NCBI RefSeq assembly: GCF_022026155.1
Contig: NZ_CP085041.1
Coordinates: 528,306-592,305, forward strand
Origin: Dissulfurimicrobium hydrothermale
GTDB taxonomy: Bacteria; Desulfobacterota; Dissulfuribacteria; Dissulfuribacterales; Sh68
DNA length: 64,000 nt
Reading direction: 5' to 3'
Every line of letters begins with the position of its first letter. Position 1 is the stretch's first letter. The notes under the pieces were generated by a model, which was given only the letters and a program-made list of their open reading frames with translations, had not been told where the DNA came from and ran no database searches. This document shows, one piece after another, positions 1 to 64,000 of the stretch. Position numbers and translations under genes: made by a program.

Positions 1-412
1 CAATCTCACCGTCCTTTCTTCCCATGACGACTATGGAGGTGAATTCGGGTATATGCCAGTATTCCTTCCAGGAGGTTATGGATGCAAATGCGTCGCTGCC
101 GAGGATGAAATAGAATTCCTTGTCAGGGTGTAGGCCGCTCAATTCCCTCAAGGTGTCGATGGAGTATGATGGCCCGTTTCTTTTTGCCTCTATGTCGAGG
201 ACCTTGAAATAATCGACGCCATTTACCGCAAGCCTCGTCATGGCAAGTCGATGGTGAAAAGGAGTGATGTCTCCCGTATCTTTGTGAGGTGGGTAAGCTG
301 TTGGAATGAACCATATTTCGTCAAGACCGAACGCCTCTCGCACCTCCTCCGCAGACCTCAGGTGGCCATAGTGGATGGGGTCGAAGGTCCCCCCGAACAA
401 TCCTATGTGCAT
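1..412 (-). CDS. nadD: Nicotinate-nucleotide adenylyltransferase, 3' part beyond the edge
   Basis: Joins nicotinate mononucleotide and ATP to give deamido-NAD in cytoplasmic NAD synthesis. The first 137 residues are visible. They open with MHIGLFGGTFDPIHYGH, the nucleotidyltransferase signature GGTFDPIHxGH that binds ATP, and later show PPHK and FILGSDAF, both typical of NadD. The ATG at 412 is fixed by an in-frame TAA two codons upstream. It lies 27 nt beyond the proA stop, so it is the last visible gene of the obg-proB-proA-nadD unit, a common order in this group. The gene runs off the left edge, so the C-terminal ISTRSTxxR-type motif cannot be checked. Confidence 0.93.
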   Translation of the reverse strand, partial: MHIGLFGGTFDPIHYGHLRSAEEVREAFGLDEIWFIPTAYPPHKDTGDITPFHHRLAMTRLAVNGVDYFKVLDIEAKRNGPSYSIDTLRELSGLHPDKEFYFILGSDAFASITSWKEYWHIPEFTSIVVMGRKDGEI

Positions 413-439
413 GTGTTACCCCGCGGGACGGTCTTCAAG

Positions 440-1699
440 TCAGATCCTTATCTGGCCGCAGCCGTAGGCTATGAATTTTTGGGTGGTAAGCTCTTCAAGA
501 CCCATAGGGCCGTAAGCATGGAGCTTCGATGTGCTGATCCCTATCTCTGCACCGAGTCCGAGCTCCCCTCCGTCGTTGAAGCGTGTGGAGGCATTTACCA
601 GTACGAGTGATGCATCCACCTCGTCAAGAAACCTCCTTGCCCGTTCGTAGTCCTTGGTGATAATGGCCTCCGTGTGGTTCGACCCGTAGCGGGCGATGTA
701 ATCTAGGGCCTCATCCATGTTATCCACCACCCTTACAGCAAGTATCAGGTCCAGAAACTCTGTCCCCCAGTCTGAGTCAGCGGCAGGCCTGGCATACGGT
801 ACAAGACTGCATGTGCGTGTGCAGCCTCTGATCTCCACGCCAGCCTTTTTGAAATCCTCTGCCATTGCGGGTAAAAAGGTATCGGCCACGCCTTTATGGA
901 CAAGCAGGCCCTCCATTGCGTTGCATACGCCCGGCCTCTGGACCTTTGCGTTTAGACATATCTTCCTGGCCATCTCGATGTCCGATGGGTCGTCAACATA
1001 TATATGACAGACGCCTTTGTAGTGTTTGAGCACTGGAATGCGTGAGTTTTCTGTTATAAACCGTATGAGCCCCTCGCCTCCACGTGGAATCACAAGGTCT
1101 ATCTCACCTTCTTTTTTCAGGAGTTCAGTCACGGCCTCTCTATCCGTGGTCGGGACCACCTGCACCGCCCCTTCCGGTGCACTGTTGCCCTTAAGGACCT
1201 CTTTTAATATTGAGGCAAGGGCTAGGTTTGAGTGTATGGCGTCGGAGCCACCGCGCAAGATTATTGCGTTTCCGGACTTGAGACAGAGCCCAGCCGCATC
1301 TATGGTGACATTTGGGCGGGATTCATATATCATGAGGATCACCCCTATCGGTATCCGGACCTTGCCCACCAGTAGGCCGTTCGGCCTCTTCCACATGCCG
1401 GTAACCGCCCCTACCGGGTCGGCAAGGGCCGCTACCTCTTTCAGGCCTCTTATCATGGAGTCGATGACCTTGTCGGAGAGCTTTAGCCTGTCGATGAAGG
1501 CCGTTGAAACCCCCTTTTCTTTTGCCACCTCAAGGTCCTTCGCGTTTTCCTCCTTCAGTTGCCCGCGTCTGTCGTCCAGAAGTCCTGCCGTCTCAAGAAG
1601 GAGTTTATTTTTTGTCGCGGTCGATAGTCTTGCAATTCCACGTGCCGCCTTTCTAGCGTCGGCGGTCATCCTGGCGATCAGGCCTTGTATGTCTTTCAT
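440..1699 (-). CDS. proA: Gamma-glutamyl phosphate reductase
   Basis: Second step of proline synthesis: NADPH-dependent reduction of glutamyl-5-phosphate to the semialdehyde, in the cytoplasm. The 419-residue length is usual. It has the aldehyde-dehydrogenase fold with the catalytic cysteine in [12 protein letters not shown] and the nucleotide-binding segment [12 protein letters not shown]. The ATG at 1699 is preceded by AGGAGGTAAC; a longer reading from 1729 would start inside the end of proB and has no ribosome site. It begins 16 nt after the proB stop and ends just before nadD, so proB and proA, which work as a channelled pair, are cotranscribed. Confidence 0.96.
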
Positions 1700-1715
1700 G
1701 GTTACCTCCTTGATT

Positions 1716-2837
1716 TCATAATACCACAAGGTTGTCCCTGTGGATCACCTCATCGGTCCCATTTTGTCCGGTTATGCCGCATATCTCTTTGCTCCTGCAC
1801 CCTATGATCTTCAACAGGTCGCCAGAGCCGTAATTGCATATACCGATGGCGATATCTCTCCCCGTCTGATCCCTGCATATTACACAGGCCCCTGCGGCGA
1901 ATCCGCCCTCTACGGCCTCTATCCCTACGGGCAGGAGGCTCTTGCCTTGTTCGAGTATGGCCATGACCGCGCCGTTGTCAAGCCAAATCACGCCTTCCCT
2001 GGGCAAGGCAAGCGCGATCCACGGTTTCCGCCCATATATCCTGCGCCGTCTCTGTGGTTTGAAAAGCGTACCGACCTCTTCGCCTGCAAAGAGCCGCTCC
2101 AGGACATCTGGCGTCCTGCCGCCGGCAACTATCATGGGGATGCCGCAGGCGGTGACTATCCGCGCGGCCTCGAGCTTGGATCGCATGCCGCCCCTGCCGG
2201 CCCTTCCCGGACTCGAGCCGGCCAGCCGGAGGATGTCGTCATCGACCCGTTCCACCACTTTGATGGGCCTGGCGTCCATGCTTTTTCGCGGGTCTCTGTC
2301 GTAAAGACCATCTATGTCGCTCAGGCATATAAGGAGATCGGCCTCCATAAGGTTTACCACAAGGGCGGCTAATGCATCGTTGTCCGTAAATTGGAGCTCT
2401 TCAGTGGCCATCGTGTCGTTTTCGTTTATAATAGGGAGCACCTCCCATTTGAGCAGGGTTTTCAGCGTATTTCTTGCATTAAGATACCTGGGCCTAGAGA
2501 CCAGGGCGTCTCTAGTCAGGAGGACCTGGGCCACAGGTATCCCAAAGCGGTCGAAGGCCTCCTCGTATGCGTGCATAAGTCTGCCTTGGCCTACCGCGGC
2601 GAGCGCCTGCTTTTCAGGGATAGTCTTTGAGGCTCTGTGCATCGGGAGTCTGCCCCTGCCTGCGGCTACCGCACCAGACGAGACCAGCACCACCTTGCGC
2701 CCCATGGATGTTATATGCGCCAGTCCTCGGCTGACAGCGGCGATCATGGAGGTGTCAAGGCCGTTTTCATCAGCAATGACCGCACTTCCGGCCTTGATGA
2801 CTATTTTTTTTGCCGTTTCAATGTATCTTTTTTGCAT
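1716..2837 (-). CDS. proB: Glutamate 5-kinase with PUA domain
   Basis: First committed step of proline synthesis: phosphorylates glutamate with ATP. 373 residues: amino-acid kinase domain at about 8-260 ([47 protein letters not shown]) and a C-terminal PUA domain at about 280-365, as in the long E. coli-type enzyme. Proline feedback normally acts on the kinase domain. The ATG at 2837 has only a weak ribosome site, which suggests coupling to the upstream obg, whose stop is 29 nt away. The product is passed to ProA, encoded next. Confidence 0.95.
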
Positions 2838-2866
2838 ATTTTGGCGTCCAGTTTCTTGTTTCTATA

Positions 2867-3913
2867 TCATCCTGCCGTAGAAGCCAGTATGGGGGTTTGT
2901 GCCACATTGGATCCGTCTCCCATCGTGGTCGGACGGCTCATGTTGTAGAGTATCTCCAGGAGCTCTGGGATGCCTGTGCCTGTCAATGCCGATATGAAAC
3001 AGGGCGCCTTCGTCTTAGGAGAAAAGGTCTTTTTGAGTCTTTCTATCATATCCCGATCCAACATGTCGGTCTTATTCAACGCGATCAAGAACGGTTTTTC
3101 CGTTAGGGCCTTGCGATACCTCTCCATCTCGCTTCTTACCATTTCGAATTCTTCAAAGGGGTTTTCGCCTGAGGCATCGATTACAAACAGGATTACCTTT
3201 GTCCTCTCGATATGGCGTAGAAAATCGATACCCATACCCGCTCCAAGGTGCGCCCCCTCAATCAGACCAGGGATGTCGGCAGCAACCATGGTGCGGCCGT
3301 CTGAGAGATTTATCACGCCGAGGTTCGGTACAAGGGTTGTGAATGGATAGCCTGCTATCTTGGGTCTCGCGGCCGATATCCTGGAAAGGAGGGTGGATTT
3401 GCCCGCATTCGGTACACCGACCAGCCCTATATCCGCAAGGAGTTTGAGTTCAAGCGCAAGGTCTCTTTCCTCGCCTTTAAGTCCTGGCTGGGCGTATCTC
3501 GGGGTCTGTCTCATGGCCGAGACGAAGCGGCTGTTTCCAAGACCGCCCTTGCCGCCCCTGGCTGCGATCCATTCTTCGCCCGGATTGGTAAGGTCAGCAA
3601 GTACGGCCCCTGTTTCAAGGTCTTTTATGACCGTGCCGGGCGGGACCTCTATGATAAGGTCGTGGCCCGTCTTGCCGTGTTGGTTCTTTCCTCGGCCCGC
3701 CTTGCCGTCTTCGGCCTTGAAGACGCGTCTGTGTCTGAAACGCTGGAGGGTGTTCAGGCCGTTCTTTACACGAAAGACCACGTTCCCGCCCTTGCCGCCG
3801 TCTCCTCCGTCAGGTCCGCCTTTCGGGACATATCTCTCTCTCCTGAAGCTGACGCAACCCCTGCCGCCGTCGCCGGCCTTTATGTGTATCTCCGCCTGAT
3901 CAATAAAGTTCAT
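2867..3913 (-). CDS. obg: GTPase Obg/CgtA
   Basis: Conserved GTPase of late 50S ribosome assembly and stress response. 348 residues: glycine-rich Obg fold at 1-158 (FIDQAEIHIKAGDGGRGC, GGDGGKGG repeats), then the G domain with the Walker A segment GVPNAGKSTLL, the switch DIPGLIEGAHLGAGMG and the NKTD specificity motif. The C-terminal OCT extension is short or absent. The start at 3913 (MNFIDQAEIH) matches the family; a longer reading from 3997 adds 28 residues without a family match and would overlap the divergent EAL gene. First gene of the unit leading to nadD. The usual rplU-rpmA neighbours are not upstream. Confidence 0.95.
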   Translation of the reverse strand: MNFIDQAEIHIKAGDGGRGCVSFRRERYVPKGGPDGGDGGKGGNVVFRVKNGLNTLQRFRHRRVFKAEDGKAGRGKNQHGKTGHDLIIEVPPGTVIKDLETGAVLADLTNPGEEWIAARGGKGGLGNSRFVSAMRQTPRYAQPGLKGEERDLALELKLLADIGLVGVPNAGKSTLLSRISAARPKIAGYPFTTLVPNLGVINLSDGRTMVAADIPGLIEGAHLGAGMGIDFLRHIERTKVILFVIDASGENPFEEFEMVRSEMERYRKALTEKPFLIALNKTDMLDRDMIERLKKTFSPKTKAPCFISALTGTGIPELLEILYNMSRPTTMGDGSNVAQTPILASTAG

Positions 3914-3997
3914 GGTTTTCCGTCCATCTGTGTCGATTTGACTTATACATGGTATTAAACTAATTTTAAAGTCAATAGTACAGGCCTGCGTGAACAT

Positions 3998-5227
3998 ATG
4001 GAAATATATGTAGGCAGACAGCCTATATTGAATTCAGACCGGGAAACGGTCGCATATGAGCTCCTCTACCGCTCAGGGGAGAAAAATGCATTTCCAGGTA
4101 TGGACGGCACCGCCGCCACATCCAATCTTATCAATAACGCCTTCTATTCCATGGATATTAATGAGATAGTGGGCGGGAAGCGCCTGTTTGTCAATTTCAC
4201 GCGGGAACTACTCTTGAGCGGGCCCCCGATGCTTGACCCCAATAAGGTCGTGATAGAAATACTTGAGGACGTCCTGGTTGACGAAGCGCTGATTCAGGCC
4301 TTAAAGGCCCTGACCCATAAGGGTTTCAAGCTGGCGCTCGACGACTTTGTCCTTAATGAGGCGTCAAGACCGCTTATCCCCCTGGCCGATTATATTAAGG
4401 TGGACTGGCGCGCCAGCTCCAAAGAGGAGACAGGGGGAATAATAGATGCGGCGAGGCAGGCCGCAACAGGCCGCAATATCAAGCTCCTTGCCGAAAAGAT
4501 CGAGACCTATGAAGAATTCAGACAGGCCTTGAACCTTGGTTTTACATGTTTTCAGGGTTATTTCTTCGCCAGACCCTCTGTCATCAAGGGCAAGGATCTA
4601 TCGCCCGGCGTCTGGTCCATGTTAAGACTCATGACCGCGGTACAGGGGAACCACCTTGACATAAATGAGATATCCGACATTATTACCAAAGACCCGGCGC
4701 TGTGCTACAAACTCCTTAAGGTCGTAAACGTGGCCGCCGTGGGCCTCAGGCAGCCGGTGTCATCTGTCAAGCAGGCCATAGTTTTGTTGGGCGAGATAGA
4801 GATCAGGAGGTGGATATCCGTCCTTCTCCTGGCCCATTTGTCCGCGGATAAACCCACGGAGCTCATGAAGACCGCATGTGTCCGCGCATCCTTTGGAGAA
4901 AGGCTTGCAAAGGCCGCGGGACAGGCCGATTTGGCGTCAAATGCCTTTTTCATGGGGCTTTTTTCCCTGATGGATGCGGTGCTTGAAAGGCCGATCGAAA
5001 AGATATTAAAGCCCCTGCCCGTGGCCCCTGCGGTAAGCCGCGCGCTGATTGACAGCAAGGGCCCCCTCGCCCCGTATCTTGAATTCATGCTTGCCTATGA
5101 ACAGGGACATCTTTATGATATGGCAAGACTGATGGATGCATTGAGAATCAACGACGAGACAGCAATCAGGTGTTACCTTGAGGCTGTAAAATGGGCCGAT
5201 GAGGGCGGTGCGGCAGCTGCAGGTTAG
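3998..5227 (+). CDS. EAL-HDOD (YuxH-type) signalling protein
   Basis: 409-residue two-domain protein: an N-terminal EAL-type domain (about 1-200) and a C-terminal HDOD domain (about 205-405). The EAL signature is degenerate: YELLYR replaces E-A-L-x-R, but LFVNF, VIEILED, LALDDF, YIKVDW, LLAEKIE and FQGYFFARP align with the metal- and c-di-GMP-binding segments of the family, so binding or weak hydrolysis cannot be excluded. HDOD domains are HD-like folds often without activity that act as protein-interaction modules in signalling. The next gene, 11 nt downstream, is a diguanylate cyclase, so the pair probably forms a c-di-GMP module. Divergent from obg with an 84-bp gap. Confidence 0.88.
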   Translation: MEIYVGRQPILNSDRETVAYELLYRSGEKNAFPGMDGTAATSNLINNAFYSMDINEIVGGKRLFVNFTRELLLSGPPMLDPNKVVIEILEDVLVDEALIQALKALTHKGFKLALDDFVLNEASRPLIPLADYIKVDWRASSKEETGGIIDAARQAATGRNIKLLAEKIETYEEFRQALNLGFTCFQGYFFARPSVIKGKDLSPGVWSMLRLMTAVQGNHLDINEISDIITKDPALCYKLLKVVNVAAVGLRQPVSSVKQAIVLLGEIEIRRWISVLLLAHLSADKPTELMKTACVRASFGERLAKAAGQADLASNAFFMGLFSLMDAVLERPIEKILKPLPVAPAVSRALIDSKGPLAPYLEFMLAYEQGHLYDMARLMDALRINDETAIRCYLEAVKWADEGGAAAAG

Positions 5228-5238
5228 GGGGGGGTAAT

Positions 5239-6588
5239 ATGCGCATAACCCACAGGGTGTTTACTGACCTTGCCATCTGGATGACAGGTTTTGGGCTTTT
5301 GATGGGCGTTGTATTCCCGTTTTTTGTGCTTTTAATGGGTATCCCATCTGAGTTTGTGATGAAACCCTGGTTTTTTGCAACCTGTATGATCGCAGGGCTC
5401 CTGGTCGGTGCGGCCAATATCTGGCTTGCCAAGGCGATAGTAGGAAAACGGCTTCGCATCCTTGCAGACCGCATGAACTACGTAAAGACCAACCTTCTTG
5501 AGATAGCCAATCAGGGCGACATGGAGAAATGCACGCCTGAAAACTGCTTCATAGAAGGGGATTCTGATGACGAGATAGGCGAGAGCGCCCGTGCATTTAA
5601 CCGCCTTGTGCAGGCCCTTGCCGACTCTTTCAGGGATGTCTTTGCGGTCCGCATGTTCACCGAGATGCTGACAAGCCACCTGCACCTTGAAAAACTGGCT
5701 GACAAGGCCATCGAACAGCTCATCCAGCATACAAACGCCAATGCAGGGGCTGTCCTGATAGAAGAAAACGGGGAATTGCGGGTGGCCGCCTCCATCGGCA
5801 TAAAAAATCCGGCAAGGCTTGCGGAAAATGACCATGTAAAGCGGGCGTTTGATACAAAGGTAGGTAAAAGGCTGACCTTGCCGACGGGCATAGTGGTCGA
5901 GGGCGTGCTTGCGGAATTTAGGCCCAAAGAGACCTGTGTTGCGTCTATTGTATATAAGGGTGCTGCTATAGGCGTTATAGTGCTGGCAAGTGCGGCGGGT
6001 TTCATAACCGAGGAGATAAATAGGCTAGAGCTGTTTCGTCAAGGCCTTGCCCTTGCCCTTCACAATGCGCTCATCCATGACCGTCTCCAGAGGCTTGCGG
6101 CGATTGACCCGCTTACCGGCGTTTTCAACCGCAGGTTCGGCATGATAAGGTTTCATGAGGAATATGGCAGGGCGGTAAGGGCGAACATACAGCTGGGCGT
6201 TGTCATGTTCGACATAGACTGGTTCAAGAAGGTGAACGATACATATGGCCATATGATCGGCGACCGCGTCTTGATCATGGTCGCAAAGACCGCCCGTTCG
6301 GCCCTGCGGGAGGGGGATGTGCTCCTACGCTACGGCGGCGAGGAGTTCTTGGCCATATTACCTGCCGCATCAAGCGAGGACATAATGAAGATAGCGGAGA
6401 GGATGCGGCGTCTTGTGGAGGACCAGACTGTCAAGGCGGACGACACCGATATCAGGATCACAATAAGTGCAGGGGGCGTGTCTTTCCCTGAAACCGATGT
6501 AAGGGACGAGATGGATCTCATCAAGAAGGCGGACGAGGCCCTTTATATGGCCAAAAACACCGGCCGCAATCGCGTGGTCGTCCTTTAA
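5239..6588 (+). CDS. Membrane diguanylate cyclase with GAF and GGDEF domains
   Basis: Makes c-di-GMP from two GTP. 449 residues: two membrane spans at about 10-30 and 42-62 (LAIWMTGFGLLMGVVFPFF; WFFATCMIAGLLVGAANIWL), a HAMP-like linker with GDSDDEIGESARAFNRL, a GAF-like sensory domain at about 135-280 (EKLADKAIEQLIQHTNA) and a GGDEF domain at about 285-449. The active-site loop is RYGGEEF with its catalytic residues intact, and REGD five residues upstream is an RxxD inhibitory site, so product inhibition is expected. The start follows a GGGGGGG stretch at good spacing. Probably cotranscribed with the EAL-HDOD gene; it may respond to a cytoplasmic ligand through GAF. Confidence 0.93.
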   Translation: MRITHRVFTDLAIWMTGFGLLMGVVFPFFVLLMGIPSEFVMKPWFFATCMIAGLLVGAANIWLAKAIVGKRLRILADRMNYVKTNLLEIANQGDMEKCTPENCFIEGDSDDEIGESARAFNRLVQALADSFRDVFAVRMFTEMLTSHLHLEKLADKAIEQLIQHTNANAGAVLIEENGELRVAASIGIKNPARLAENDHVKRAFDTKVGKRLTLPTGIVVEGVLAEFRPKETCVASIVYKGAAIGVIVLASAAGFITEEINRLELFRQGLALALHNALIHDRLQRLAAIDPLTGVFNRRFGMIRFHEEYGRAVRANIQLGVVMFDIDWFKKVNDTYGHMIGDRVLIMVAKTARSALREGDVLLRYGGEEFLAILPAASSEDIMKIAERMRRLVEDQTVKADDTDIRITISAGGVSFPETDVRDEMDLIKKADEALYMAKNTGRNRVVVL

Positions 6589-6612
6589 AAATTTTCTTTT
6601 TTGCCCTTAACT

Positions 6613-6651
6613 AATCGTTTATTATCTGTTAATTAACCAGGTTAAACGATT
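6613..6651. promoter_or_regulatory. Nested inverted repeat, candidate operator
   Basis: A 9-bp inverted repeat AATCGTTTA (6613-6621) / TAAACGATT (6643-6651) surrounds a perfect 10-bp palindrome GTTAATTAAC (6628-6637). Both share almost the same centre, near 6632. It lies 21 bp before the CoADR-rhodanese start. The double symmetry fits a site for a dimeric regulator, but no cognate regulator gene is adjacent. Confidence 0.45.
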
Positions 6652-6671
6652 TAAAGGGGGCACAAAATAGT

Positions 6672-8384
6672 ATGAAGGTGGTAATCATAGGGGCGGTGGC
6701 CGCAGGACCAAAGGCTGCGAGTCGGCTAAAGAGGCTTGTTCCGGACGCCGACATAACGCTTGTGGATCAGGACGAACTCATCTCATACGGTGGCTGCGGT
6801 ATCCCGTATTTTGTAGGCGGGGATGTCTCTGACGAAAAGGAGCTCAGGTCCACGAGTTTTCATATGGTCAGGGACCCCTATTTTTTTCAGGAGGCCAAGG
6901 GCGTAACGACCCGTATAAAGACAAGGGCCGTGTCCATCGACAGGAAGGAAAGGCTCGTGCATGTAGAGGATGTGATCACTGGCGAAAAGGATGCGCTCTC
7001 GTATGACAAGTTGGTGTTGGCAACCGGCAGCAGGCCTAACATCCTGCCCATACCAGGGAGAGACCTCAAGGGGGTTTATGCCATAAGCGATCTCCACAAG
7101 GCCGTGGCAATAAAAAACGACCTTGCGGCCGGCAGGGTAAGGAGCGCGGTTATAATCGGGGGTGGGGCCATAGGGATAGAGATGGCAGAGGGTTTGGCAG
7201 ACCTCTGGGGTGTTGATACGACTATTGTGGAGTTTATGCCGCAGATACTGCCGAGGATAATCGGCCCGGATATGGCGGCCATGGTCCAGGAGCACCTGAA
7301 GGAAAGGGGCGTAAAGGTGCATACGCAGGAGGCCGCCAAGGAGTTTGTGGGCGGCGGAGACGGAAGGGTCGAAAGGGTCGTCACAAACAGACGTGAAATC
7401 GCTGCCGACCTGGTCGTCATGGCTGCCGGTGTACGTCCGCGCAGTGAGCTTGCAAGGGATGCCGGGCTTTTGGTCTCGCCCCAGGGTGCGATAATAGTAA
7501 ATCAGCACATGCAGACCTCGGATCCAGATATCTATGCTGCTGGAGACTGCGTCGAAATAAATCATCTCGTAACAGGCAGGAAGTTCTTTGCCCCACTTGG
7601 TTCTCTGGCAAACCGTCAGGGCAGGATCGTGGCGGACAACCTCGCGGGGATCCCAAGCGTCTTTCCTGGCTGTGTGGGGAGCTTTATCATGAAGGTCTTT
7701 GATGTCTGCGTGGGCTCGACAGGCATAAGCCTTGAGACCGCGCTTTCAGAGGGCTTTGATGCGGTGGAGGCGAAGTGTGTGCAGTCAGATCGCGCCCATT
7801 TTTTTCCGACACAGGCCCTCTTGTTCCTGAACATGGTCGTTGACAAGAGAAGCCGCAGGGTCCTTGGACTCCAAGGCCTTGGAAAGATGGGGGATGGGCT
7901 TTTGGCAAGGATCAATGCGGCCTGTGGGCTCATTGAGCGCAGGGCCTCCGTAGACGATTTTAGCACGCTTGAGCTCGCCTACGCCCCGCCTTTTTCAACT
8001 GCGGTTGATGTGCTGAATGCAGTGTCAAATGTGGCTGACAATTTGGTCTCTGACAGGCTCAAGACCGTCTCCATACAGGACTTTATGGCTTGGATGGAAG
8101 GCCGGACTGATCACCCTGATTGGATGGCGCTTGATTTAAGGCATCCGAAAGAGGCTGCACTGCTTGCCGAGAGATTTCCTGGCCGATGGATCGCCATGTC
8201 CTACGACAAGGTGAGGGGTGATTATCAGGCCCTTCCGAGGGGCAAGACCTTTATCCTGATATGCAATGCCGGAACGAGGTCCTATGAGACCCAGTGTTTT
8301 TTGAGATCGGTCGGCATCGACAGCTTGGTCCTTCCGTGGGGGCTGAATGGGATCGCAAGGCTTGGTGCAAAATGGCTGATATGA
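6672..8384 (+). CDS. CoA-disulfide reductase-like flavoprotein fused to rhodanese
   Basis: 570 residues. FAD/NAD(P)H pyridine-nucleotide disulfide oxidoreductase (about 1-450) fused to a C-terminal rhodanese domain (about 470-570). The FAD site is VVIIGAVAAGPKAASRLKR; the single redox cysteine is in SYGGCGIPYFVGG, the CoA-disulfide reductase motif rather than a CxxxxC pair; the NAD site is AVIIGGGAIGIEMAEG. The rhodanese loop CNAGTR has its catalytic cysteine. Characterised relatives reduce CoA disulfide, CoA persulfide or polysulfide with NAD(P)H, with the rhodanese passing sulfane sulfur. In a sulfur-metabolising anaerobe a persulfide or polysulfide reductase is the best reading; the substrate is inference. 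A DsbC-like gene follows. Confidence 0.9.
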   Translation: MKVVIIGAVAAGPKAASRLKRLVPDADITLVDQDELISYGGCGIPYFVGGDVSDEKELRSTSFHMVRDPYFFQEAKGVTTRIKTRAVSIDRKERLVHVEDVITGEKDALSYDKLVLATGSRPNILPIPGRDLKGVYAISDLHKAVAIKNDLAAGRVRSAVIIGGGAIGIEMAEGLADLWGVDTTIVEFMPQILPRIIGPDMAAMVQEHLKERGVKVHTQEAAKEFVGGGDGRVERVVTNRREIAADLVVMAAGVRPRSELARDAGLLVSPQGAIIVNQHMQTSDPDIYAAGDCVEINHLVTGRKFFAPLGSLANRQGRIVADNLAGIPSVFPGCVGSFIMKVFDVCVGSTGISLETALSEGFDAVEAKCVQSDRAHFFPTQALLFLNMVVDKRSRRVLGLQGLGKMGDGLLARINAACGLIERRASVDDFSTLELAYAPPFSTAVDVLNAVSNVADNLVSDRLKTVSIQDFMAWMEGRTDHPDWMALDLRHPKEAALLAERFPGRWIAMSYDKVRGDYQALPRGKTFILICNAGTRSYETQCFLRSVGIDSLVLPWGLNGIARLGAKWLI

Positions 8385-8493
8385 ATTAGTGAACTATCCC
8401 ATTTTATTATTATAAGTGCAACCTAGGCGGGCGCTTCGTTTTATGTTTAAGTTATGCAAAGGTCTTACAAATAAATCATTGCGGGAGATTGTT

Positions 8494-9240
8494 ATGAAAA
8501 AGATTGCCGTTACAGCAGCACTTTTTATCTTTTTGTCCATAACCGCTGGGCTTACCGACTTGTTTGCGGAGGTGGGTTGTCCGCAGCAGGAGGCCGTTCA
8601 AAAGGCCGTTTCGGAGATATTTAAAAAGACCAACATCAAGGTGGTCAAGATTTCGCCGAGCCAGGTACCTGGTCTCTGCGAGGTGCAGTTAAAGCTGAAC
8701 GAGCAGAAAGGGATCATCTATACCGATTCAAAGGGTGAATTTCTGGTGGCCGGCCAGCTATACAGGACATCTGACGGGACGAATATCACACAGCAAGCGG
8801 CCATGGAGCTCAATCGTTTTTCTGCTGCAGAGATGGAGCGCCTTTCGAGCCTTACGGCCTTCAAGATAGGCAAGGGTAAGGTCGTCTACCTTGTGACCGA
8901 CCCTCAGTGTCCCTATTGCAAAAAGGCAGAGGAGACAATCGTTCCTATGGCCCAGGCTGGGCAGCTGGAGTTGAGGGTCCTTTTGTTCCCGCTTCCGTTT
9001 CACCAAGGTGCAAAAGAGGAATCTATCTCTATTATATGCGACAATAAAGGCATCGAGGGCTTGAAATCTAGATACAGGTCGGAAAACCAGTGTGAGGCCG
9101 GTAAAAAAAAGGTGGAGGACACGATCGCATTCCTAAGCAAAAAGGGTATAACAGGTACGCCTACTTATATATTTCAGGATGGGCTCTTTCATTCTGGCGT
9201 CCTTTCAGCCGATGAATTAAAGAAGCATCTCGGAATATGA
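8494..9240 (+). CDS. DsbC-like periplasmic thiol-disulfide protein
   Basis: 248 residues beginning with a signal peptide (MKKIAVTAALFIFLSITAGL, cleavage probably near LFA-EVG). An N-terminal DsbC/DsbG-type dimerisation region (about 28-130) is followed by a thioredoxin fold with the active site DPQCPYC and the cis-proline segment GITGTPTYIF. Family members isomerise or reduce disulfides in exported proteins. The start at 8494 follows GCGGGAGATT; a longer reading from 8416 would bury the signal peptide. It follows the CoADR-rhodanese gene after 109 bp. No DsbD-type electron donor is in the window. Confidence 0.88.
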   Translation: MKKIAVTAALFIFLSITAGLTDLFAEVGCPQQEAVQKAVSEIFKKTNIKVVKISPSQVPGLCEVQLKLNEQKGIIYTDSKGEFLVAGQLYRTSDGTNITQQAAMELNRFSAAEMERLSSLTAFKIGKGKVVYLVTDPQCPYCKKAEETIVPMAQAGQLELRVLLFPLPFHQGAKEESISIICDNKGIEGLKSRYRSENQCEAGKKKVEDTIAFLSKKGITGTPTYIFQDGLFHSGVLSADELKKHLGI

Positions 9241-9265
9241 TATAAGCGGAGGTCAAGAGGCCGAT

Positions 9266-10561
9266 ATGAAAGATATGAAGGAGATGTACAGGACCATCCT
9301 TAAGGATCAGTTTCCTGACGAGCTCTGCATCTCGTTTGGGGATCAAACTTTGATATACCGCAAGAGGACTTGGGCCTTCAAGAACGAAAAGACAGGGCTG
9401 ATTGAAGAAAGGGGGCTTCGTTATGGTGAAAATCCTGATCAAGAGGCAGCTCTGTACGAGCTTGTAAACGGAAATCTGGTCATGGGCGGGTGTGCTTATA
9501 TAGGACCTGGAAACGGACTTGTGAGCGCCATTGATGAGGCTGCCATGCTTCAGGCGGGCAAGCACCCAGGCAAGATCAATCTCACAGATATTGACAATTC
9601 ACTTAATATCCTGAAATTCTTAATGAAAAAACCTGCCGCCGTAATCGTCAAGCACAACAACCCATGTGGTGTGGCCTATGGCGCTACGATTGAAGAGGCC
9701 TTTCAAAGGGCCCTGCGTGCCGACCGCGTAGCCGCATTTGGGGGTTGCGTTGCCCTGAACAGGCCTGTTGACAAAGGGACAGCCGAGGCCCTTTCCGCTC
9801 AGTATCTCGAGGTGGTCTGCGCCCCTCAATACGAGGAAGGGGCGGTGGATATCCTCGCCAGGAAGAAAAACTTGAGGATCATAGAGATAAGGCGGATAGA
9901 AGACCTTGAGACCTTCTGGGACAAACGCTTTGTGGATTTCAAGAGCCTCATTGATGGCGGACTTATCGTCCAACAGTCGCCTGTAAATCGGATCCGCACG
10001 AAAGAAGATCTTAGGCCCGCGGAATGTGAATACCAGGGGAGATTTTACCGAATAAAAAGGTTGCCCGACGAAAGGGAATACGAAGACATCTTGTTCGGGT
10101 GGTCTGTGGAGCAGGGTGTGACATCAAACTCTGTAATATATGTAAAAGACGGCGTGACATTAGGGATTGGCACAGGCGAACAGGATAGGGTGGGGGTTGC
10201 TGAGATAGCGGTTTATAAGGCCTATGCCAAATACGCTGACATCTTGTGTTATGACAGCCTTGGTATGTCCTATAAAGAGCTTGAGCTCAAGGCCGAACGC
10301 GGCGAAAAGGACGCAGCGGAAAAGAAGGCAGAGATAGATGCCAGGATCAAGGCGGATAGAGGTGGACTTCCTGGGTCAGTGATGGTCTCAGATGCCTTTT
10401 TCCCGTTCAGGGACGGGGTTGATGTAGGCATCCGTCAGGGTGTATCAGCCATTGTGCATCCTGGTGGCAGTCTTCGCGACTGGGAGGTCATAGAGGCCTG
10501 CAACGAGGCCGATCCACCTGTCGCGATGGTTTTTACCGGCCAGAGGGCGTTCAAGCACTGA
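9266..10561 (+). CDS. Stand-alone AICAR transformylase (PurH C-terminal half)
   Basis: Aligns with the formyltransferase half of PurH, which formylates AICAR in the ninth step of purine synthesis. Diagnostic segments are LRYGENPDQEAALY, PAAVIVKHNNPCGVAYG (the catalytic K-H-x-N-P-C-G motif), RVAAFGGCVALN, FFPFRDGVD and GVSAIVHPGGSLRD. At 431 residues it lacks the roughly 200-residue IMP cyclohydrolase domain of the fused enzyme; about 60 unrelated residues precede the RYGENP motif. A separate cyclohydrolase must be encoded elsewhere. The ATG at 9266 follows AAGAGG. Often annotated as IMP cyclohydrolase by similarity, which is probably misleading. Confidence 0.87.
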   Translation: MKDMKEMYRTILKDQFPDELCISFGDQTLIYRKRTWAFKNEKTGLIEERGLRYGENPDQEAALYELVNGNLVMGGCAYIGPGNGLVSAIDEAAMLQAGKHPGKINLTDIDNSLNILKFLMKKPAAVIVKHNNPCGVAYGATIEEAFQRALRADRVAAFGGCVALNRPVDKGTAEALSAQYLEVVCAPQYEEGAVDILARKKNLRIIEIRRIEDLETFWDKRFVDFKSLIDGGLIVQQSPVNRIRTKEDLRPAECEYQGRFYRIKRLPDEREYEDILFGWSVEQGVTSNSVIYVKDGVTLGIGTGEQDRVGVAEIAVYKAYAKYADILCYDSLGMSYKELELKAERGEKDAAEKKAEIDARIKADRGGLPGSVMVSDAFFPFRDGVDVGIRQGVSAIVHPGGSLRDWEVIEACNEADPPVAMVFTGQRAFKH

Positions 10562-10593
10562 TGACCCCGCAAAAAGACCATCAAAACTAAGCA

Positions 10594-10980
10594 ATGGGAC
10601 TGCTTATAGAAAAAATAGACCTTCCAAACGGCCTTGTAGTGGAACTTTATGACTGCTCGCGCCGGATCGCCGGTGATAGATGGTATGTAAAGCTCCTTGC
10701 CCGCGCGTCTGTCAGGGTGACCTCTGACGCATTCGCACATTTGTCTGAGTGTGAGGCCATGTTCCGCGAATTTCTGGATACAAGGGGCGAACTTGTCTAT
10801 TTCGATAAGGAGTTTGAAAGGAATTTCATAGATCAGAGAGAAAAAGACGGGCTGCTTCGGGAGTTTGTCGAAAGGCTCAAGAAGGACGCCCTTTCCTATA
10901 TCGGGCGTCCTGAATTCATCCCGCGCCTTATCAGGAGACAGGTCAACGACTTCCTGGAGAAGAGAAATTGGTGGAGATAA
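10594..10980 (+). CDS. Conserved-looking hypothetical protein, 128 aa
   Basis: Not assigned to a family. A soluble protein with no signal peptide or membrane span. The N-terminal half looks like beta strands (LLIEKIDLPNGLVVELYD, RWYVKLLARASVRV) and the C-terminal half is a charged helix ending RQVNDFLEKRNWWR. It starts 32 bp after the AICAR transformylase stop on the same strand, so it is probably cotranscribed. Coding is supported by uninterrupted length and codon use like its neighbours. The convergent AmrS gene ends 15 bp beyond it. Confidence 0.7.
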   Translation: MGLLIEKIDLPNGLVVELYDCSRRIAGDRWYVKLLARASVRVTSDAFAHLSECEAMFREFLDTRGELVYFDKEFERNFIDQREKDGLLREFVERLKKDALSYIGRPEFIPRLIRRQVNDFLEKRNWWR

Positions 10981-10995
10981 TAGAATATGGGTCTT

Positions 10996-12009
10996 TCATT
11001 TCCAGACCCCTTCTATCAGCGTCTTACAATCAGGGCATCCGCCGTTTTCAAGCCTGTTTTCTTTTATCCAAAAACCATGCCTTTTTATCACTTCGGAGCC
11101 GCACGACGGGCAATATGTATTTTCACCACCCTCCCCTGAGATGTTTCCCTCATATACATACTTAAGTCCTTCTTCAAGTCCGATCCGGCGCGCGAGCCTG
11201 AGGGATGAGATAGGGGTTGGAGGCTTGTCCATCATCATGTAGGTAGGATAAAAGGCCGTTACATGCCACGGCATGGCCGGGCTCACCCCTTTTATAAACC
11301 TCGCTATGTCCCTTAACTCTTCAGGTGAATCGTTAAGACCTGGGATGATCAGCGTTGTTACCTCCACCCAGGCGCCCAATTCGTGAAACAATTTTACGTT
11401 GTCGAGCACAGGTTTTAATTTCGCCTTACAGACCTCGCGGTAGAACCTTTCTGTAAAGCCCTTTATGTCTATGTTGATCGCATCGAGCACCGGGACAAGG
11501 TGTCTGGTGACATCCGGTGCCATGAAGCCATTACTGACAAAGACGTTTCTTATGCCTTTCTTTTTTGCAATGACTGCACAGTCGTATGCGAATTCATAAA
11601 ATATGGTTGGTTCCACATAGGTATAGCTTATGCTTTTCGCGCCGTTCAAGACGGCGGCCTCTACCACCTCGTCAGGTGTGTAATCGTCCCCTATGATTTT
11701 ACCCTTATTCATACGCGGATATTGTGAAATCTGCCAGTTCTGGCAGTGGAGGCACCTGAAATTGCATCCGACGGTTGAGATGGAATAGGAGGTGGAACCA
11801 GGCAGGAAGTTGAATAACGGCTTCTTTTCTATGGGATCGAGATTGGTCGAGACAAGCCTGCCATAGACCAGACTCACGAGACGTCCATCCTGATTCTCTC
11901 TTACGCCGCAGATCCCCCGACCACCCGTCTTGATTTGGCAGAAATGGTTACAAAGCCCGCATTTTACCATCTTATCTCCTTTTGTCTCATAAAAAAGGGC
12001 CTCTTTCAT
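10996..12009 (-). CDS. amrS: AmmeMemoRadiSam-type radical SAM enzyme
   Basis: 337 residues with the radical SAM cluster motif CNFRCLHCQNW (CxxxCxxC) at about residue 80, preceded by an N-terminal cysteine-rich segment CGLCNHFCQIKTGGRGICG and followed by SYTYVEPTIFYEFA and GLNDSPEEL, which are typical of the AmrS family (pyruvate-formate-lyase-activase-like). The C-terminus holds a four-cysteine, zinc-ribbon-like set (CPSCG and CPDC). The family is named for frequent linkage to MEMO1 and AMMECR1 homologues; neither is adjacent here. The start follows a strong AAAAAAGGAGGT stretch. Divergent from the CheD-like gene across 73 bp. The precise reaction is not established from this sequence. Confidence 0.88.
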   Translation of the reverse strand: MKEALFYETKGDKMVKCGLCNHFCQIKTGGRGICGVRENQDGRLVSLVYGRLVSTNLDPIEKKPLFNFLPGSTSYSISTVGCNFRCLHCQNWQISQYPRMNKGKIIGDDYTPDEVVEAAVLNGAKSISYTYVEPTIFYEFAYDCAVIAKKKGIRNVFVSNGFMAPDVTRHLVPVLDAINIDIKGFTERFYREVCKAKLKPVLDNVKLFHELGAWVEVTTLIIPGLNDSPEELRDIARFIKGVSPAMPWHVTAFYPTYMMMDKPPTPISSLRLARRIGLEEGLKYVYEGNISGEGGENTYCPSCGSEVIKRHGFWIKENRLENGGCPDCKTLIEGVWK

Positions 12010-12082
12010 AGTTGACCTCCTTTTTTTTAAAAAATAGGGATGATATATTAAAAGTCATCATCAATCAGGGGAAAATAAAAAC

Positions 12083-12574
12083 ATGGAGCATATCTTGGTA
12101 AGAAGAGGCGGCATTGCTGTAAGCAGCAGCCCGGATACATGGCTGGTGGCCAGGTCCCTCGGCTCAACTCTATGTGTCTGCGTAAAGGATCAGACAGCCC
12201 TTGTGTCCGCAATGACGGTGATCGTCCTCCCCAGGGCTCCATCTGGCATAGAAGGTGACGCTGGTCTTGAGGAGGTTGCCCTTGATGCACCAGGAGGTCT
12301 TACCCGTCTCATGCGTGGGCTGATGAAAAGGGGTGCCAAGAGGGAAAATTTGAACATATGGCTCGTAGGGGCTGCCAAATTTATTGAAGAGCCCTCCGAC
12401 ATGGCGCTCGGCGCTCAGATCTATACCGCTGTCCGTACCATCCTTCAGGGTAACAGGGTCATGATACAGGGCGAACATGTGGGTGGGCAATACAACAGAT
12501 CGGTCAAGATGATTGCCGGTAAGGCTGGTGGACCTCTTGTTACGGCGCCAGGTCTTAGAGAGGTATCTCTATGA
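12083..12574 (+). CDS. CheD-like protein lacking the catalytic residues
   Basis: 163 residues aligning along its length with CheD, the chemoreceptor glutamine deamidase: SLGSTLCVCVKDQ, SAMTVIVLPRA, LMRGLMKRGAKRENL, LVGAAKF, GEHVGGQYNRSV. In active CheD the first two segments read LGSCVAVC and AMxHxMLP. Here the nucleophile cysteine is Thr29, the catalytic histidine is Val46, and the conserved threonine six residues before the cysteine is Ala23. Deamidation should therefore be impossible, leaving a binding role. The stop overlaps the start of the HDOD gene as ATGA, so the two are translationally coupled. No chemotaxis genes are nearby. The start follows CAGGGGAAAA. Confidence 0.8.
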   Translation: MEHILVRRGGIAVSSSPDTWLVARSLGSTLCVCVKDQTALVSAMTVIVLPRAPSGIEGDAGLEEVALDAPGGLTRLMRGLMKRGAKRENLNIWLVGAAKFIEEPSDMALGAQIYTAVRTILQGNRVMIQGEHVGGQYNRSVKMIAGKAGGPLVTAPGLREVSL

Positions 12575-13449
12575 GCCTTGATCTCTGTCCCCCGATAGAT
12601 TTTACACTGGAACATATATTCGACAACATTGTGGAGCTGCCGACATTCCCAAAGGTCGTTGCGAAGGCGCTTGCTATCCTTGACGACCCTAACGGAACCA
12701 TCGCCCAGCTGGTTGACGTATTGAGATTCGATCCGTCGCTTACGGCAAATATGCTACGCCTTACAAACTCGGCGCATTTCGGTCTCTCTAGGCAGGTCAC
12801 CGACCTTCATACCGCCTTGACCCTCTTGGGGCAGGTGCAGACGAGGGAGGTGCTGATAGCCAGTGCAGGCGCGCCTTATCTTGCAAGACCGCTTTCAGGA
12901 TACCTTATGGAGCCGAGGGATCTCTGGATCCACTCCATGGCCACAGCTATCATGGCCGAGATCCTCGGAAAGAAATGCGGTTATCCTGATCGCTCTATCC
13001 TATTTACATGTGCCCTTCTGCATGACATAGGAAAGATCGTGCTCAATATGTTCGTCGGCAACAGGCTTGACGAGATATTGACCCTGGCCCAGCAGGAAGG
13101 GCTTGCCTTTACAGAGGCGGAGTGGCGGGTGCTAGGCGGGGATCATGCGGTCATAGGTTCAGATATATTGAGACAGTGGGACTTTCCGCCAGATATAGTA
13201 AGGGCTGTGCGTAATCATCACGATCCCGACCTGTATGTCCATGACGATCTTTCGGCGCTCCTTGCGCTCAGCAACATCCTTGCGGTTCAACTGGGGATGG
13301 GTGTCGGGGCCGATGGATTCAGACACAGGATACGTCCTTCGCTGTATGAGCGGTTAGGCCTTTCCAGGGTGGATCTGCACATTTGCATCATAAAAGCCCT
13401 TGCGGAATACGAGAGGTCTTCAGATATCATAAGCGGCTTTGTGCCATGA
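12571..13449 (+). CDS. HDOD domain protein coupled to the CheD-like gene
   Basis: 292 residues, essentially one HDOD domain at about 15-215 (LPTFPKVVAKALAILDDPNG, LTANMLRLTNSAHFG, ALTLLGQ) followed by a helical tail. Unlike many HDOD proteins it keeps an HD-type metal motif, LLHDIGKIVLN, with later GDHAVIGSDIL and RNHHDPD, so phosphohydrolase activity is possible. HDOD proteins commonly act in two-component or c-di-GMP signalling. The ATG overlaps the preceding stop (ATGA), giving near-equal synthesis with the CheD-like protein and suggesting a physical complex. Confidence 0.88.
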   Translation: MSLDLCPPIDFTLEHIFDNIVELPTFPKVVAKALAILDDPNGTIAQLVDVLRFDPSLTANMLRLTNSAHFGLSRQVTDLHTALTLLGQVQTREVLIASAGAPYLARPLSGYLMEPRDLWIHSMATAIMAEILGKKCGYPDRSILFTCALLHDIGKIVLNMFVGNRLDEILTLAQQEGLAFTEAEWRVLGGDHAVIGSDILRQWDFPPDIVRAVRNHHDPDLYVHDDLSALLALSNILAVQLGMGVGADGFRHRIRPSLYERLGLSRVDLHICIIKALAEYERSSDIISGFVP

Positions 13450-13493
13450 TCTTTAAGATCACTAGGGTCTGAAGGGAAGTAGTCTTGTCGAAT

Positions 13494-14288
13494 TCAAGCA
13501 GAGAATTCTGCTGCAAGTATGGCATGATCAGACGGTTTTTCGGCAAGCCTTGTATCCATGTCGATAAATGCGCTGGTCGCCTTCTCTGCCATGTCGTTTG
13601 TGGCCAGAATGTGGTCTATGCGCCATCCGATACCTCTCTTTATCCCATTCGGCGCACGGTAGTCATAAAAGGTATAATGGCCCGGCCCCGGGTTGAATTT
13701 GCGGAAGATATCCACCAGGCCTAGATCCTTCACGTCTTTAAAGGCCGTTCTCGCCTTGATGTGAAAACACACATGGTCTTCTAGCCCTTCAGGATCGTAG
13801 ACATCTTCGGGTTCAGGTGCAATATTCAGGTCCCCACACCACACAAGGGGCATCCTGCCCATATACCTTTCCATAAAAAGTCTCTTCAGCCGTCTGTACC
13901 AGTCAAGTTTGTATTGAAAGGCGGGGTGATCGACTGCTCTGCCCTGCGGGACATAGGAATTTATGATCGCGATGCCGGAGATTATGCAGTGGATGAGCCG
14001 CGCCTCATCTTCAGGGCTGTTTTGCGGGTCGCCGAGACCGAATTCCGCGTTGCTTATCGCGTGCCTCGACGCCACGGCCACGCCATTATAGGCCTTCTGT
14101 CCGCGGAAGACTATATTGTAGCCTATGTCTTTAAAGGCATCTGCCGGGAATTCTTCATCCCTTACCTTTGTTTCCTGAAGACACAGGACATCCGCATTTG
14201 TCTTCTGAAGCCATGGTATTACTATGTGCAGACGCGATCTCAACGAATTCACATTGTAGGTGGCGATAATAAATTTCTGGATGGTCAT
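13494..14288 (-). CDS. xthA: Exodeoxyribonuclease III / AP endonuclease
   Basis: Repairs abasic sites and 3' blocked ends in DNA. 264 residues with all EEP-nuclease motifs: ATYNVNSLRSR, CLQETKV (metal-binding Glu), NSYVPQGR, CGDLNIAPEPEDVYDP (catalytic Asp and Asn), RIDHILA and KPSDHAIL (terminal Asp-His). Length equals the usual enzyme. The ATG at 14288 follows GAAGGGGTG. It is 12 bp downstream of the pseudouridine synthase gene, probably in the same transcript, and convergent with the HDOD gene. Confidence 0.95.
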   Translation of the reverse strand: MTIQKFIIATYNVNSLRSRLHIVIPWLQKTNADVLCLQETKVRDEEFPADAFKDIGYNIVFRGQKAYNGVAVASRHAISNAEFGLGDPQNSPEDEARLIHCIISGIAIINSYVPQGRAVDHPAFQYKLDWYRRLKRLFMERYMGRMPLVWCGDLNIAPEPEDVYDPEGLEDHVCFHIKARTAFKDVKDLGLVDIFRKFNPGPGHYTFYDYRAPNGIKRGIGWRIDHILATNDMAEKATSAFIDMDTRLAEKPSDHAILAAEFSA

Positions 14289-14300
14289 CTTTTCACCCCT

Positions 14301-15095
14301 TCAATCCGTCTTTGCATTGGATGCCGGGAGGCCGACGGCCGTCTTGAGTGCCGATATCTCATCGTCTTTTAACATACGCCACTTGCCAGGCGGAAGATCC
14401 CCCAGATTGATCGGGCCGATCTTTATCCTTATGAGTTTTATAACATGAAGTCCTATCTTGTCGAACATGATCCTTATCTGCCTCTTCCGCCCCTCTTTCA
14501 GCGTTACCTCCAAAAGCGAGGAGCGGTCCTTACACTTGATCTCTTTTATCCTGCATGGCAAGGTCTTTTTGCCGTCTATCTCTATCCCCAGCCTGAGTAG
14601 GTCGAGGTCATGCCCTTCAGGGCGACCGGAGACGACGACGCGGTAGGTCTTCTCAATCTTGTGCCTCGGGTGGATCAGGCGGTTTGCAAGCTCGCCGTCA
14701 TTTGTAAAGATGAGAAGCCCTTCGCTGTCCATGTCCAGGCGCCCGACCGGATATACCTTGCCTGGTGCGTCTGCCAGAAGTTCCATTACGGTAGGTCTTC
14801 CAAAGGGGTCATAGACCGTTGTGAGCACCCCTTTGGGTTTGTGGAGGGCCATATATATCGGCGCGTTTACGGTTGTTACAGCGATACCGTCGACGCAGAC
14901 AAGGTTTTTTGAAGGCTCAACCTTTACGCCGAGTTCGGTCACCGTTTTGCCGTCCACAGTTATCCTGCCGTCAAGGATCATCCTTTCCGCGGTCCGTCTT
15001 GAACACACACCTGCGGCTGAAAGCAATTTCTGCAGTCTTACCGCCGTTGCACCAGAATCGGCAAGGTTTTTGTCTGATTTGCCTCGCGCTGTCAT
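14301..15095 (-). CDS. rluB: RluB/RsuA-family rRNA pseudouridine synthase
   Basis: Converts a specific uridine of rRNA to pseudouridine. 264 residues: an S4 RNA-binding domain at about 20-75 (VRLQKLLSAAGVCSRRTAERMI) and the catalytic domain with GRLDMDSEGLLIFTNDGELA, whose Asp in GRLDxDSEGL is the nucleophile, then KTYRV and EGRKRQIRIMF. The fit is best to the RluB (23S) branch, but RsuA/RluE cannot be excluded. The first residues are basic and variable. Confidence 0.9.
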   Translation of the reverse strand: MTARGKSDKNLADSGATAVRLQKLLSAAGVCSRRTAERMILDGRITVDGKTVTELGVKVEPSKNLVCVDGIAVTTVNAPIYMALHKPKGVLTTVYDPFGRPTVMELLADAPGKVYPVGRLDMDSEGLLIFTNDGELANRLIHPRHKIEKTYRVVVSGRPEGHDLDLLRLGIEIDGKKTLPCRIKEIKCKDRSSLLEVTLKEGRKRQIRIMFDKIGLHVIKLIRIKIGPINLGDLPPGKWRMLKDDEISALKTAVGLPASNAKTD

Positions 15096-15324
15096 AAAGG
15101 TTATATTGTAACTATATTTTTATATTTGTCTCCTTACTTCAGTCTGGCAACCGAGATGAGGTATGGTTTTGTGCCTGATAAAGGCGCATGCAGTGTTCAA
15201 TCGTTTTTTGATCAGCCTATAAAAGCTTGCCAACTGGGCCTGAATGATGATATTTAATTTGTGTCGGACATTTATAAAAAATAGGATGATCCAAGGTTTA
15301 TAAAAATTAAAGAGCAGGTTTGAT

Positions 15325-15816
15325 ATGCAGCCCTTAACATGGATGGACATCGCCGCCGTTGCGGTTTCATTGGCCATTATTGTACTCGTTTCGTACCTTG
15401 TCGATCTCGTAAAAAGGGTGTCGGCTGCGCTTTCAGAGGTACACTCCGCATTGCTTCCGCAGATACAATCTGTTTTGATTGCGCTTGAAAAGGCCGCCGA
15501 TGCCCACGCCAGGGTGGCGGATGCCGTTGAAGCGCTGATAGACAACGATGTATCAGTTATAGTGGGGAACCTCAATAAGGTGAGCTCGGATCTCCGTGAT
15601 ACTACCGGCGACATAAAAGACAAGGTTAGAAAGGCCCAAGGCCTTTTTGATGCGGCCATAGAGACGTGCGAGGCCATGATAGCTGTATCCAGTGCCGCTC
15701 GTTCGGGATTGACAGGCCTTGCCGCACAGATTGCAGGCATGACCGCTGGCATAAGGGCGTCGGTTGACTTTTTGACAAGGAATTTTATTAAAAAAGGAGG
15801 CAATCATGAGTTGTGA
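15325..15816 (+). CDS. DUF948-type membrane-anchored coiled-coil protein
   Basis: 163 residues: one N-terminal membrane span (about 8-30, IAAVAVSLAIIVLVSYLVDL) and a long alpha-helical, heptad-rich tail. This is the DUF948 layout, general stress or cell-envelope proteins of unknown mechanism. It overlaps the next gene (YtxH) by 11 bp, the usual partner of this family. The opposite strand is also open over this region, but the plus-strand reading has the family match, the overlap with a good downstream gene and a fitting position after a 229-bp divergent gap. Confidence 0.78.
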   Translation: MQPLTWMDIAAVAVSLAIIVLVSYLVDLVKRVSAALSEVHSALLPQIQSVLIALEKAADAHARVADAVEALIDNDVSVIVGNLNKVSSDLRDTTGDIKDKVRKAQGLFDAAIETCEAMIAVSSAARSGLTGLAAQIAGMTAGIRASVDFLTRNFIKKGGNHEL

Positions 15817-16141
15817 TGAGAAATTTTCAGCCGGCAGTGTGGTGGCGGCGTTTTTACTTGGAGGTGCAGTAGGTGCGGGACTTGCCATATTGTTTACCCC
15901 AAAATCAGGTCCTGAAACCAGGGAACGTCTTTTGGAGCGGGCTAACTACCTGCGTGAGCGGGCAGGCGAAGCGGCGGACGAGGTGAAGGAAAAGGCAGCA
16001 GGCCTCCTAGAAAAGGGTAAGGAGTTTATCGAAGAAAAAAAGACGATACTGGAATCCGCTATCGACGCCGGTAAGGAGGCCATGGAGAGGGAAAAGGAGC
16101 GTTTTGTGTCCAGGTTTAAAAAGGAAGGGGAAGAGGTCTAA
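15806..16141 (+). CDS. YtxH-like protein
   Basis: 111 residues: a single glycine-rich membrane span (VVAAFLLGGAVGAGLAILFTPKSGPETRERL), the YtxH signature including FTPKSG, then a highly charged helical tail rich in Lys and Glu. Members occur with DUF948 proteins and are linked to envelope stress in some bacteria; no biochemical role is established. AAAAAAGGAGG precedes the ATG at good spacing. A strong hairpin follows 21 bp after the stop. Confidence 0.85.
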   Translation: MSCDEKFSAGSVVAAFLLGGAVGAGLAILFTPKSGPETRERLLERANYLRERAGEAADEVKEKAAGLLEKGKEFIEEKKTILESAIDAGKEAMEREKERFVSRFKKEGEEV

Positions 16142-16162
16142 TCTTTTTTTGCAGCAGGCGGT

Positions 16163-16194
16163 CTATGAGAGGGCGGGGTCTCGCCCTCTCATAG
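16163..16194. terminator. Hairpin between convergent genes
   Basis: Perfect 13-bp stem CTATGAGAGGGCG / CGCCCTCTCATAG with a 6-nt loop, between the YtxH stop (16141) and the nadK stop (16210). It is placed to end transcripts from both sides. No T-run follows on either strand, so it is not a textbook intrinsic terminator. Confidence 0.6.
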
Positions 16195-16209
16195 CAGCGG
16201 CATGGCGGC

Positions 16210-17031
16210 TCAGATCCCGACTCCCTTGGACCACCCGAGTTTCTCCCTTAATATTGTGAAATAATCCCTGGAAGGGGAGCGGACAAGCCTTAAGTATCCC
16301 TTTGCCCTTCGTATCTCTATTCTGCCGCCTTCTTCAAAATCGAAACCTGCATGGCCATCTACTACAAGTCTTACACCCTTTTGATCTTCTCGTATCAAGA
16401 TGGATATCTCTGCGTCTGAAGAGACGATGAACGGCCTTGCGTTAAGGGCGAACGGGCATATTGGTGTCAGGATGACGGCCTCCATGTCCGGGTGGATTAT
16501 CGGTCCGCCTGCAGAGAGGTTATAGGCGGTGGAGCCGGTCGGGGTGGCTATGATGAGGCCGTCGCCACGATATGAGGTAAGAAACACCTCGTTCACCCGT
16601 GTAGGGATGTCTATGATGCCGCCGGGGTTTTTCCTTGTTATTATCGCCTCATTCAAGGCGTAACATTCAAAAACCGATTTGTTTCCATTTTCAATCGCTT
16701 TGACCGAGAGCATGATTCGCCTGTCAAGCTTGAAGTGCCCGGTCAATAATATGTCTATGGCGGCGTCCATCTCTTCAATGGAGACCTCAGTAAGGAAGCC
16801 AAGTGTCCCCATGTTTATTCCGAGGAGGGGCAGATTATGGATATAGGCCTTGCCTGCTACATGGAGCAGGGTCCCATCGCCTCCAAGGACGACCACTGCT
16901 GAGGTCCCTGGGTCAACCTCGCCCACCGTTACAGAGACGCCCCTTGCCTCAAGGCTGATACGAAGTCTTTCACCCATCCTTTCCGGTAGTTCGGCCCCGC
17001 GTTTGACTATCAGACTTATGGCCTTAATCAT
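16210..17031 (-). CDS. nadK: NAD kinase
   Basis: Phosphorylates NAD to NADP with ATP or polyphosphate. 273 residues with the catalytic GGDGTLLHVAGK, the NLPLLGINMGTLGFLTEV segment, GDGLIIATPTGSTAYNLSAGGP and the C-terminal beta-sandwich domain. Overlaps the ddl stop by 8 bp and follows it on the same strand, so the two are cotranscribed. Confidence 0.94.
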   Translation of the reverse strand: MIKAISLIVKRGAELPERMGERLRISLEARGVSVTVGEVDPGTSAVVVLGGDGTLLHVAGKAYIHNLPLLGINMGTLGFLTEVSIEEMDAAIDILLTGHFKLDRRIMLSVKAIENGNKSVFECYALNEAIITRKNPGGIIDIPTRVNEVFLTSYRGDGLIIATPTGSTAYNLSAGGPIIHPDMEAVILTPICPFALNARPFIVSSDAEISILIREDQKGVRLVVDGHAGFDFEEGGRIEIRRAKGYLRLVRSPSRDYFTILREKLGWSKGVGI

Positions 17032-18013
17032 GGGATCGGCTCTTACCTTTGGATATAGCCATGGCTATCAGTCTGTCGAGGAGCTCACTGAAGGATATCC
17101 CGGCGGCCCTTGCCGCCTGCGGAAATAGGCTTGTCCGCGTCATGCCGGGGATGGTGTTGGTTTCAAGCACGAATATACAGTTGTCGGTGTTCACTATCAT
17201 ATCTGTACGGCTGTAGCCCGAGAGATTAAGGGCCTTGTGTGTCATTATGGCTAGGCGCCGTGCCTCCTCTGCGACATCGTTCGGCAGTTCGGCCGGGCAT
17301 ATTTCGCGCGATGCCCCTTCCTGGTACTTCGCCTGATAGTCAAAGAAACCATGGCCTTCACCCGGGCGTATTTCAATAATGGGCAAGGCCTCAGGTTTTT
17401 CAAGGCCCAGCACGGCCCCGGTGATCTCGCGGCCATGGATGAACGCCTCTGCTATCACCTTTTTGTCCCACCTGAACGCCTCATCGATTGCCGGTTTCAG
17501 ATCCTCGGGGCATACGACCTTGCTCATGCCCACGCTTGAACCCTGTGTTGCCGGTTTTATCATTAGCGGCAGACCGATACATTTTATGATCTCTTTTTCG
17601 GTGGGCTGTTCGTCCTTTTCTATTAGAATCCAAGCTGGCGTCTGGATGCCTGCCGATCTGTAGATGACCTTGCTCAGGTGTTTATCCATGGCGAGGGCGC
17701 TTCCAAGGACCCCTGATCCCTGATAAGGGAGCCCGATGAGATCCAGGAGGCCTTGTATCGTCCCGTCTTCACCGAGTCTGCCGTGAAGCAGGATAAACGC
17801 CGCATCCAGCTTGGGTGCATCATGGACGAGTCGACTTATGTCAATGGCTGGGTCATAGATCATGACCTCATAGCGCGATGGGTTTAACGCCCTTTTTATC
17901 TCCTCGGCACCCTTAAGCGAGACCTCGCGTTCGGCGGAGCGTCCGCCGCAGATGAGCGCGAGGCGCAGCCGTTTGTCCTTTTTGCATATTGTTTGATCTG
18001 AATTAGCGGGCAT
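17024..18013 (-). CDS. ddl: D-alanine--D-alanine ligase
   Basis: Makes the D-Ala-D-Ala dipeptide of peptidoglycan with ATP. 329 residues with an ATP-grasp fold: RLALICGGRSAEREVSLKGA at the N-terminus, LHGRLGEDGTIQG, PLMIKPATQGSSVGMSK (ATP-binding loop), then YSRTDMIV and LETNTIPGMT with the metal ligands. D-alanine is supplied by Alr, encoded at 57.9-59.0 kb. Not part of a division and cell-wall cluster here. Confidence 0.94.
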   Translation of the reverse strand: MPANSDQTICKKDKRLRLALICGGRSAEREVSLKGAEEIKRALNPSRYEVMIYDPAIDISRLVHDAPKLDAAFILLHGRLGEDGTIQGLLDLIGLPYQGSGVLGSALAMDKHLSKVIYRSAGIQTPAWILIEKDEQPTEKEIIKCIGLPLMIKPATQGSSVGMSKVVCPEDLKPAIDEAFRWDKKVIAEAFIHGREITGAVLGLEKPEALPIIEIRPGEGHGFFDYQAKYQEGASREICPAELPNDVAEEARRLAIMTHKALNLSGYSRTDMIVNTDNCIFVLETNTIPGMTRTSLFPQAARAAGISFSELLDRLIAMAISKGKSRSHD

Positions 18014-18323
18014 GGGCCGCTCCCTATGTATTTTTATATATTTTTATCCAAATATCATATAAGATCGGCCTGTGCACCCAATAACCTTGGCACCAAGCAG
18101 GATCTTGAAAAAAAATTTCTTTACATCCACTATAATAATCCATATCTTGAAAAATATGCTTGCCAATCGCGGGCATGTAGTTTATTTTTTTTTGCTTAAT
18201 GTTTTAAGATTTTACTTTTTAGGCATCAAATCTGGCCTTTTTGTGCCGGATTCTTATCTTCTTATAGTAATCCTTAAGACCGGCAAGGAAGGGTAGACCA
18301 ATGCCGCAAGGTAGGATGATTAT
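18014..18323. other. 310-bp divergent gap before rpoD with a candidate promoter
   Basis: AT-rich region between ddl (minus) and rpoD (plus). A sigma-70-like pair TTGCCA (18160-18165), 17-bp spacer, TATTTT (18183-18188) points toward rpoD, leaving a leader of about 130 nt. A TATAAT at 18131-18136 lacks a well-spaced -35. No gene or stable RNA is evident; short readings here have no ribosome site. Confidence 0.35.
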
Positions 18324-19739
18324 ATGACAAACGACAAGATCACCGGCAAGAAAAAGAAATCTGATGCAGATGTCTATCTCAGCCGTCTGCTTGAGATCGG
18401 GCGGCAGGGCCCTATTACCTATGAGAAGCTGAACAACCTCCTGCCCGACGATGTCAAGGAGCCTGAACAGATCGAAAAGATATTCGATCTGTTGTGTAAA
18501 AACAACATAGAGATCATAGAAGACAGCGATATAGAAGGTGTGGTCGGGGCGGCTAAAGGACTGCCTGGCATCCCGGAGGAAGATGTAGAGATGGCGGAGA
18601 TAGATGTCGATGTGGCCGACCTCGAGATTTCTGATACCGACATAAGCGTTGAAGCGGCCCCAGCCGTGATGGAGATGGGGGAATATTCTGAGACCGAGGA
18701 GATTACAACTACTTATCTCAGGGAGATGGGGCGCTATGAACTCTTGACACCCGAGAGGGAAGAGGAACTGAGCCGCACGATACGGGACGGTTTTAACAGC
18801 ATCATATTTGCCATAATGGAGTACGAATCGGAGTGGCCTGAGCTTGAGGCGCTGAAGGAGCAGATACGCATATGGAGGCGCCGCGACCCATCCCTCAAAC
18901 CCAAGAAGCACCAGCTCAATCACCTTGTAAAGACAGTAAGCGAGATATGCGCCCAACACCCTGATGATGCATCATTAAGCGAGCTTCTGGCCTTTATCAA
19001 GGAAAACAGCCAGAAGGTGGAAAGGGCCAAGGACCAGATGATCAATGCAAACCTGCGCCTTGTGGTGAGCATCGCCAAGCGCTATATGCATCAGGGTCTT
19101 TCCTTGGCTGATCTTATTCAAGAAGGCAATATGGGGCTTATGCGTGCAGTCTTCAGGTTTGACTATACAAAGGGTAACAAGTTTTCCACCTATGCCAGTT
19201 GGTGGATACGCCAAGCCATTACAAGGGCTATCCTTGACAAAACCCGAACTATCCGCCTCCCGGTCCATTTTTTGGAACTCAGGAGCCAGTTTTTTAAGGC
19301 CTTTTATGCCTTAGTGAAGGAGCTCGGCAGGGAACCGGCGCCGCTCGAGATATCCGAACGGACAGGACTTCCCATGGAGAAGATATATTCAATCCTTGAG
19401 GCCTCAAGGGAGCCGGTATCGCTTGAGACGCCAGTCGGCGATGAAGACAGCACCCTTGGCGACTTTATAGAGAATAGAGACGCCGCATCTCCTTATGAGA
19501 CCGTCAAGGAAAAGGAGCTTACCGAGCGTGTTAAGGGCATACTCGCCACGCTCTCTCCACGCGAGGAAAAGATTATAAGGCTGCGTTTCGGCATAGGAGA
19601 AGACAGCGAATACACACTTGAGGAGATCGGCAAGCGCTTTAATGTCTCCCGTGAGCGTATCCGTCAGATAGAGAAAAAGGCCTTAAACCGCCTCAGGCAC
19701 TCAAGCCGCAAGGACAGGCTGAGATACTTTCTTGAGTAG
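18324..19739 (+). CDS. rpoD: Primary sigma factor RpoD
   Basis: Housekeeping sigma-70. 471 residues, shorter than the 613 of E. coli mainly in the non-conserved insert between regions 1.2 and 2.1. Seen in order: region 1.1 (about 15-70, YLSRLLEIGRQGPITYEKL), an acidic linker, region 1.2 (TTYLREMGRYELLTPERE), region 2 with NLRLVVSIAKRYMHQGLSL and the -10-binding KFSTYASWWIRQAITRAI, region 3, and region 4 with the -35-binding helix SRERIRQIEKKALNRLR. Start ATG at 18324 after GTAGGATG. The usual rpsU-dnaG partners are not present. Confidence 0.95.
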   Translation: MTNDKITGKKKKSDADVYLSRLLEIGRQGPITYEKLNNLLPDDVKEPEQIEKIFDLLCKNNIEIIEDSDIEGVVGAAKGLPGIPEEDVEMAEIDVDVADLEISDTDISVEAAPAVMEMGEYSETEEITTTYLREMGRYELLTPEREEELSRTIRDGFNSIIFAIMEYESEWPELEALKEQIRIWRRRDPSLKPKKHQLNHLVKTVSEICAQHPDDASLSELLAFIKENSQKVERAKDQMINANLRLVVSIAKRYMHQGLSLADLIQEGNMGLMRAVFRFDYTKGNKFSTYASWWIRQAITRAILDKTRTIRLPVHFLELRSQFFKAFYALVKELGREPAPLEISERTGLPMEKIYSILEASREPVSLETPVGDEDSTLGDFIENRDAASPYETVKEKELTERVKGILATLSPREEKIIRLRFGIGEDSEYTLEEIGKRFNVSRERIRQIEKKALNRLRHSSRKDRLRYFLE

Positions 19740-19758
19740 CTGGATGTACCATCAGGCC

Positions 19759-21027
19759 TTATAATGGCTCGATCCTGCCATCCTCACCGGCTTGGTTTAC
19801 AACAAGGCCGGTGAGGATTTTCGGATAGAAGAAGGTGGATTTGTGGGGCATGGTAAGTCCCCGATCAGCTATGTCAAGCACCTTGTCAATCGGTGTAGGC
19901 CTCAGCAAAAAGAGCACCTGGTCTTGGCCCAATCCCTTAAGGGCCTCTTTGCATTCAGATGAATATGCAATCGACCTGCAAGGCAGCGCCTTAAGGATGG
20001 TTTCTTCGAGCACCAAGACATCGAACCTTTTATGGGGCGGCAGGTCTTTCGCTGCCTCGTCCTTGAGTTGCCATATCTCGGCCCTTTTCCCATGATCCAA
20101 GACCACGCCGAAGGAAGGTATGTCCGATCCCTTTGCAAGTGCGGCTTCAAGCCTTTGACAGAGCCCGTTTCCGTCGGCCTCTATCTTTTTTGTTTCAAAG
20201 GTGCTCGAAAGCCTGTTAAGCCTGTCGAACCCTTCGGTATCAAGGGTGACCATCCTGTGGGTCGGCAGGATTGCAAGGCCTGGATCTTCTGCATCGACAA
20301 GGTAGGCCATTAGGTAATTGAAAGGCATTGCGGGATCGCCGCCCAGTCGGGCGTTCATGTCCTTTTTGTATTTTAATGCGGTTGTATAGCGGTGATGGCC
20401 GTCGGCTATGTAGAGCGGCTGGTCGATAAGGGCATCGTGGATGCCTTTGATTGCATCCTTGTCGGTTATGCGCCATAGCCTGTGGTTGTTTCCGGCCCTG
20501 TCTCTTGCTGCACACACAGGTCCATCTTCAGATTTTTCAATATACAAGGACAGCAGCGACGAGACGGGTTCGTTGTGTCTGTAGATGACGAATATCTGGC
20601 TGAATTGGGCCCTTGTGGCGCTCAAAAGCCTATATCTGTCTTCGGTTACCCTGTCGAAGGTCTTTTCATGCGGACGGATGATGCGGCTCCCCCATTCCTC
20701 TATCTTGACAAGCGCCACAAAGCCCAGTCTTGATAAGACCTTTCCCTTCAAGTGGAATTCTATTTGGTAGGGATATATCGCAGGGGCATCTTCTTTTTTG
20801 AGTATCCCATCGGTCATCCAGGCATTGAAAAGGTGCTTCGCCCGTTCGTATCTGTCTTCGTTTCCGTGCGGCAGTTCAAGTGAAAATATATTGTAAGGGT
20901 TTTGTGCGATAAGCCATTCCCGCTCCTCCTGGGTGACTACATCATAGGGAGGTGCTACGAGGGTGTCTATTAAACCTGCGCGATCTTGGTCATATCTGAG
21001 CCCGCGAAAGGGCAGAACTACAGCCAT
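19759..21027 (-). CDS. DUF1015 family protein
   Basis: 422 residues matching the DUF1015 family, often annotated as putative HTH or phosphatase-like but without proven function. Recognisable segments: FRGLRYDQ, VAPPYDVV near the N-terminus, RPHEKTFDRVTEDRYRLL, LYIADGHHRYTTALKYK (conserved DGHHRY) and the C-terminal SIAYSSE. Single gene, convergent with rpoD. Its last codons hold a perfect inverted repeat that may end rpoD transcripts. Confidence 0.85.
   Translation of the reverse strand: MAVVLPFRGLRYDQDRAGLIDTLVAPPYDVVTQEEREWLIAQNPYNIFSLELPHGNEDRYERAKHLFNAWMTDGILKKEDAPAIYPYQIEFHLKGKVLSRLGFVALVKIEEWGSRIIRPHEKTFDRVTEDRYRLLSATRAQFSQIFVIYRHNEPVSSLLSLYIEKSEDGPVCAARDRAGNNHRLWRITDKDAIKGIHDALIDQPLYIADGHHRYTTALKYKKDMNARLGGDPAMPFNYLMAYLVDAEDPGLAILPTHRMVTLDTEGFDRLNRLSSTFETKKIEADGNGLCQRLEAALAKGSDIPSFGVVLDHGKRAEIWQLKDEAAKDLPPHKRFDVLVLEETILKALPCRSIAYSSECKEALKGLGQDQVLFLLRPTPIDKVLDIADRGLTMPHKSTFFYPKILTGLVVNQAGEDGRIEPL
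19780..19818 (+). terminator. Candidate rpoD terminator inside the DUF1015 3' end
   Basis: Perfect 12-bp stem ATCCTCACCGGC (19780-19791) / GCCGGTGAGGAT (19807-19818), 15-nt loop, followed on the plus strand by TTTC. It lies 40 bp past the rpoD stop but within the coding end of the convergent gene. The U tract is short. Confidence 0.45.
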
Positions 21028-21196
21028 GTCTCAATCCTTGCCTGATTTATGCCACAATCTTCCCCTTCGTATGTACGCCAGCCGATCACATCGTAGTCAG
21101 CCGGCGTTTGGGGTCTATGCAGCGGCGTTTGATCCTAACTGCAATTGAATGGCTCGGCAAGTGTCAAGCTAGCAAAAATCGAAAAAATTCCCATTT

Positions 21197-21263
21197 TTTG
21201 GTTTTGCCAGGCCGCTGCCGCCCAGCAAAACCAAATGACATTTGAAGGCAAGATTGCTATTAT
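21197..21263 (+). promoter_or_regulatory. guaA promoter with abutting inverted repeat
   Basis: An 11-bp perfect inverted repeat TTTGGTTTTGC (21197-21207) / GCAAAACCAAA (21225-21235) ends where a promoter-like pair begins: ATGACA (21235-21240), 17-bp spacer, TATTAT (21258-21263). The guaA start is 31 bp further. The layout suits an operator for a purine regulator or an RNA hairpin if transcription starts upstream; no conserved purine riboswitch core is visible. Confidence 0.4.
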
Positions 21264-21293
21264 AAAGCTCAAACCTATGGTCCGGAGGCCCTG

Positions 21294-22847
21294 ATGAAAG
21301 ATATGCACAGAGAGCGGATACTCATACTCGATTTTGGTTCGCAGACCACCCAGCTCATAGCAAGGCGCGTGCGCGAGGCCAAGGTCTATTGCGAGATTCA
21401 TCCATTCAGCCTGGGTTTAGATGAGATAAGGAAGATGGCACCTAAGGGGATAATCCTCTCCGGCGGACCGGCGAGCGTCTATGATCAGGGTGCGCCCAAG
21501 GTACCGTCTGGACTTTTCAGGCTTGGGATCCCTATACTCGGTATTTGCTATGGCATGCAACTTACTGCACATATTATGGGTGGGCAGGTCGAAAAGGGTG
21601 TACGAAGGGAATTCGGACCGGCAAGGCTTGTCATAGAGGAGCACGGCGAGATATTCCAGGGGTTGGCCCAGGCGCCGGTCACGCATCAGGTCTGGATGAG
21701 TCACGGGGACAGGATTGATGTGATGCCTGAGGATTTTGTCGCTGTGGCCAGCAGTGGGTCATCCCCTGTCGCTGCGATGCGCCACAAAAGGCTTCCTATC
21801 TTCGGGGTGCAGTTCCATCCTGAAGTGGTTCATACCGAGATAGGTGATGATATCATACGCAATTTCTTATTCAGGGTCTGCGGCTGTCGGCCTGTCTGGG
21901 ACATGGGGTCGTTTGTGACAGCCGCCATAGAGGATATCAGGGCGAGGGTCGGCAGCAAAAGGGTCATATGCGCCCTCTCTGGCGGCGTTGATTCCACGGT
22001 AACAGCCCTTATAGTCAACAAGGCTATAGGTGGGAACTTGATCAGTATCTTTGTAAACAACGGGCTTTTGAGAAAGGGCGAGGCGGAAGCGGTGCTTGCT
22101 TTTCTAAATGGCATAGGGCTCAATGTGCATTATGTGGATGCTGCAAAGAGGTTTCTTGAGAGGCTGAAAGGGGTCGCTGAGCCTGAAAGGAAACGGAAGA
22201 TCATAGGTGAGGAGTTTATCCGCATATTCGAAGAGGAGGCGGGTCGGATCGGTCAGGTAAGTTTCCTTGCGCAAGGCACCTTGTATCCAGACGTGATAGA
22301 GAGCGTATCCTTCAAAGGACCTTCCGCCGTTATCAAGAGCCATCATAATGTAGGCGGGCTACCTGAGGTGATGAGGCTAGAGTTGATTGAACCGCTGAGA
22401 GAACTCTTTAAGGATGAGGTGAGAAAGGTGGCTCATGAACTCAAGATGCCGGATGAGCTCATATATAGACACCCGTTTCCCGGCCCCGGCCTTGCGATAA
22501 GGATACTCGGGGATGTTACTGAAGAGCGGCTTTCGATCCTCCGTGAAGCGGACGCGATAGTCATGGAGGAGATAAAGACCTCAGGTTGGTACCGCAAGGT
22601 CTGGCAGGCATTCGCGGTACTTCTTCCTATCAGGACGGTAGGCGTGATGGGGGATGAGCGGACATATGAACACGTGGTCGCAATAAGGGCGGTTGACAGC
22701 CTAGACGCCATGACTGCGGATTGGACCCGGCTCCCCTATAATGTCCTTGCGCGTCTTTCAAACCGGATCATAAACGAGGTGCGCGGGGTGAACAGGGTCT
22801 GCTTCGATATAAGTTCCAAGCCCCCGGCGACCATAGAGTGGGAGTGA
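21294..22847 (+). CDS. guaA: GMP synthase (glutamine-hydrolysing)
   Basis: Aminates XMP to GMP. 517 residues: class I glutamine amidotransferase at 1-200 with nucleophile GICYGMQ and FHPEVVHT (His, Glu), ATP pyrophosphatase domain with the PP-loop ALSGGVDST, and the C-terminal dimerisation domain ending with [21 protein letters not shown] lies 7 nt before the ATG at 21294. guaB is not adjacent. Confidence 0.96.
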
Positions 22848-22884
22848 TTAGCCTAAGGGCGTCTCTCACGATGCGATCCATAAT

Positions 22885-25215
22885 TTAATCTATTCGGGAT
22901 GCCCTATTCACTGCATCGAGAAGCTCTTTTATGCCGAATGGTTTTTGCAGGAATACGGCCTCTTGGTCGGGGCCATCGGCAGTGTCTTGTGCATAGCCTG
23001 ACATATAGATCGCCTTAAGGCAGGGATATAGCCCTTTAAGCCTCTTAAAGACCTCCTTTCCGTTCATGCCGGGCATCATTAGATCGGTGATCAGCAGCTC
23101 GAGCGCCGGTCTGTCCTGTTCCGCCGCCTTCAGGAGTTGTTCCGGCTTCGTGAAGGTCAAGACCTTGTGACCCTCTGTCTTCAGTACCGATGAAATGAGG
23201 TCGCAAATCATCTCATCATCGTCCACCACTGCTATATAAAGTTCTTTTTGCGGTTTGGTTGGCTGGTCAAGATCCCATCCTTGGAGCGATCCTGTTTCTT
23301 CGATCTCCGTCTTTGGTGCTGTGGGGAAGTAGATCTTAAAAGTTGAGCCCTTGTCTGGTTCGCTGAAGACCTCTATTCTACCCCCTAGGCGGCTGACGAT
23401 GCCGTAGACCATAGACAGACCGAGACCAGTGCCTTTGTCCAGAGGTTTGGTGGTAAAAAATGGCTCGAATATCTTATGCTTGATCTCATCTGTCATGCCG
23501 CAGCCCGTATCGGCAACAGACAGCAATACATATTCGTCTATCTGTCCGTTAAAGCCCTTGTTGGCCTTGGCGGTCTCTATAGTGATGGTCCCACCATCCG
23601 GCATGGCGTCTCTAGCATTTATGACCAGATTCATTATCACCTGTTCTATGTGTGAGTCGTCGGCCATGATACGCGGCAGATCGACGCAGAGATTCAGTTT
23701 TACTTCTATGTTTTCACCCAGCGATTTAAAGAGCGAGCCCTTGAGATCGCTCAACAGGCTGTTGAGATCAATGGGCTTTTGGGTGAAGGGTTGTTTTTTC
23801 GCGAAGGCGAGTATCTGTCTGACTGTTTTAGCCGCCCGCTCGGCGCCCCTTTTGATCTCGGCTATGTATTGATGCATTACATCGCCAGGCCTTACAAGCC
23901 TTGCGGCCATCTCCGAATAGCCGAGTACGGGCATAAGGAAATTGTTGAGATCGTGCGCGATGCCGCCCGCCAGCCTCCCAATTGCCTCCAGCTTTTGGGA
24001 CTGTCGAAGCTGTTTTTCCATCTCCTCCTTTTCCATCTCCAAGGCCTTTTCTCTGGTCACATCCCTGCCGGCGCCTACCGTCCCTATAATCTTTCCATTT
24101 TCATCGAAAAAAGGCGCCTTGTATACATCCAGGAACAGGAATTTGCCCCTTACGTTTCCATATTCGTCGAAGTGCTGTTTGCGTTTGTTTCGCATAACCA
24201 CTTCATCGGAATTTTGGCATATCTCGCCGAATGTATGCCAGTCTGGCCGGTCAGGCCTCTGGGCGCGGGATCTCTCGGCGAAAAACACATCATCCTTCCC
24301 GATAGGTTCATCAGGGTCGTTTGCACCCAGGAAGTCGCAGGTCGCCTTGTTTGCAAAGATATAGCGTTTTTGCATGTCTTTTGCCCAGATCATATCAGGG
24401 ATGGTGTCTATTGTGAGTCGAAAGAAACGGTATGCCTCGGTTATCTCCCGTTCCTTTTCCTCAAGTTTGTGTAGGAGTTCATAGTGCTGCGTCACATCCT
24501 CATGGATGCCCATGATCTTTAGGGCCCTTCCGTCACTGTCTCTTCCCATGGCCTTTCCGCGGGAGTGTATCCATATCCATCGGCCGTTTCTGGCCCTTAT
24601 GCGATATACTGCGTCATATACCTCCGTCCGCCCTGTAATGTGACCTTCCAGGGTGTCAAGGGTCTTTTTCTTGTCTTCCGGATGGAGTAATTCCGTCCAA
24701 AAGTCGAGGGATGGCCTTACCTCTTCGGGCAGAAAGCCCTTTATCCTGGCCCACATGCTGTCAACCACATACCTTCGCGAAGACACGTCGAGTTCCCAAG
24801 TGCCCAGATTTGCCGCTTCAAGGACGAATTTGAGCCTTTGGTTGCCTCTCTCGATCTCGGCCTCTTTGTTTATCATATCAGTCACGTCTATGATGTAACC
24901 GATGTAGTTGATGATACGATCCGATTCGTCCCGAACAATGGTGGTGAAATCCAGTATATGGATGATCCCTCCTTCCCTTGTGATGAGCCTGTAGGGATTT
25001 TGTCTAAAGTGGTTGGCTCCAGAGGCTGAACAGCGTGCCGTCTCGATCTTGACCCTCTCCAGGTCTTCGGGATGGATGATCTGGGTATAGCGGATCAGGC
25101 CCTTTTCAAACTCTTCTATGGAATAACCAAGGACATCTTTGACGTTTCCTGTTGCAAATACTACGGGCCAGCCCTCTTCATTTTTTCTGTCTAGTACGAC
25201 GACAGGCCCTTGCAA
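22885..25215 (-). CDS. Hybrid PAS histidine kinase with receiver domain
   Basis: 776 residues from a TTG at 25215: three PAS domains (about 1-115 with GYSIEEF, 125-250, 260-390), a HisKA domain with the phospho-acceptor in [17 protein letters not shown] (about His418), an HATPase domain ([31 protein letters not shown]) and a C-terminal receiver with DDDE, phospho-acceptor [13 protein letters not shown] (about Asp711) and LQKPF. No membrane span, so a cytoplasmic sensor. The TTG has no ribosome site and starts within the first PAS; an ATG at 25249 with AAGG upstream is one frame off across a C6 run, so the true N-terminus is probably about 11 residues longer. Convergent with guaA. Confidence 0.9.
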
Positions 25216-25437
25216 AAAGGCGGAGCAGTACTTTTGGGGGGTTTTCCATATCGTTTACCTTATTACCCGAGGGTGTTTTTTGATCAGGTTTAAAATAAAT
25301 TAAAAGATCTCGATGTCAAATGGACTTTATGAAAAATGTTTTCGCCATGTCTTATCAAGATCGCCCGGCAGGCCAGTGTCCATTTACCGATTTGATGCGT
25401 TTCGCCATGGGTTGTCTATGACCCGCTGGCCCATAAC

Positions 25438-25466
25438 TTGACATATATAGGGGCATATATTAAAAA
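25438..25466 (+). promoter_or_regulatory. Candidate promoter of the PxxKW gene
   Basis: TTGACA (25438-25443), 17-bp spacer, TAAAAA (25461-25466), about 50 bp before the start at 25517. The -35 is perfect, the -10 weak. Confidence 0.35.
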
Positions 25467-25516
25467 TTATTCCTTAATTCTAACTTAAGGATGTAACCTC
25501 TTATAGGAGCGATGAT

Positions 25517-25789
25517 ATGGAACATGTAACTACCACGGGTGCTTCAACAGGGACGATGATGTTCAAGGGCATCCTTTGTGAGGAGATAATAGATAAATGC
25601 AAGGGATGCGCAAGGATAATGTCCTGGGAGGGCAAGGAATATTGCTCGGTTTATTCGCAGCCTGCCATGAAATGGCGGAAGGGCATCTGTAATTTTGCTA
25701 CCCATGTAAAGGTGGAGGTGGCAAAGGACGAATCCGGCAAGAAGATAAACCCGCTGAAGGCTGCAAAACGTGCAGCAAGAGGCCGTTAA
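25517..25789 (+). CDS. PxxKW-type cysteine-rich small protein
   Basis: 90 residues with CKGCARI, YCSVYSQPAMKWRKGICNF: the P-x-x-K-W signature flanked by cysteines. This is a small protein family widespread in Desulfobacterota, probably metal- or redox-linked through its cysteines (five in all, at about 20, 29, 32, 42 and 57), with unknown function. The C-terminus is basic (AAKRAARGR). ATAGGAGCG precedes the ATG. It stands alone between a divergent kinase and a convergent aminotransferase gene. Confidence 0.78.
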   Translation: MEHVTTTGASTGTMMFKGILCEEIIDKCKGCARIMSWEGKEYCSVYSQPAMKWRKGICNFATHVKVEVAKDESGKKINPLKAAKRAARGR

Positions 25790-25883
25790 TCTTTCTCAAT
25801 CCATCCGGCGGTCTGGCGTAAGGCCGGGCTGCAGGAAATTGTTTGATGTTTAAACCCATTTTACATCAGGAGGGCGTTTCGTT

Positions 25884-27092
25884 TCAGGGCTTGAGTGCTG
25901 AAAGCGCCCTTTCCAGTCTGTCCATGCCCTCTTTCAGGGTTGCAATGTCGGCCGCGTAAGAAAATCGTACAAACCGGTCGTCCCCAAAGGCGATACCTGG
26001 AACGACTGCAAGTCTTGCCATATCTAGGAGGTAGTCGGCAAGGTCGAGCGATCCCTCTATAGTCTTTCCAGAGGTCCGTGTGCCATAGTAAGGCGATAGA
26101 TCCGGGAAGACATAAAACGCACCGCTGGGCTCCACACAGCTTACCCCTGGTATGGCGTTCAATCTCTCCATGACGAGATCCCTGCGCTCTTTAAAGGCGG
26201 CACACATCTTTTTTACGCAGTCTTGAGGGCCTGTAAGGGCAGCCAGCGCTGCCTTTTGGGCAATTGAATTGGGGTTGGAGGTGCTCTGGCTTTGTATCTT
26301 GGTTGCGGCCTTTACAACGGCCTCCGGTCCCGCAAGATAACCTATACGCCAGCCCGTCATGGCATAGGTCTTGGAGACGCCGTTTACGATCAAGGTATTC
26401 GTCTTTGCCTCTGGTACAAGGGACGCCACATTTTCGGGTCCTTTGCCGTCGAAACGTATGGCATCATATATGTCATCGGTAATGATCATGAAGTTCCGTT
26501 CCATAGCGAGTTCGGCTATGGCCTTCAATTCGTCGCTTCCATACACAGCGCCGGTCGGATTTGAGGGGCTGTTTAAGATGATGGCCTTTGTGCGGTTCGT
26601 GATCATCGTCCCGATCGCGCCGATGTCAAGCGCAAAACCCCTTTGAGGGTCTGTGGGCAGGTATTTTACTACACCACCCGCCAGCTCCACTATGGCCGGA
26701 TATGAGACCCAATAGGGTACTGGCAATATGACCTCATCCCCCGGGTCAAGAATGGCCTGGGCGATGTTGTATAAGACCTGCTTGCCGCCAGTTGAGACCA
26801 TCACCTCTTCAGGGCGGTAAGCAAGTCCGTAATCCCTTTGAAATTTCTGTATGATGGCCTGTTTCAGCTCCATGATGCCGCCAACTGCCGTGTATCTGGT
26901 AAAGCCGTCTTTTATGGCCTTTATTGCCACCTCTTTTATATGTTCAGGCGTGTCGAAATCGGGTTCGCCGACCGAGAGATTTATGATGTCGGCCCCTTCG
27001 GCCTTTAACGCCTTTGCCTTTGCATCTATGGCAAGGGTAGGCGATGGCTTCAGGTTTCTGACGCGTTCGGCAAGGGGAGGGGTAAAAATCAT
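25884..27092 (-). CDS. aspC: Class I aminotransferase, aspartate aminotransferase type
   Basis: 402 residues, fold type I PLP enzyme of the bacterial Ib aspartate aminotransferase group. Seen: NLSVGEPDFDTPEHI, YTAVGGIMELKQAI, STGGKQVLYN, NSPSNPTGAVY, DDIYDAIRF and the PLP lysine in GVSKTYAMTGWRIGYLAGP; the terminal carboxylate-binding arginine is in RFSYA. It interconverts aspartate/oxaloacetate and glutamate/2-oxoglutarate, possibly also prephenate. Of two ATGs, that at 27092 has AAAGGAG at proper spacing; the one at 27098 touches it. Confidence 0.9.
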   Translation of the reverse strand: MIFTPPLAERVRNLKPSPTLAIDAKAKALKAEGADIINLSVGEPDFDTPEHIKEVAIKAIKDGFTRYTAVGGIMELKQAIIQKFQRDYGLAYRPEEVMVSTGGKQVLYNIAQAILDPGDEVILPVPYWVSYPAIVELAGGVVKYLPTDPQRGFALDIGAIGTMITNRTKAIILNSPSNPTGAVYGSDELKAIAELAMERNFMIITDDIYDAIRFDGKGPENVASLVPEAKTNTLIVNGVSKTYAMTGWRIGYLAGPEAVVKAATKIQSQSTSNPNSIAQKAALAALTGPQDCVKKMCAAFKERRDLVMERLNAIPGVSCVEPSGAFYVFPDLSPYYGTRTSGKTIEGSLDLADYLLDMARLAVVPGIAFGDDRFVRFSYAADIATLKEGMDRLERALSALKP

Positions 27093-27154
27093 TATCATCT
27101 CCTTTAAGTAGTCATTTCGGCCGCTGTCGTTTCAGTTTGCAATCCTCGGCGACC

Positions 27155-27913
27155 TCAATAAGTCACCTCTTCCAGATAAAGGCCCTGGGGCGGCGCGGTC
27201 GGTCCGGCCATGGACCTGTCTTTGGATGAGATGATCCTTTTCATTTCATCTGGCCTGATCTTGCCTGTCCCTATCATGACCAAGACGCCGACGATATTTC
27301 TTACCATATAACGGAGGAAGCCGCTTGCGGCAATAGTGAAGATATAATGAATGCCGCCGGCAGGCGGAAATTCAATGGATATCTGTTTGAAATCAACGGA
27401 GAATATCCTGCGGATCGATGTCTTCGCTGAGCAGCCGCTCGCCTTGAATGCAGAAAAATCGTGCTCACCGGTAAGGAAGGCCAAGGCCTGCCTGACAGCG
27501 TCTGCATCAATCGGCTGGTTTATCACCCACGCCCGACCTTCCCAAAGGGGAAGCCTGACTGGCGATGAGACAATGTGATATGAATAACGCTTGCAGACCG
27601 CATCTTTTAATGCATGGAAGTCATCGTCTATCTCTTCGGCCGCGATGACGGCAATATCATCGGGGAGCATGCTGTTTATGCCCTTTTGGATACCGCTTAG
27701 AGAGATATTGCTCATGGTGTGAAAATTCGCCGTCTGTGCCGCCGCATGCACCCCGGCATCCGTGCGGCCTGAGCCGATAAGCCTTATCATCTCGCCGGTC
27801 ATCCTCTTGAGTACATCCTCGAGAAGCCCTTGGATGGTGGGGTTGTCTTTTTGTTTCTGCCAGCCGTGATAGCGTGATCCATCATATTGAATGGTAAGCT
27901 TGATGTTCCTCAT
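27155..27913 (-). CDS. truA: tRNA pseudouridine(38-40) synthase
   Basis: Isomerises uridines 38-40 in the tRNA anticodon arm. 252 residues with IQYDGSRYHGWQKQ, the catalytic GSGRTDAGVHAAAQ (Asp), KRYSYHI and GFLRYMVRNIVGVLVMIG. The start is taken at the ATG at 27913 (MRNIKLTIQYDG); a TTG nine bases upstream is possible. Sits 27 bp downstream of argC on the same strand. Confidence 0.94.
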   Translation of the reverse strand: MRNIKLTIQYDGSRYHGWQKQKDNPTIQGLLEDVLKRMTGEMIRLIGSGRTDAGVHAAAQTANFHTMSNISLSGIQKGINSMLPDDIAVIAAEEIDDDFHALKDAVCKRYSYHIVSSPVRLPLWEGRAWVINQPIDADAVRQALAFLTGEHDFSAFKASGCSAKTSIRRIFSVDFKQISIEFPPAGGIHYIFTIAASGFLRYMVRNIVGVLVMIGTGKIRPDEMKRIISSKDRSMAGPTAPPQGLYLEEVTY

Positions 27914-27940
27914 GACAGGCAAGAAAGGTTTTTGGTGTCT

Positions 27941-28981
27941 TCAGGGAAATAGGGGGGCCGCATCAAGGCCTGCGGCTTCAGGGATCCCGTGCATGATATT
28001 CATGTTCTGGATTGCCTGGCCAGATGCCCCTTTTACAAGGTTGTCTATGGCGGATATGATGATAAGTCTGTTTGTCCGGCCCTCGATCTTGAGCCCTATG
28101 TCGCAGAAATTACTGCCTCTTACGGAAGAGACGTCCGGGAAGAGGCCTTGAGGCAGTATACGGACAAATGGTCTGTCTTGATAAAATACCCTCAGGGCCT
28201 CAATCAACTCCGATGTAGAGGCGGCCTTGGCTGGTTTTGCATATATCGTCGTCAGGATTCCCCTTGACATTGGTACAAGGTGCGGGGTGAAGTTTAAGAC
28301 GACATCCGTCCCGGCCGCCAGAGAGAGCTCTTGTTCGATTTCGGGGGTATGGCGATGCTCCCCGATCTTGTATGCCTTGAACGCCTCATTGACCTCGCAG
28401 AAAAGGGTACCGATCGATGGATTCCGTCCGGCCCCGCTGGCCCCTGACTTGGAGTCTATGACTATATCCTTGGGGTCTACAAGCCCGGCCCTTAGGAGCG
28501 GGATTAAGGGCAGAAGGGCGCTTGTGGGGTAGCAGCCAGGATTTGCGACGAGCCTAGCCGCAGTTATCTTCGCCCTGTAGATCTCCGTCAGTCCGTAGAC
28601 CGCATGGGAAAGAAGATGCGGGGCGCTGTGCGGTTCATACCACGCCTCATATGTTTTTTGATCGCGGAGGCGGAAGTCAGCAGAAAGATCTATCACCCTT
28701 AGCCCAGCTTCAAGGAGTTCGGACACTATCGCCATAGCCGCTTTGTGCGGTACGGCGGTGAAGGCCACGTCTATATCTCCGGCCAGCGATCCGATATCTG
28801 GTTCTGAAAAGGCAAGGCCATCATAGAGGCCGTAGAGCGAAGGAAATACATCTGCCAGCAATTTGCCCGCAAATCTCCTGGAGGTGACGGCAACGACCCT
28901 GGCCTTAGGGTGGCCCCTTAGCAGGCGTAACAGCTCGATCCCAGTATATCCGGATCCGCCGATTATCGCAATTCGCAGCAT
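27941..28981 (-). CDS. argC: N-acetyl-gamma-glutamyl-phosphate reductase
   Basis: Third step of arginine synthesis, NADPH-dependent. 346 residues: N-terminal Rossmann fold [18 protein letters not shown], catalytic cysteine in [18 protein letters not shown] and the histidine segment [10 protein letters not shown]. Other arginine genes are not adjacent; argG is at the right edge of the window. It follows the rplM-rpsI terminator, so it should have its own promoter within 28982-29010 or partial read-through. Confidence 0.95.
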
Positions 28982-29010
28982 CGTTCGTTAGGAATGGATT
29001 AAATTGAACA

Positions 29011-29037
29011 AAAAGGAAGGGGGCATTCCTTCCTTTT
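29011..29037 (-). terminator. Terminator of rplM-rpsI
   Basis: Stem AAAAGGAAGG (29011-29020) / CCTTCCTTTT (29028-29037), 7-nt loop. On the minus strand the stem ends with CCTTCCTTTTTG, giving a T-run. It lies 35 bp past the rpsI stop. Confidence 0.75.
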
Positions 29038-29071
29038 CAGGTTTGGGCATCCCTCTTATCAAAAAAGCGTC

Positions 29072-29464
29072 TTAACGCTTAGAGTACTGATAACGTTTTC
29101 TTGCCGCAGCCAAGCCGTATTTCTTGCGCTCTTTCAATCTTGAATCACGCGTCAGGAGCCCGGCCTTTTTGAGCGGCAACCTGTAGTCCGGGTTTATTTG
29201 TAGGAGGGCCTTGGCAATCCCGTGACGAATGGCCTCGACCTGGGCTGCGAGTCCGCCCCCGCCTACATTAACGGTTACATCAAATTTGTCATGAGTTTCA
29301 GTTATTGCAAACGGTTTTTCTGCTATCACTCTTGCCACATCAGACTTGAAATAATCATCAAATGTCTTGCCATTTACCGATATGTTTCCGCTCCCGATTT
29401 TTAACCATACCCTGGCGGTGGCGGTCTTTCTCTTTCCAGTGGCGTAATATTTATCTTGTGCCAT
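29072..29464 (-). CDS. rpsI: 30S ribosomal protein S9
   Basis: 130 residues, full length. Typical S9 features: [16 protein letters not shown] near the start, [24 protein letters not shown] and the basic C-terminus [17 protein letters not shown] that reaches the P-site tRNA. Second gene of the conserved rplM-rpsI pair, 27 bp after rplM. The AAGGAAGACTTT leader provides the ribosome site. Confidence 0.97.
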
Positions 29465-29491
29465 CTTTAAAGTCTTCCTTTTTTTATTTCT

Positions 29492-29929
29492 CTATTTATT
29501 AAGGAGCTTGATCGCCTCAGGTGATTGGGCCTGATGAGGGTGTTCGTGGCCTTTGTATACCTTGAGCTTTTTAAGTTGGCTGTTTCCAAGTCTTGTCTTC
29601 GGCAGCATCCGCTTTACGGCGAGGCGTATGACCTCTTCTGGTTTTTTGTCGATCATCTGGCGAGCGGTGATCTCTTTGAGGCCGCCCATATATCCTGAGT
29701 GCCTGACATATATCTTTTTGTCCATTTTTTTGCCAGTGAGTTTGACCTTTGCGGCGTTTATAACAATGACAAAGTCGCCTGTGTCGAGATGTGGGGTAAA
29801 TGTGGCTTTGTGTTTCCCCCTCAGCCGCATGGCTATCTGGGAGGCAAGACGTCCAAGGGGCTGGCCACCTGCATCGACTACATACCATTTTCGTTCAATC
29901 TCATCCACCTTTGGCAGGGGTGTTTTCAT
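29492..29929 (-). CDS. rplM: 50S ribosomal protein L13
   Basis: 145 residues, full length. L13 motifs: [49 protein letters not shown] and [20 protein letters not shown]. The ATG at 29929 is 7 nt after GGAG; a TTG two codons upstream is excluded by spacing. Leads the rplM-rpsI operon. Confidence 0.97.
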
Positions 29930-30023
29930 CTGCAATCTCCGGAAACTAGATCTTTAAGAATTCTTTAAGACTTAAAAAACTAGAACACTACTACCTCTTC
30001 TTTAGTTTCAAAGAGTATCACGA

Positions 30024-30052
30024 CTTCTAAAAGAAAAATGTGCAAATGTCAA
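30024..30052 (-). promoter_or_regulatory. rplM-rpsI promoter
   Basis: On the minus strand TTGACA (30052-30047), 17-bp spacer, TAGAAG (30029-30024), about 95 bp upstream of the rplM start. The -35 is perfect and the -10 matches four of six. Confidence 0.55.
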
Positions 30053-30162
30053 GAGGTAGGGATGTAAGCTATACAAGCGCGGGCCTGAGGCATATTTGAA
30101 CGTACATATCGAAATGTGGAGTACACCTCATTCCTCAGGATCTGCGTGCCTTACATTTGACG

Positions 30163-30196
30163 ACAAATTTGTATTCAAAAAAATTCAAAATTGTAA
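30163..30196. promoter_or_regulatory. AT-rich palindromic element upstream of porin promoter
   Basis: Perfect palindrome ACAAATTTGT (30163-30172) followed by CAAAATTGTAA (30186-30196). The second sequence recurs exactly at 34363-34373 before amtB2, and CAAAATTGT recurs at 36093-36101 before amtB3. It lies 62 bp before the -24 element, a distance fitting an activator site for sigma-54 promoters. Confidence 0.45.
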
Positions 30197-30256
30197 ATAA
30201 AATTTTAAATAGTTCATATCCGATTGTTTTTTAAGGCGATTTCTATATCAGGATCT

Positions 30257-30274
30257 CAGGCACATTTTTTGAAT
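30257..30274 (+). promoter_or_regulatory. Sigma-54-like promoter of the porin-amtB1-glnK operon
   Basis: TCAGGCACATTTTTTGAA: GGCAC at the -24 position, correct 12-base phase to TTGA at the -12 position (consensus TTGC). One mismatch in the critical GC pair. Located 47 bp before the porin start. Confidence 0.5.
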
Positions 30275-30320
30275 AATAAATAGTTTGAATAGACAAACAT
30301 TATAAAAAGGAGGGGATGTT

Positions 30321-31169
30321 ATGTGGAAATTCGAGTGGAAAAAGATGATGGCCGGTGTGTTCGGGCTATTTTTTCTCATGTGCGCGCTTGCCGCAGGCGC
30401 CGAAGAAGGCGGCCCTGCGGCCACGCAGGCCGGACAGTCAGGACAGGTTGAAGAGAGGCCCACGGTGAATTTAAGCGTGGCCCTTATGAGCCAGTATATA
30501 TGGCGTGGACAGGAGCTGAGTCATGACTCCATGGTCATCGAGCCGTCCATGACGATAGGCTACAAGGGATTTACCTATAACATGTGGGGCAATATGGATA
30601 CAGACCGGCACGCAGACAGCTCAAAAACTAAATGGACAGAGACCGACACGACCATTTCGTATGGCGCCTCGGCTGGTCCGGTCAAGCTGAACGGCGGCTA
30701 TATCTACTATGCCCTTGATTCCGTGGATGACTCCCAGGAGGTCTTCCTGAGCGCCGGGCTTGATACATTTCTTTCCCCGACTATTACAGTTTACAGGGAA
30801 TTCGCCCACTATCCAAGCTGGTACATCACAGCGGCTATTTCCCATTCCATTCCTGTGTACCGCGAGATCACATTGAACCTTGGCGCCCAGGCAAGCTATC
30901 TCATATCTGAGGATGCTGGCGCCTACCCGAAGGTGGATTCACGATGCCGCCGGAACGGGATTTGCACTGATAAATACAATAACTTCCATGATGGCCTAGT
31001 TTCTGCGGCGCTTGATATACCTCTCGCCAAATATTTAACCGTTACCCCTAGCATTAATTGGTCCTTCCCACTCTCAGGCGATGCATCAAACGACATGAAG
31101 TGGAGGAGCCATAACCAAAAAGATGATAGCTTCGTCTATGGCGGCGTTTCGGCAAGCTTAAGTTTCTAA
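30321..31169 (+). CDS. TorF-family putative outer-membrane porin
   Basis: 282 residues with a signal peptide (about 1-27, ending LAAGA-EE) and a beta-strand-rich body. The family signature is visible at LSVALMSQYIWRGQELSHD, IEPSMTIGYKGFTYNMWGN and SYLISEDAG; it ends with an aromatic residue, SASLSF, as outer-membrane barrels do. AAGGAGGGG precedes the ATG. Followed after 28 bp by an ammonium transporter and a PII gene. Such linkage suggests it lets ammonium or another small nitrogen compound cross the outer membrane; that is inference from context. Confidence 0.82.
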   Translation: MWKFEWKKMMAGVFGLFFLMCALAAGAEEGGPAATQAGQSGQVEERPTVNLSVALMSQYIWRGQELSHDSMVIEPSMTIGYKGFTYNMWGNMDTDRHADSSKTKWTETDTTISYGASAGPVKLNGGYIYYALDSVDDSQEVFLSAGLDTFLSPTITVYREFAHYPSWYITAAISHSIPVYREITLNLGAQASYLISEDAGAYPKVDSRCRRNGICTDKYNNFHDGLVSAALDIPLAKYLTVTPSINWSFPLSGDASNDMKWRSHNQKDDSFVYGGVSASLSF

Positions 31170-31197
31170 ACAAATTCATTAAATCTGGAGAATATAA

Positions 31198-32857
31198 ATG
31201 AAACGATTATCAGGTATATTAATTTTGGCGATTTTTTTGGTATGTGTGGCAGGTATATCCTCTGCCGATGAAGGCATTCAACAGCCTGGCCCTGCCCCAT
31301 CCAGCCTGCCTGAACCATCGCAACTGGCTCAACCAGCAGCGGCATCTCCTGCCGCTCCCGTGGCCAAGGCCGATCCGTCTGGCGCCAGCATCGGCGGGGC
31401 ATCGGATGTGATCGGTGCAAGTTTAGGCGCCCCGACTGCGGATGATCTCAAGACCCTTGGGCCGAAGGAGCCCCTTGCGGCAAAACTGGCGGACGTGACC
31501 GGGCACAACAGGATCGCGATAAATTTTGTCTGGACCCTGATCTGCGGCTTTCTGGTCATGTTCATGCAGGCAGGTTTTGCGATGGCCGAGACGGGCTTCA
31601 CGCAGGCCAAAAATGCAGGGCACACCATGGCGATGAATTTCATGATTTACGTCATAGGGATGCTCGGCTACTGGTTATGCGGTTTTGCGCTCCAGATGGG
31701 TGGTGTGGGGGGGCGTTGCCACACTGGGCGGCGCAGGGACATTAAACGGCGAGTTTGTAGTCCATCTTTTTGGCAAAGACTTCGGACTATTCGGGACAAA
31801 GGGGTTTTTCCTCTCTGGAGATACCTATGACGCCGCTGTCTTTACTTTATTTCTTTTTCAGATGGTCTTTATGGATACGACAGCGACCATACCCACAGGC
31901 GCAATGGCCGAGCGGTGGACATTTAAATCGTTCGTTGTCTATGGTTTTTTTATCGCTATGTTTGTCTATCCGCTTTATGCCAACTGGGTGTGGGGCGGCG
32001 GCTGGCTGTCCCAACTTGGCAAAAATTTCGGCCTAGGCCATGGTACGCTCGACTTTGCCGGTTCATCGGTTGTCCATATGACAGGTGGTATGGCGGCGCT
32101 TGCAGGCGCAATCGTTCTGGGCCCCAGACTCGGCAAATTCAGGGCTGATGGAAGGCCGAACGCCATCCCTGGCCATCATATTCCGATGGCGATAGTCGGG
32201 TGTTTTATCCTCGCCTTCGGGTGGTTTGGATTCAATGCAGGCTCTTCGCTCGCAGGTGGAGACCTGAGAATCGGTGTAATAGCTGTAAATACCATGCTGG
32301 CGTCGGCGGCAGGGGCGTTTTCCTCAATGCTGTACATGTGGATATTCTATGGAAAGCCTGACATATCCATGTCGGCAAACGGGTTGCTTGCAGCACTGGT
32401 CGCGATTACAGCGCCCTGCGCCTTTGTAAATTCTGTTTCAGCGGTGATTATAGGGGCGATCGCAGGGGTGCTTCTCTGTATAAGCGTATTCTTTGTAGAA
32501 CGTGTCATGAAGGTTGATGACCCGGTGGGGGCCATATCTGTACACGGGGTCAATGGCGCATGGGGACTTCTGTCCCTGGGTCTGTTCGCTGACGGCACCT
32601 ATGGCGACGGGCTTAATGGCATAACCGGCGCTGTAAAAGGTCTTTTTTATGGGGATGCATTGCAGTTTGTCGCGCAGGTCGCGGGTGTTATCACAAATGC
32701 GGTGTTTGTATTCGTTATGATGTTTGTATTCTTTAAATTGCTTGACAAGATAATCCCCCTGAGGGTCTCTCGGGAGCTGGAGATTGAAGGTCTCGACCAG
32801 GCCGAGGTGGCTGTCAGGGCCTATCCTGACTTTGCGATCCGTGAAACCAACAGGTAA
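31198..32857 (+). pseudogene. amtB: Ammonium transporter amtB1, one frameshift in a G7 run
   Basis: Two overlapping frames together encode a full Amt protein. The first (31198 on) has a signal peptide, an unusual Pro/Ala-rich stretch of about 70 residues, and the first membrane segments up to GFALQMGGVGG; the second resumes with GVATLGGAGTLNGEF and continues through VVHMTGG and SVHGVNGAWG (the twin-histidine sites) to the C-terminus. The break is at G7, 31707-31713; six Gs would restore one frame. As written the product stops at 31830. It could be a sequencing error, slippage or real decay. AmtB carries NH3/NH4+ across the inner membrane and is gated by PII. Confidence 0.88.
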
Positions 32858-33212
<355 letters not shown>

Positions 33213-33227
33213 CGGCTTAATCTCAAT

Positions 33228-33262
33228 TTTTTGAGGGTGGGGTTGATCCCTGCCCTCAAAAA
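33228..33262 (+). terminator. Hairpin between glnK and the DUF1646 gene
   Basis: TTTTTGAGGG (33228-33237) / CCCTCAAAAA (33253-33262), with an inner GGG/CCC. No T-run follows, and it ends just before the DUF1646 ribosome site, so it may be an RNA-processing or attenuation hairpin rather than a strict terminator. Confidence 0.45.
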
Positions 33263-33273
33263 TAAGGATGCAC

Positions 33274-34323
33274 ATGATCAATTATATTCTTCTGGCCTGT
33301 TTTTCCATCATCCTTTTTTTGCCCCTCCTGGTCAAAAGGATCGAACACAATATCGAGCTTTTCCTCTTTGTCATGGCGGTCGCCGCTGTCACCTCTTCAC
33401 ATCTTGTTGGCCCTGAGCCTGCCTGGAGCCTTAAGCTCCTTGAGTTATCCCTTACGGAGCCCATAAAGATCTCTCTGGCGACGCTTGTCTTCGGTTTCCT
33501 TTTCAGGGTGTTTCAGGAGACCATTAAAAAAAGAATAGCATATCTCGAAGAGCGGATGGGCCCCAGGTTTTTTGCATTTATAACTATATTTTCTCTGGGG
33601 ATGATATCGAGCGTCATCACCGCGATAATCGCCGCACTGATACTCTGTGAGATAGTAAGCGCACTGAACCTTGATAAAAAATACGAGACAATCTTTACAA
33701 TCCTTGCCTGTTTCTCAATAGGCATGGGTGCGGTGCTTACCCCCATAGGAGAGCCGCTTTCCACAATAGCGATGGCGAAACTCCATGGCGGGGCGTATGA
33801 CGTGGGGTTTTTGTTTCTTTTAAGACTTATCGGGGCATATATCATCCCAGGGATGCTTTTTATCGCCCTTCTCGGTGGGCTTCTTCGGGGTAAAGAGGTC
33901 GAACGGCCCGAGAGCCTGTCGGAGTTTTACGCAGAATCTTACAGGATTATCGCGTTAAGGGCGGCAAAGGTCTATCTCTTTGTCATGTCATTGATACTGC
34001 TGGGCGCTGGATTCAAACCCCTTATCGATGCCTATATCACCAAAATGCCGGGACGAGTGCTCTATTGGGTCAACATGTCTTCCGCCGTCCTTGATAACGC
34101 CACGCTTGCAGCCGCGGAACTAAGCCCTCATATGGACATCGGACAGATAAAAGGGGTCATGATGGGCCTGATAATATCAGGCGGTATGCTGATACCAGGC
34201 AATATCCCAAACATTATCTCCGCGTCAAAGCTTGGGATATCGAGCAGGGCATGGGCGGTTATAGGCGTCCCGATAGGCCTGTTCATGATGGGGGCCTATT
34301 ATCTGGTCCTTTATTTTAGTTGA
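33274..34323 (+). CDS. DUF1646 predicted cation transporter
   Basis: 349 residues, polytopic inner-membrane protein with about nine or ten hydrophobic segments. N-terminus INYILLACFSIILFLPLLVKRIEHN, then ELFLFVMAVAAVTSSH, GMGAVLTPIGEPLSTIAMAKL and SGGMLIPGNIPNIISA, the last two resembling the paired re-entrant loops of NhaD/ArsB-like ion transporters. Matches DUF1646, described only as predicted cation transporter. The start at 33274 has AAGGA at the right distance; 33268 does not. Its place between amt-glnK and amt-glnB hints at a role with ammonium or the coupling cation. Confidence 0.82.
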   Translation: MINYILLACFSIILFLPLLVKRIEHNIELFLFVMAVAAVTSSHLVGPEPAWSLKLLELSLTEPIKISLATLVFGFLFRVFQETIKKRIAYLEERMGPRFFAFITIFSLGMISSVITAIIAALILCEIVSALNLDKKYETIFTILACFSIGMGAVLTPIGEPLSTIAMAKLHGGAYDVGFLFLLRLIGAYIIPGMLFIALLGGLLRGKEVERPESLSEFYAESYRIIALRAAKVYLFVMSLILLGAGFKPLIDAYITKMPGRVLYWVNMSSAVLDNATLAAAELSPHMDIGQIKGVMMGLIISGGMLIPGNIPNIISASKLGISSRAWAVIGVPIGLFMMGAYYLVLYFS

Positions 34324-34337
34324 TCAAGATTAAAAAT

Positions 34338-34373
34338 TTACAATTTTGTATTTTATACAATACAAAATTGTAA
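34338..34373. promoter_or_regulatory. Perfect 15-bp inverted repeat upstream of amtB2
   Basis: TTACAATTTTGTATT (34338-34352) / AATACAAAATTGTAA (34359-34373), 6-nt centre. It contains the CAATTTTG/CAAAATTG pair seen near the other two amt-region promoters and lies 52 bp before the -24 element. It also directly follows the DUF1646 stop and could end that transcript. I favour an activator site because of the recurrence. Confidence 0.55.
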
Positions 34374-34423
34374 TTAATTTATATCTTTTGCTTTTTTATT
34401 TTTAAAAAACAGTTAATTAAACA

Positions 34424-34441
34424 TCGGCATAGCGCTTGCAT
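34424..34441 (+). promoter_or_regulatory. Sigma-54 promoter of amtB2-glnB
   Basis: TCGGCATAGCGCTTGCAT: GG and GC in the required 12-base phase with TTGCA at -12. Located 35 bp before the GTG start of amtB2. Confidence 0.65.
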
Positions 34442-34476
34442 CATCATAACAACAACAAAAATAAGGAGGATTTTTT

Positions 34477-35691
34477 GTGAATTCAGGTGATACGGCGTTT
34501 ATGTTGATTGCATCTGCCCTTGTCATGTTTATGACCCCGGGGCTTGCCATGTTTTATGGCGGGCTCGTACGTTCCAAAAACGTACTGGGGACCATCATGC
34601 AAAGTTTTATAAGCCTGGGGATAGTCTCTATTATATGGGTCCTTTACGGCTATTCGCTTGCGTTCGGCCCGGATGTATCCGGTCTTATAGGAAACTTTGA
34701 CCTTGCGTTTCTAAACGGCGTGGGGCTTAAACCCGGGCCATATGCAGCAACCATCCCGGGTCTCCTCTACTGTGCATTCCAGCTCATGTTCGCGATCATC
34801 ACCCCTGCGCTTATAACCGGGGCCTTTGCGGAGCGGATGAAGTTTTCAGCCTTTGTCGCCTTTACCATCCTTTGGACTACATTTGTATATCTGCCCGTGT
34901 GTCACTGGGTCTGGGGAGGGGGCTGGCTTGGGAAGCTTGGCGCCCTTGACTTTGCGGGCGGTACGGTCATACACCTGAACTCAGGCGTGGCGGCGCTTGT
35001 CGCGGCCATCATGCTCGGCAGGAGAAAGGGCTATGGCAGAGACTCCTTCCTACCCCATAACCTCCCCATGACCATCCTGGGCGCCGGGATACTCTGGTTT
35101 GGCTGGTTCGGTTTCAATGCCGGAAGCGCGCTGTCGGCCGGTGAGACGGCTGTGGTCGCATTCTTTAGCACGCAGGTTGCGACAGGCGCAGCGGCGCTCT
35201 CCTGGATCATGGTCGAGCGCATGATGCATGGGAAGTCCACCACCCTTGGGGCGGCCTCAGGGGCGGTGGCGGGTCTTGTGGCCATAACGCCCGCAGCGGG
35301 TTTTGTGGGGCCGGTGTCGGCTGTCATTATAGGGCTTGTGGCAGGTCTGATATGTTACATGGCGGTAATCGCTAAGTCCAGATTCGGCTATGACGACGCC
35401 CTTGACGTAGTGGGTGTGCATGGCGTGGGCGGTCTCTGGGGCGCCCTTGCTACAGGGCTTTTCGCCTCAAAGGTCATGAACCCGGCCGGCTCGGACGGCC
35501 TTTTCTTCGGGAATCCTCACCAGTTTCTGGTGCAGGGCATCGCCGCTGGCTCGGCCATTTTGTATTCACTCGTTCTGACCTTTGTAATCCTCAAGGTGAT
35601 AGATATCATCATAGGATTGAGGGTCAATGAAGAAGATGAGGTGCAGGGGCTTGATCTTTCGCAGCACAGTGAGGTTGGCTATTCACTCTGA
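34477..35691 (+). CDS. amtB: Ammonium transporter amtB2 (intact)
   Basis: 404 residues, eleven predicted membrane spans, no signal peptide. Amt features: SGDTAFMLIASALVMFMTPGLAMFYGGLVRSKN, CHWVWGGGW, the pore histidines in TVIHLNSG and DVVGVHGVGGLWG, and WFGFNAGSAL. Moves ammonium into the cytoplasm. The start is a GTG with AAGGAGGA at the proper distance. The C-terminal tail NEEDEVQGLDLSQHSE can dock PII, encoded 62 bp downstream. The only undamaged amt copy of the three. Confidence 0.95.
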   Translation: MNSGDTAFMLIASALVMFMTPGLAMFYGGLVRSKNVLGTIMQSFISLGIVSIIWVLYGYSLAFGPDVSGLIGNFDLAFLNGVGLKPGPYAATIPGLLYCAFQLMFAIITPALITGAFAERMKFSAFVAFTILWTTFVYLPVCHWVWGGGWLGKLGALDFAGGTVIHLNSGVAALVAAIMLGRRKGYGRDSFLPHNLPMTILGAGILWFGWFGFNAGSALSAGETAVVAFFSTQVATGAAALSWIMVERMMHGKSTTLGAASGAVAGLVAITPAAGFVGPVSAVIIGLVAGLICYMAVIAKSRFGYDDALDVVGVHGVGGLWGALATGLFASKVMNPAGSDGLFFGNPHQFLVQGIAAGSAILYSLVLTFVILKVIDIIIGLRVNEEDEVQGLDLSQHSEVGYSL

Positions 35692-35753
35692 TTTGATGTA
35701 TAAATTTTAAAGGTCGCGTGGCGCAAACTCATTAATAAGATCAGGAGGAATAG

Positions 35754-36092
<339 letters not shown>

Positions 36093-36147
36093 CAAAATTG
36101 TCATATAATTTCAATTTTGAAGAAAAATTTTATACAAAAATGAAATT
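36093..36147. promoter_or_regulatory. AT-rich inverted repeats upstream of amtB3
   Basis: CAAAATTG (36093-36100) and CAATTTTG (36112-36119) form a divided palindrome; a longer imperfect one pairs AATTTCAATTTTG (36107-36119) with CAAAAATGAAATT (36135-36147), 12 of 13 matching. The same octamers occur before the porin and amtB2 promoters. Confidence 0.45.
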
Positions 36148-36215
36148 TTTTGTACAAAAAAAAGAGGTTGGTCAATAACTTATTGAATAAACAAGAAATT
36201 AAAATAAAAATTATA

Positions 36216-36233
36216 TTGGCATGCGATTTGCTT
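36216..36233 (+). promoter_or_regulatory. Sigma-54 promoter of amtB3 and perhaps glnA
   Basis: TTGGCATGCGATTTGCTT: near-consensus TGGCAY-N5-TTGCT with correct phase. It lies 60 bp before the amtB3 start. The clearest of the three sigma-54-like sites. glnA follows amtB3 after 49 bp with no terminator. Confidence 0.72.
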
Positions 36234-36293
36234 CTATCCTGCGAATAGTGTGCAATTTTTACAAAAATGTAATTATTCGTAAGGATAAACTAA

Positions 36294-37521
36294 ATGGCGC
36301 AGATCCAAACAGGCGATACGGCCTTCATGTTGGTGTCGGCAGCGCTGGTTTTGTTGATGATACCCGGATTGGCTCTGTTTTATGGGGGCATGGTGCGCGG
36401 CAAGAATGTGCTTGGCACCATGATGCAGAGTCTAATCATGATCTCTGTGGTCAGTTTGGAGTGGGTCTATTTTGGATACAGCATGTCCTTCGGGCCTGAC
36501 ATCAAAGGTCTCATTGGTAGCCTTTCATGGTTTGGACTGAGTGGCGTTGGGGCGGCTCCAAATCCTGATTACGCCCCGACTATCCCTCAGGCCCTGTTCA
36601 TGATCTACCAGTGCATGTTCGCGATCATCACCCCTGCGCTTATAACCGGGGTCTTTGCAGAGCGGGTGCGTTTCGCCCCTTTTCTGGTATTCAGCCTGCT
36701 TTGGGCCGTTCTGGTCTATAACCCGGTTTGTCACTGGGTCTGGGGTTCGGGTGGATGGCTTAAGTCGATGGGCGTTTTGGATTTGCAGGTGGGCTTGTGG
36801 TGCATTTGAGTTCAGGGGCCGCTGCCCTTGCAGGGGCCATTGTAACTGGGAGGCGCAGGGGCTATGGGACGCAGGCGTTAATGCCTCATAACCTGCCCAT
36901 GACGCTTATGGGGATGGGGCTTTTGTGGTTCGGTTGGTTTGGTTTTAACGCAGGGAGCGCCTTTGCGGCAAACGGCGTGGCGGCATCCGCCTTTGTAGCG
37001 ACACATCTTGCAGGGATGGCCGGTATGGCCATGTGGGTGGCGGTGGAATGGCGGCATCGCGGCAAGCCCACCACCCTGGGCGCGGCGTCATGGGCCGTGG
37101 CGGGTCTTGCCACAGTGACGCCCGCAGCTGGTTTTGTCAGTCCTGGGTCCGCCGTGCTTATCGGCCTTGCCGCCGGTGTATGCTGTTATTTTGCCGTGGC
37201 GCTCAAGCCGAGGTTTGGTTTTATGATGACAGCCTTGATGTGGTCGGGATACACGGGCTTGGGGGCGTAATCGGCACCCTTTGCGTCGGGTTGTTTGCAT
37301 CAAAGGCCGTAAATCCGGCCGGGGCGGACGGCCTGTTCGCCGGCAATGCCGGATTCCTTGCAATACAGATAGCCGCCATAGCCGTGGTTGCATTTTATGC
37401 CTTTACAGTGAGCCTGATATTGTTTAAGGCTATAGACGGTATTATGGGTCTAAGATTGGCCGATTCTGCCGAGATAGAGGGGCTCGACCTGAGCGAGCAC
37501 AGTGAGACGGCCTATAGCTAA
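36294..37521 (+). pseudogene. amtB: Ammonium transporter amtB3, two frameshifts
   Basis: Three frames together encode a full Amt protein related to amtB2 ([58 protein letters not shown]). The first break is at 36782-36784, where GATTTGCAGG lacks one T relative to the expected LDFAGGLVVH; the second is at the T4 run 37219-37222 before a YDDSLDVVGIHG segment, where either one extra T or two fewer restores the frame, the latter matching amtB2 exactly (FGYDD). As written the product ends at 36809. Errors or real decay cannot be told apart here. Confidence 0.87.
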
Positions 37522-37570
37522 AGATTTTCTATTAAGTTTAGATAATACAAAAAACCTAAGGAGCAGGAAA

Positions 37571-38899
37571 ATGACCAGAGACGAGATAATGAAATTGGTG
37601 GAAGAGGAAAACGTTCATTTCTTCAGGTTGCAGTTCTGTGACATCTTCGGTTTTATGAAAAATGTCGCCATTCCCAGGAGCCAGATCGGAAAGGCCCTGG
37701 ATGGGGACATCATGTTTGACGGCTCATCCATTGATGGTTTTGTCAGGATCCAGGAATCAGACATGTATCTCAAACCTGATTACGATACGTTTCGTATCCT
37801 GCCCTGGCGTACAAAGGACGGGGTGGCCGCCGCAAGGATCATCTGCGATGTATATAAATCTGACGGGACCCCGTTTGAAGGCTGCCCCCGTGTAAACTTG
37901 AAGAGGGTCATGGAAGGCGCCAAGAAGGCGGGCTACACGCTTAATGTCGGGACGGAACTGGAGTTTTTCTTCTTTAATCTGGACGATTGTGGCAACCCGA
38001 CCATAGAGACCCAGGATGTGGCGAACTACTTCAGCGTTGATCCCGAGGACTATGGCAGCGACTGCCGCAGGGAGATCATACATACCCTTGAAAGCATGGG
38101 TTTTGAGATAGAGGCCTCTCACCACGAGGTGGCTGAGGGTCAGCATGAGATAAACTTCAAATATGCGGACGCCCTGACCTGTGCGGACAATACCGTGACC
38201 TTCAAATGGGTCGTAAAGAACATCGCGAGAAGACATGGGCTTCATGCCACCTTCATGCCGAAGCCTGTATTCGGCATAAACGGATCTGGTATGCACACCA
38301 ATCAGTCGTTGTTCAATCTGGATGGGACCAATGCCTTTTTTGACCCGAAGGCGCCACTTCAATTGAGCGAGACGGCCAGGCATTACATCGCGGGCCTCAT
38401 GAAGAACGCAAGGGGTTTTGCAGCCATCACAAATCCGCTTGTGAATTCATACAAGAGGCTTGTCCCTGGTTATGAGGCGCCGGTCTATGTGGCGTGGTCA
38501 GCGGCCAACAGGAGCGCCCTTATCCGGATTCCGGCTGCCCGCGGCCTTTCCACAAGGTGCGAGCTCAGGTGTCCTGATCCGACCTGCAACCCTTATCTCG
38601 CCTTTGCCATGATGCTCAATTCCGGACTTGACGGCGTTAAAAACAAGCTCACACCGCCTGATTCCGTCGATGTAAACATCTTCAAGATGACCGATCAAGA
38701 GAAAGAGGCCGCAAAGATCGTGAGCATGCCGAGCTCGCTCAAAGAGGCGTTGGAGGAGCTTAAGGCCAATCCCATCGCCAAGGCAACGTTAGGCGACCAC
38801 ATCTATGAAAAATACATAGAGGCCAAGGAAAAAGAGTGGGATAGCTTCAGGATAGCCGTCACGGATTGGGAGCATAAAAATTATCTGAGCATCTACTAA
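37571..38899 (+). CDS. glnA: Glutamine synthetase type I
   Basis: ATP-dependent synthesis of glutamine from glutamate and ammonia. 442 residues: FDGSSIDGF, the active-site segments [22 protein letters not shown], and the [15 protein letters not shown] site. The length and the sequence NIFKMTDQE, with Phe where adenylylated enzymes have Tyr, place it in the short GSI-alpha group without covalent control. AAGGAGCAGG precedes the ATG at 37571; a longer reading would run into amtB3. It closes the nitrogen island and should be driven at least partly from the sigma-54 promoter before amtB3. Confidence 0.95.
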
Positions 38900-39030
38900 A
38901 AATCTTGCCGTTTGGCTGCCTCGTTGCCGTCATCATCGGACGCCTTCTCGGGATCCGGCATGGGAAACACATAAAGTCTTCGGAATGACAACCTCCGCGA
39001 GGCAGTCAAGAGATACGGTTGGGCCAACGT

Positions 39031-39072
39031 TAACAATAAATGGCGCGGATGACCGCGCCATTTATTGTTAAT
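39031..39072. terminator. Strong bidirectional terminator after glnA
   Basis: Perfect 19-bp stem TTAACAATAAATGGCGCGG (39031-39049) with its complement at 39054-39072 and a 4-nt loop. The GC-rich inner stem is flanked by A/T-rich arms that give a U-rich end in both directions. It separates convergent glnA and the A-adding enzyme gene. Confidence 0.82.
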
Positions 39073-39098
39073 TTCATTGAGCCATCTATCTCCTGAAG

Positions 39099-41759
39099 TC
39101 ATGGGGCATAGCCATCTATCTCGCCTTTTGTAGTTTTGCCCATCGGGCAGGCAAACTCCTTCGCTACAAATTCCATCTCATCTTCTTTAGTCTCCACCTT
39201 GCCATCCAGCCTTGCCATCAGCAACCTATTTAAGATCTCCTTGAACGCCGGGCCCGGAACAAGGCCCATTGCCTTGAGGTCGTCCCCCTTAAGTATCGGG
39301 GTTTTATCCATGAGCGAGGTTATAAAGTGCGAGATGTATTCTTTTATAGCATCATCTTTGGCCCTCGCCATCATGTAGATCAGGTGTTCAAGATCCAGCG
39401 GCTTTAAGATCGAATAGATAAGGCTCGGCCTCGGCTCGGATATCTCAGCGAGGCGCCATGCCGCGTTTCTCACAGCTGCAAATCCGTTGGTAAGGAGCGC
39501 CCTTTCCCGGCCGGCAAGCCCGAGCCTGTCTGCGACCTGTGCAACCTCCTCCAGTTTAAGACCTTCACACAAAGAAAGCATATAGACAATCCATTTCCTC
39601 GGTTTTTCGGGTTTAAACAAGAGGTCATACCATGCCAGGACCTCGTAAAGCCTAACAAGTAGGCCAAGGATGGGCCCCGTCAGTCTGAGGCCAGGGTGTA
39701 TGACGCCTAGGAGCCCGAACTCCTGGGCCCTTTGCAGCGCCGGTCTAGGGTCAGCCTCATTTAGGATGAGCTTGAGCTCGTTTGAGATGCGCTTGCCGGA
39801 CAGTTCTTTAAAGATATTCAGGCGGACGGCGTTTTCGATAAGTTTCAGCGTATGCCTTCCTATTTTGAATCCATACCGCTGTTCAAATCTTATGGCCCTA
39901 AAGACCCTTGTAGGGTCTTCTACGAGGCTCAGGCTGTGCAGGACCCTTATGGTCTTTTCTTTCAGGTCCCTCTGTCCCCCGAAGAAGTCTATGAGCATGC
40001 CGAATTCCTTTGGGTTCAACTTTATCGCCATGGCATTTATCGTAAAATCACGCCGATAGAGGTCGAGTTTTATTGAAGACAGCTCTACGGTCGGCAGGGC
40101 GGCCGGGTATTCGTAGTATTCCCAGCGGGCAGTCGCCACATCTACCTTGAAGCCGTCCGGGAATATGATCACTGCGGTCTGAAACTTTTCGTGGGCCCGT
40201 ACCCTTGCCGAAAATCGTTCTGCAAGGCGTTTGGCGAATGCTATGCCGTTTCCTTCCACCACGAGATCTACATCCGTATTTGGGAGGCGCAGGAGCAGAT
40301 CTCTTACAAAGCCGCCTGCAACATAGACCTGGAAGCCCTCCCTTTCAGCCGTCTCCCCGGCGGCCATGAGGATGTCCAGTATATTTTTGCTGCATTCGCC
40401 GTGTAGAAGCGATGAGACGTTTCTGTCCTGCCATCTCTCTTCGATGAGCGGTTCAGGCCTTCGAGAGGGATCACCGCTCAATATCTGCAGGAGATCCGTC
40501 CTGGTTATCACGCCCGTTATCTTTTTATCCTGAACCACGGGTAGAAATCTTTGGCGTTTTTCTACTATCAGCTCTTTGACACGGCCGAGGGTTTCATTGG
40601 GACCTATCGTCTCGAAGTCGGTGGTCATGTATTCCTTGGCTGGTTGGGCTGCAAGACCGTGATAAATGGCCTTTTCGACCGTCCTTCGCGAGATGAGGCC
40701 CAGCACTTTGTCCTCTTGAACTACAGGAACCACGCTTATGCCATAGCGTGTAAGGGTGTCGTGGATGTCATAGATAGGCGTCTCGGGCGTTACAGAAAGC
40801 GCCGGACAGGACATTATGTCCCTTACCAATGGCTCAGCGCCGAGCTGTCTGTATATCTCCGAGATAAGCCGTTCCTCTGTCTCTGTTAGTGTCGCGCCTT
40901 TGACTGAGGCGGATGCGGCCATCGGGTGCCCGCCGCCTCGGAGCGGCTTCAATATCTCGCCTACATTGACCTTTGGGTCGCGGCTCCTGCCGACGATAAG
41001 GGCATGATCCTCCATGAGCGCCATCAGGAAGAGGACATTGAGGCCCTTCATGTCCATAAGTTCATGCGCAAGGACAGATAGGTCTTCAATATATCGCGGC
41101 GCAGTCGCCTTTGCGATGGTTATCGGGATGCCGGCTATTGTGTAGTTGACGGCGGTGGTCAATAGTTCATCCATCAAGGCTATATGTTCCGGGGTGAGCT
41201 TGTGGGCCAAGGTCTCTCTGACCACGTTCAGATCGGCGCCCATTTCAAGGAGCCAGGAGGCGGCTTTCAGGTCGTCTTGTGTGGTGGATTGGAAGGTGAA
41301 AGACCCTGTGTCTTCATAGATACCAAGTGCCAGGAATGTGGCCTCGCAAGGTGTGATCCTGATCCTGTGCCTCCTGAGAAGCGTGGCCATTAAGGTGGTG
41401 TTCGCCCCAACAGGCTTAAAATACGTCTTATCCGCCGCTATGTCGTCCCTGGAGTGTGGATGATGGTCATAGGTGTGTATCGTTACATCGGATCTGTCCA
41501 AGAGGTTTGAAAATACGCCGATTCTGGCCCTCTGCCGTGTGTCCACCACGACAAGGAGCTCTATTTTATTGAGATCTATGTCTTTCAAGGCGGTTGTGTC
41601 AGGAAAGCATCCGCCTGATTTGAGCAAAACCTCCCTGAGTCCCCGTTCCTGTGAACCGGGGAACACGATTCTGGCCCCTGGATAGAGCTTGCTTGCGGCC
41701 AGACAGGATGCCGCGGCGTCAAAATCAGCGTTGATATGGGTGGTGATGACCGTGGTCAC
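39099..41759 (-). CDS. DHH-CBS-tRNA nucleotidyltransferase fusion (A-adding type)
   Basis: 886 residues in three parts. DHH phosphoesterase (about 1-310: HINADFDAAAS, VVDTRQRA, TYDHHPHSRDD, EDTGSFTFQ); two CBS domains (about 315-440: VRDIMSCPALSV, KEYMTTDFETIGP); class II nucleotidyltransferase and tRNA-arm domains (about 465-870: VYVAGGFVRDLLL, DVDLVVEG catalytic aspartates, RRDFTINAMAI, RVFRAIRFEQRYGF). The last part matures tRNA 3' ends; comparable long proteins in Aquifex add only the terminal A, so a separate CC-adding enzyme is expected. The DHH part may be a nuclease for short RNAs, and CBS may sense adenylates. Convergent with glnA. Confidence 0.9.
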   Translation of the reverse strand: MTTVITTHINADFDAAASCLAASKLYPGARIVFPGSQERGLREVLLKSGGCFPDTTALKDIDLNKIELLVVVDTRQRARIGVFSNLLDRSDVTIHTYDHHPHSRDDIAADKTYFKPVGANTTLMATLLRRHRIRITPCEATFLALGIYEDTGSFTFQSTTQDDLKAASWLLEMGADLNVVRETLAHKLTPEHIALMDELLTTAVNYTIAGIPITIAKATAPRYIEDLSVLAHELMDMKGLNVLFLMALMEDHALIVGRSRDPKVNVGEILKPLRGGGHPMAASASVKGATLTETEERLISEIYRQLGAEPLVRDIMSCPALSVTPETPIYDIHDTLTRYGISVVPVVQEDKVLGLISRRTVEKAIYHGLAAQPAKEYMTTDFETIGPNETLGRVKELIVEKRQRFLPVVQDKKITGVITRTDLLQILSGDPSRRPEPLIEERWQDRNVSSLLHGECSKNILDILMAAGETAEREGFQVYVAGGFVRDLLLRLPNTDVDLVVEGNGIAFAKRLAERFSARVRAHEKFQTAVIIFPDGFKVDVATARWEYYEYPAALPTVELSSIKLDLYRRDFTINAMAIKLNPKEFGMLIDFFGGQRDLKEKTIRVLHSLSLVEDPTRVFRAIRFEQRYGFKIGRHTLKLIENAVRLNIFKELSGKRISNELKLILNEADPRPALQRAQEFGLLGVIHPGLRLTGPILGLLVRLYEVLAWYDLLFKPEKPRKWIVYMLSLCEGLKLEEVAQVADRLGLAGRERALLTNGFAAVRNAAWRLAEISEPRPSLIYSILKPLDLEHLIYMMARAKDDAIKEYISHFITSLMDKTPILKGDDLKAMGLVPGPAFKEILNRLLMARLDGKVETKEDEMEFVAKEFACPMGKTTKGEIDGYAP

Positions 41760-41882
41760 ATGTCTATGGACCGATTCGCAACAGGGGGCATGTGGGTTTG
41801 GGCTGCAGCGGCCGGCTCGCGTGATGATGGAGACGGGTTGGCGTTTTCTTGCAAGCCCGTCTCCGGGCCAGCCGGCATCCGG

Positions 41883-42338
41883 TTAGGATTTGATCTTGAA
41901 TGGATTTATTGTAAGGACAGGGCAGGCTGCATGTTTGACCACGCCCTCGGCTACACTCCCAAATACAGCCTTTTCGAGGCCCTTTCTCCCATGGGTCCCC
42001 ATGATAATCAGGTCCACCCCTTTTTCGACCGCAAATTTATTGATCTCTTCGATTATATCACCCATCAGTATCATGTAATCGATGTCTTTGTAATCTTGTA
42101 AGTTTTCGGTCATGAAGTGCTCCATAGCCGCCCGCGACCCCTCCATGACCTCCTTTTCAAAGGAACTCCACCATGCAGATCCGAGCTCGAAGCCGCTGAA
42201 TTCATCAGGGCCCCTGACTACATGAATAAGGGTGATGTGTGCGGCGAATGCCCTTGCAAAGTGTTTTACATAAGGCAAGACCTTTTTTGAATTCTCCGTA
42301 AAGTCAACCGGGAAAAGTATCTTCTTGACCTCTACCAT
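41883..42338 (-). CDS. Universal stress protein (UspA family)
   Basis: 151 residues, single Usp domain. KKILFPVDFTENSKKVLPYV, then the ATP-binding motif MGTHGRKGLEKAVFGSVAEGVV and PVLTINPF. The G-x2-G-x9-GS pattern is intact, so ATP binding is likely. Cytoplasmic, role in stress survival not specific. AAGGAGGCG precedes the ATG. It lies 123 bp upstream of the DHH/CBS fusion gene. Confidence 0.92.
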   Translation of the reverse strand: MVEVKKILFPVDFTENSKKVLPYVKHFARAFAAHITLIHVVRGPDEFSGFELGSAWWSSFEKEVMEGSRAAMEHFMTENLQDYKDIDYMILMGDIIEEINKFAVEKGVDLIIMGTHGRKGLEKAVFGSVAEGVVKHAACPVLTINPFKIKS

Positions 42339-42510
42339 CGGACGCCTCCTTAGTATTTTCTATAGATTCAGATCCTCTTTATTGTTTTTACAGGTATACC
42401 GGCGGTCATGTCAAGCTTGTTATTCTCCAATGGGATGTTGAAGAGGACGGGCGAGATCCGCGGAAATAGCGTCTGTGGTCTTTTATGCGCGGCTATTTCA
42501 ACCGCAAAAA

Positions 42511-43530
42511 TTAAATACATTGCCAGCAAGTTATGCTTCCACAGGGGCTTTGGTGACAAGGAGAAAGACAGTTTTTTTTACATTGCCCATAATTGTCATA
42601 ATAGTTGGGGCCGCAATCGCTACAGCTAGTGGGCCCCCCACCACCACCGGAAGGATTGATTGTAATTGACAGTGTCGTTGTAGCATATCTATATTGGTTG
42701 GCTGTCGGCTGGACACATGGGATATGCTGTTGCCCATCGTCGCTGTCGCAGGCCTGGACCGTTACTGGATAGCTGCCTGGTTGTGTCGGCGTGCCTGAAA
42801 TAACGCCGGTTTTCTGGTCCAGTCTCAAACCCGCCGGCAATACCGGACAAGTCCATGTAAATGGAGGTGTTCCATTCGCAGCCGCCAGTGTTACGTTTTG
42901 ATATGGTTGGTTCACAGTCCCCATGGGGAGAGACCAGGTTGTAATAGTGAAGGGCTGGCATATCTGCCCCCTGATTGTGTCGATATCTGCATACATGACT
43001 ATGTCGTCGTAGTCACCTCCGGCGGGGCACGCAGGCACGGACGGGAATCCTGGATATGAAACCGCCCCTGAATCGCCCTGTTGGTATATGTAAAACGGCG
43101 ATGCTGCGCCCGTTTGGTTACACCTGTTTTCACCGTTGGCAATCAGGATGAAGGCCACCTTGTCTTTTGTGATCGCCGTGCCATTGGAGGCGTCGTTGAC
43201 CGTGAGATATGTGCCGGTGGACGTGCAGAGGTCTGTACCTGTCCATATATAGTAATTCAAGGGGTTGCCGTAACTGTCGGAGGTCTTGACCCCGAGCTGG
43301 GTGAATTGTGTTGTAGTGGGCAGCCTCTTGTTCTGCGCCGCATAGCCCATGACGGCCTCGTAGGCGGTCTTGACCGTCTCCCTGGTCTCCATGAGCTTCG
43401 CCCTCTTGGTGAGCGGTCCTATCATGCTTGCCCCTATACCTATGAGCAGCCCTATGATCACAAGGACGACGGCCATCTCGATAAGTGTAAAGCCCCTGCA
43501 AAGACTGCCGCGATTAATGGTCAATGACAT
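42511..43530 (-). CDS. Type IV prepilin-like protein with Ig-like domain and Cys-rich tail
   Basis: 339 residues. N-terminal prepilin leader with cleavage after Gly in CRG-FTLIEMAVVLVIIGLL and Glu at +5 of the mature chain. A pseudopilin-like globular part follows (about 30-190, with TRETVKTAYEAVMGYAAQN). Then a putative Ig/He_PIG-type segment (about 200-295: LPMGTVNQPYQNVTLAAANG, GLRLDQKTGVISGTPTQPG), a glycine linker and a tail with eleven cysteines (CSDCGPNYYDNYG to the final CWQCI). No pilin assembly genes are adjacent. Probably a minor pilin or secreted adhesin tip; the tail may form disulfides or bind metal. Confidence 0.8.
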   Translation of the reverse strand: MSLTINRGSLCRGFTLIEMAVVLVIIGLLIGIGASMIGPLTKRAKLMETRETVKTAYEAVMGYAAQNKRLPTTTQFTQLGVKTSDSYGNPLNYYIWTGTDLCTSTGTYLTVNDASNGTAITKDKVAFILIANGENRCNQTGAASPFYIYQQGDSGAVSYPGFPSVPACPAGGDYDDIVMYADIDTIRGQICQPFTITTWSLPMGTVNQPYQNVTLAAANGTPPFTWTCPVLPAGLRLDQKTGVISGTPTQPGSYPVTVQACDSDDGQQHIPCVQPTANQYRYATTTLSITINPSGGGGGPTSCSDCGPNYYDNYGQCKKNCLSPCHQSPCGSITCWQCI

Positions 43531-43605
43531 CGCAACCCCCGAGCCTTTAGGCCTTTTTGTTTTTTATCGGCATTCCGCTTGGTTAACGTTAGTTAACATC
43601 CCTTC

Positions 43606-43959
43606 TTATGCCTGCATCTGCCCGATGAGTTCCATGAGCACAGCAGCGTTGTTGTGTTTCGTGTCTTTTGCTGCAAATATAAGGGTTATTCCCTCTTTAT
43701 TCGCATCCATCCTAAGCCTTTTGAGCACATCCCGTTTCTGCTTGAGTTCCTCGATATATCTCTCTTTAAATTCAGCCCATCTGGAGGGGTCATGGGAAAA
43801 CCATTTTCTCAGTTCATTGCTGGGAGCGATGTCTTTCAGCCACTCGTCAATCGCTGCACTGTATTTTTTTATGCCGCGCGGCCATAGCCTGTCTACAAGG
43901 ATCCTCTTGCCGTCATCCGCTGAGACAGGGTCGTACACCCTCTTAATCTTTATCTTCAT
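43606..43959 (-). CDS. DUF488 family protein
   Basis: 117 residues of the short DUF488 type: KRVYDPVSADDGKRILVDRLWPRGIKK (conserved DRLWPRG), DEWLKDIAPSNELRKWFSHDP and GITLIFAAKDTKHNNA. Soluble, function unknown; relatives are widely conserved single-domain proteins. AAGGAGGC precedes the ATG. Divergent from aroA. Confidence 0.9.
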   Translation of the reverse strand: MKIKIKRVYDPVSADDGKRILVDRLWPRGIKKYSAAIDEWLKDIAPSNELRKWFSHDPSRWAEFKERYIEELKQKRDVLKRLRMDANKEGITLIFAAKDTKHNNAAVLMELIGQMQA

Positions 43960-44079
43960 TTAAGCCTCCTTGTTTTCCCCGGTCGGCCGCGTGTGTCAGG
44001 CGGAGAAATTGAAACTTGCGCCTTGCAAGCACCAACAATTATAGTTTAATCTTAAAAAAAATAAAAATAAAGGCAAGCA

Positions 44080-45354
44080 ATGGCAGGACATATCGAAATT
44101 ACGCCTGTTTCATCGTCTTTTTCGTCAGAGGTCAGGGTGCCGGGCTCGAAGAGCATCACGCAGCGGGCCCTCATAGCCGCCGCCTTGGCCAAGGGCCGCA
44201 GCAGGCTTGCTGATCCGCTTGACAGCGAAGACACGCGGCTTTTGAGAGAGGCCTTGAGGGCGCTCGGGGTAAGGATAAAAGAGGTTGGAGAGGTCTGGGT
44301 TGTAGACGGGACCGGCGGAGAGGTTGTGCCTTGCGCCAATGAACTCTATCTCGGCAACAATGGAACTGGCATACGTTTTTTGGCCTCGTTCGCGGCGCTT
44401 GGTAAGGGCGTCTACAGGCTTACTGGCTCAAGGCGCATGGAAGAACGCCCGATAGGACCCCTGCTCGACGCCCTGAACGTCTGGGGCGCTGAGGCGCGGA
44501 GCATAAACGGCACAGGTTGTCCGCCGGTGGAGATAAGGGCGAAAGGCCTAGAAGGCGGTGCAGTCAGGCTCTCTGCCGCCAAGAGCAGTCAGTTTCTCTC
44601 ATCCCTGCTGCTGATCGGACCGTATGCTCGGACGCCGGCCGTAATCGAGCTTGCAGGCCCTTTGGTCTCAAGGCCGTATGTGGACATGACCATTGCCGTG
44701 ATGTCCTCATTCGGCGTGGATGTCTTGGAGACGGATGGGCGTTTTTTAATCCCGCAAGGGGGTTATCGCGCGGCTGATTATCAGGTCGAAGGGGACGCGT
44801 CGAGTGCATCCTATTTTTGGGCTGCAGCGGCCGTTACGGGCGGGCGGGTAAGGGTCTTGAATATCCATGAGCATTCATTGCAGGGGGACGCCTGGTTTGC
44901 AGACGTCCTTGGCAGGATGGGCTGCAGGGTGGAGAAGGGCTCTAATGGTGTGACTGTCGAGGGTCCGGCTGACGGCGCGCTGCTGCCGGTTGAGATAGAC
45001 ATGGTGAAGATGCCCGACGTGGTGCCGACCCTTGCTGTCACCGCGGCGTTTGCAAAGGGTGTGACGCACATAAAAAATGTGGCCCACCTGCGCATCAAGG
45101 AGACGGATAGGATAAGGGCCGTTGCAGCAGGGCTCGCCAGGCTCGGCGTCAGGGTTGAAGAGCTCCCGGACGGGCTCATCATACACGGAGGTGGATCCAT
45201 GCACGGCGCAGGCATTGAGACCTATGACGACCATCGCATCGCCATGGCCTTTGCCGTCGCCGGGTTAAAGGTCAAGGGCGTTGTCATCGAGGACCCTGAT
45301 TGTGTGGCCAAGTCGTTTCCATCCTTCTGGGAGCTTTGGAAGGACCTCTATTGA
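44080..45354 (+). CDS. aroA: 3-phosphoshikimate 1-carboxyvinyltransferase (EPSP synthase)
   Basis: Sixth step of the shikimate pathway: adds enolpyruvyl from PEP to shikimate 3-phosphate. 424 residues with VPGSKSITQRALIAAALA (Lys-Ser substrate site), LGNNGTGIRFL, SRRMEERPIGPLLDAL, GDASSASYFWAAAAV, MPDVVPTLA and RIKETDRI. First gene of aroA-aroK-aroC-tyrA-DUF167, with stop-to-start gaps of a few bases throughout. AAAGGCAAGC precedes the ATG. Confidence 0.95.
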   Translation: MAGHIEITPVSSSFSSEVRVPGSKSITQRALIAAALAKGRSRLADPLDSEDTRLLREALRALGVRIKEVGEVWVVDGTGGEVVPCANELYLGNNGTGIRFLASFAALGKGVYRLTGSRRMEERPIGPLLDALNVWGAEARSINGTGCPPVEIRAKGLEGGAVRLSAAKSSQFLSSLLLIGPYARTPAVIELAGPLVSRPYVDMTIAVMSSFGVDVLETDGRFLIPQGGYRAADYQVEGDASSASYFWAAAAVTGGRVRVLNIHEHSLQGDAWFADVLGRMGCRVEKGSNGVTVEGPADGALLPVEIDMVKMPDVVPTLAVTAAFAKGVTHIKNVAHLRIKETDRIRAVAAGLARLGVRVEELPDGLIIHGGGSMHGAGIETYDDHRIAMAFAVAGLKVKGVVIEDPDCVAKSFPSFWELWKDLY

Positions 45355-45357
45355 AAA

Positions 45358-45888
45358 ATGGTGCAAAAGGTCTTTCTCATAGGTTATCGCGGGGTCGGCA
45401 AGAGCAGCGTCGGACATGCACTCTCTCGGGTCCTCGGCTGGGATTTTTGGGACCTTGATGAGCGGATCGTTGCTGAACAAGGGGTTTCGATCAAGGAGAT
45501 AGTCAAGGGCCGTGGATGGAGATATTTCAGAGAGAGAGAACGGGATGCCCTTGCGGAGGCCGCGGATCAAGCCAGGAATCTTGTCGTGGCATGTGGCGGC
45601 GGTGCGGTGATGCATGATGCTGTATGGCCTTTGATCAAGGAAAATGCCGTAGTGGTTTGGCTCAAGGCCGGGATCGAGACGATCCTCAGGAGGCTTGAGG
45701 CCGACCCCGCGACAGAGGCATCAAGGCCGGCGCTGGCGGCAGGATGGTCGCTTGAGGACGAGATAAAAGAGACACTCTGCACAAGGACACCCCTTTATAG
45801 AAGGTGGGCAGACATCTCTATAGATACGGACGGCAGGTCTCCAGATGAGATAGCTAGAGAAATAATGAATAAAATTATAAGGGTTTAA
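45358..45888 (+). CDS. aroK: Shikimate kinase
   Basis: Phosphorylates shikimate with ATP, the step before AroA. 176 residues: Walker A in [30 protein letters not shown] with the magnesium aspartate, [20 protein letters not shown] and [11 protein letters not shown]. It begins 3 bp after the aroA stop, with its ribosome site inside the end of aroA. Confidence 0.94.
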
Positions 45889-45892
45889 GGCT

Positions 45893-46951
45893 ATGGCTGG
45901 GAATACGTTTGGTGAGGTCTTCAGGATAATGACCTGGGGAGAGTCCCACGGCCCTGCGATCGGTGTGGTAGTGGACGGGTGTCCGCCTAGACTCCCCTTG
46001 ACTGAGGCTGCGATACAGGAGGCGTTGGATAAGCGGCGGCCAGGAAAGGGTGGTGTAATTGAGAGCCCAAGGAAGGAAATGGACCGGGTAGAGATACTTT
46101 CCGGTGTCTTTGAAGGTCTTACCACAGGGACGCCTATCTCGCTTTTCATAAGAAATGAAGACGCAAGAAGTGCGGCTTATGATAAACTCAAAGACGTCTT
46201 CAGACCCGGTCATGGTGACTACACCTATTTCAAAAAATACGGCATAAGGGATCATCGTGGCGGCGGCAGGGCCTCAGGGAGGGAGACCGCGGCAAGGGTG
46301 GCTGCAGGGGCCGTTGCCCAGGCGGTATTGGATACAGCGGGAATAGAGGTGACGGCGTATACGGTATGTCTCGGTGGCGTGTGGGCCGAAAGGCGTGATC
46401 TCCGGGCGGCCGAGCAGAACCGGCTCTTCTGTCCTGACCATGAGGCCTCTGTCAGGATGGAAGAGCGAGTGGCGGATGCGCGTTCAAGAGGCGACTCGGT
46501 AGGCGGGATTGTGGAGGTGAGTGTGCGCAACTGCCCGTCTGGTTTGGGGGAACCGGTGTTTGATAAGCTCGATGCGGATCTTGCCAAGGCGCTTATGTCC
46601 ATAGGGGCGGTAAAGGGTGTAGAGATAGGGTCTGGTTTTAGGGCTGCCTTAATGCTCGGTTCGGAGAACAACGATCAGATAGGCCCTGATGGGTTCTTGT
46701 CAAACAATTCCGGCGGTATACTTGCAGGCATCTCAAATGGAGACGAGATCGTATGTCGTGCGGCGGTAAAGCCGATACCTTCCATTTCAATGACCCAAAA
46801 GACCATAGACACAGGCGCAAGGCCAGTCGATATAATCATCGGCGGACGCCATGATGCATCGGCTATCCCAAGGATAGTGCCTGTATGCCAGGCCATGGTC
46901 AGGATCGTGCTTGCGGATCATCTCCTGCGGCTGAGGGCGATACGGGCATGA
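45893..46951 (+). CDS. aroC: Chorismate synthase
   Basis: Last step of the shikimate pathway, needing reduced FMN. 352 residues: [62 protein letters not shown] and [15 protein letters not shown]. Four bases follow the aroK stop; its own stop overlaps the tyrA start as ATGA. Confidence 0.95.
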
Positions 46952-47769
46952 GCGGCGGTTGCGGGTCCAAGGTCTCTCCTTTGGTCGGTATCATAGGGGG
47001 CCATGGCCGTATGGGCAGGTGGTTTGAAAGGTTTTTCAAGGGGGCTGGCCTGACCGTTCTCCTCTCTGACCTGGACGGCGGTCTTGACCCTGAGGAGATT
47101 GCGAGACGCTGCGATGTTGTCGTGCTATCAGTGCCCATGACGACCTTTGACGATGTCGTAAGGCGGGTGGGGCCCATCCTGGGACCAGATGCCTTTTTGA
47201 CCGACCTATGTTCGCTCAAGGAGCGGCAAGTGGCCCTGATGCTTGAATATACTCAAGCGGAGACGGTTGGAACGCATCCGCTCTTTGGTCCATCCGAGGA
47301 GTCGATAGCCGGTAGAAGGGTCGCGCTCTGCCCAGGCAGGGGCAGGAGGTGGTTGGGTTGGTGGGAGGGGCTCTTGAGGGCCCATGGGGCATTGGTCCGC
47401 GTGGTCGACGCGGCGTTGCATGACAGGGCCATGGCCTGGGTCCAGGCCCTTAATCACCTTCTTGTCATGAGTCTTGGAATGGCGCTTATGGAAGATGGGA
47501 TAGATCCTGGAGATATCCTGGACCTCTCAACTCCGAGTTTCGAGCAGCAGCTTAAGGTGCTGGCGAGACTTTCGCAGCAGGACCCCAGGCTTTACGCCCA
47601 TATCCAGATGGCCAACCCATATTCGGCTGATGCGCTTGAGAGGTTTTTCAGAAAGGCGGAAGGGCTTCGCAGGATCATCGACAACAAGGACTGGGATGCC
47701 TTTACAAAGACCTTTGAAGAGTTGCAGGGATTGGGCTCAATCCTTTGCGGACGTATCCAAATTCAATAG
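46948..47769 (+). CDS. tyrA: Prephenate dehydrogenase
   Basis: Oxidises prephenate toward tyrosine with NAD(P). 273 residues: Rossmann site [33 protein letters not shown], the GTHPLFGPS segment with the catalytic histidine, and a helical dimer domain [13 protein letters not shown]. No chorismate mutase domain is attached, so that activity lies elsewhere. The start at 46948 overlaps the aroC stop; earlier in-frame starts would lie inside aroC and add a Pro/Gly-rich non-family stretch. Confidence 0.9.
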
Positions 47770-48068
47770 TGAAGACATCTGGTTACATTAGGGAGGTCCA
47801 AGGAGAAGGCGTAATCATTAGCCTTCATGTACAACCAAGGGCATCGGTTACGTCTTTTGCCGGGGTATTCGGTGAAGCGCTAAAGCTCAAGGTCAAATCT
47901 CCGCCGGTTGACGGTGCGGCCAACGAGGAATGCCGGAGGTTTCTTGCCAGCCTGTTCAAAGTCGGAAGGAGCGATGTAAAGCTTAAGGCTGGCGCCGGGT
48001 CAAGGGACAAGATCTTTTTGATAAAAGGGATCAGTTTAGACGACGCCTTGACCCGCCTTGCCGGATAA
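47769..48068 (+). CDS. DUF167/YggU family protein
   Basis: 99 residues, small soluble domain: ISLHVQPRASVTSF, GEALKLKVKSPPVDGAANEECRRFLA and GAGSRDKIFLIKG, all family hallmarks. Function unknown. The start is taken at GTG 47769, overlapping the tyrA stop by one base; a TTG eight codons earlier lies inside tyrA. End of the aro operon. Confidence 0.88.
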   Translation: MKTSGYIREVQGEGVIISLHVQPRASVTSFAGVFGEALKLKVKSPPVDGAANEECRRFLASLFKVGRSDVKLKAGAGSRDKIFLIKGISLDDALTRLAG

Positions 48069-48250
48069 TCCTGTTTCTCAATTAAGCGTTAACTTTTGTC
48101 GGTTGCGGTGTAAGGTCGTCCAGCATGCCACATGCCCCCGGCACAGGTGGCTGGGCTGGCGTTCCTGCAAGGCGGACGGTCCTCGCCCCGGTCTTGTAGG
48201 GGCCATGCGGGCAAGGGATGCTGTCTGGCAGGCGGTTGTGCATGTAGCGT

Positions 48251-49273
48251 TCAATAGAGATAAAAAGACCATCCAGTCTGGCCGTTATGTCCCGGGGTCG
48301 GCGGACATCCGCCGGACGCTTTTAGGAGCAATTCGTCGAAGGAGACCCTGGGATACAGGCTCAGACCAATGATAGGCCCGCATTCCATGCCGTTAATAAG
48401 GCCGTCCCAGAGTCCGGAAAGCCTTAAGGCATCCTGTTTGAGCCGGTCGGCAACCCCTTCGGCCCCATCTCGCAGTCCTTCCGTCGTCTCTTTTGTCAGT
48501 AAAGAAACGGCCGCGGCCAGGTCTTCGAGTCCTTTTTTAATCTCGGGCCGTGCACTGACATCGATTGATGGATCAATTGGAAGCTTCAGGGCCAAGAGGT
48601 CTATGGCTGGTGTTCCGGTCAATGACTCATATGCCTTGTCCATGAGGTCCTTTACGTCTATGCCGATGCCTACAGGCGATACCCCTTCGAGGTTGGCCCT
48701 TGTCCAGAGCTCAGACCATGCTGCAAGGCGCTTTGAGGGTATTGAAACCGTCACCGTGGTTGCAAGGGGTCTTTGGGCCATCTTGTCAGGTCCGGTCCCT
48801 CGGCCGATGGCTGGTTCGCCGAGGAGTATGTCCTTGAGCACCATCTCCTTTGTCTTGAGCCTTACAAGTGACTCTTCCGCCTCATCTTCATTGCGGTCGT
48901 GGTTGTGGGCAAGCCTTAAAAGGATTTGGGCCTTAAGGAGCGGGTCCTTCCTGCTTTTTTTTAAGGAGGTTATGATCTCAGGTATGGATTCGCTGTCAAG
49001 GAGACCTCCAAGGTTTATGGCCTCAAGGTCTACATCTCTTGCCCAGCTTGTAATCGACCTTATGAACCCATTAAACCATTGGAGCCTGTCACCTAGCGGG
49101 CATGGCGAGATATAAGACAATTTCATGCTGCTCGGGTCCGACGAAGCGGAAAATGGCATACAGTCCTCGGCCGGGATGATTGCCGTGAGCCTGCTGAACA
49201 TGCGTGAGAGATGTCCCTTTAGATTGAAGCCGAGATATGTCACCGGATATACGACACCATGCATTTGATTCAT
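48251..49273 (-). CDS. Hypothetical protein, 340 aa
   Basis: Not recognised. Soluble, no signal peptide or membrane span. The middle (about 90-170) is charged and helical, with DPLLKAQILLRLAHNHDRNEDEAEE; later SIPSKRLAAWSELW, VGIGIDVKDLMDKAYE and PSIDVSARPEIKKGLEDLAA are predicted helices, and the end is GWSFYLY. AAGGTGG lies 8 nt before the ATG at 49273, which supports a real gene, as do length and codon use. Convergent with the aro operon; the 182-bp gap between them is GC-rich and holds no feature I can name. Confidence 0.72.
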   Translation of the reverse strand: MNQMHGVVYPVTYLGFNLKGHLSRMFSRLTAIIPAEDCMPFSASSDPSSMKLSYISPCPLGDRLQWFNGFIRSITSWARDVDLEAINLGGLLDSESIPEIITSLKKSRKDPLLKAQILLRLAHNHDRNEDEAEESLVRLKTKEMVLKDILLGEPAIGRGTGPDKMAQRPLATTVTVSIPSKRLAAWSELWTRANLEGVSPVGIGIDVKDLMDKAYESLTGTPAIDLLALKLPIDPSIDVSARPEIKKGLEDLAAAVSLLTKETTEGLRDGAEGVADRLKQDALRLSGLWDGLINGMECGPIIGLSLYPRVSFDELLLKASGGCPPTPGHNGQTGWSFYLY

Positions 49274-49450
49274 AGATGACCACCTTTTGAGGGTTCGATT
49301 TTATATAATGAAATAATAAAGTAGAGTTGAACAAAAGAACAGTCTTTTGAATACATCGGCTGGCATCGGTATAGAAACCCTTTACTTTTTAATATTTTTC
49401 GGGTTATCCTTATAAGGAAACTAAGTTGGATTAGGGGGGGCGCCAGAGCA

Positions 49451-49948
49451 ATGGTTCATACAAAATCAATCGAAGTGGACCTTCCGTGTGGGGTGTTTTA
49501 TAATCTGCAAAATATCCTGCTGGACATGAACGGTACCATGACCGTCGACGGTAAATGGATAGATGGCGTTGAAGGGAGATTGAAAGACATCTCCAAGCTC
49601 CTTAATGTCTATATCCTGTCCGCCGACACCAATCAGACCATGGAGGAGCTCACAAAAGACTTGGTCAATGATGGTATTGTAAAGGCGTACCGTCTTGAAC
49701 CCGGCCGAGGGGATATCCAGAAACTCGAATTTTTAAGGGACCTCGGGCGGGAAAATACAGTGGCCATAGGAAACGGCTGTAACGACGTCCTAATGTTGAG
49801 GGATGCGGCGCTGGGGATCTGCGTAATAGGCCAGGAAGGGGCATCCGTAAGCGCAATCATGTCGAGCAAGATGGTGGTGTTGAATATCTGCGACGCCTTC
49901 GACTTGTTTTTAAAACCGAGCCGTCTTATAGCGACCCTTAGAAAATAG
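49451..49948 (+). CDS. HAD-family soluble P-type ATPase-like protein, upstream of selD
   Basis: 165 residues with HAD motifs in the order of the P-type ATPase P-domain: LLDMNGTMTVDG (motif I, D-M-N-G-T), YILSADTN (motif II), EFLRDLG and VAIGNGCNDVLMLRDAALGICVIG (motif IV). The usual motif I is D-x-D-G-T, so Asn replaces the second Asp, as P-type ATPases themselves have D-K-T-G-T. No membrane part. It ends 16 bp before selD on the same strand, so the two are cotranscribed. Substrate unknown. Confidence 0.82.
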   Translation: MVHTKSIEVDLPCGVFYNLQNILLDMNGTMTVDGKWIDGVEGRLKDISKLLNVYILSADTNQTMEELTKDLVNDGIVKAYRLEPGRGDIQKLEFLRDLGRENTVAIGNGCNDVLMLRDAALGICVIGQEGASVSAIMSSKMVVLNICDAFDLFLKPSRLIATLRK

Positions 49949-49964
49949 ACCTCATCATGATACA

Positions 49965-51014
49965 ATGACGCAACAGGAAAGTGCCTTGCTAACAAGCAGG
50001 GTTGCGGCCTCTGGGTGAGCATCCAAGATAGGTCCGGGTGACCTTCAAGACATCCTGGGGGTGCTGCCCTTGTCTATCCATCCCGATCTCCTCCTTGGCC
50101 GTGAGATGGCCTCCGATGCCGGCGTATTCAGGATCAGTGATGAGATTGCAATAGTCCAATCTGTGGATTTTTTTACGCCGATAGTCGACGATCCTTACGA
50201 ATTCGGTCAGATCGCCGCCGCGAATTCGTTCAGCGATCTGTATGCCATGGGGGCTCGGCCCCTTACGGCCATGAATATAGTCTGCTTTCCGAGCAAGGAG
50301 GTTCCGAAGGAAGTCCTTAAAAAGATACTCCTCGGTGGTATCGACAAGATACATGAGGCAGGTGCGGTACTCCTGGGTGGGCACAGCGTGGAGGATCCTG
50401 AACCGAAATACGGGCTTGCCGTGACCGGGATCGTCCAGCCTGGGCATTTTATAACCAAGGCAGGGGCTGGGGCTGGAGACAGGCTGATTCTTACAAAGCC
50501 CCTTGGGACCGGCATCCTGGCGACTGTGCTTAAGGCCGGGCTGCTGCCGAACGATCTGTACAAAAAGTTGGTCGATATAATGAAGACCCTGAATCGTGAG
50601 GCCAGTGAGGCCATGATGGAGATAGGGGTCTCTGCGGCCACGGACATAACAGGCTTCGGTCTCGTCGGCCATGCCCTTGAGATGGCCGAGGCGAGCGGCG
50701 CCAGGCTTGTGATAGACGTCCACAAGGTACCCCATATACCGGAGGCAATCACATATCTCATGCAGGGCTTTGTCCCCGAAGGTGATTATGCCAACAGGAA
50801 TTTCTGCGAGAAAAAGATAAAAATAGATGCAGGGGTGGAAGAAGGGCTTATTGAGCTCCTTTTTGACGCGCAGACATCAGGCGGTCTTTTGATAGCCGTG
50901 CCGGAGGAGAAGACGGAGGAGCTGATCGTCCGTCTCTCCGGCAAAAGGCTTGAGTGGTGCAGGGATATAGGCCGTGTTGAAGAAGGTCCGCCTGCTGTAG
51001 TCATCAGACCATAG
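49965..51014 (+). CDS. selD: Selenophosphate synthase with active-site selenocysteine (UGA at 50016)
   Basis: Makes selenophosphate from selenide and ATP, the selenium donor for Sec-tRNA. 349 residues if UGA at 50016-50018 is read as selenocysteine, residue 18. The codons around it read RVAASG-Sec-ASKIGPGDLQDIL, aligning with the SelD active site GC/UxxK. Downstream are DEIAIVQSVDFFTPIVDDPYEFG, ANSFSDLYAMGARP, GGHSVEDPEPKYGLAVTG, DITGFGLVGHALEMA and DAQTSGGLLIAV. Read conventionally, the gene would start near 50061 and lose the catalytic region. ATG 49965 follows a usable context 16 bp after the HAD gene. Convergent with tlpA. Confidence 0.93.
50016..50044 (+). promoter_or_regulatory. Selenocysteine UGA and bacterial SECIS-like hairpin
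   Basis: UGA at 50016-50018 in the selD frame. A hairpin AGGTC (50030-50034), loop CGGGT, GACCT (50040-50044) begins 11 nt downstream, in the range for a SelB-binding SECIS; the GGUC at its stem and the G-rich loop resemble known bacterial elements. Confidence 0.7.
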
Positions 51015-51081
51015 ATGGTTTTTGGTTGGCGACTTCTTGCGACGCTATCAATTTTTATTTTTCACGGCGTTATCAAGAATA

Positions 51082-51588
51082 TCATTTCTGGTTGAGGGCC
51101 TTTAAGATGACCGGCTCGATTTCATCTTGTGTAACCATGCCGGTGTAGCTCTTCACGATCTTTTGCTCCCTATCGATTATAAACGTGGCAGGCAGGGCGT
51201 AGATGTCGCCGTAGTCCTTTAAGACCTTCGTATTTGCGATCAAAATAGGATAATTGACCTTCATGGCCTTGACAAAGGATGGCAGGACCTCTTGCCAGTC
51301 TTCATCAACAGAGATCCCTATGACATTGAATCCTTTTGACGCGTATTTGTTTTGAAGCGCTATAAAATCGGGCATCTCGGCCCTGCACGGCGGGCAGTAT
51401 GTAGCCCAAAAGTTTAAGAGCACCACTTTTCCCTTGAAGTCCGACAGGCTCACCTTTTTGTTTTCGAGGTTTAACAGGGTGAAATCAGGGGCCTTTACAG
51501 GGTTTGCCATACCCCGGCAGGCTGAAACATGCACAATTGCGACCAAGAAAAAAAATACTGTAAGTAACTTAATAGAGATCTTTTTCAT
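51082..51588 (-). CDS. TlpA/ResA-like thioredoxin lipoprotein
   Basis: 168 residues. N-terminal signal with a lipobox-like VSAC (MKKISIKLLTVFFFLVAIVH), then a TlpA-type thioredoxin fold: APDFTLLNLENKKVSLSDF, VLLNFWATYCPPCRAEMP (WCxxC-type active site CPPC) and the cis-proline segment ALPATFIID. Such proteins reduce disulfides outside the inner membrane, often of apocytochrome c, which suits the ccsB gene in the same operon. The ATG at 51588 has GAGG six bases upstream; an earlier ATG at 51603 lies within that site. Last gene of the alr-tat-hem operon. Confidence 0.88.
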   Translation of the reverse strand: MKKISIKLLTVFFFLVAIVHVSACRGMANPVKAPDFTLLNLENKKVSLSDFKGKVVLLNFWATYCPPCRAEMPDFIALQNKYASKGFNVIGISVDEDWQEVLPSFVKAMKVNYPILIANTKVLKDYGDIYALPATFIIDREQKIVKSYTGMVTQDEIEPVILKALNQK

Positions 51589-52315
51589 CTTTTTCCTCTT
51601 CATTAAAAGATTCTAGTTTATCTACAAGCTCCACAAGGAGCTCGGTTTCTTTTTTTAGTATGGTTTCCCCTTTTTCCCTAGAGGCCTTGGCTGGATTGCC
51701 CCAGATCCCCCCTGGCCAGAAGGCCCTCTTGTTTCTAACCAGGATTGAATGTGGGAATATTGGATATTCTTCAGGGCTTGTCCCTTTTATCTGCCATGGG
51801 CGCAGGAACTCCATTAGCGAGGTCTCGACCTCGCCTGCATGAGAGTCATTTTTTGTCTCGACCAGGCCGTCTGCAATCATGGCGACCAGGTCAAGCACAG
51901 TGAGCACTGCCACCTTAGCCTCTTTGAGGCGCCCGAGTATCTCCTCGCCTGCATCGAGCAGCGCGGCCATATGGGTTTTGCCAGCATGGCCTGATATAAG
52001 GACGAAATTCCTGAGCCCGTGTTGGTAAAGCGATGTCACGATCTCTATGGTTAAGATTTTAACCGTTGCACCCGAAATAGTGACGGTTCCAGGGTGTCTA
52101 CCAGTGCTTTTACATAGGCCATACCAGATCGGCGGGGCTACAAAAATAGGCCGCACTTTACATGCCTCTTTTGCAAGTTCATAGACATGGGCAGTATCGG
52201 TGCCAAGGGGCAGATGGGCCCCGTGTTCCTCAACAGAGCCAAAGGGCACGATGACCGTCCTGGTCTTTGAGAGCCCTTGGACAAAGGCTGGCATGGTGAT
52301 CTCCTCAAGAAGCAT
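51569..52315 (-). CDS. Creatininase family amidohydrolase
   Basis: 248 residues of the creatininase/MftE/FAPy-deformylase-like family: VIVPFGSVEEHGAHLPLGTDT (metal ligands Glu, His, Asp), APPIWYGLCKSTGRHPGTVTI, ISGHAGKTHMAAL and NDSHAGEVETSLM. Hydrolyses a cyclic amide or formamide; the substrate is not shown by sequence. The ATG at 52315 gives a normal family N-terminus; a TTG at 52351 overlapping the cysS stop is possible. Its 3' end overlaps tlpA by 20 bp. Confidence 0.85.
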   Translation of the reverse strand: MLLEEITMPAFVQGLSKTRTVIVPFGSVEEHGAHLPLGTDTAHVYELAKEACKVRPIFVAPPIWYGLCKSTGRHPGTVTISGATVKILTIEIVTSLYQHGLRNFVLISGHAGKTHMAALLDAGEEILGRLKEAKVAVLTVLDLVAMIADGLVETKNDSHAGEVETSLMEFLRPWQIKGTSPEEYPIFPHSILVRNKRAFWPGGIWGNPAKASREKGETILKKETELLVELVDKLESFNEEEKDEKDLY

Positions 52316-52347
52316 GGCGTCAAGTGTAATTCCGTATAAAAGACTTG

Positions 52348-53835
52348 TCAACCAAAGGATTTTATGGCCCAGCGGGTCCCTTCCGGCGTATCTTTGAGCA
52401 TAATGCCCTTTGCCTCAAGCCCCTTTCTGATCCTGTCCGCAGCAGCCCAGTCTTTTTTAGCCCTGGCAGCAGTCCTTTCTTCTATTGCGCTCAATATCTC
52501 CTCTTCTGTAAGGCCGAATCTTTTAAGACCTTCCAGATTCCTGGCATTTATATAGGCATCTGGCTCTTCCTCTAGGACCCCAAGGATATGTGAGGCATTC
52601 AGGATCACCCCTATCCCGGCCTCCAATTCCTTTGTGCACAATATCGACGGTGTCCTTTCACACTCCTTTGCCAGGCGGTTTAGCGCCCTAACCGCCTCAA
52701 ACAAATAGCCCATGGCCTGCGCTGTGTTGAAGTCATCGTCCATGGCCTGATCAAATCTTTCCGGCAGGGCCCTTAGGCTCTTTACGGCATCTTCTGCGAC
52801 GTCGCTTAAAGGGCGCATTTTTTTTGTAGCCTTTGTAGCTCTTGATGCCTTGTTTTTTGCCTCGCAGATGGTGTTATAGCACCTATCCAACGCGGCCTCC
52901 ATCTCGTTCAAGGCCTCTTCACTGTAATCAAGAGGACTCCTGTAGTGTTTGGACAGGAGAAAGAGGCGCAGGGCCTCAGGACTGTGTGTCTTTAAGATCT
53001 CGTGGATGGTAATAAAATTGCCGAGCGATTTTGACATTTTTTCGCCGTTTATGGTGACAAATCCATTGTGAATCCAATAGCGCACAAAGGTCTTGCCGGT
53101 TGCGGCCTCCGACTGGGCTATCTCATTTTCGTGGTGCGGAAATATGAGATCAAGCCCGCCGCCGTGGATATCAAGGGTGGGTCCAAGGTATTTCATGCCC
53201 ATGGCAGAACACTCGATGTGCCAGCCTGGGCGTCCAGCCCCCCATGGAGACTGCCACGAAGGTTCCCCTGGTTTCGCTGCCTTCCAGAGGGCGAAGTCGA
53301 GTGGGTCTTTTTTGCGTTCACCTATAGCCACCCTTGCCCCTGAAACCAGTTCTTCTATATTCCTTCCGGAAAGCGCGCCGTAGGCCGGGAAATGGCGCAC
53401 AGAAAAATAGACGTCTCCGTCAGCTTCATAGGCGTATTCCTTTGAGATGAGGGTCTCGATAAGCCTTACAATCTCTTTGATGTGTTCGGTGGCCCTTGGC
53501 TCAAAGCTGGCCGGCATTACCTTGAGCCTTGCCATGTCTTCATAAAAATGTCTGATCTCACGCTCTGAGAGTTCGGAGGATGAGATCCCTTCTTCATTCG
53601 CCCTCTTTATGATCTTGTCGTCTATGTCTGTGAAATTTCGTACAAAATGGACTTTATAGCCCTTATGTTGAAGATAGCGCACAAAGGCGTCGAAGACCAC
53701 GGCAGATCTTGCATGTCCAATGTGGCAACGGTCATATGTGGTGACACCGCAGACATACATCTTTACATGCCCTGGTTCCATCGGCTCAAACGGCTCCTTT
53801 TTGCGGGTCAACGTATTATAGATTTTAAGGTCCAT
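52348..53835 (-). CDS. cysS: Cysteinyl-tRNA synthetase
   Basis: Charges tRNA-Cys. 495 residues, class I: MYVCGVTTYDRCHIGHARSAV holds the HIGH motif and first zinc cysteine, WHIECSAM the second, GGGLDLIFPHHENEIAQSEA the remaining zinc ligands, and KMSKSLGNFI the KMSKS loop. Helical anticodon domain at the C-terminus. Lies between hemA (69 bp upstream) and the creatininase gene (33 bp downstream). Confidence 0.96.
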   Translation of the reverse strand: MDLKIYNTLTRKKEPFEPMEPGHVKMYVCGVTTYDRCHIGHARSAVVFDAFVRYLQHKGYKVHFVRNFTDIDDKIIKRANEEGISSSELSEREIRHFYEDMARLKVMPASFEPRATEHIKEIVRLIETLISKEYAYEADGDVYFSVRHFPAYGALSGRNIEELVSGARVAIGERKKDPLDFALWKAAKPGEPSWQSPWGAGRPGWHIECSAMGMKYLGPTLDIHGGGLDLIFPHHENEIAQSEAATGKTFVRYWIHNGFVTINGEKMSKSLGNFITIHEILKTHSPEALRLFLLSKHYRSPLDYSEEALNEMEAALDRCYNTICEAKNKASRATKATKKMRPLSDVAEDAVKSLRALPERFDQAMDDDFNTAQAMGYLFEAVRALNRLAKECERTPSILCTKELEAGIGVILNASHILGVLEEEPDAYINARNLEGLKRFGLTEEEILSAIEERTAARAKKDWAAADRIRKGLEAKGIMLKDTPEGTRWAIKSFG

Positions 53836-53904
53836 CGAGGATCTCCCTGTAATTTTTCAACTAAGGATCGCCTTGGGGCGTCTGGCCTGCCATATTTCCC
53901 GGGC

Positions 53905-55212
53905 TCAATGCCTTTCCTTGCATTCTTCGGTCCCATTCAGGCCGAAAAGACGGCCGGCCGCCTCAACAAGTTCGCTTTTCCCCTCTTTGCACCCCTCCTT
54001 TTTGAGACAAATTATAGGATTGAGGAGGATTTTCTGCACGATTGAGGAGGTCAGGACGTCAATCGCCTTTTGCTGTTCAGGTGTTAGTGCGCTTAATACG
54101 GAGTGGCTGCGGGCCATCTCGCGGCGGCGTACCTCCTCCGCCTTCTGTTGGATAGCTTGGATCACGGGTACGGCGTCAGTTGACTCAAGCCAAGACATGA
54201 ACTTGATGACCTCGGCCTCCACCATACGTTCAGCCTTTTTGGCCTCTTTCCCCCGCTCCGCTTTGTTGAATTCAACGATCCCTTTGAGGTCGTCTATGCC
54301 GTAAAGATAGACATTTTCAAGTTCATTGACCCCCGGCTCTATATCCCTTGGAACTGCAATATCTATGAGGAACAAGAGGCGGTGCCGCCTGGGACGCATT
54401 GCCCTGCGCACTATATCTTTGGTTAAGATAAACCCCGGTGCGCCTGTGGAGCTTATTACTATATCAGTCTCAAGCAGGGCGTCTTCTATCTCCTCAAGGG
54501 CAATGGCCAGGCCTTTCAGCCGCTCCGCAAGCTCAACTGCCCTTGAGAGGGTGCGGTTGGCTACGATGAGCCTGGATATCCCATTTGTCATAAGGTGTCT
54601 GGCCGCAAGTTCAGCCATCTCGCCTGCGCCTACCAAGAGGGCCTTTTTGCCTTTCAAATCGCCGAATATCTTCTTTGCAAGCTCAACAGCTGCATAACTT
54701 ATGGAGACCGCACTGTTCGCTATGCCGGTCTCTGTACGGATGAGTTTTGCTACAGAGAATGCCTTGTGGAGTAAACGGTTGAGGATGGCGCCCGATGTCT
54801 TTGCATCCACTGCCATGCGATAGGCGTCTTTCATCTGCCCGAGTATCTGTGGTTCGCCGACGACCATTGAATCAAGGCTTGAAGCCACCTTGAACACATG
54901 GCGAATCGCCTCTTCCCCCTTGTATATATAGAGCACGGAGTCAAGGAGGGTCTTGTCTATTCCGGTGTTTTTAAGCCAGAGCGCCTTAATTGCGGCCTCT
55001 GCATCCTTGGGGGTCTGTGTTGCGGAGATGACCTCCACCCTGTTGCATGTAGACAGAAATACCAGTTCATCAAGCTGAGGGAGCCCTGATAGGAGTTTCA
55101 AGGCCGGTGTTTCGCAATTACGAAGCGCCAGACGTTCGCGCACCTCGACACCCGCAGTTTTATGGTTTACACCCATAAGCAATATCTGAGGTCTATTTGA
55201 AGCTTGCGGCAT
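53905..55212 (-). CDS. hemA: Glutamyl-tRNA reductase
   Basis: First step of C5 tetrapyrrole synthesis: reduces glutamyl-tRNA to glutamate-1-semialdehyde. 435 residues: LLMGVNHKTAGVEVRERLAL, LSTCNRVEV with the catalytic cysteine, ALLVGAGEMAELAARHL (NADPH site) and STGAPGFILTK, then a helical dimer domain. The C-terminus has three extra cysteines (CLKKEGC and EECKERH), a point where heme may bind as in regulated HemA proteins; that is inference. Overlaps the end of ccsB by 20 bp. Confidence 0.95.
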   Translation of the reverse strand: MPQASNRPQILLMGVNHKTAGVEVRERLALRNCETPALKLLSGLPQLDELVFLSTCNRVEVISATQTPKDAEAAIKALWLKNTGIDKTLLDSVLYIYKGEEAIRHVFKVASSLDSMVVGEPQILGQMKDAYRMAVDAKTSGAILNRLLHKAFSVAKLIRTETGIANSAVSISYAAVELAKKIFGDLKGKKALLVGAGEMAELAARHLMTNGISRLIVANRTLSRAVELAERLKGLAIALEEIEDALLETDIVISSTGAPGFILTKDIVRRAMRPRRHRLLFLIDIAVPRDIEPGVNELENVYLYGIDDLKGIVEFNKAERGKEAKKAERMVEAEVIKFMSWLESTDAVPVIQAIQQKAEEVRRREMARSHSVLSALTPEQQKAIDVLTSSIVQKILLNPIICLKKEGCKEGKSELVEAAGRLFGLNGTEECKERH

Positions 55213-56029
55213 AGCTGTGTTCGCTTGGGATAAGGAGATTCACGCCAAGAAAGGTGAAAACAAGGATCGCAAATGCAAGGATCGTCATGATTGCGGCCTT
55301 TCTCCCGCGCCAGCCTACTGTAAGTCTTTGATGCAGGAGTGCGGCGTAGAAAAGCCATGTTATCAAAGACCATGTCTCCTTAGGATCCCAGCTCCAATAA
55401 GATCCCCAGGCATTTTCAGCCCAAATGGAGCCCGTAATGATGCCAATAGTTAGGAGCAGGAAGCCGACGGCAAGGCAACGGCCTATCATGATGTCAAGGT
55501 TTTCGAGGGACGGGAGCCTCCGGAATATCGCACCGAGGCGCCTGTCTTTTATCTGCCTTTCCTGTATGAGATACATGATGGCAAGACAGAATGCCAAGGC
55601 GAAGATTGCATAGGCTGCAAGACATATGGCGGCATGAATGGGGAGCCATGCGCTCTGGAGCGCAGGGGGGAGGGACGGAATCTGCCTTTTCTGTATAGAA
55701 GATGCAATCATGATCACAAGGGCGAGTGGCGTTACAAACGCCCCGAGCGACTTCACTCTGTTAAGGGACTGCAAGATCAAATACCCGCCGACCATACACC
55801 AAGCTACAAAAGAGAGGGACTCGTGCATACTCACAAGCGGGGTATGACCTGCCTCAAACATACGTAACAAGATCGCAAGCCCATGGGCCACAAAGGCCCC
55901 GTACAAAAAGAGATTCGCCACCTTCCCGGCGTCTTTGCGGAGGGTTATGATGTTTGCCAGGAAACCTGCTGTAGCCAAAAAATATAAAAACAGCGAGATA
56001 TTAAAGATAAAATCGTGCATCATTTTCAA
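55193..56029 (-). CDS. ccsB: CcsA/CcsB-type cytochrome c biogenesis protein
   Basis: 278 residues with about eight membrane spans and the heme-handling WWD motif WGSYWSWDPKETW near residue 220, plus conserved histidines flanking it (SMHESLSF; LHQRL). Presents heme outside the inner membrane for attachment to apocytochrome c (system II), although short HemX-like members also stabilise HemA. Its position directly before hemA allows either. It starts 1 bp after the siroheme dehydrogenase gene. A ResB/Ccs1 partner is not in the window. Confidence 0.88.
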   Translation of the reverse strand: MKMMHDFIFNISLFLYFLATAGFLANIITLRKDAGKVANLFLYGAFVAHGLAILLRMFEAGHTPLVSMHESLSFVAWCMVGGYLILQSLNRVKSLGAFVTPLALVIMIASSIQKRQIPSLPPALQSAWLPIHAAICLAAYAIFALAFCLAIMYLIQERQIKDRRLGAIFRRLPSLENLDIMIGRCLAVGFLLLTIGIITGSIWAENAWGSYWSWDPKETWSLITWLFYAALLHQRLTVGWRGRKAAIMTILAFAILVFTFLGVNLLIPSEHSYAASFK

Positions 56030-56030
56030 T

Positions 56031-56729
56031 CTAAAGGGATTTTGTTGATGGCCTATATCTCCTTACCACCTCTCCGGCCCCTTCTCCATAGTTAGTCACG
56101 GCCCAATCTTCTATTTTGTCCCACTCGCCGTTTTTCATCCAAGTTAAGATCTTATTCTCTGCCAGGGATTGACACAAGATTTTTCTCTCCACTGGGTCCT
56201 GGCGCGTGGAGAGCAGCCAATCCCTTATCTCGCCGAGCATGGCTGTGTATGTACCGAATATCTGACCTATAGACGCCTCCAGTTCTTCTTTGATGCGTTT
56301 TGCAAGGGCCGGGCTGTTCCCTGATGTCGAAACGGCCAGACAAAGGCCGCCGCGCCTTGTCACTGCAGGGACTATGAAACTACAGAGATCGGGTTGATCG
56401 ACCGTATTACAGAAGATGCCCCTTGTCTCAGCCCCATCGTAGACGGCCTTTTGCGCAGCTGGATCGTCTGTTGCAGCGATGGCCAGCCATGCCCCGTCTA
56501 GGTCTTCGGCCAGAAATCCCCGCATTCGCCACTCGATCAAGCCATCTCGTGCCAGGTTTTCAAGTCTTTGCGTTGTCTCAGGGCATACTAGCCTTATGGC
56601 GGCATGCGCATCAAGGAGACCCAGCACCTTGCGTTCGGCCACCTTTCCGCCCCCCACTACCACTGCGAGCCGGCCTTTAAGGTTCAAAAAGGCTGGGTAA
56701 TAGTCGCGGCCGCCAGTTTTTTTATCCAT
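56031..56729 (-). CDS. Precorrin-2 dehydrogenase / ferrochelatase-like (siroheme)
   Basis: 232 residues matching the N-terminal half of CysG (Met8/SirC): YPAFLNLKGRLAVVVGGGKVAERKVLGLL (NAD site), NTVDQPDLCSFIVPAVTRRGGLCLAVSTSGNSPALAKRIKEELE. Oxidises precorrin-2 to sirohydrochlorin with NAD; many members also insert iron. Siroheme serves sulfite reductase, and Desulfobacterota also make heme from siroheme by the alternative route. The C-terminal 60 residues are helical. Linked to ccsB and hemA. Confidence 0.9.
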   Translation of the reverse strand: MDKKTGGRDYYPAFLNLKGRLAVVVGGGKVAERKVLGLLDAHAAIRLVCPETTQRLENLARDGLIEWRMRGFLAEDLDGAWLAIAATDDPAAQKAVYDGAETRGIFCNTVDQPDLCSFIVPAVTRRGGLCLAVSTSGNSPALAKRIKEELEASIGQIFGTYTAMLGEIRDWLLSTRQDPVERKILCQSLAENKILTWMKNGEWDKIEDWAVTNYGEGAGEVVRRYRPSTKSL

Positions 56730-56788
56730 TTTAATAAAATATCAGCGCCGTGCATCAAGGGCAATAGCCGTACATCAGACAAGGCCGT

Positions 56789-57508
56789 TTATTGCGGCCC
56801 ATTCTTTTTAGCGGCCGCCAGGATGCCTATCTCAAAGACTCCTATAAGCGGCGCAAGGAGCATGATTTGTGAAAATATGTCCGTAGGTGCGAGCGCCACC
56901 GCCAATATATAGAGCGTCAGATAGAATATTTTTCTATGTTTCTTGAAATACCCTCCAGGTACAAGGCCGAGACGGACTGTGAACGCCATCAGAAACGGCA
57001 TCTCAAAGGTGATTCCGAAGCAGAGCATGGTCTTTAGGACAAAGACCAGATAGTCTTGCAATCTGGGCATGGCCTCAAGACCCTTACTTGCAAAACCCAT
57101 GGTTATGGACAATACCACAGGCATTATGACCCAGTAGCCGAAGGCGGCTCCAGTTGTAAAAAGTGTCGCAGCCCATCCTGCAAAGACCGTTATGCGGCGT
57201 TTCTCGTTCTCGTAAAGCCCTGGGGCCAGAAATGCCCACGCCTGATATGCAAACATCGGGGTAGAGACGATAACTGCTGCCCAGAAGGAGACCTTGAGAT
57301 AGGTCATGAAACCCTCGGTCAGCGAGGTGAAGACCATGGTGCTACCGGGTGGCAGGGCTTGCCTAATGGGATAGAACAGGGCGGAGACCAGGTAGTCGGA
57401 TGCCCAATAGCATATAAAGAAGGCCGCTGCAAGCGTGAGGACGCAATAGATTAGTCTGCGCCTCAACTCGGCAAGGTGCGCTCCGAAAGGGATGCGGTCA
57501 ATCGACAT
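56789..57508 (-). CDS. tatC: Sec-independent translocase subunit TatC
   Basis: 239 residues, six membrane spans. DRIPFGAHLAELRRRLIYCVL at the N-terminus binds the twin-arginine signal; FMTYLKVSFWAAVIVSTPMFAYQAWAFLAPGLYENEK is the conserved first periplasmic and second span region. Exports folded, cofactor-containing proteins. The ATG at 57508 overlaps the tatB stop by 11 bp; longer in-frame starts would lie inside tatB. Confidence 0.94.
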   Translation of the reverse strand: MSIDRIPFGAHLAELRRRLIYCVLTLAAAFFICYWASDYLVSALFYPIRQALPPGSTMVFTSLTEGFMTYLKVSFWAAVIVSTPMFAYQAWAFLAPGLYENEKRRITVFAGWAATLFTTGAAFGYWVIMPVVLSITMGFASKGLEAMPRLQDYLVFVLKTMLCFGITFEMPFLMAFTVRLGLVPGGYFKKHRKIFYLTLYILAVALAPTDIFSQIMLLAPLIGVFEIGILAAAKKNGPQ

Positions 57509-57917
57509 CTGACCTGCTGTCAACCGGCTTGTCGATGCGCCCGTCGGCTGGATCTCTCTGGTGCCCTTCAGCCGATCCTTCATAGTTGTTGTTTTGTATA
57601 GGCGCAGGCGTGGACTGGGGATGGTCTCCGGCGCCGCCATTCGGCCCAGAGGGATGAGCCGGTTTCCACTCCGGTCCAGGGCTGGTGGCCGTATTGTCCG
57701 ATTTTGGTGCCAACACATCCTTCAACATCTCTTTCGGACTCTTTATTTCGTTTAATGCCTCAAGATCCATCTGTGCCTTGAAGTCTTCGGCGGCCTTTTT
57801 GAATTCTGCTATAAGGCGGGCGAGTTGCCTTGCAAGCTGCGGCAGCTTTTCGGGGCCTAGGACTATCAACGCAATGATAAATATTATTACGAGTTCCGGG
57901 ATCCCTATGCCAAACAT
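57498..57917 (-). CDS. tatB: Tat translocase subunit TatB/TatA-type
   Basis: 139 residues: one N-terminal span (FGIGIPELVIIFIIALIVLGPEKLPQLA with the FG/GPEKLP hinge), an amphipathic helix and a Pro/Gly-rich polar tail. The length and Glu in the span favour TatB over TatA. Start ATG at 57917, two bases after the alr stop, with AGAGGA inside the end of alr. Pairs with TatC downstream; a separate tatA is not here. Confidence 0.88.
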   Translation of the reverse strand: MFGIGIPELVIIFIIALIVLGPEKLPQLARQLARLIAEFKKAAEDFKAQMDLEALNEIKSPKEMLKDVLAPKSDNTATSPGPEWKPAHPSGPNGGAGDHPQSTPAPIQNNNYEGSAEGHQRDPADGRIDKPVDSRSDVD

Positions 57918-57919
57918 AT

Positions 57920-59047
57920 TCAGTTCCTCTTGATAAAATGACGCCTGTTCCTCGTGCCGAGCAGGCATAAAAGTTCATAACTGATCGTACCGGCCCATTC
58001 AGCCAGTTCTTCAATGGTTATTGCCTCATTCTCTTGCCTCCCCAGCACCACCACCTCCTCGCCTGTCGAGATCCCGTCCATATCTGTCACATCGACCATC
58101 ATGGATTTCATGCAGATACGTCCCACCACCGGCATGCGCCTACCACGGATAAGGACCTCCGCCTTCCCGGACAGGGCCCTTGGATATCCATCATCATAAC
58201 CAACAGGTATTACGGCTATCTTGGACGCCCGCTTTGTGACAAAGGCATGACCGTAGCTTATGCCGGAGCCTGCGGGCAGGCGCCTGACCGATATTACCCT
58301 GCTTTTGAGATGCATAACAGGCCTTAATATGATGCGCCCCTTGCTTTTTTCGCCGGGATACGCCCCATATAGTGCGAGCCCTGGGCGCACCGCGTTAAAT
58401 CTGGCCTCTTTAAAATGAATAAGTCCAGCCGAGTTGGCAAGATGTATAATCTCAGGGCGCCAGCCAGCCTGCCTTGCCCCTTTGATCATGTGACAAAAGG
58501 CCGCTATCTGATCTTTGTTCATAGGATCGTCCGGTTCATCTGCCGATGAGAAATGGGAATATATCCCTTTCATTTTTATGTGAGGCCAACGTGCGCAGTC
58601 CTTTATGGCGCAGAAGAATTCGTTGCGATCAAATCCCATCCTCCCCATGCCGGTATCGACCTTGATGTGAACGGTAGCCTTCTTGCCATGTCTTTTTGCC
58701 TCCTGTTCAAGGGAATCTAACATTTGAAAGGAAGTCGCTCCGCAGGTGAGCCCAAGTTCAAGACATCCCGCTTCATCGCCTGGTGCGATCCCAGAGAGCA
58801 GAAGTATGGGTGCGGTTATGCCGGCGCTACGGAGTGCGACGGCCTCATTGAGGTCAAAGACCGCAAAACCTGAGACCCCGTCTATCGCAAGCTGTCTGGC
58901 CACTTCGACCAGGCCGTGGCCGTAGGCGTCTGACTTTACTACCGCCAAGACCCATGTTTCATGGCCGGCGATCGTCTTCAAGGCGTTAAAATTGTGCGAA
59001 AGGGCGCCAAGGTCTATTTCTATGCGGTTAAAGTCTTGATAGGGCAT
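57920..59047 (-). CDS. alr: Alanine racemase
   Basis: Interconverts L- and D-alanine for peptidoglycan; PLP enzyme. 375 residues: IEIDLGALSHNF, the PLP lysine in VLAVVKSDAYGHG, HIKVDTGMGRMGF, HLANSAGLI and the catalytic tyrosine in GISYGHAF. The ATG at 59047 gives a normal N-terminus; the upstream extension to 59110 is Cys-rich and not family-like. First gene of the nine-gene minus-strand operon. Feeds Ddl at 17.0-18.0 kb. Confidence 0.94.
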   Translation of the reverse strand: MPYQDFNRIEIDLGALSHNFNALKTIAGHETWVLAVVKSDAYGHGLVEVARQLAIDGVSGFAVFDLNEAVALRSAGITAPILLLSGIAPGDEAGCLELGLTCGATSFQMLDSLEQEAKRHGKKATVHIKVDTGMGRMGFDRNEFFCAIKDCARWPHIKMKGIYSHFSSADEPDDPMNKDQIAAFCHMIKGARQAGWRPEIIHLANSAGLIHFKEARFNAVRPGLALYGAYPGEKSKGRIILRPVMHLKSRVISVRRLPAGSGISYGHAFVTKRASKIAVIPVGYDDGYPRALSGKAEVLIRGRRMPVVGRICMKSMMVDVTDMDGISTGEEVVVLGRQENEAITIEELAEWAGTISYELLCLLGTRNRRHFIKRN

Positions 59048-59167
59048 ATCATCGAAGCTTGCCTCATAGTAATGGATATTGCAAGCGCAACACTTGCTAA
59101 AAAGCTGCAAAAATGTAAATTGGTTGTTTGGAATCTAAATTATACTTAAACGGTCCTATTTGTAATC

Positions 59168-60607
59168 ATGGAAGACATCGGGCGTCAGGGTGCCGCATGG
59201 CCTATGGATCATGTCCAGGACGAGGTTGTTGTCTTGTGTAGAAGCCGTATAAAGCTCCTGCTCGATCTTGCACTTAAACTCAATTCCACCTTCTTGAAGG
59301 CCAGGGATCTGGACGAGATATTCCAGGCTGTGCTCGTAGGGATCACTGCAGGGGATGGGCTTGGGTTCAATAGGGCCTTTCTCATCCTCTTGAATGAAGA
59401 CAAGAAACGGCTGGAGGGCAGATTCGCCATCGGACCCGCTGACGCAACCGACGCCAATAGAATATGGTCCGAGTTGTCCCAGAGGCATCTTTCCCTTTTT
59501 GAGATACTGGAAGCGGTCAAGGAAGACTTTAGAAACGGTTCGCGCCCCATCAATCAGCTTGTAAAAGAGATACGCGTGCCCCTTTCCGATGCGCAGAACG
59601 TCCTAATGATGGCCATGACCGGGCAAAAGGCCGTCAGGATAGGTGAGGATTCAGAAGGGCATGGTGTCTCTGAGATCAGAAAGATTATCAACTCAAGGCA
59701 ATTCGCTATAGTACCCATAGTTACAGATGAAAAGATGTACGGGGTGATAATTGCAGACAACTTTGTCACCGGGGCGGTGATAACCGACGAAGATATGGAC
59801 GCCTTACACCTCTTCGCGACACTTGCTTCTATAGCCGTGTGTAAGACAAACATGTGCGAGAGGCTGGAAGGTTGTATCAATCAGCTCAAGAGGCTAAACG
59901 ACGACGTCGAGCGCAACAAAGACCTCCTGGTCGAGGCGGAGCGGTTAAATGTAATCAGTCGCATGACGGATCAGCTCTATCATGGGATCAAAAATCCGCT
60001 TATGACCCTGGGTGGTATGGCGAGGATGCTCAAAAAGAGGCTGAATGATCCTGACCTTGTCGTATACGCGGAGACGATAGTCAGAAACGCCGAGCGGCTG
60101 GAGAGGATACTGAGGGACGTCTTTGATCTGTCCCGACCATCAGATGCAGCGGGCCTGAAACTTGAGAAGGTCAAGCTGGGGCAGCTGATCGAGTCGACTT
60201 TTTCGCTCTTTAACAGAGATGTTGAAAGGCTTGGCATCAAGGTCAAGCATTACAACGCCGCTCCGGAACTTGAATTGAAACTAGACAAGGAAGGCATGGG
60301 GCAGGCCTTTTTGAATATATTTAAAAACTCGATAGACGCCATGCCCGACGGCGGCCTTCTGGCTGTGTCCGTTGCAAGCCGAGACGGGATGGTTGAGATA
60401 CGTGTCACTGATACGGGTCTCGGAGTGGCAAGGGGACACCTGAGGCAGGTCGGGGAGCCTTTTTTTACAACCAAACCGCAAGGCGCAGGGCTGGGCCTCA
60501 GCCTTGCAAAACGCACGATATCGGCCCATGGCGGTACGTTCTCCATAGAAGGTAACAGGTTCAGGGGCGCCACTGTTATTGTAAGGCTCCCTGTGATACA
60601 GGATTGA
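59168..60607 (+). CDS. GAF sensor histidine kinase
   Basis: 479 residues, cytoplasmic: an N-terminal GAF domain (about 20-240, with LNSTFLKARDLDEIFQAVLVG), HisKA with the phospho-acceptor in TDQLYHGIKNPLMTLGGMA (about His278) and HATPase with FKNSIDAMPDGG, DTGLGVARG and GAGLGLSLAKR. No response regulator is adjacent, and the receiver is not fused. The stop overlaps the tatD start (TGATG). Divergent from alr. Confidence 0.92.
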   Translation: MEDIGRQGAAWPMDHVQDEVVVLCRSRIKLLLDLALKLNSTFLKARDLDEIFQAVLVGITAGDGLGFNRAFLILLNEDKKRLEGRFAIGPADATDANRIWSELSQRHLSLFEILEAVKEDFRNGSRPINQLVKEIRVPLSDAQNVLMMAMTGQKAVRIGEDSEGHGVSEIRKIINSRQFAIVPIVTDEKMYGVIIADNFVTGAVITDEDMDALHLFATLASIAVCKTNMCERLEGCINQLKRLNDDVERNKDLLVEAERLNVISRMTDQLYHGIKNPLMTLGGMARMLKKRLNDPDLVVYAETIVRNAERLERILRDVFDLSRPSDAAGLKLEKVKLGQLIESTFSLFNRDVERLGIKVKHYNAAPELELKLDKEGMGQAFLNIFKNSIDAMPDGGLLAVSVASRDGMVEIRVTDTGLGVARGHLRQVGEPFFTTKPQGAGLGLSLAKRTISAHGGTFSIEGNRFRGATVIVRLPVIQD

Positions 60608-61431
60608 TGGATCAAACAAACACCTCTGGTCTCTTGGATCTTATAGACACACATGTTCATCTGGACATACCGCCGCTTTCCAGTGATCCTCAGGGTGTGG
60701 TCTTGAGGGCCAGGGAGCATGGGGTTGTCCAGATGATAACCATAGGGGTTGATCTTGACAGTTCCAAGAGGGCTATATCGTTGGCTGGGCGGTTTAGGGG
60801 TGTCTTCGCCGCAGTCGGCATTCATCCACATGATGCGGATTCGATGTCCCGTGAGGCGGTCAAGGAACTGGAACGCCTTGCCTCTTTTCAAAAAGTGGTG
60901 GCCATTGGGGAGATAGGGCTTGATTTCGCCAAGGGATACTCGCCGCGGGCTAGACAAAGAGACGCCTTTGTAAGACAGATTGACCTTGCGTTGAGGCTTT
61001 CCATGCCGGTAATTATCCACGACAGAGACGCACATGACGAAGTCCTTGGCATTCTTGATGGATATAGGGGTCAGGGGCTGAGTGGTGTCATCCACTGTTT
61101 TTCCGGGGATGCGGCGGTGGCTGGACATGCTGTCGGGCTCGGGTTTTTTATTTCGGTGACGGGTGTTATCACCTTTCCAAAGACCGACGCCCTCAAGGAG
61201 GCGGTAAAATCTATTCCTTTTGAAAGACTTATGGTAGAAACGGACTGCCCATATCTGAGTCCTGCGCCTTTCAGGGGGAAACCGAATGAGCCTGCAAGGG
61301 TCGTCTATGTAGTCAAAGAGGTCGCAAGATTAAAGGAGGTCATACTTGAAGAGGCGGCCAGCCGCACAAGCGCCAATGCAAGGGCACTTTTCAATCTGCC
61401 GCATCCTCGACAGGAGCGGGATGTGCTGTAG
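60607..61431 (+). CDS. tatD: TatD family metal-dependent hydrolase
   Basis: 274 residues, TIM-barrel DNase family: DTHVHLDIPP, AVGIHPHDAD, AIGEIGLDFAKG, PVIIHDRDAHDE, HCFSGD, VTGVITFPK and METDCPYLSP give the metal ligands. 3'-5' exonuclease activity on DNA is known for the family; this one is slightly closer to generic TatD than to YcfH by eye only. Start ATG overlaps the kinase stop by one base. Confidence 0.92.
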   Translation: MDQTNTSGLLDLIDTHVHLDIPPLSSDPQGVVLRAREHGVVQMITIGVDLDSSKRAISLAGRFRGVFAAVGIHPHDADSMSREAVKELERLASFQKVVAIGEIGLDFAKGYSPRARQRDAFVRQIDLALRLSMPVIIHDRDAHDEVLGILDGYRGQGLSGVIHCFSGDAAVAGHAVGLGFFISVTGVITFPKTDALKEAVKSIPFERLMVETDCPYLSPAPFRGKPNEPARVVYVVKEVARLKEVILEEAASRTSANARALFNLPHPRQERDVL

Positions 61432-61467
61432 GCTGTGCCTGCCGAATATTTGCAGAAGTGGTTTTGG

Positions 61468-63030
61468 TCAAATACGTTTCTGTAAAAGGGCCTTGACCGA
61501 CGGAAATCGTTCCATGTCGGTGTGCGGTAGAAAGAGGGCTGCGGTGAGTTGGTTCATGAAGTCCTCGCGTACATTCATCTCGAGATAGGTGATCTTTTCT
61601 CTGATCTTTTCTACCTCCTGTCTGACGGTTCTGCGTCTCAGGACCTCAACCGCACCTTGTCCAGCTGAATTCCCGATGCCCTTATAACGTTCTATCGGGA
61701 CATCCGGCAACATGCCGATGGCAACGGCATTTTTGGGATCTATGTAATTTCCGAAGGCCCCTGCCACATAGAAGGTGCTGATGTCTTCAAACCCTATGCC
61801 TATACTGCTGGCGACTACATTCAAGATGGTGTACATGGCGGCCTTTGAGCGGATCAGGTTCTTTATGTCGCTCTGACTGATGTAAATCGGCCTTCCATGG
61901 CCTGTCTCTTTCTCATCTGCAAGTATATAGGCCCATTCCCCGCTTATCTCTTTCATCCTTTCCTCGGCCTTTGTCAAAACCAGTTTACCCGTTCGATCGA
62001 CAAGGCCGGCCAGGAAGAGGGCGGAGAGCAGGTCTATTATGCCTGAGCCACAGATCCCGATGGGCGGTTTGCCTGCTATGGTCTTATACGACGGTCTAAG
62101 GGTCTCCCTGTCGATAAAGACACGCTCTATGGCCCCAGGTCCTGCCATCATGCCGCATGAGAGGACGCCGCCTTCCAGGGCCGGGCCTGCTGCGCCTGAG
62201 CAGGCTATAAGCCAGTCCTTGTTTCCCAGCACCACCTCCGCATTGGTGCCGACATCTATGAGCATGGATATCTCATCATGTGTATGCATCCCGGCCGCAG
62301 CGATTCCGGCCAGCAGGTCCCCACCGAAATAGCTTCCGATATTTGGAAAGACATAGACCTTCGCACGGTCATGGACCTTTATGCCCAGCTCATCTGCTGA
62401 AAATATATCAAAGCCATTTGCCAAGGGCAGATAAGGCGCCTTGCAGATATGACCTGGCTCCAGCCCAAGGAGGAGGTGACACATGGTTGTGTTGCCGGCT
62501 ATTGCAATGAAGTAGATATGTGCGGCGCAGCCCATTTCGCTGATCGTTGAGTTGAAAAGGCCGATGATTTCTTTTCTGAGGACGGCGAGTCCGTCACCCA
62601 TGCCTGCAAATATGATGCGGTCAAGGATGTCTTCGCCGTGGCTGCGCTGGGGGTTGGCCATAGACAGTGTCTGGAGCACAATCCCTGAGATCATGTTTAC
62701 GAGATAGAAGACTACTGTGGTGCTTCCAAGGTCTATAGCCAGGCCCAAAGGAGGACCCACGCCTTCGCCCTTGGGCAGGGTCCGACAGATCTCCCAGCCG
62801 CATGGTCCATCTACAGCCACCGCCTCGACATGATACCGGCGCTCCATGAGTAGTCGTCCCAGTCTTTGGAGGGTGAGGAGCGGGATGTGCGGCCTTGCCC
62901 CCAAGGTCTGTTCTGCAGCAGACCTGAGTCTGGCTTCATATGATCTGTTATCGCCAGGTGCCGGTTCAGGAAGGTAGAGATCTAGCAACCGCACAGGCGG
63001 GTCAAGACCTTTAACCGAGGTTTTTGCCAT
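61468..63030 (-). CDS. RACo-like corrinoid-protein activator (ASKHA) without ferredoxin domain
   Basis: 520 residues. C-terminal DUF4445/ASKHA ATPase domain: LGLAIDLGSTTVVFYLV (phosphate 1), AIAGNTTMCHLLLGL, LLIDVGTNAEVVLG, CSGAAGPALEGG, GICGSGIIDLL and YVAGAFGNYI. RACo proteins use ATP to reactivate Co(II) corrinoid proteins of the Wood-Ljungdahl pathway or methyltransferases, with electrons from an N-terminal [2Fe-2S] domain. Here the protein begins directly with the linker region (VRLLDLYLPEP) and no cysteine cluster precedes it; the argG stop is 4 bp away, so there is no room for one. Reactivation would need a separate ferredoxin. Confidence 0.87.
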   Translation of the reverse strand: MAKTSVKGLDPPVRLLDLYLPEPAPGDNRSYEARLRSAAEQTLGARPHIPLLTLQRLGRLLMERRYHVEAVAVDGPCGWEICRTLPKGEGVGPPLGLAIDLGSTTVVFYLVNMISGIVLQTLSMANPQRSHGEDILDRIIFAGMGDGLAVLRKEIIGLFNSTISEMGCAAHIYFIAIAGNTTMCHLLLGLEPGHICKAPYLPLANGFDIFSADELGIKVHDRAKVYVFPNIGSYFGGDLLAGIAAAGMHTHDEISMLIDVGTNAEVVLGNKDWLIACSGAAGPALEGGVLSCGMMAGPGAIERVFIDRETLRPSYKTIAGKPPIGICGSGIIDLLSALFLAGLVDRTGKLVLTKAEERMKEISGEWAYILADEKETGHGRPIYISQSDIKNLIRSKAAMYTILNVVASSIGIGFEDISTFYVAGAFGNYIDPKNAVAIGMLPDVPIERYKGIGNSAGQGAVEVLRRRTVRQEVEKIREKITYLEMNVREDFMNQLTAALFLPHTDMERFPSVKALLQKRI

Positions 63031-63033
63031 TTT

Positions 63034-64000
63034 CTATGTCGATCTGGTCTTTTCCACAAGGGCCCTGATTTTGAGCCTCAGACCTTGGAGTCTTATAAAG
63101 CCCTCAGCATCAGCCTGTTTGTAGACATCATCTGCCTCAAATGTGGCGAATTCAGGTAGGTAGAGGCCTTTTTCAGCCTTTCTGCCCGCTACTATACAAT
63201 TTCCTTTGTAAATCTTAAGCCGCACCGTCCCGGTGACATTCGCTTGAGATTCATCCATTAATTTTTGCATGAGCTCGCGTTCCGGTGAAAACCAGAAACC
63301 GTAATATATCAGTTCAGAGTAGCGAGGCACGAGGCTGTCTCGAAGGTGCATGACCTCTCTGTCCATCGTGATCGATTCAATGGCCATATGGGCCGTTCTT
63401 AAGATGGCCCCGCCCGGGGTTTCATACACACCCCTTGATTTCATGCCGACGAAGCGGTTTTCGACCAGATCCACCCTGCCGACCCCATTTTGCGCCCCTA
63501 TTTGATTCAATTTGGAAAATATGGCAAATGGCCCCAATCTCTCCCCATCTATTGCAACGGGTATACCTTTTTCAAAATCGATCTCGATGTATTGCGGTCT
63601 ATCAGGCGCGTCTTCAGGGGCCTTCGTCCAGACGAACATGTCCTTCGGCGGCTCGGCCCAGGGGTCCTCTAGTATTCCGCCTTCATAGCTTATGTGCAAG
63701 AGATTCGCATCCATGCTGTAAGGTCTGGACCTTGTGGCCTGTACCGGGATGCCGTGTCTTTTTGCAAAGTCCATGAGTTTTTGCCTGGAATTGAGGTCCC
63801 AGATACGCCATGGGGCGATAATCTTGAGGGCTGGATTCAGCGCCATATAGGTGAGTTCAAAACGCACCTGGTCGTTTCCCTTGCCTGTAGCGCCATGGCT
63901 TACCGCGTCTGCCCCGAATTCTTCTGCCACCTTCACCTGCTCCTTGGCTATAAGAGGCCTTGCGATGGATGTGCCAAGCAAATAGCCGCCTTCATAAATG
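63034..64000 (-). CDS. argG: Argininosuccinate synthase, 5' part beyond the edge
   Basis: Joins citrulline and aspartate with ATP in arginine synthesis. The visible 322 residues begin with [18 protein letters not shown], which is internal to ArgG, so the N-terminal PP-loop is cut off by the right edge. Also seen: [35 protein letters not shown] and [24 protein letters not shown]. Followed 3 bp later by the RACo-like gene, so the two share a transcript. Confidence 0.96.

Follow-up and report, generated by a model that had tools for sequence, protein, structure and literature searches.

Why would a CheD-type protein that has lost the catalytic residues of its family be encoded by a gene that overlaps one for an HDOD protein? 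The question is raised by a locus of Dissulfurimicrobium hydrothermale (assembly GCF_022026155.1), located in a stretch of 64,000 nt of contig NZ_CP085041.1 (positions 528,306 to 592,305, forward strand). This whole stretch is referred to as the window, and feature coordinates are positions within it. As described below, the pair includes a CheD-family pseudoenzyme and forms a conserved CheD-HDOD module of apparent chemotaxis origin.

A CheD fold without its catalytic triad

The upstream gene of the pair (12083-12574, plus strand) specifies a 163-residue protein that matches the Pfam CheD profile (PF03975) with 42.6 bits, above the curated cut-off of 25, and aligns with Thermotoga maritima CheD (2f9z_C) in a phmmer comparison (E = 6e-9). 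Its best score against the NCBIfam equivalog profiles, 61.7 bits, lies below the cut-off of 240. An AlphaFold (AF2) model, obtained with the window protein and 28 relatives as input, has a pLDDT of 93.3 and a pTM of 0.89. When this model was submitted to Foldseek, the top PDB match was 2f9z_C (TM 0.81/0.85); NTAN1 and then YfiH-type proteins, which represent the wider fold, came next. The profile match, the model and its closest structure all agree with the initial annotation, which had proposed that the CheD fold is retained.

The Thr21-Cys27-His44 triad (T. maritima CheD numbering) is absent from the window protein. In the alignment with 2f9z_C, Ala23 (codon 12149-12151, plus strand) occupies the position of Thr21, Thr29 (12167-12169, plus strand) that of the nucleophile Cys27, and Val46 (12218-12220, plus strand) that of the catalytic His44; these are the same replacements that had been read from the sequence at the outset. 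With the fold kept and the triad gone, receptor deamidation is therefore not expected. No second CheD was found in the genome, where the inactive protein is the only one present. Further along the same alignment, Phe100 (codon 12380-12382, plus strand) falls opposite the Met of the T. maritima GGASMF motif and Ile101 opposite its Phe. Phe100 would be the equivalent of the Met in the CheC/receptor-contact loop of Bacillus subtilis CheD, in which mutation of M101 bears on deamidase activity and mutation of the adjacent F102 on binding (PMC3513319).

Could the protein still be an enzyme, with a relocated nucleophile or some other chemistry? Two cysteines of the window protein, Cys31 and Cys33, lie near the site, and in the family D36 and E160 are invariant and E131 and R139 nearly so. 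However, not one Cys or His is invariant across the family, the old Cys position varies freely (T, C, A, G, S, N), and CheD is now less conserved than its HDOD partner. Homologues from the order to which D. hydrothermale belongs were inspected for the catalytic Cys/His pair at the aligned or at a shifted position and none was found to have it; neither the complete triad nor the Cys-His combination occurs in any of 30 sequences from the order, the window protein included. Cys31 and Cys33 were ruled out as shifted catalytic residues, since they are not conserved in the alignments of relatives. Altogether, continued catalysis appears very unlikely.

The HDOD partner and the surroundings of the pair

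The downstream gene (12571-13449, plus strand) encodes a 292-residue protein that scores 176 bits with the HDOD profile PF08668 (curated cut-off 22.9) and is related to solved structures including PDB 3hc1. The open reading frame coordinates place an ATGA at 12571-12574 (plus strand), shared by the stop of the pseudo-CheD gene and the start of the HDOD gene, and an HDIGK motif lies at 13021-13035 (plus strand); both features had been noted previously and both are present. Elsewhere in the window, another HDOD-like sequence scores weakly (33 bits) at 3959-5227 on the plus strand.

The conservation of this arrangement was examined in 46 genomes from the order. Pseudo-CheD is present in 32 of the 46 genomes, counting the window's own (in one of them it is split across two contigs); the genomes that lack it are the 11 of family f2 and three others. 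In all of the 29 order relatives for which both genes could be read, the HDOD gene is the next one on the same strand, its product being 51-80% identical to the window HDOD; the start codon lies at a 4-base overlap in 26 of these loci. Since the arrangement is repeated at 29 of 29 related loci, it exceeds what is expected by chance.

A gene for an AmmeMemoRadiSam-type radical SAM enzyme (TIGR04337, 356 bits) is the divergent neighbour of the pair (10996-12009, minus strand) and flanks it in 14 of the 17 stand-alone loci that were inspected. The recurrence of this neighbour makes the locus look old and vertically inherited; the gene itself is probably a synteny marker outside the mechanism. Beyond it, at 9266-10561, lies a gene for a 431-residue PurH-like formyltransferase (at most 285 bits, under the curated cut-offs). 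Its match leaves out roughly the first 200 positions of the PurH profile, and the gene is kept in the vicinity of the pair in 10 of 17 loci.

Chemotaxis-cluster pairs and the stand-alone clade

CheD proteins of the active type, with an intact triad, adjoin HDOD genes as well. We annotated 40 loci from a phylum search against the E. coli Che proteins. A frequent gene order in them is cheA-(cheW)-(mcp)-cheR-cheD-HDOD-cheY-cheB, although adjacency frequencies are biased because the loci were selected by similarity to the window CheD or HDOD. Genome contigs were also scanned with the HDOD alignment, the CheD alignment being too variable for scanning and a single-sequence search having found no relatives. 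Among the matches listed, cheD-HDOD adjacency was seen in contigs titled Neomarinimicrobiota, Cloacimonadota, Phycisphaerae, Armatimonadota, Verrucomicrobia, Calditrichaeota and others. Many phyla have chemotaxis clusters in which an HDOD gene separates cheD from cheY (L061-L100, L122-L219); this common arrangement has apparently been little described.

In addition, nine distinct CheD-HDOD fusion proteins were identified, mostly of about 450 residues, with Cys and His kept. The fusions are found in loci L041, L044, L045, L048-L052, L099 and L184, a CheR-like gene coming next in the last two. Fusion and inactive pair occur together in several of the order's genomes, among them G001, G005, G006, G013 and G019. 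The model of a fusion has a pTM of 0.69 and a poor linker. In genome G018 (L042/L120), the CheD of a chemotaxis cluster is interrupted and spread over two frames in the assembly.

These data bear on the possibility that the two genes are simply co-transcribed and that their products never touch. Four-base overlaps are frequent in bacterial operons; however, this pairing is exclusive and long-lived, with a constant gene order, and both the independent fusions and the same adjacency in the che clusters of many phyla speak against a purely transcriptional link, which we consider unlikely. The fusions with an intact triad are an independent pointer to a physical association, and the formation of a CheD-HDOD complex is in our view quite probable. 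Together with the che clusters of many phyla, the active fusions indicate that the partnership is older than the loss of catalysis. Some triad-intact pairs without che genes in the retrieved stretch exist too. Thus, as active fusions and active lone pairs attest, separation from the che cluster is not enough on its own to abolish the triad.

To place the stand-alone pairs, quick trees with SH-aLRT support were built. In a tree of 62 stand-alone and 100 other CheDs, calculated with the catalytic columns and column 100 left out, the 62 form one clade with no intruders (SH-aLRT 98). The HDOD tree returns the same clade, again with no intruders (60 rows, SH-aLRT 99), and in a smaller HDOD tree the nearest relative of the clade is an HDOD from a che cluster (SH-aLRT 94). 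The stand-alone pair thus appears to descend from a che-cluster cheD-HDOD pair. The clade comprises members from the window's order, from family f39 (match in 28 of 30 genomes), from family f72 and from genome G305, as well as at least two contigs named Thermodesulfobacteriota/Thermosulfurimonas among the matches listed. HDOD adjoins CheD in 61 of the 62 members by script and, upon inspection, also in the remaining one (L228), where the HDOD frame runs through the CheD gene; the neighbourhood first noticed in the window is therefore conserved throughout the clade.

The residue at position 100 is aromatic in all 62 clade CheDs (F in 44, Y in 18) and in none of the 100 others. The change to an aromatic maps to a single event on the CheD tree and is shared by the two members in which the triad is intact (genomes G343 and G413). 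The catalytic positions behave differently: Cys and His are both kept in 2 of 62 proteins inside the clade versus 99 of 100 outside, and the triplets found in the clade include TCH (the two members just mentioned), TCQ, TCE, TCV, TCI, TGH, TGC, ATV and AGF. Parsimony requires at least 5 changes of Cys, at least 10 of His and at least 8 of Thr within the clade. Hence, all three residues are gone from the window protein, but the loss was piecemeal; some relatives retain only the Cys or only the His, and two retain all three. In an independent-pairs test of genomic context against triad loss, the stand-alone clade, having a single origin, counts as one event. Outside these pairs, a che cluster of genome G270 contains, next to an intact CheD, a second CheD-like gene with an A-G-H triplet that is flanked by cheY and cheB (L067:6373-6888); it is apparently another, independent pseudo-CheD.

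Loss of the triad and a divergence faster than that of HDOD might also be read as signs of a decaying gene, retained just for the translation of HDOD. Yet, the dN/dS of clade CheD genes ranges between 0.04 and 0.31 (19 close pairs, wherever dS is finite), the fold residues are conserved and the frames are open throughout. These dN/dS values identify CheD as a protein maintained under purifying selection and largely refute pseudogene decay, an explanation that we find barely credible.

Within the clade, CheD proteins have a mean pairwise identity of 28% and HDOD proteins one of 46%, as opposed to 48% and 36%, respectively, for pairs in che clusters. HDOD is the better conserved partner in the clade, the inverse of the situation in chemotaxis clusters; because each comparison involves the same taxa for both proteins, the inversion goes beyond what taxon spread alone would produce. 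CheD and HDOD identities correlate with a coefficient of 0.94, a value that ignores shared ancestry. The HD-type ligand pattern, H-HD-H-HH, is kept in 59 to 60 of the 60 clade HDODs; the last Asp of the set is changed to Asn in 56 of the 60. Retention of the ligands does not set the module apart, since unpaired HDODs, a set drawn from the same loci and scans and biased by having been found partly through HD motifs, keep the ligands as well.

Chemotaxis context and possible role of the pair

No match to E. coli-type CheB, CheR, CheW, CheY or MCP was found within the 64-kb window, whose sole chemotaxis-like match is a weak CheA-like one (21 bits, 22885-25254). Matches in the genome overall include five MCPs, two CheAs and four CheBs. 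The initial remark that no chemotaxis genes are near is thus correct locally but misleading, given the apparent origin of the pair and the occurrence of MCP and CheA in the genomes. Indeed, each of the order's 32 genomes that carry the pair has both, as do all 22 genomes of family f39 that are at least 90% complete. CheA is lacking from five genomes of the order, every one of them a member of family f2, which makes the co-occurrence of pair and chemotaxis a phylogenetically confounded, weak argument. CheC/CheX-like matches were obtained in 10 of the 46 genomes, with scores of only 21-25 bits.

One interpretation of this context is that the module has left chemotaxis. HDOD would then be a metal- or nucleotide-dependent effector and pseudo-CheD its allosteric regulator or specificity subunit, acting on a target other than an MCP, such as flagellar gene control or second-messenger signalling. 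In agreement with it, the retrieved stretches of all 62 clade members contain no che gene, many of these stretches being only about 3 kb long, and the 16 members from the order for which 5-20 kb could be seen have at most one lone, weak MCP-like gene (60-70 bits). Moreover, HDOD is better conserved than CheD in the stand-alone clade only, and HDOD proteins elsewhere (GsmR, Cj0248, SadB, PSPTO_4229) affect motility (PMC11004494, PMC11813219). On the other hand, MCP and CheA occur in every checked genome with the pair that is at least 90% complete, the pair originates in a che cluster, and the CheD fold is retained with its contact loop altered, not lost. On balance, we regard a departure from chemotaxis as rather unlikely. 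The presence of MCP and CheA in pair-bearing genomes favours the receptor array as the target of the complex, a proposal to which we give slightly less than even credence.

A triad that is lost, a fold that is kept, a loop refitted once and a single partner gene are what is expected when an enzyme turns into a docking subunit. We therefore favour, with confidence about evenly balanced, a role of pseudo-CheD as the docking subunit of a CheD-HDOD module, probably tuning receptor arrays by binding alone. The two genes would encode a dedicated two-protein signalling module in which pseudo-CheD docks onto its HDOD partner, while its old substrate-binding face probably also binds the helical cytoplasmic part of chemoreceptors. 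Output of the receptor/CheA complex would be tuned through binding, largely as by B. subtilis CheD, for which binding outweighs deamidase activity (PMC3513319). HDOD, with its HD-type ligand residues, would be the conserved and probably signal-responsive half, taking toward CheD the role that CheC has in B. subtilis and T. maritima.

The window protein shares its fold, length, core motifs and contact-loop position with the CheD deamidases of T. maritima (2f9z chain C) and B. subtilis, which are known to bind a partner protein. Unlike them, it has Thr, Cys and His replaced, is encoded outside a che cluster and is paired with HDOD rather than CheC. To our knowledge, CheC is the sole well-studied CheD partner. 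The CheC-CheD pair of these two species resembles the present one in that CheD has one dedicated partner; HDOD, however, belongs to a family other than that of CheC, and its link to receptors or CheY is hypothetical here. The window HDOD has the domain (PF08668) and the HD-type ligand pattern in common with GsmR, Cj0248, SadB and PDB 3hc1, for which a CheD partnership is not described in the literature examined. Group-alpha che clusters of Geobacter include a gene for a single-domain HD protein; the text reporting it makes no CheD link for this gene and mentions neither stand-alone pairs nor triad loss (PMC2577667). A search of the open-access literature found no paper naming both CheD and HDOD.

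More tentatively, HDOD may be a CheD partner that has been overlooked in many bacterial chemotaxis systems, a functional counterpart of CheC. One Desulfobacterota-type clade may have left the che cluster and become a binding-only regulator, the CheD enzyme being lost piecemeal and the partnership kept. The che-cluster pairs of many phyla, the active fusions and this clade constitute a natural experiment that parts the binding role of CheD from deamidation, two roles whose separation has until now been argued mostly through B. subtilis mutants. If this is correct, HDOD, described as a domain of unknown function (PMC11004494), would gain a concrete molecular partner.
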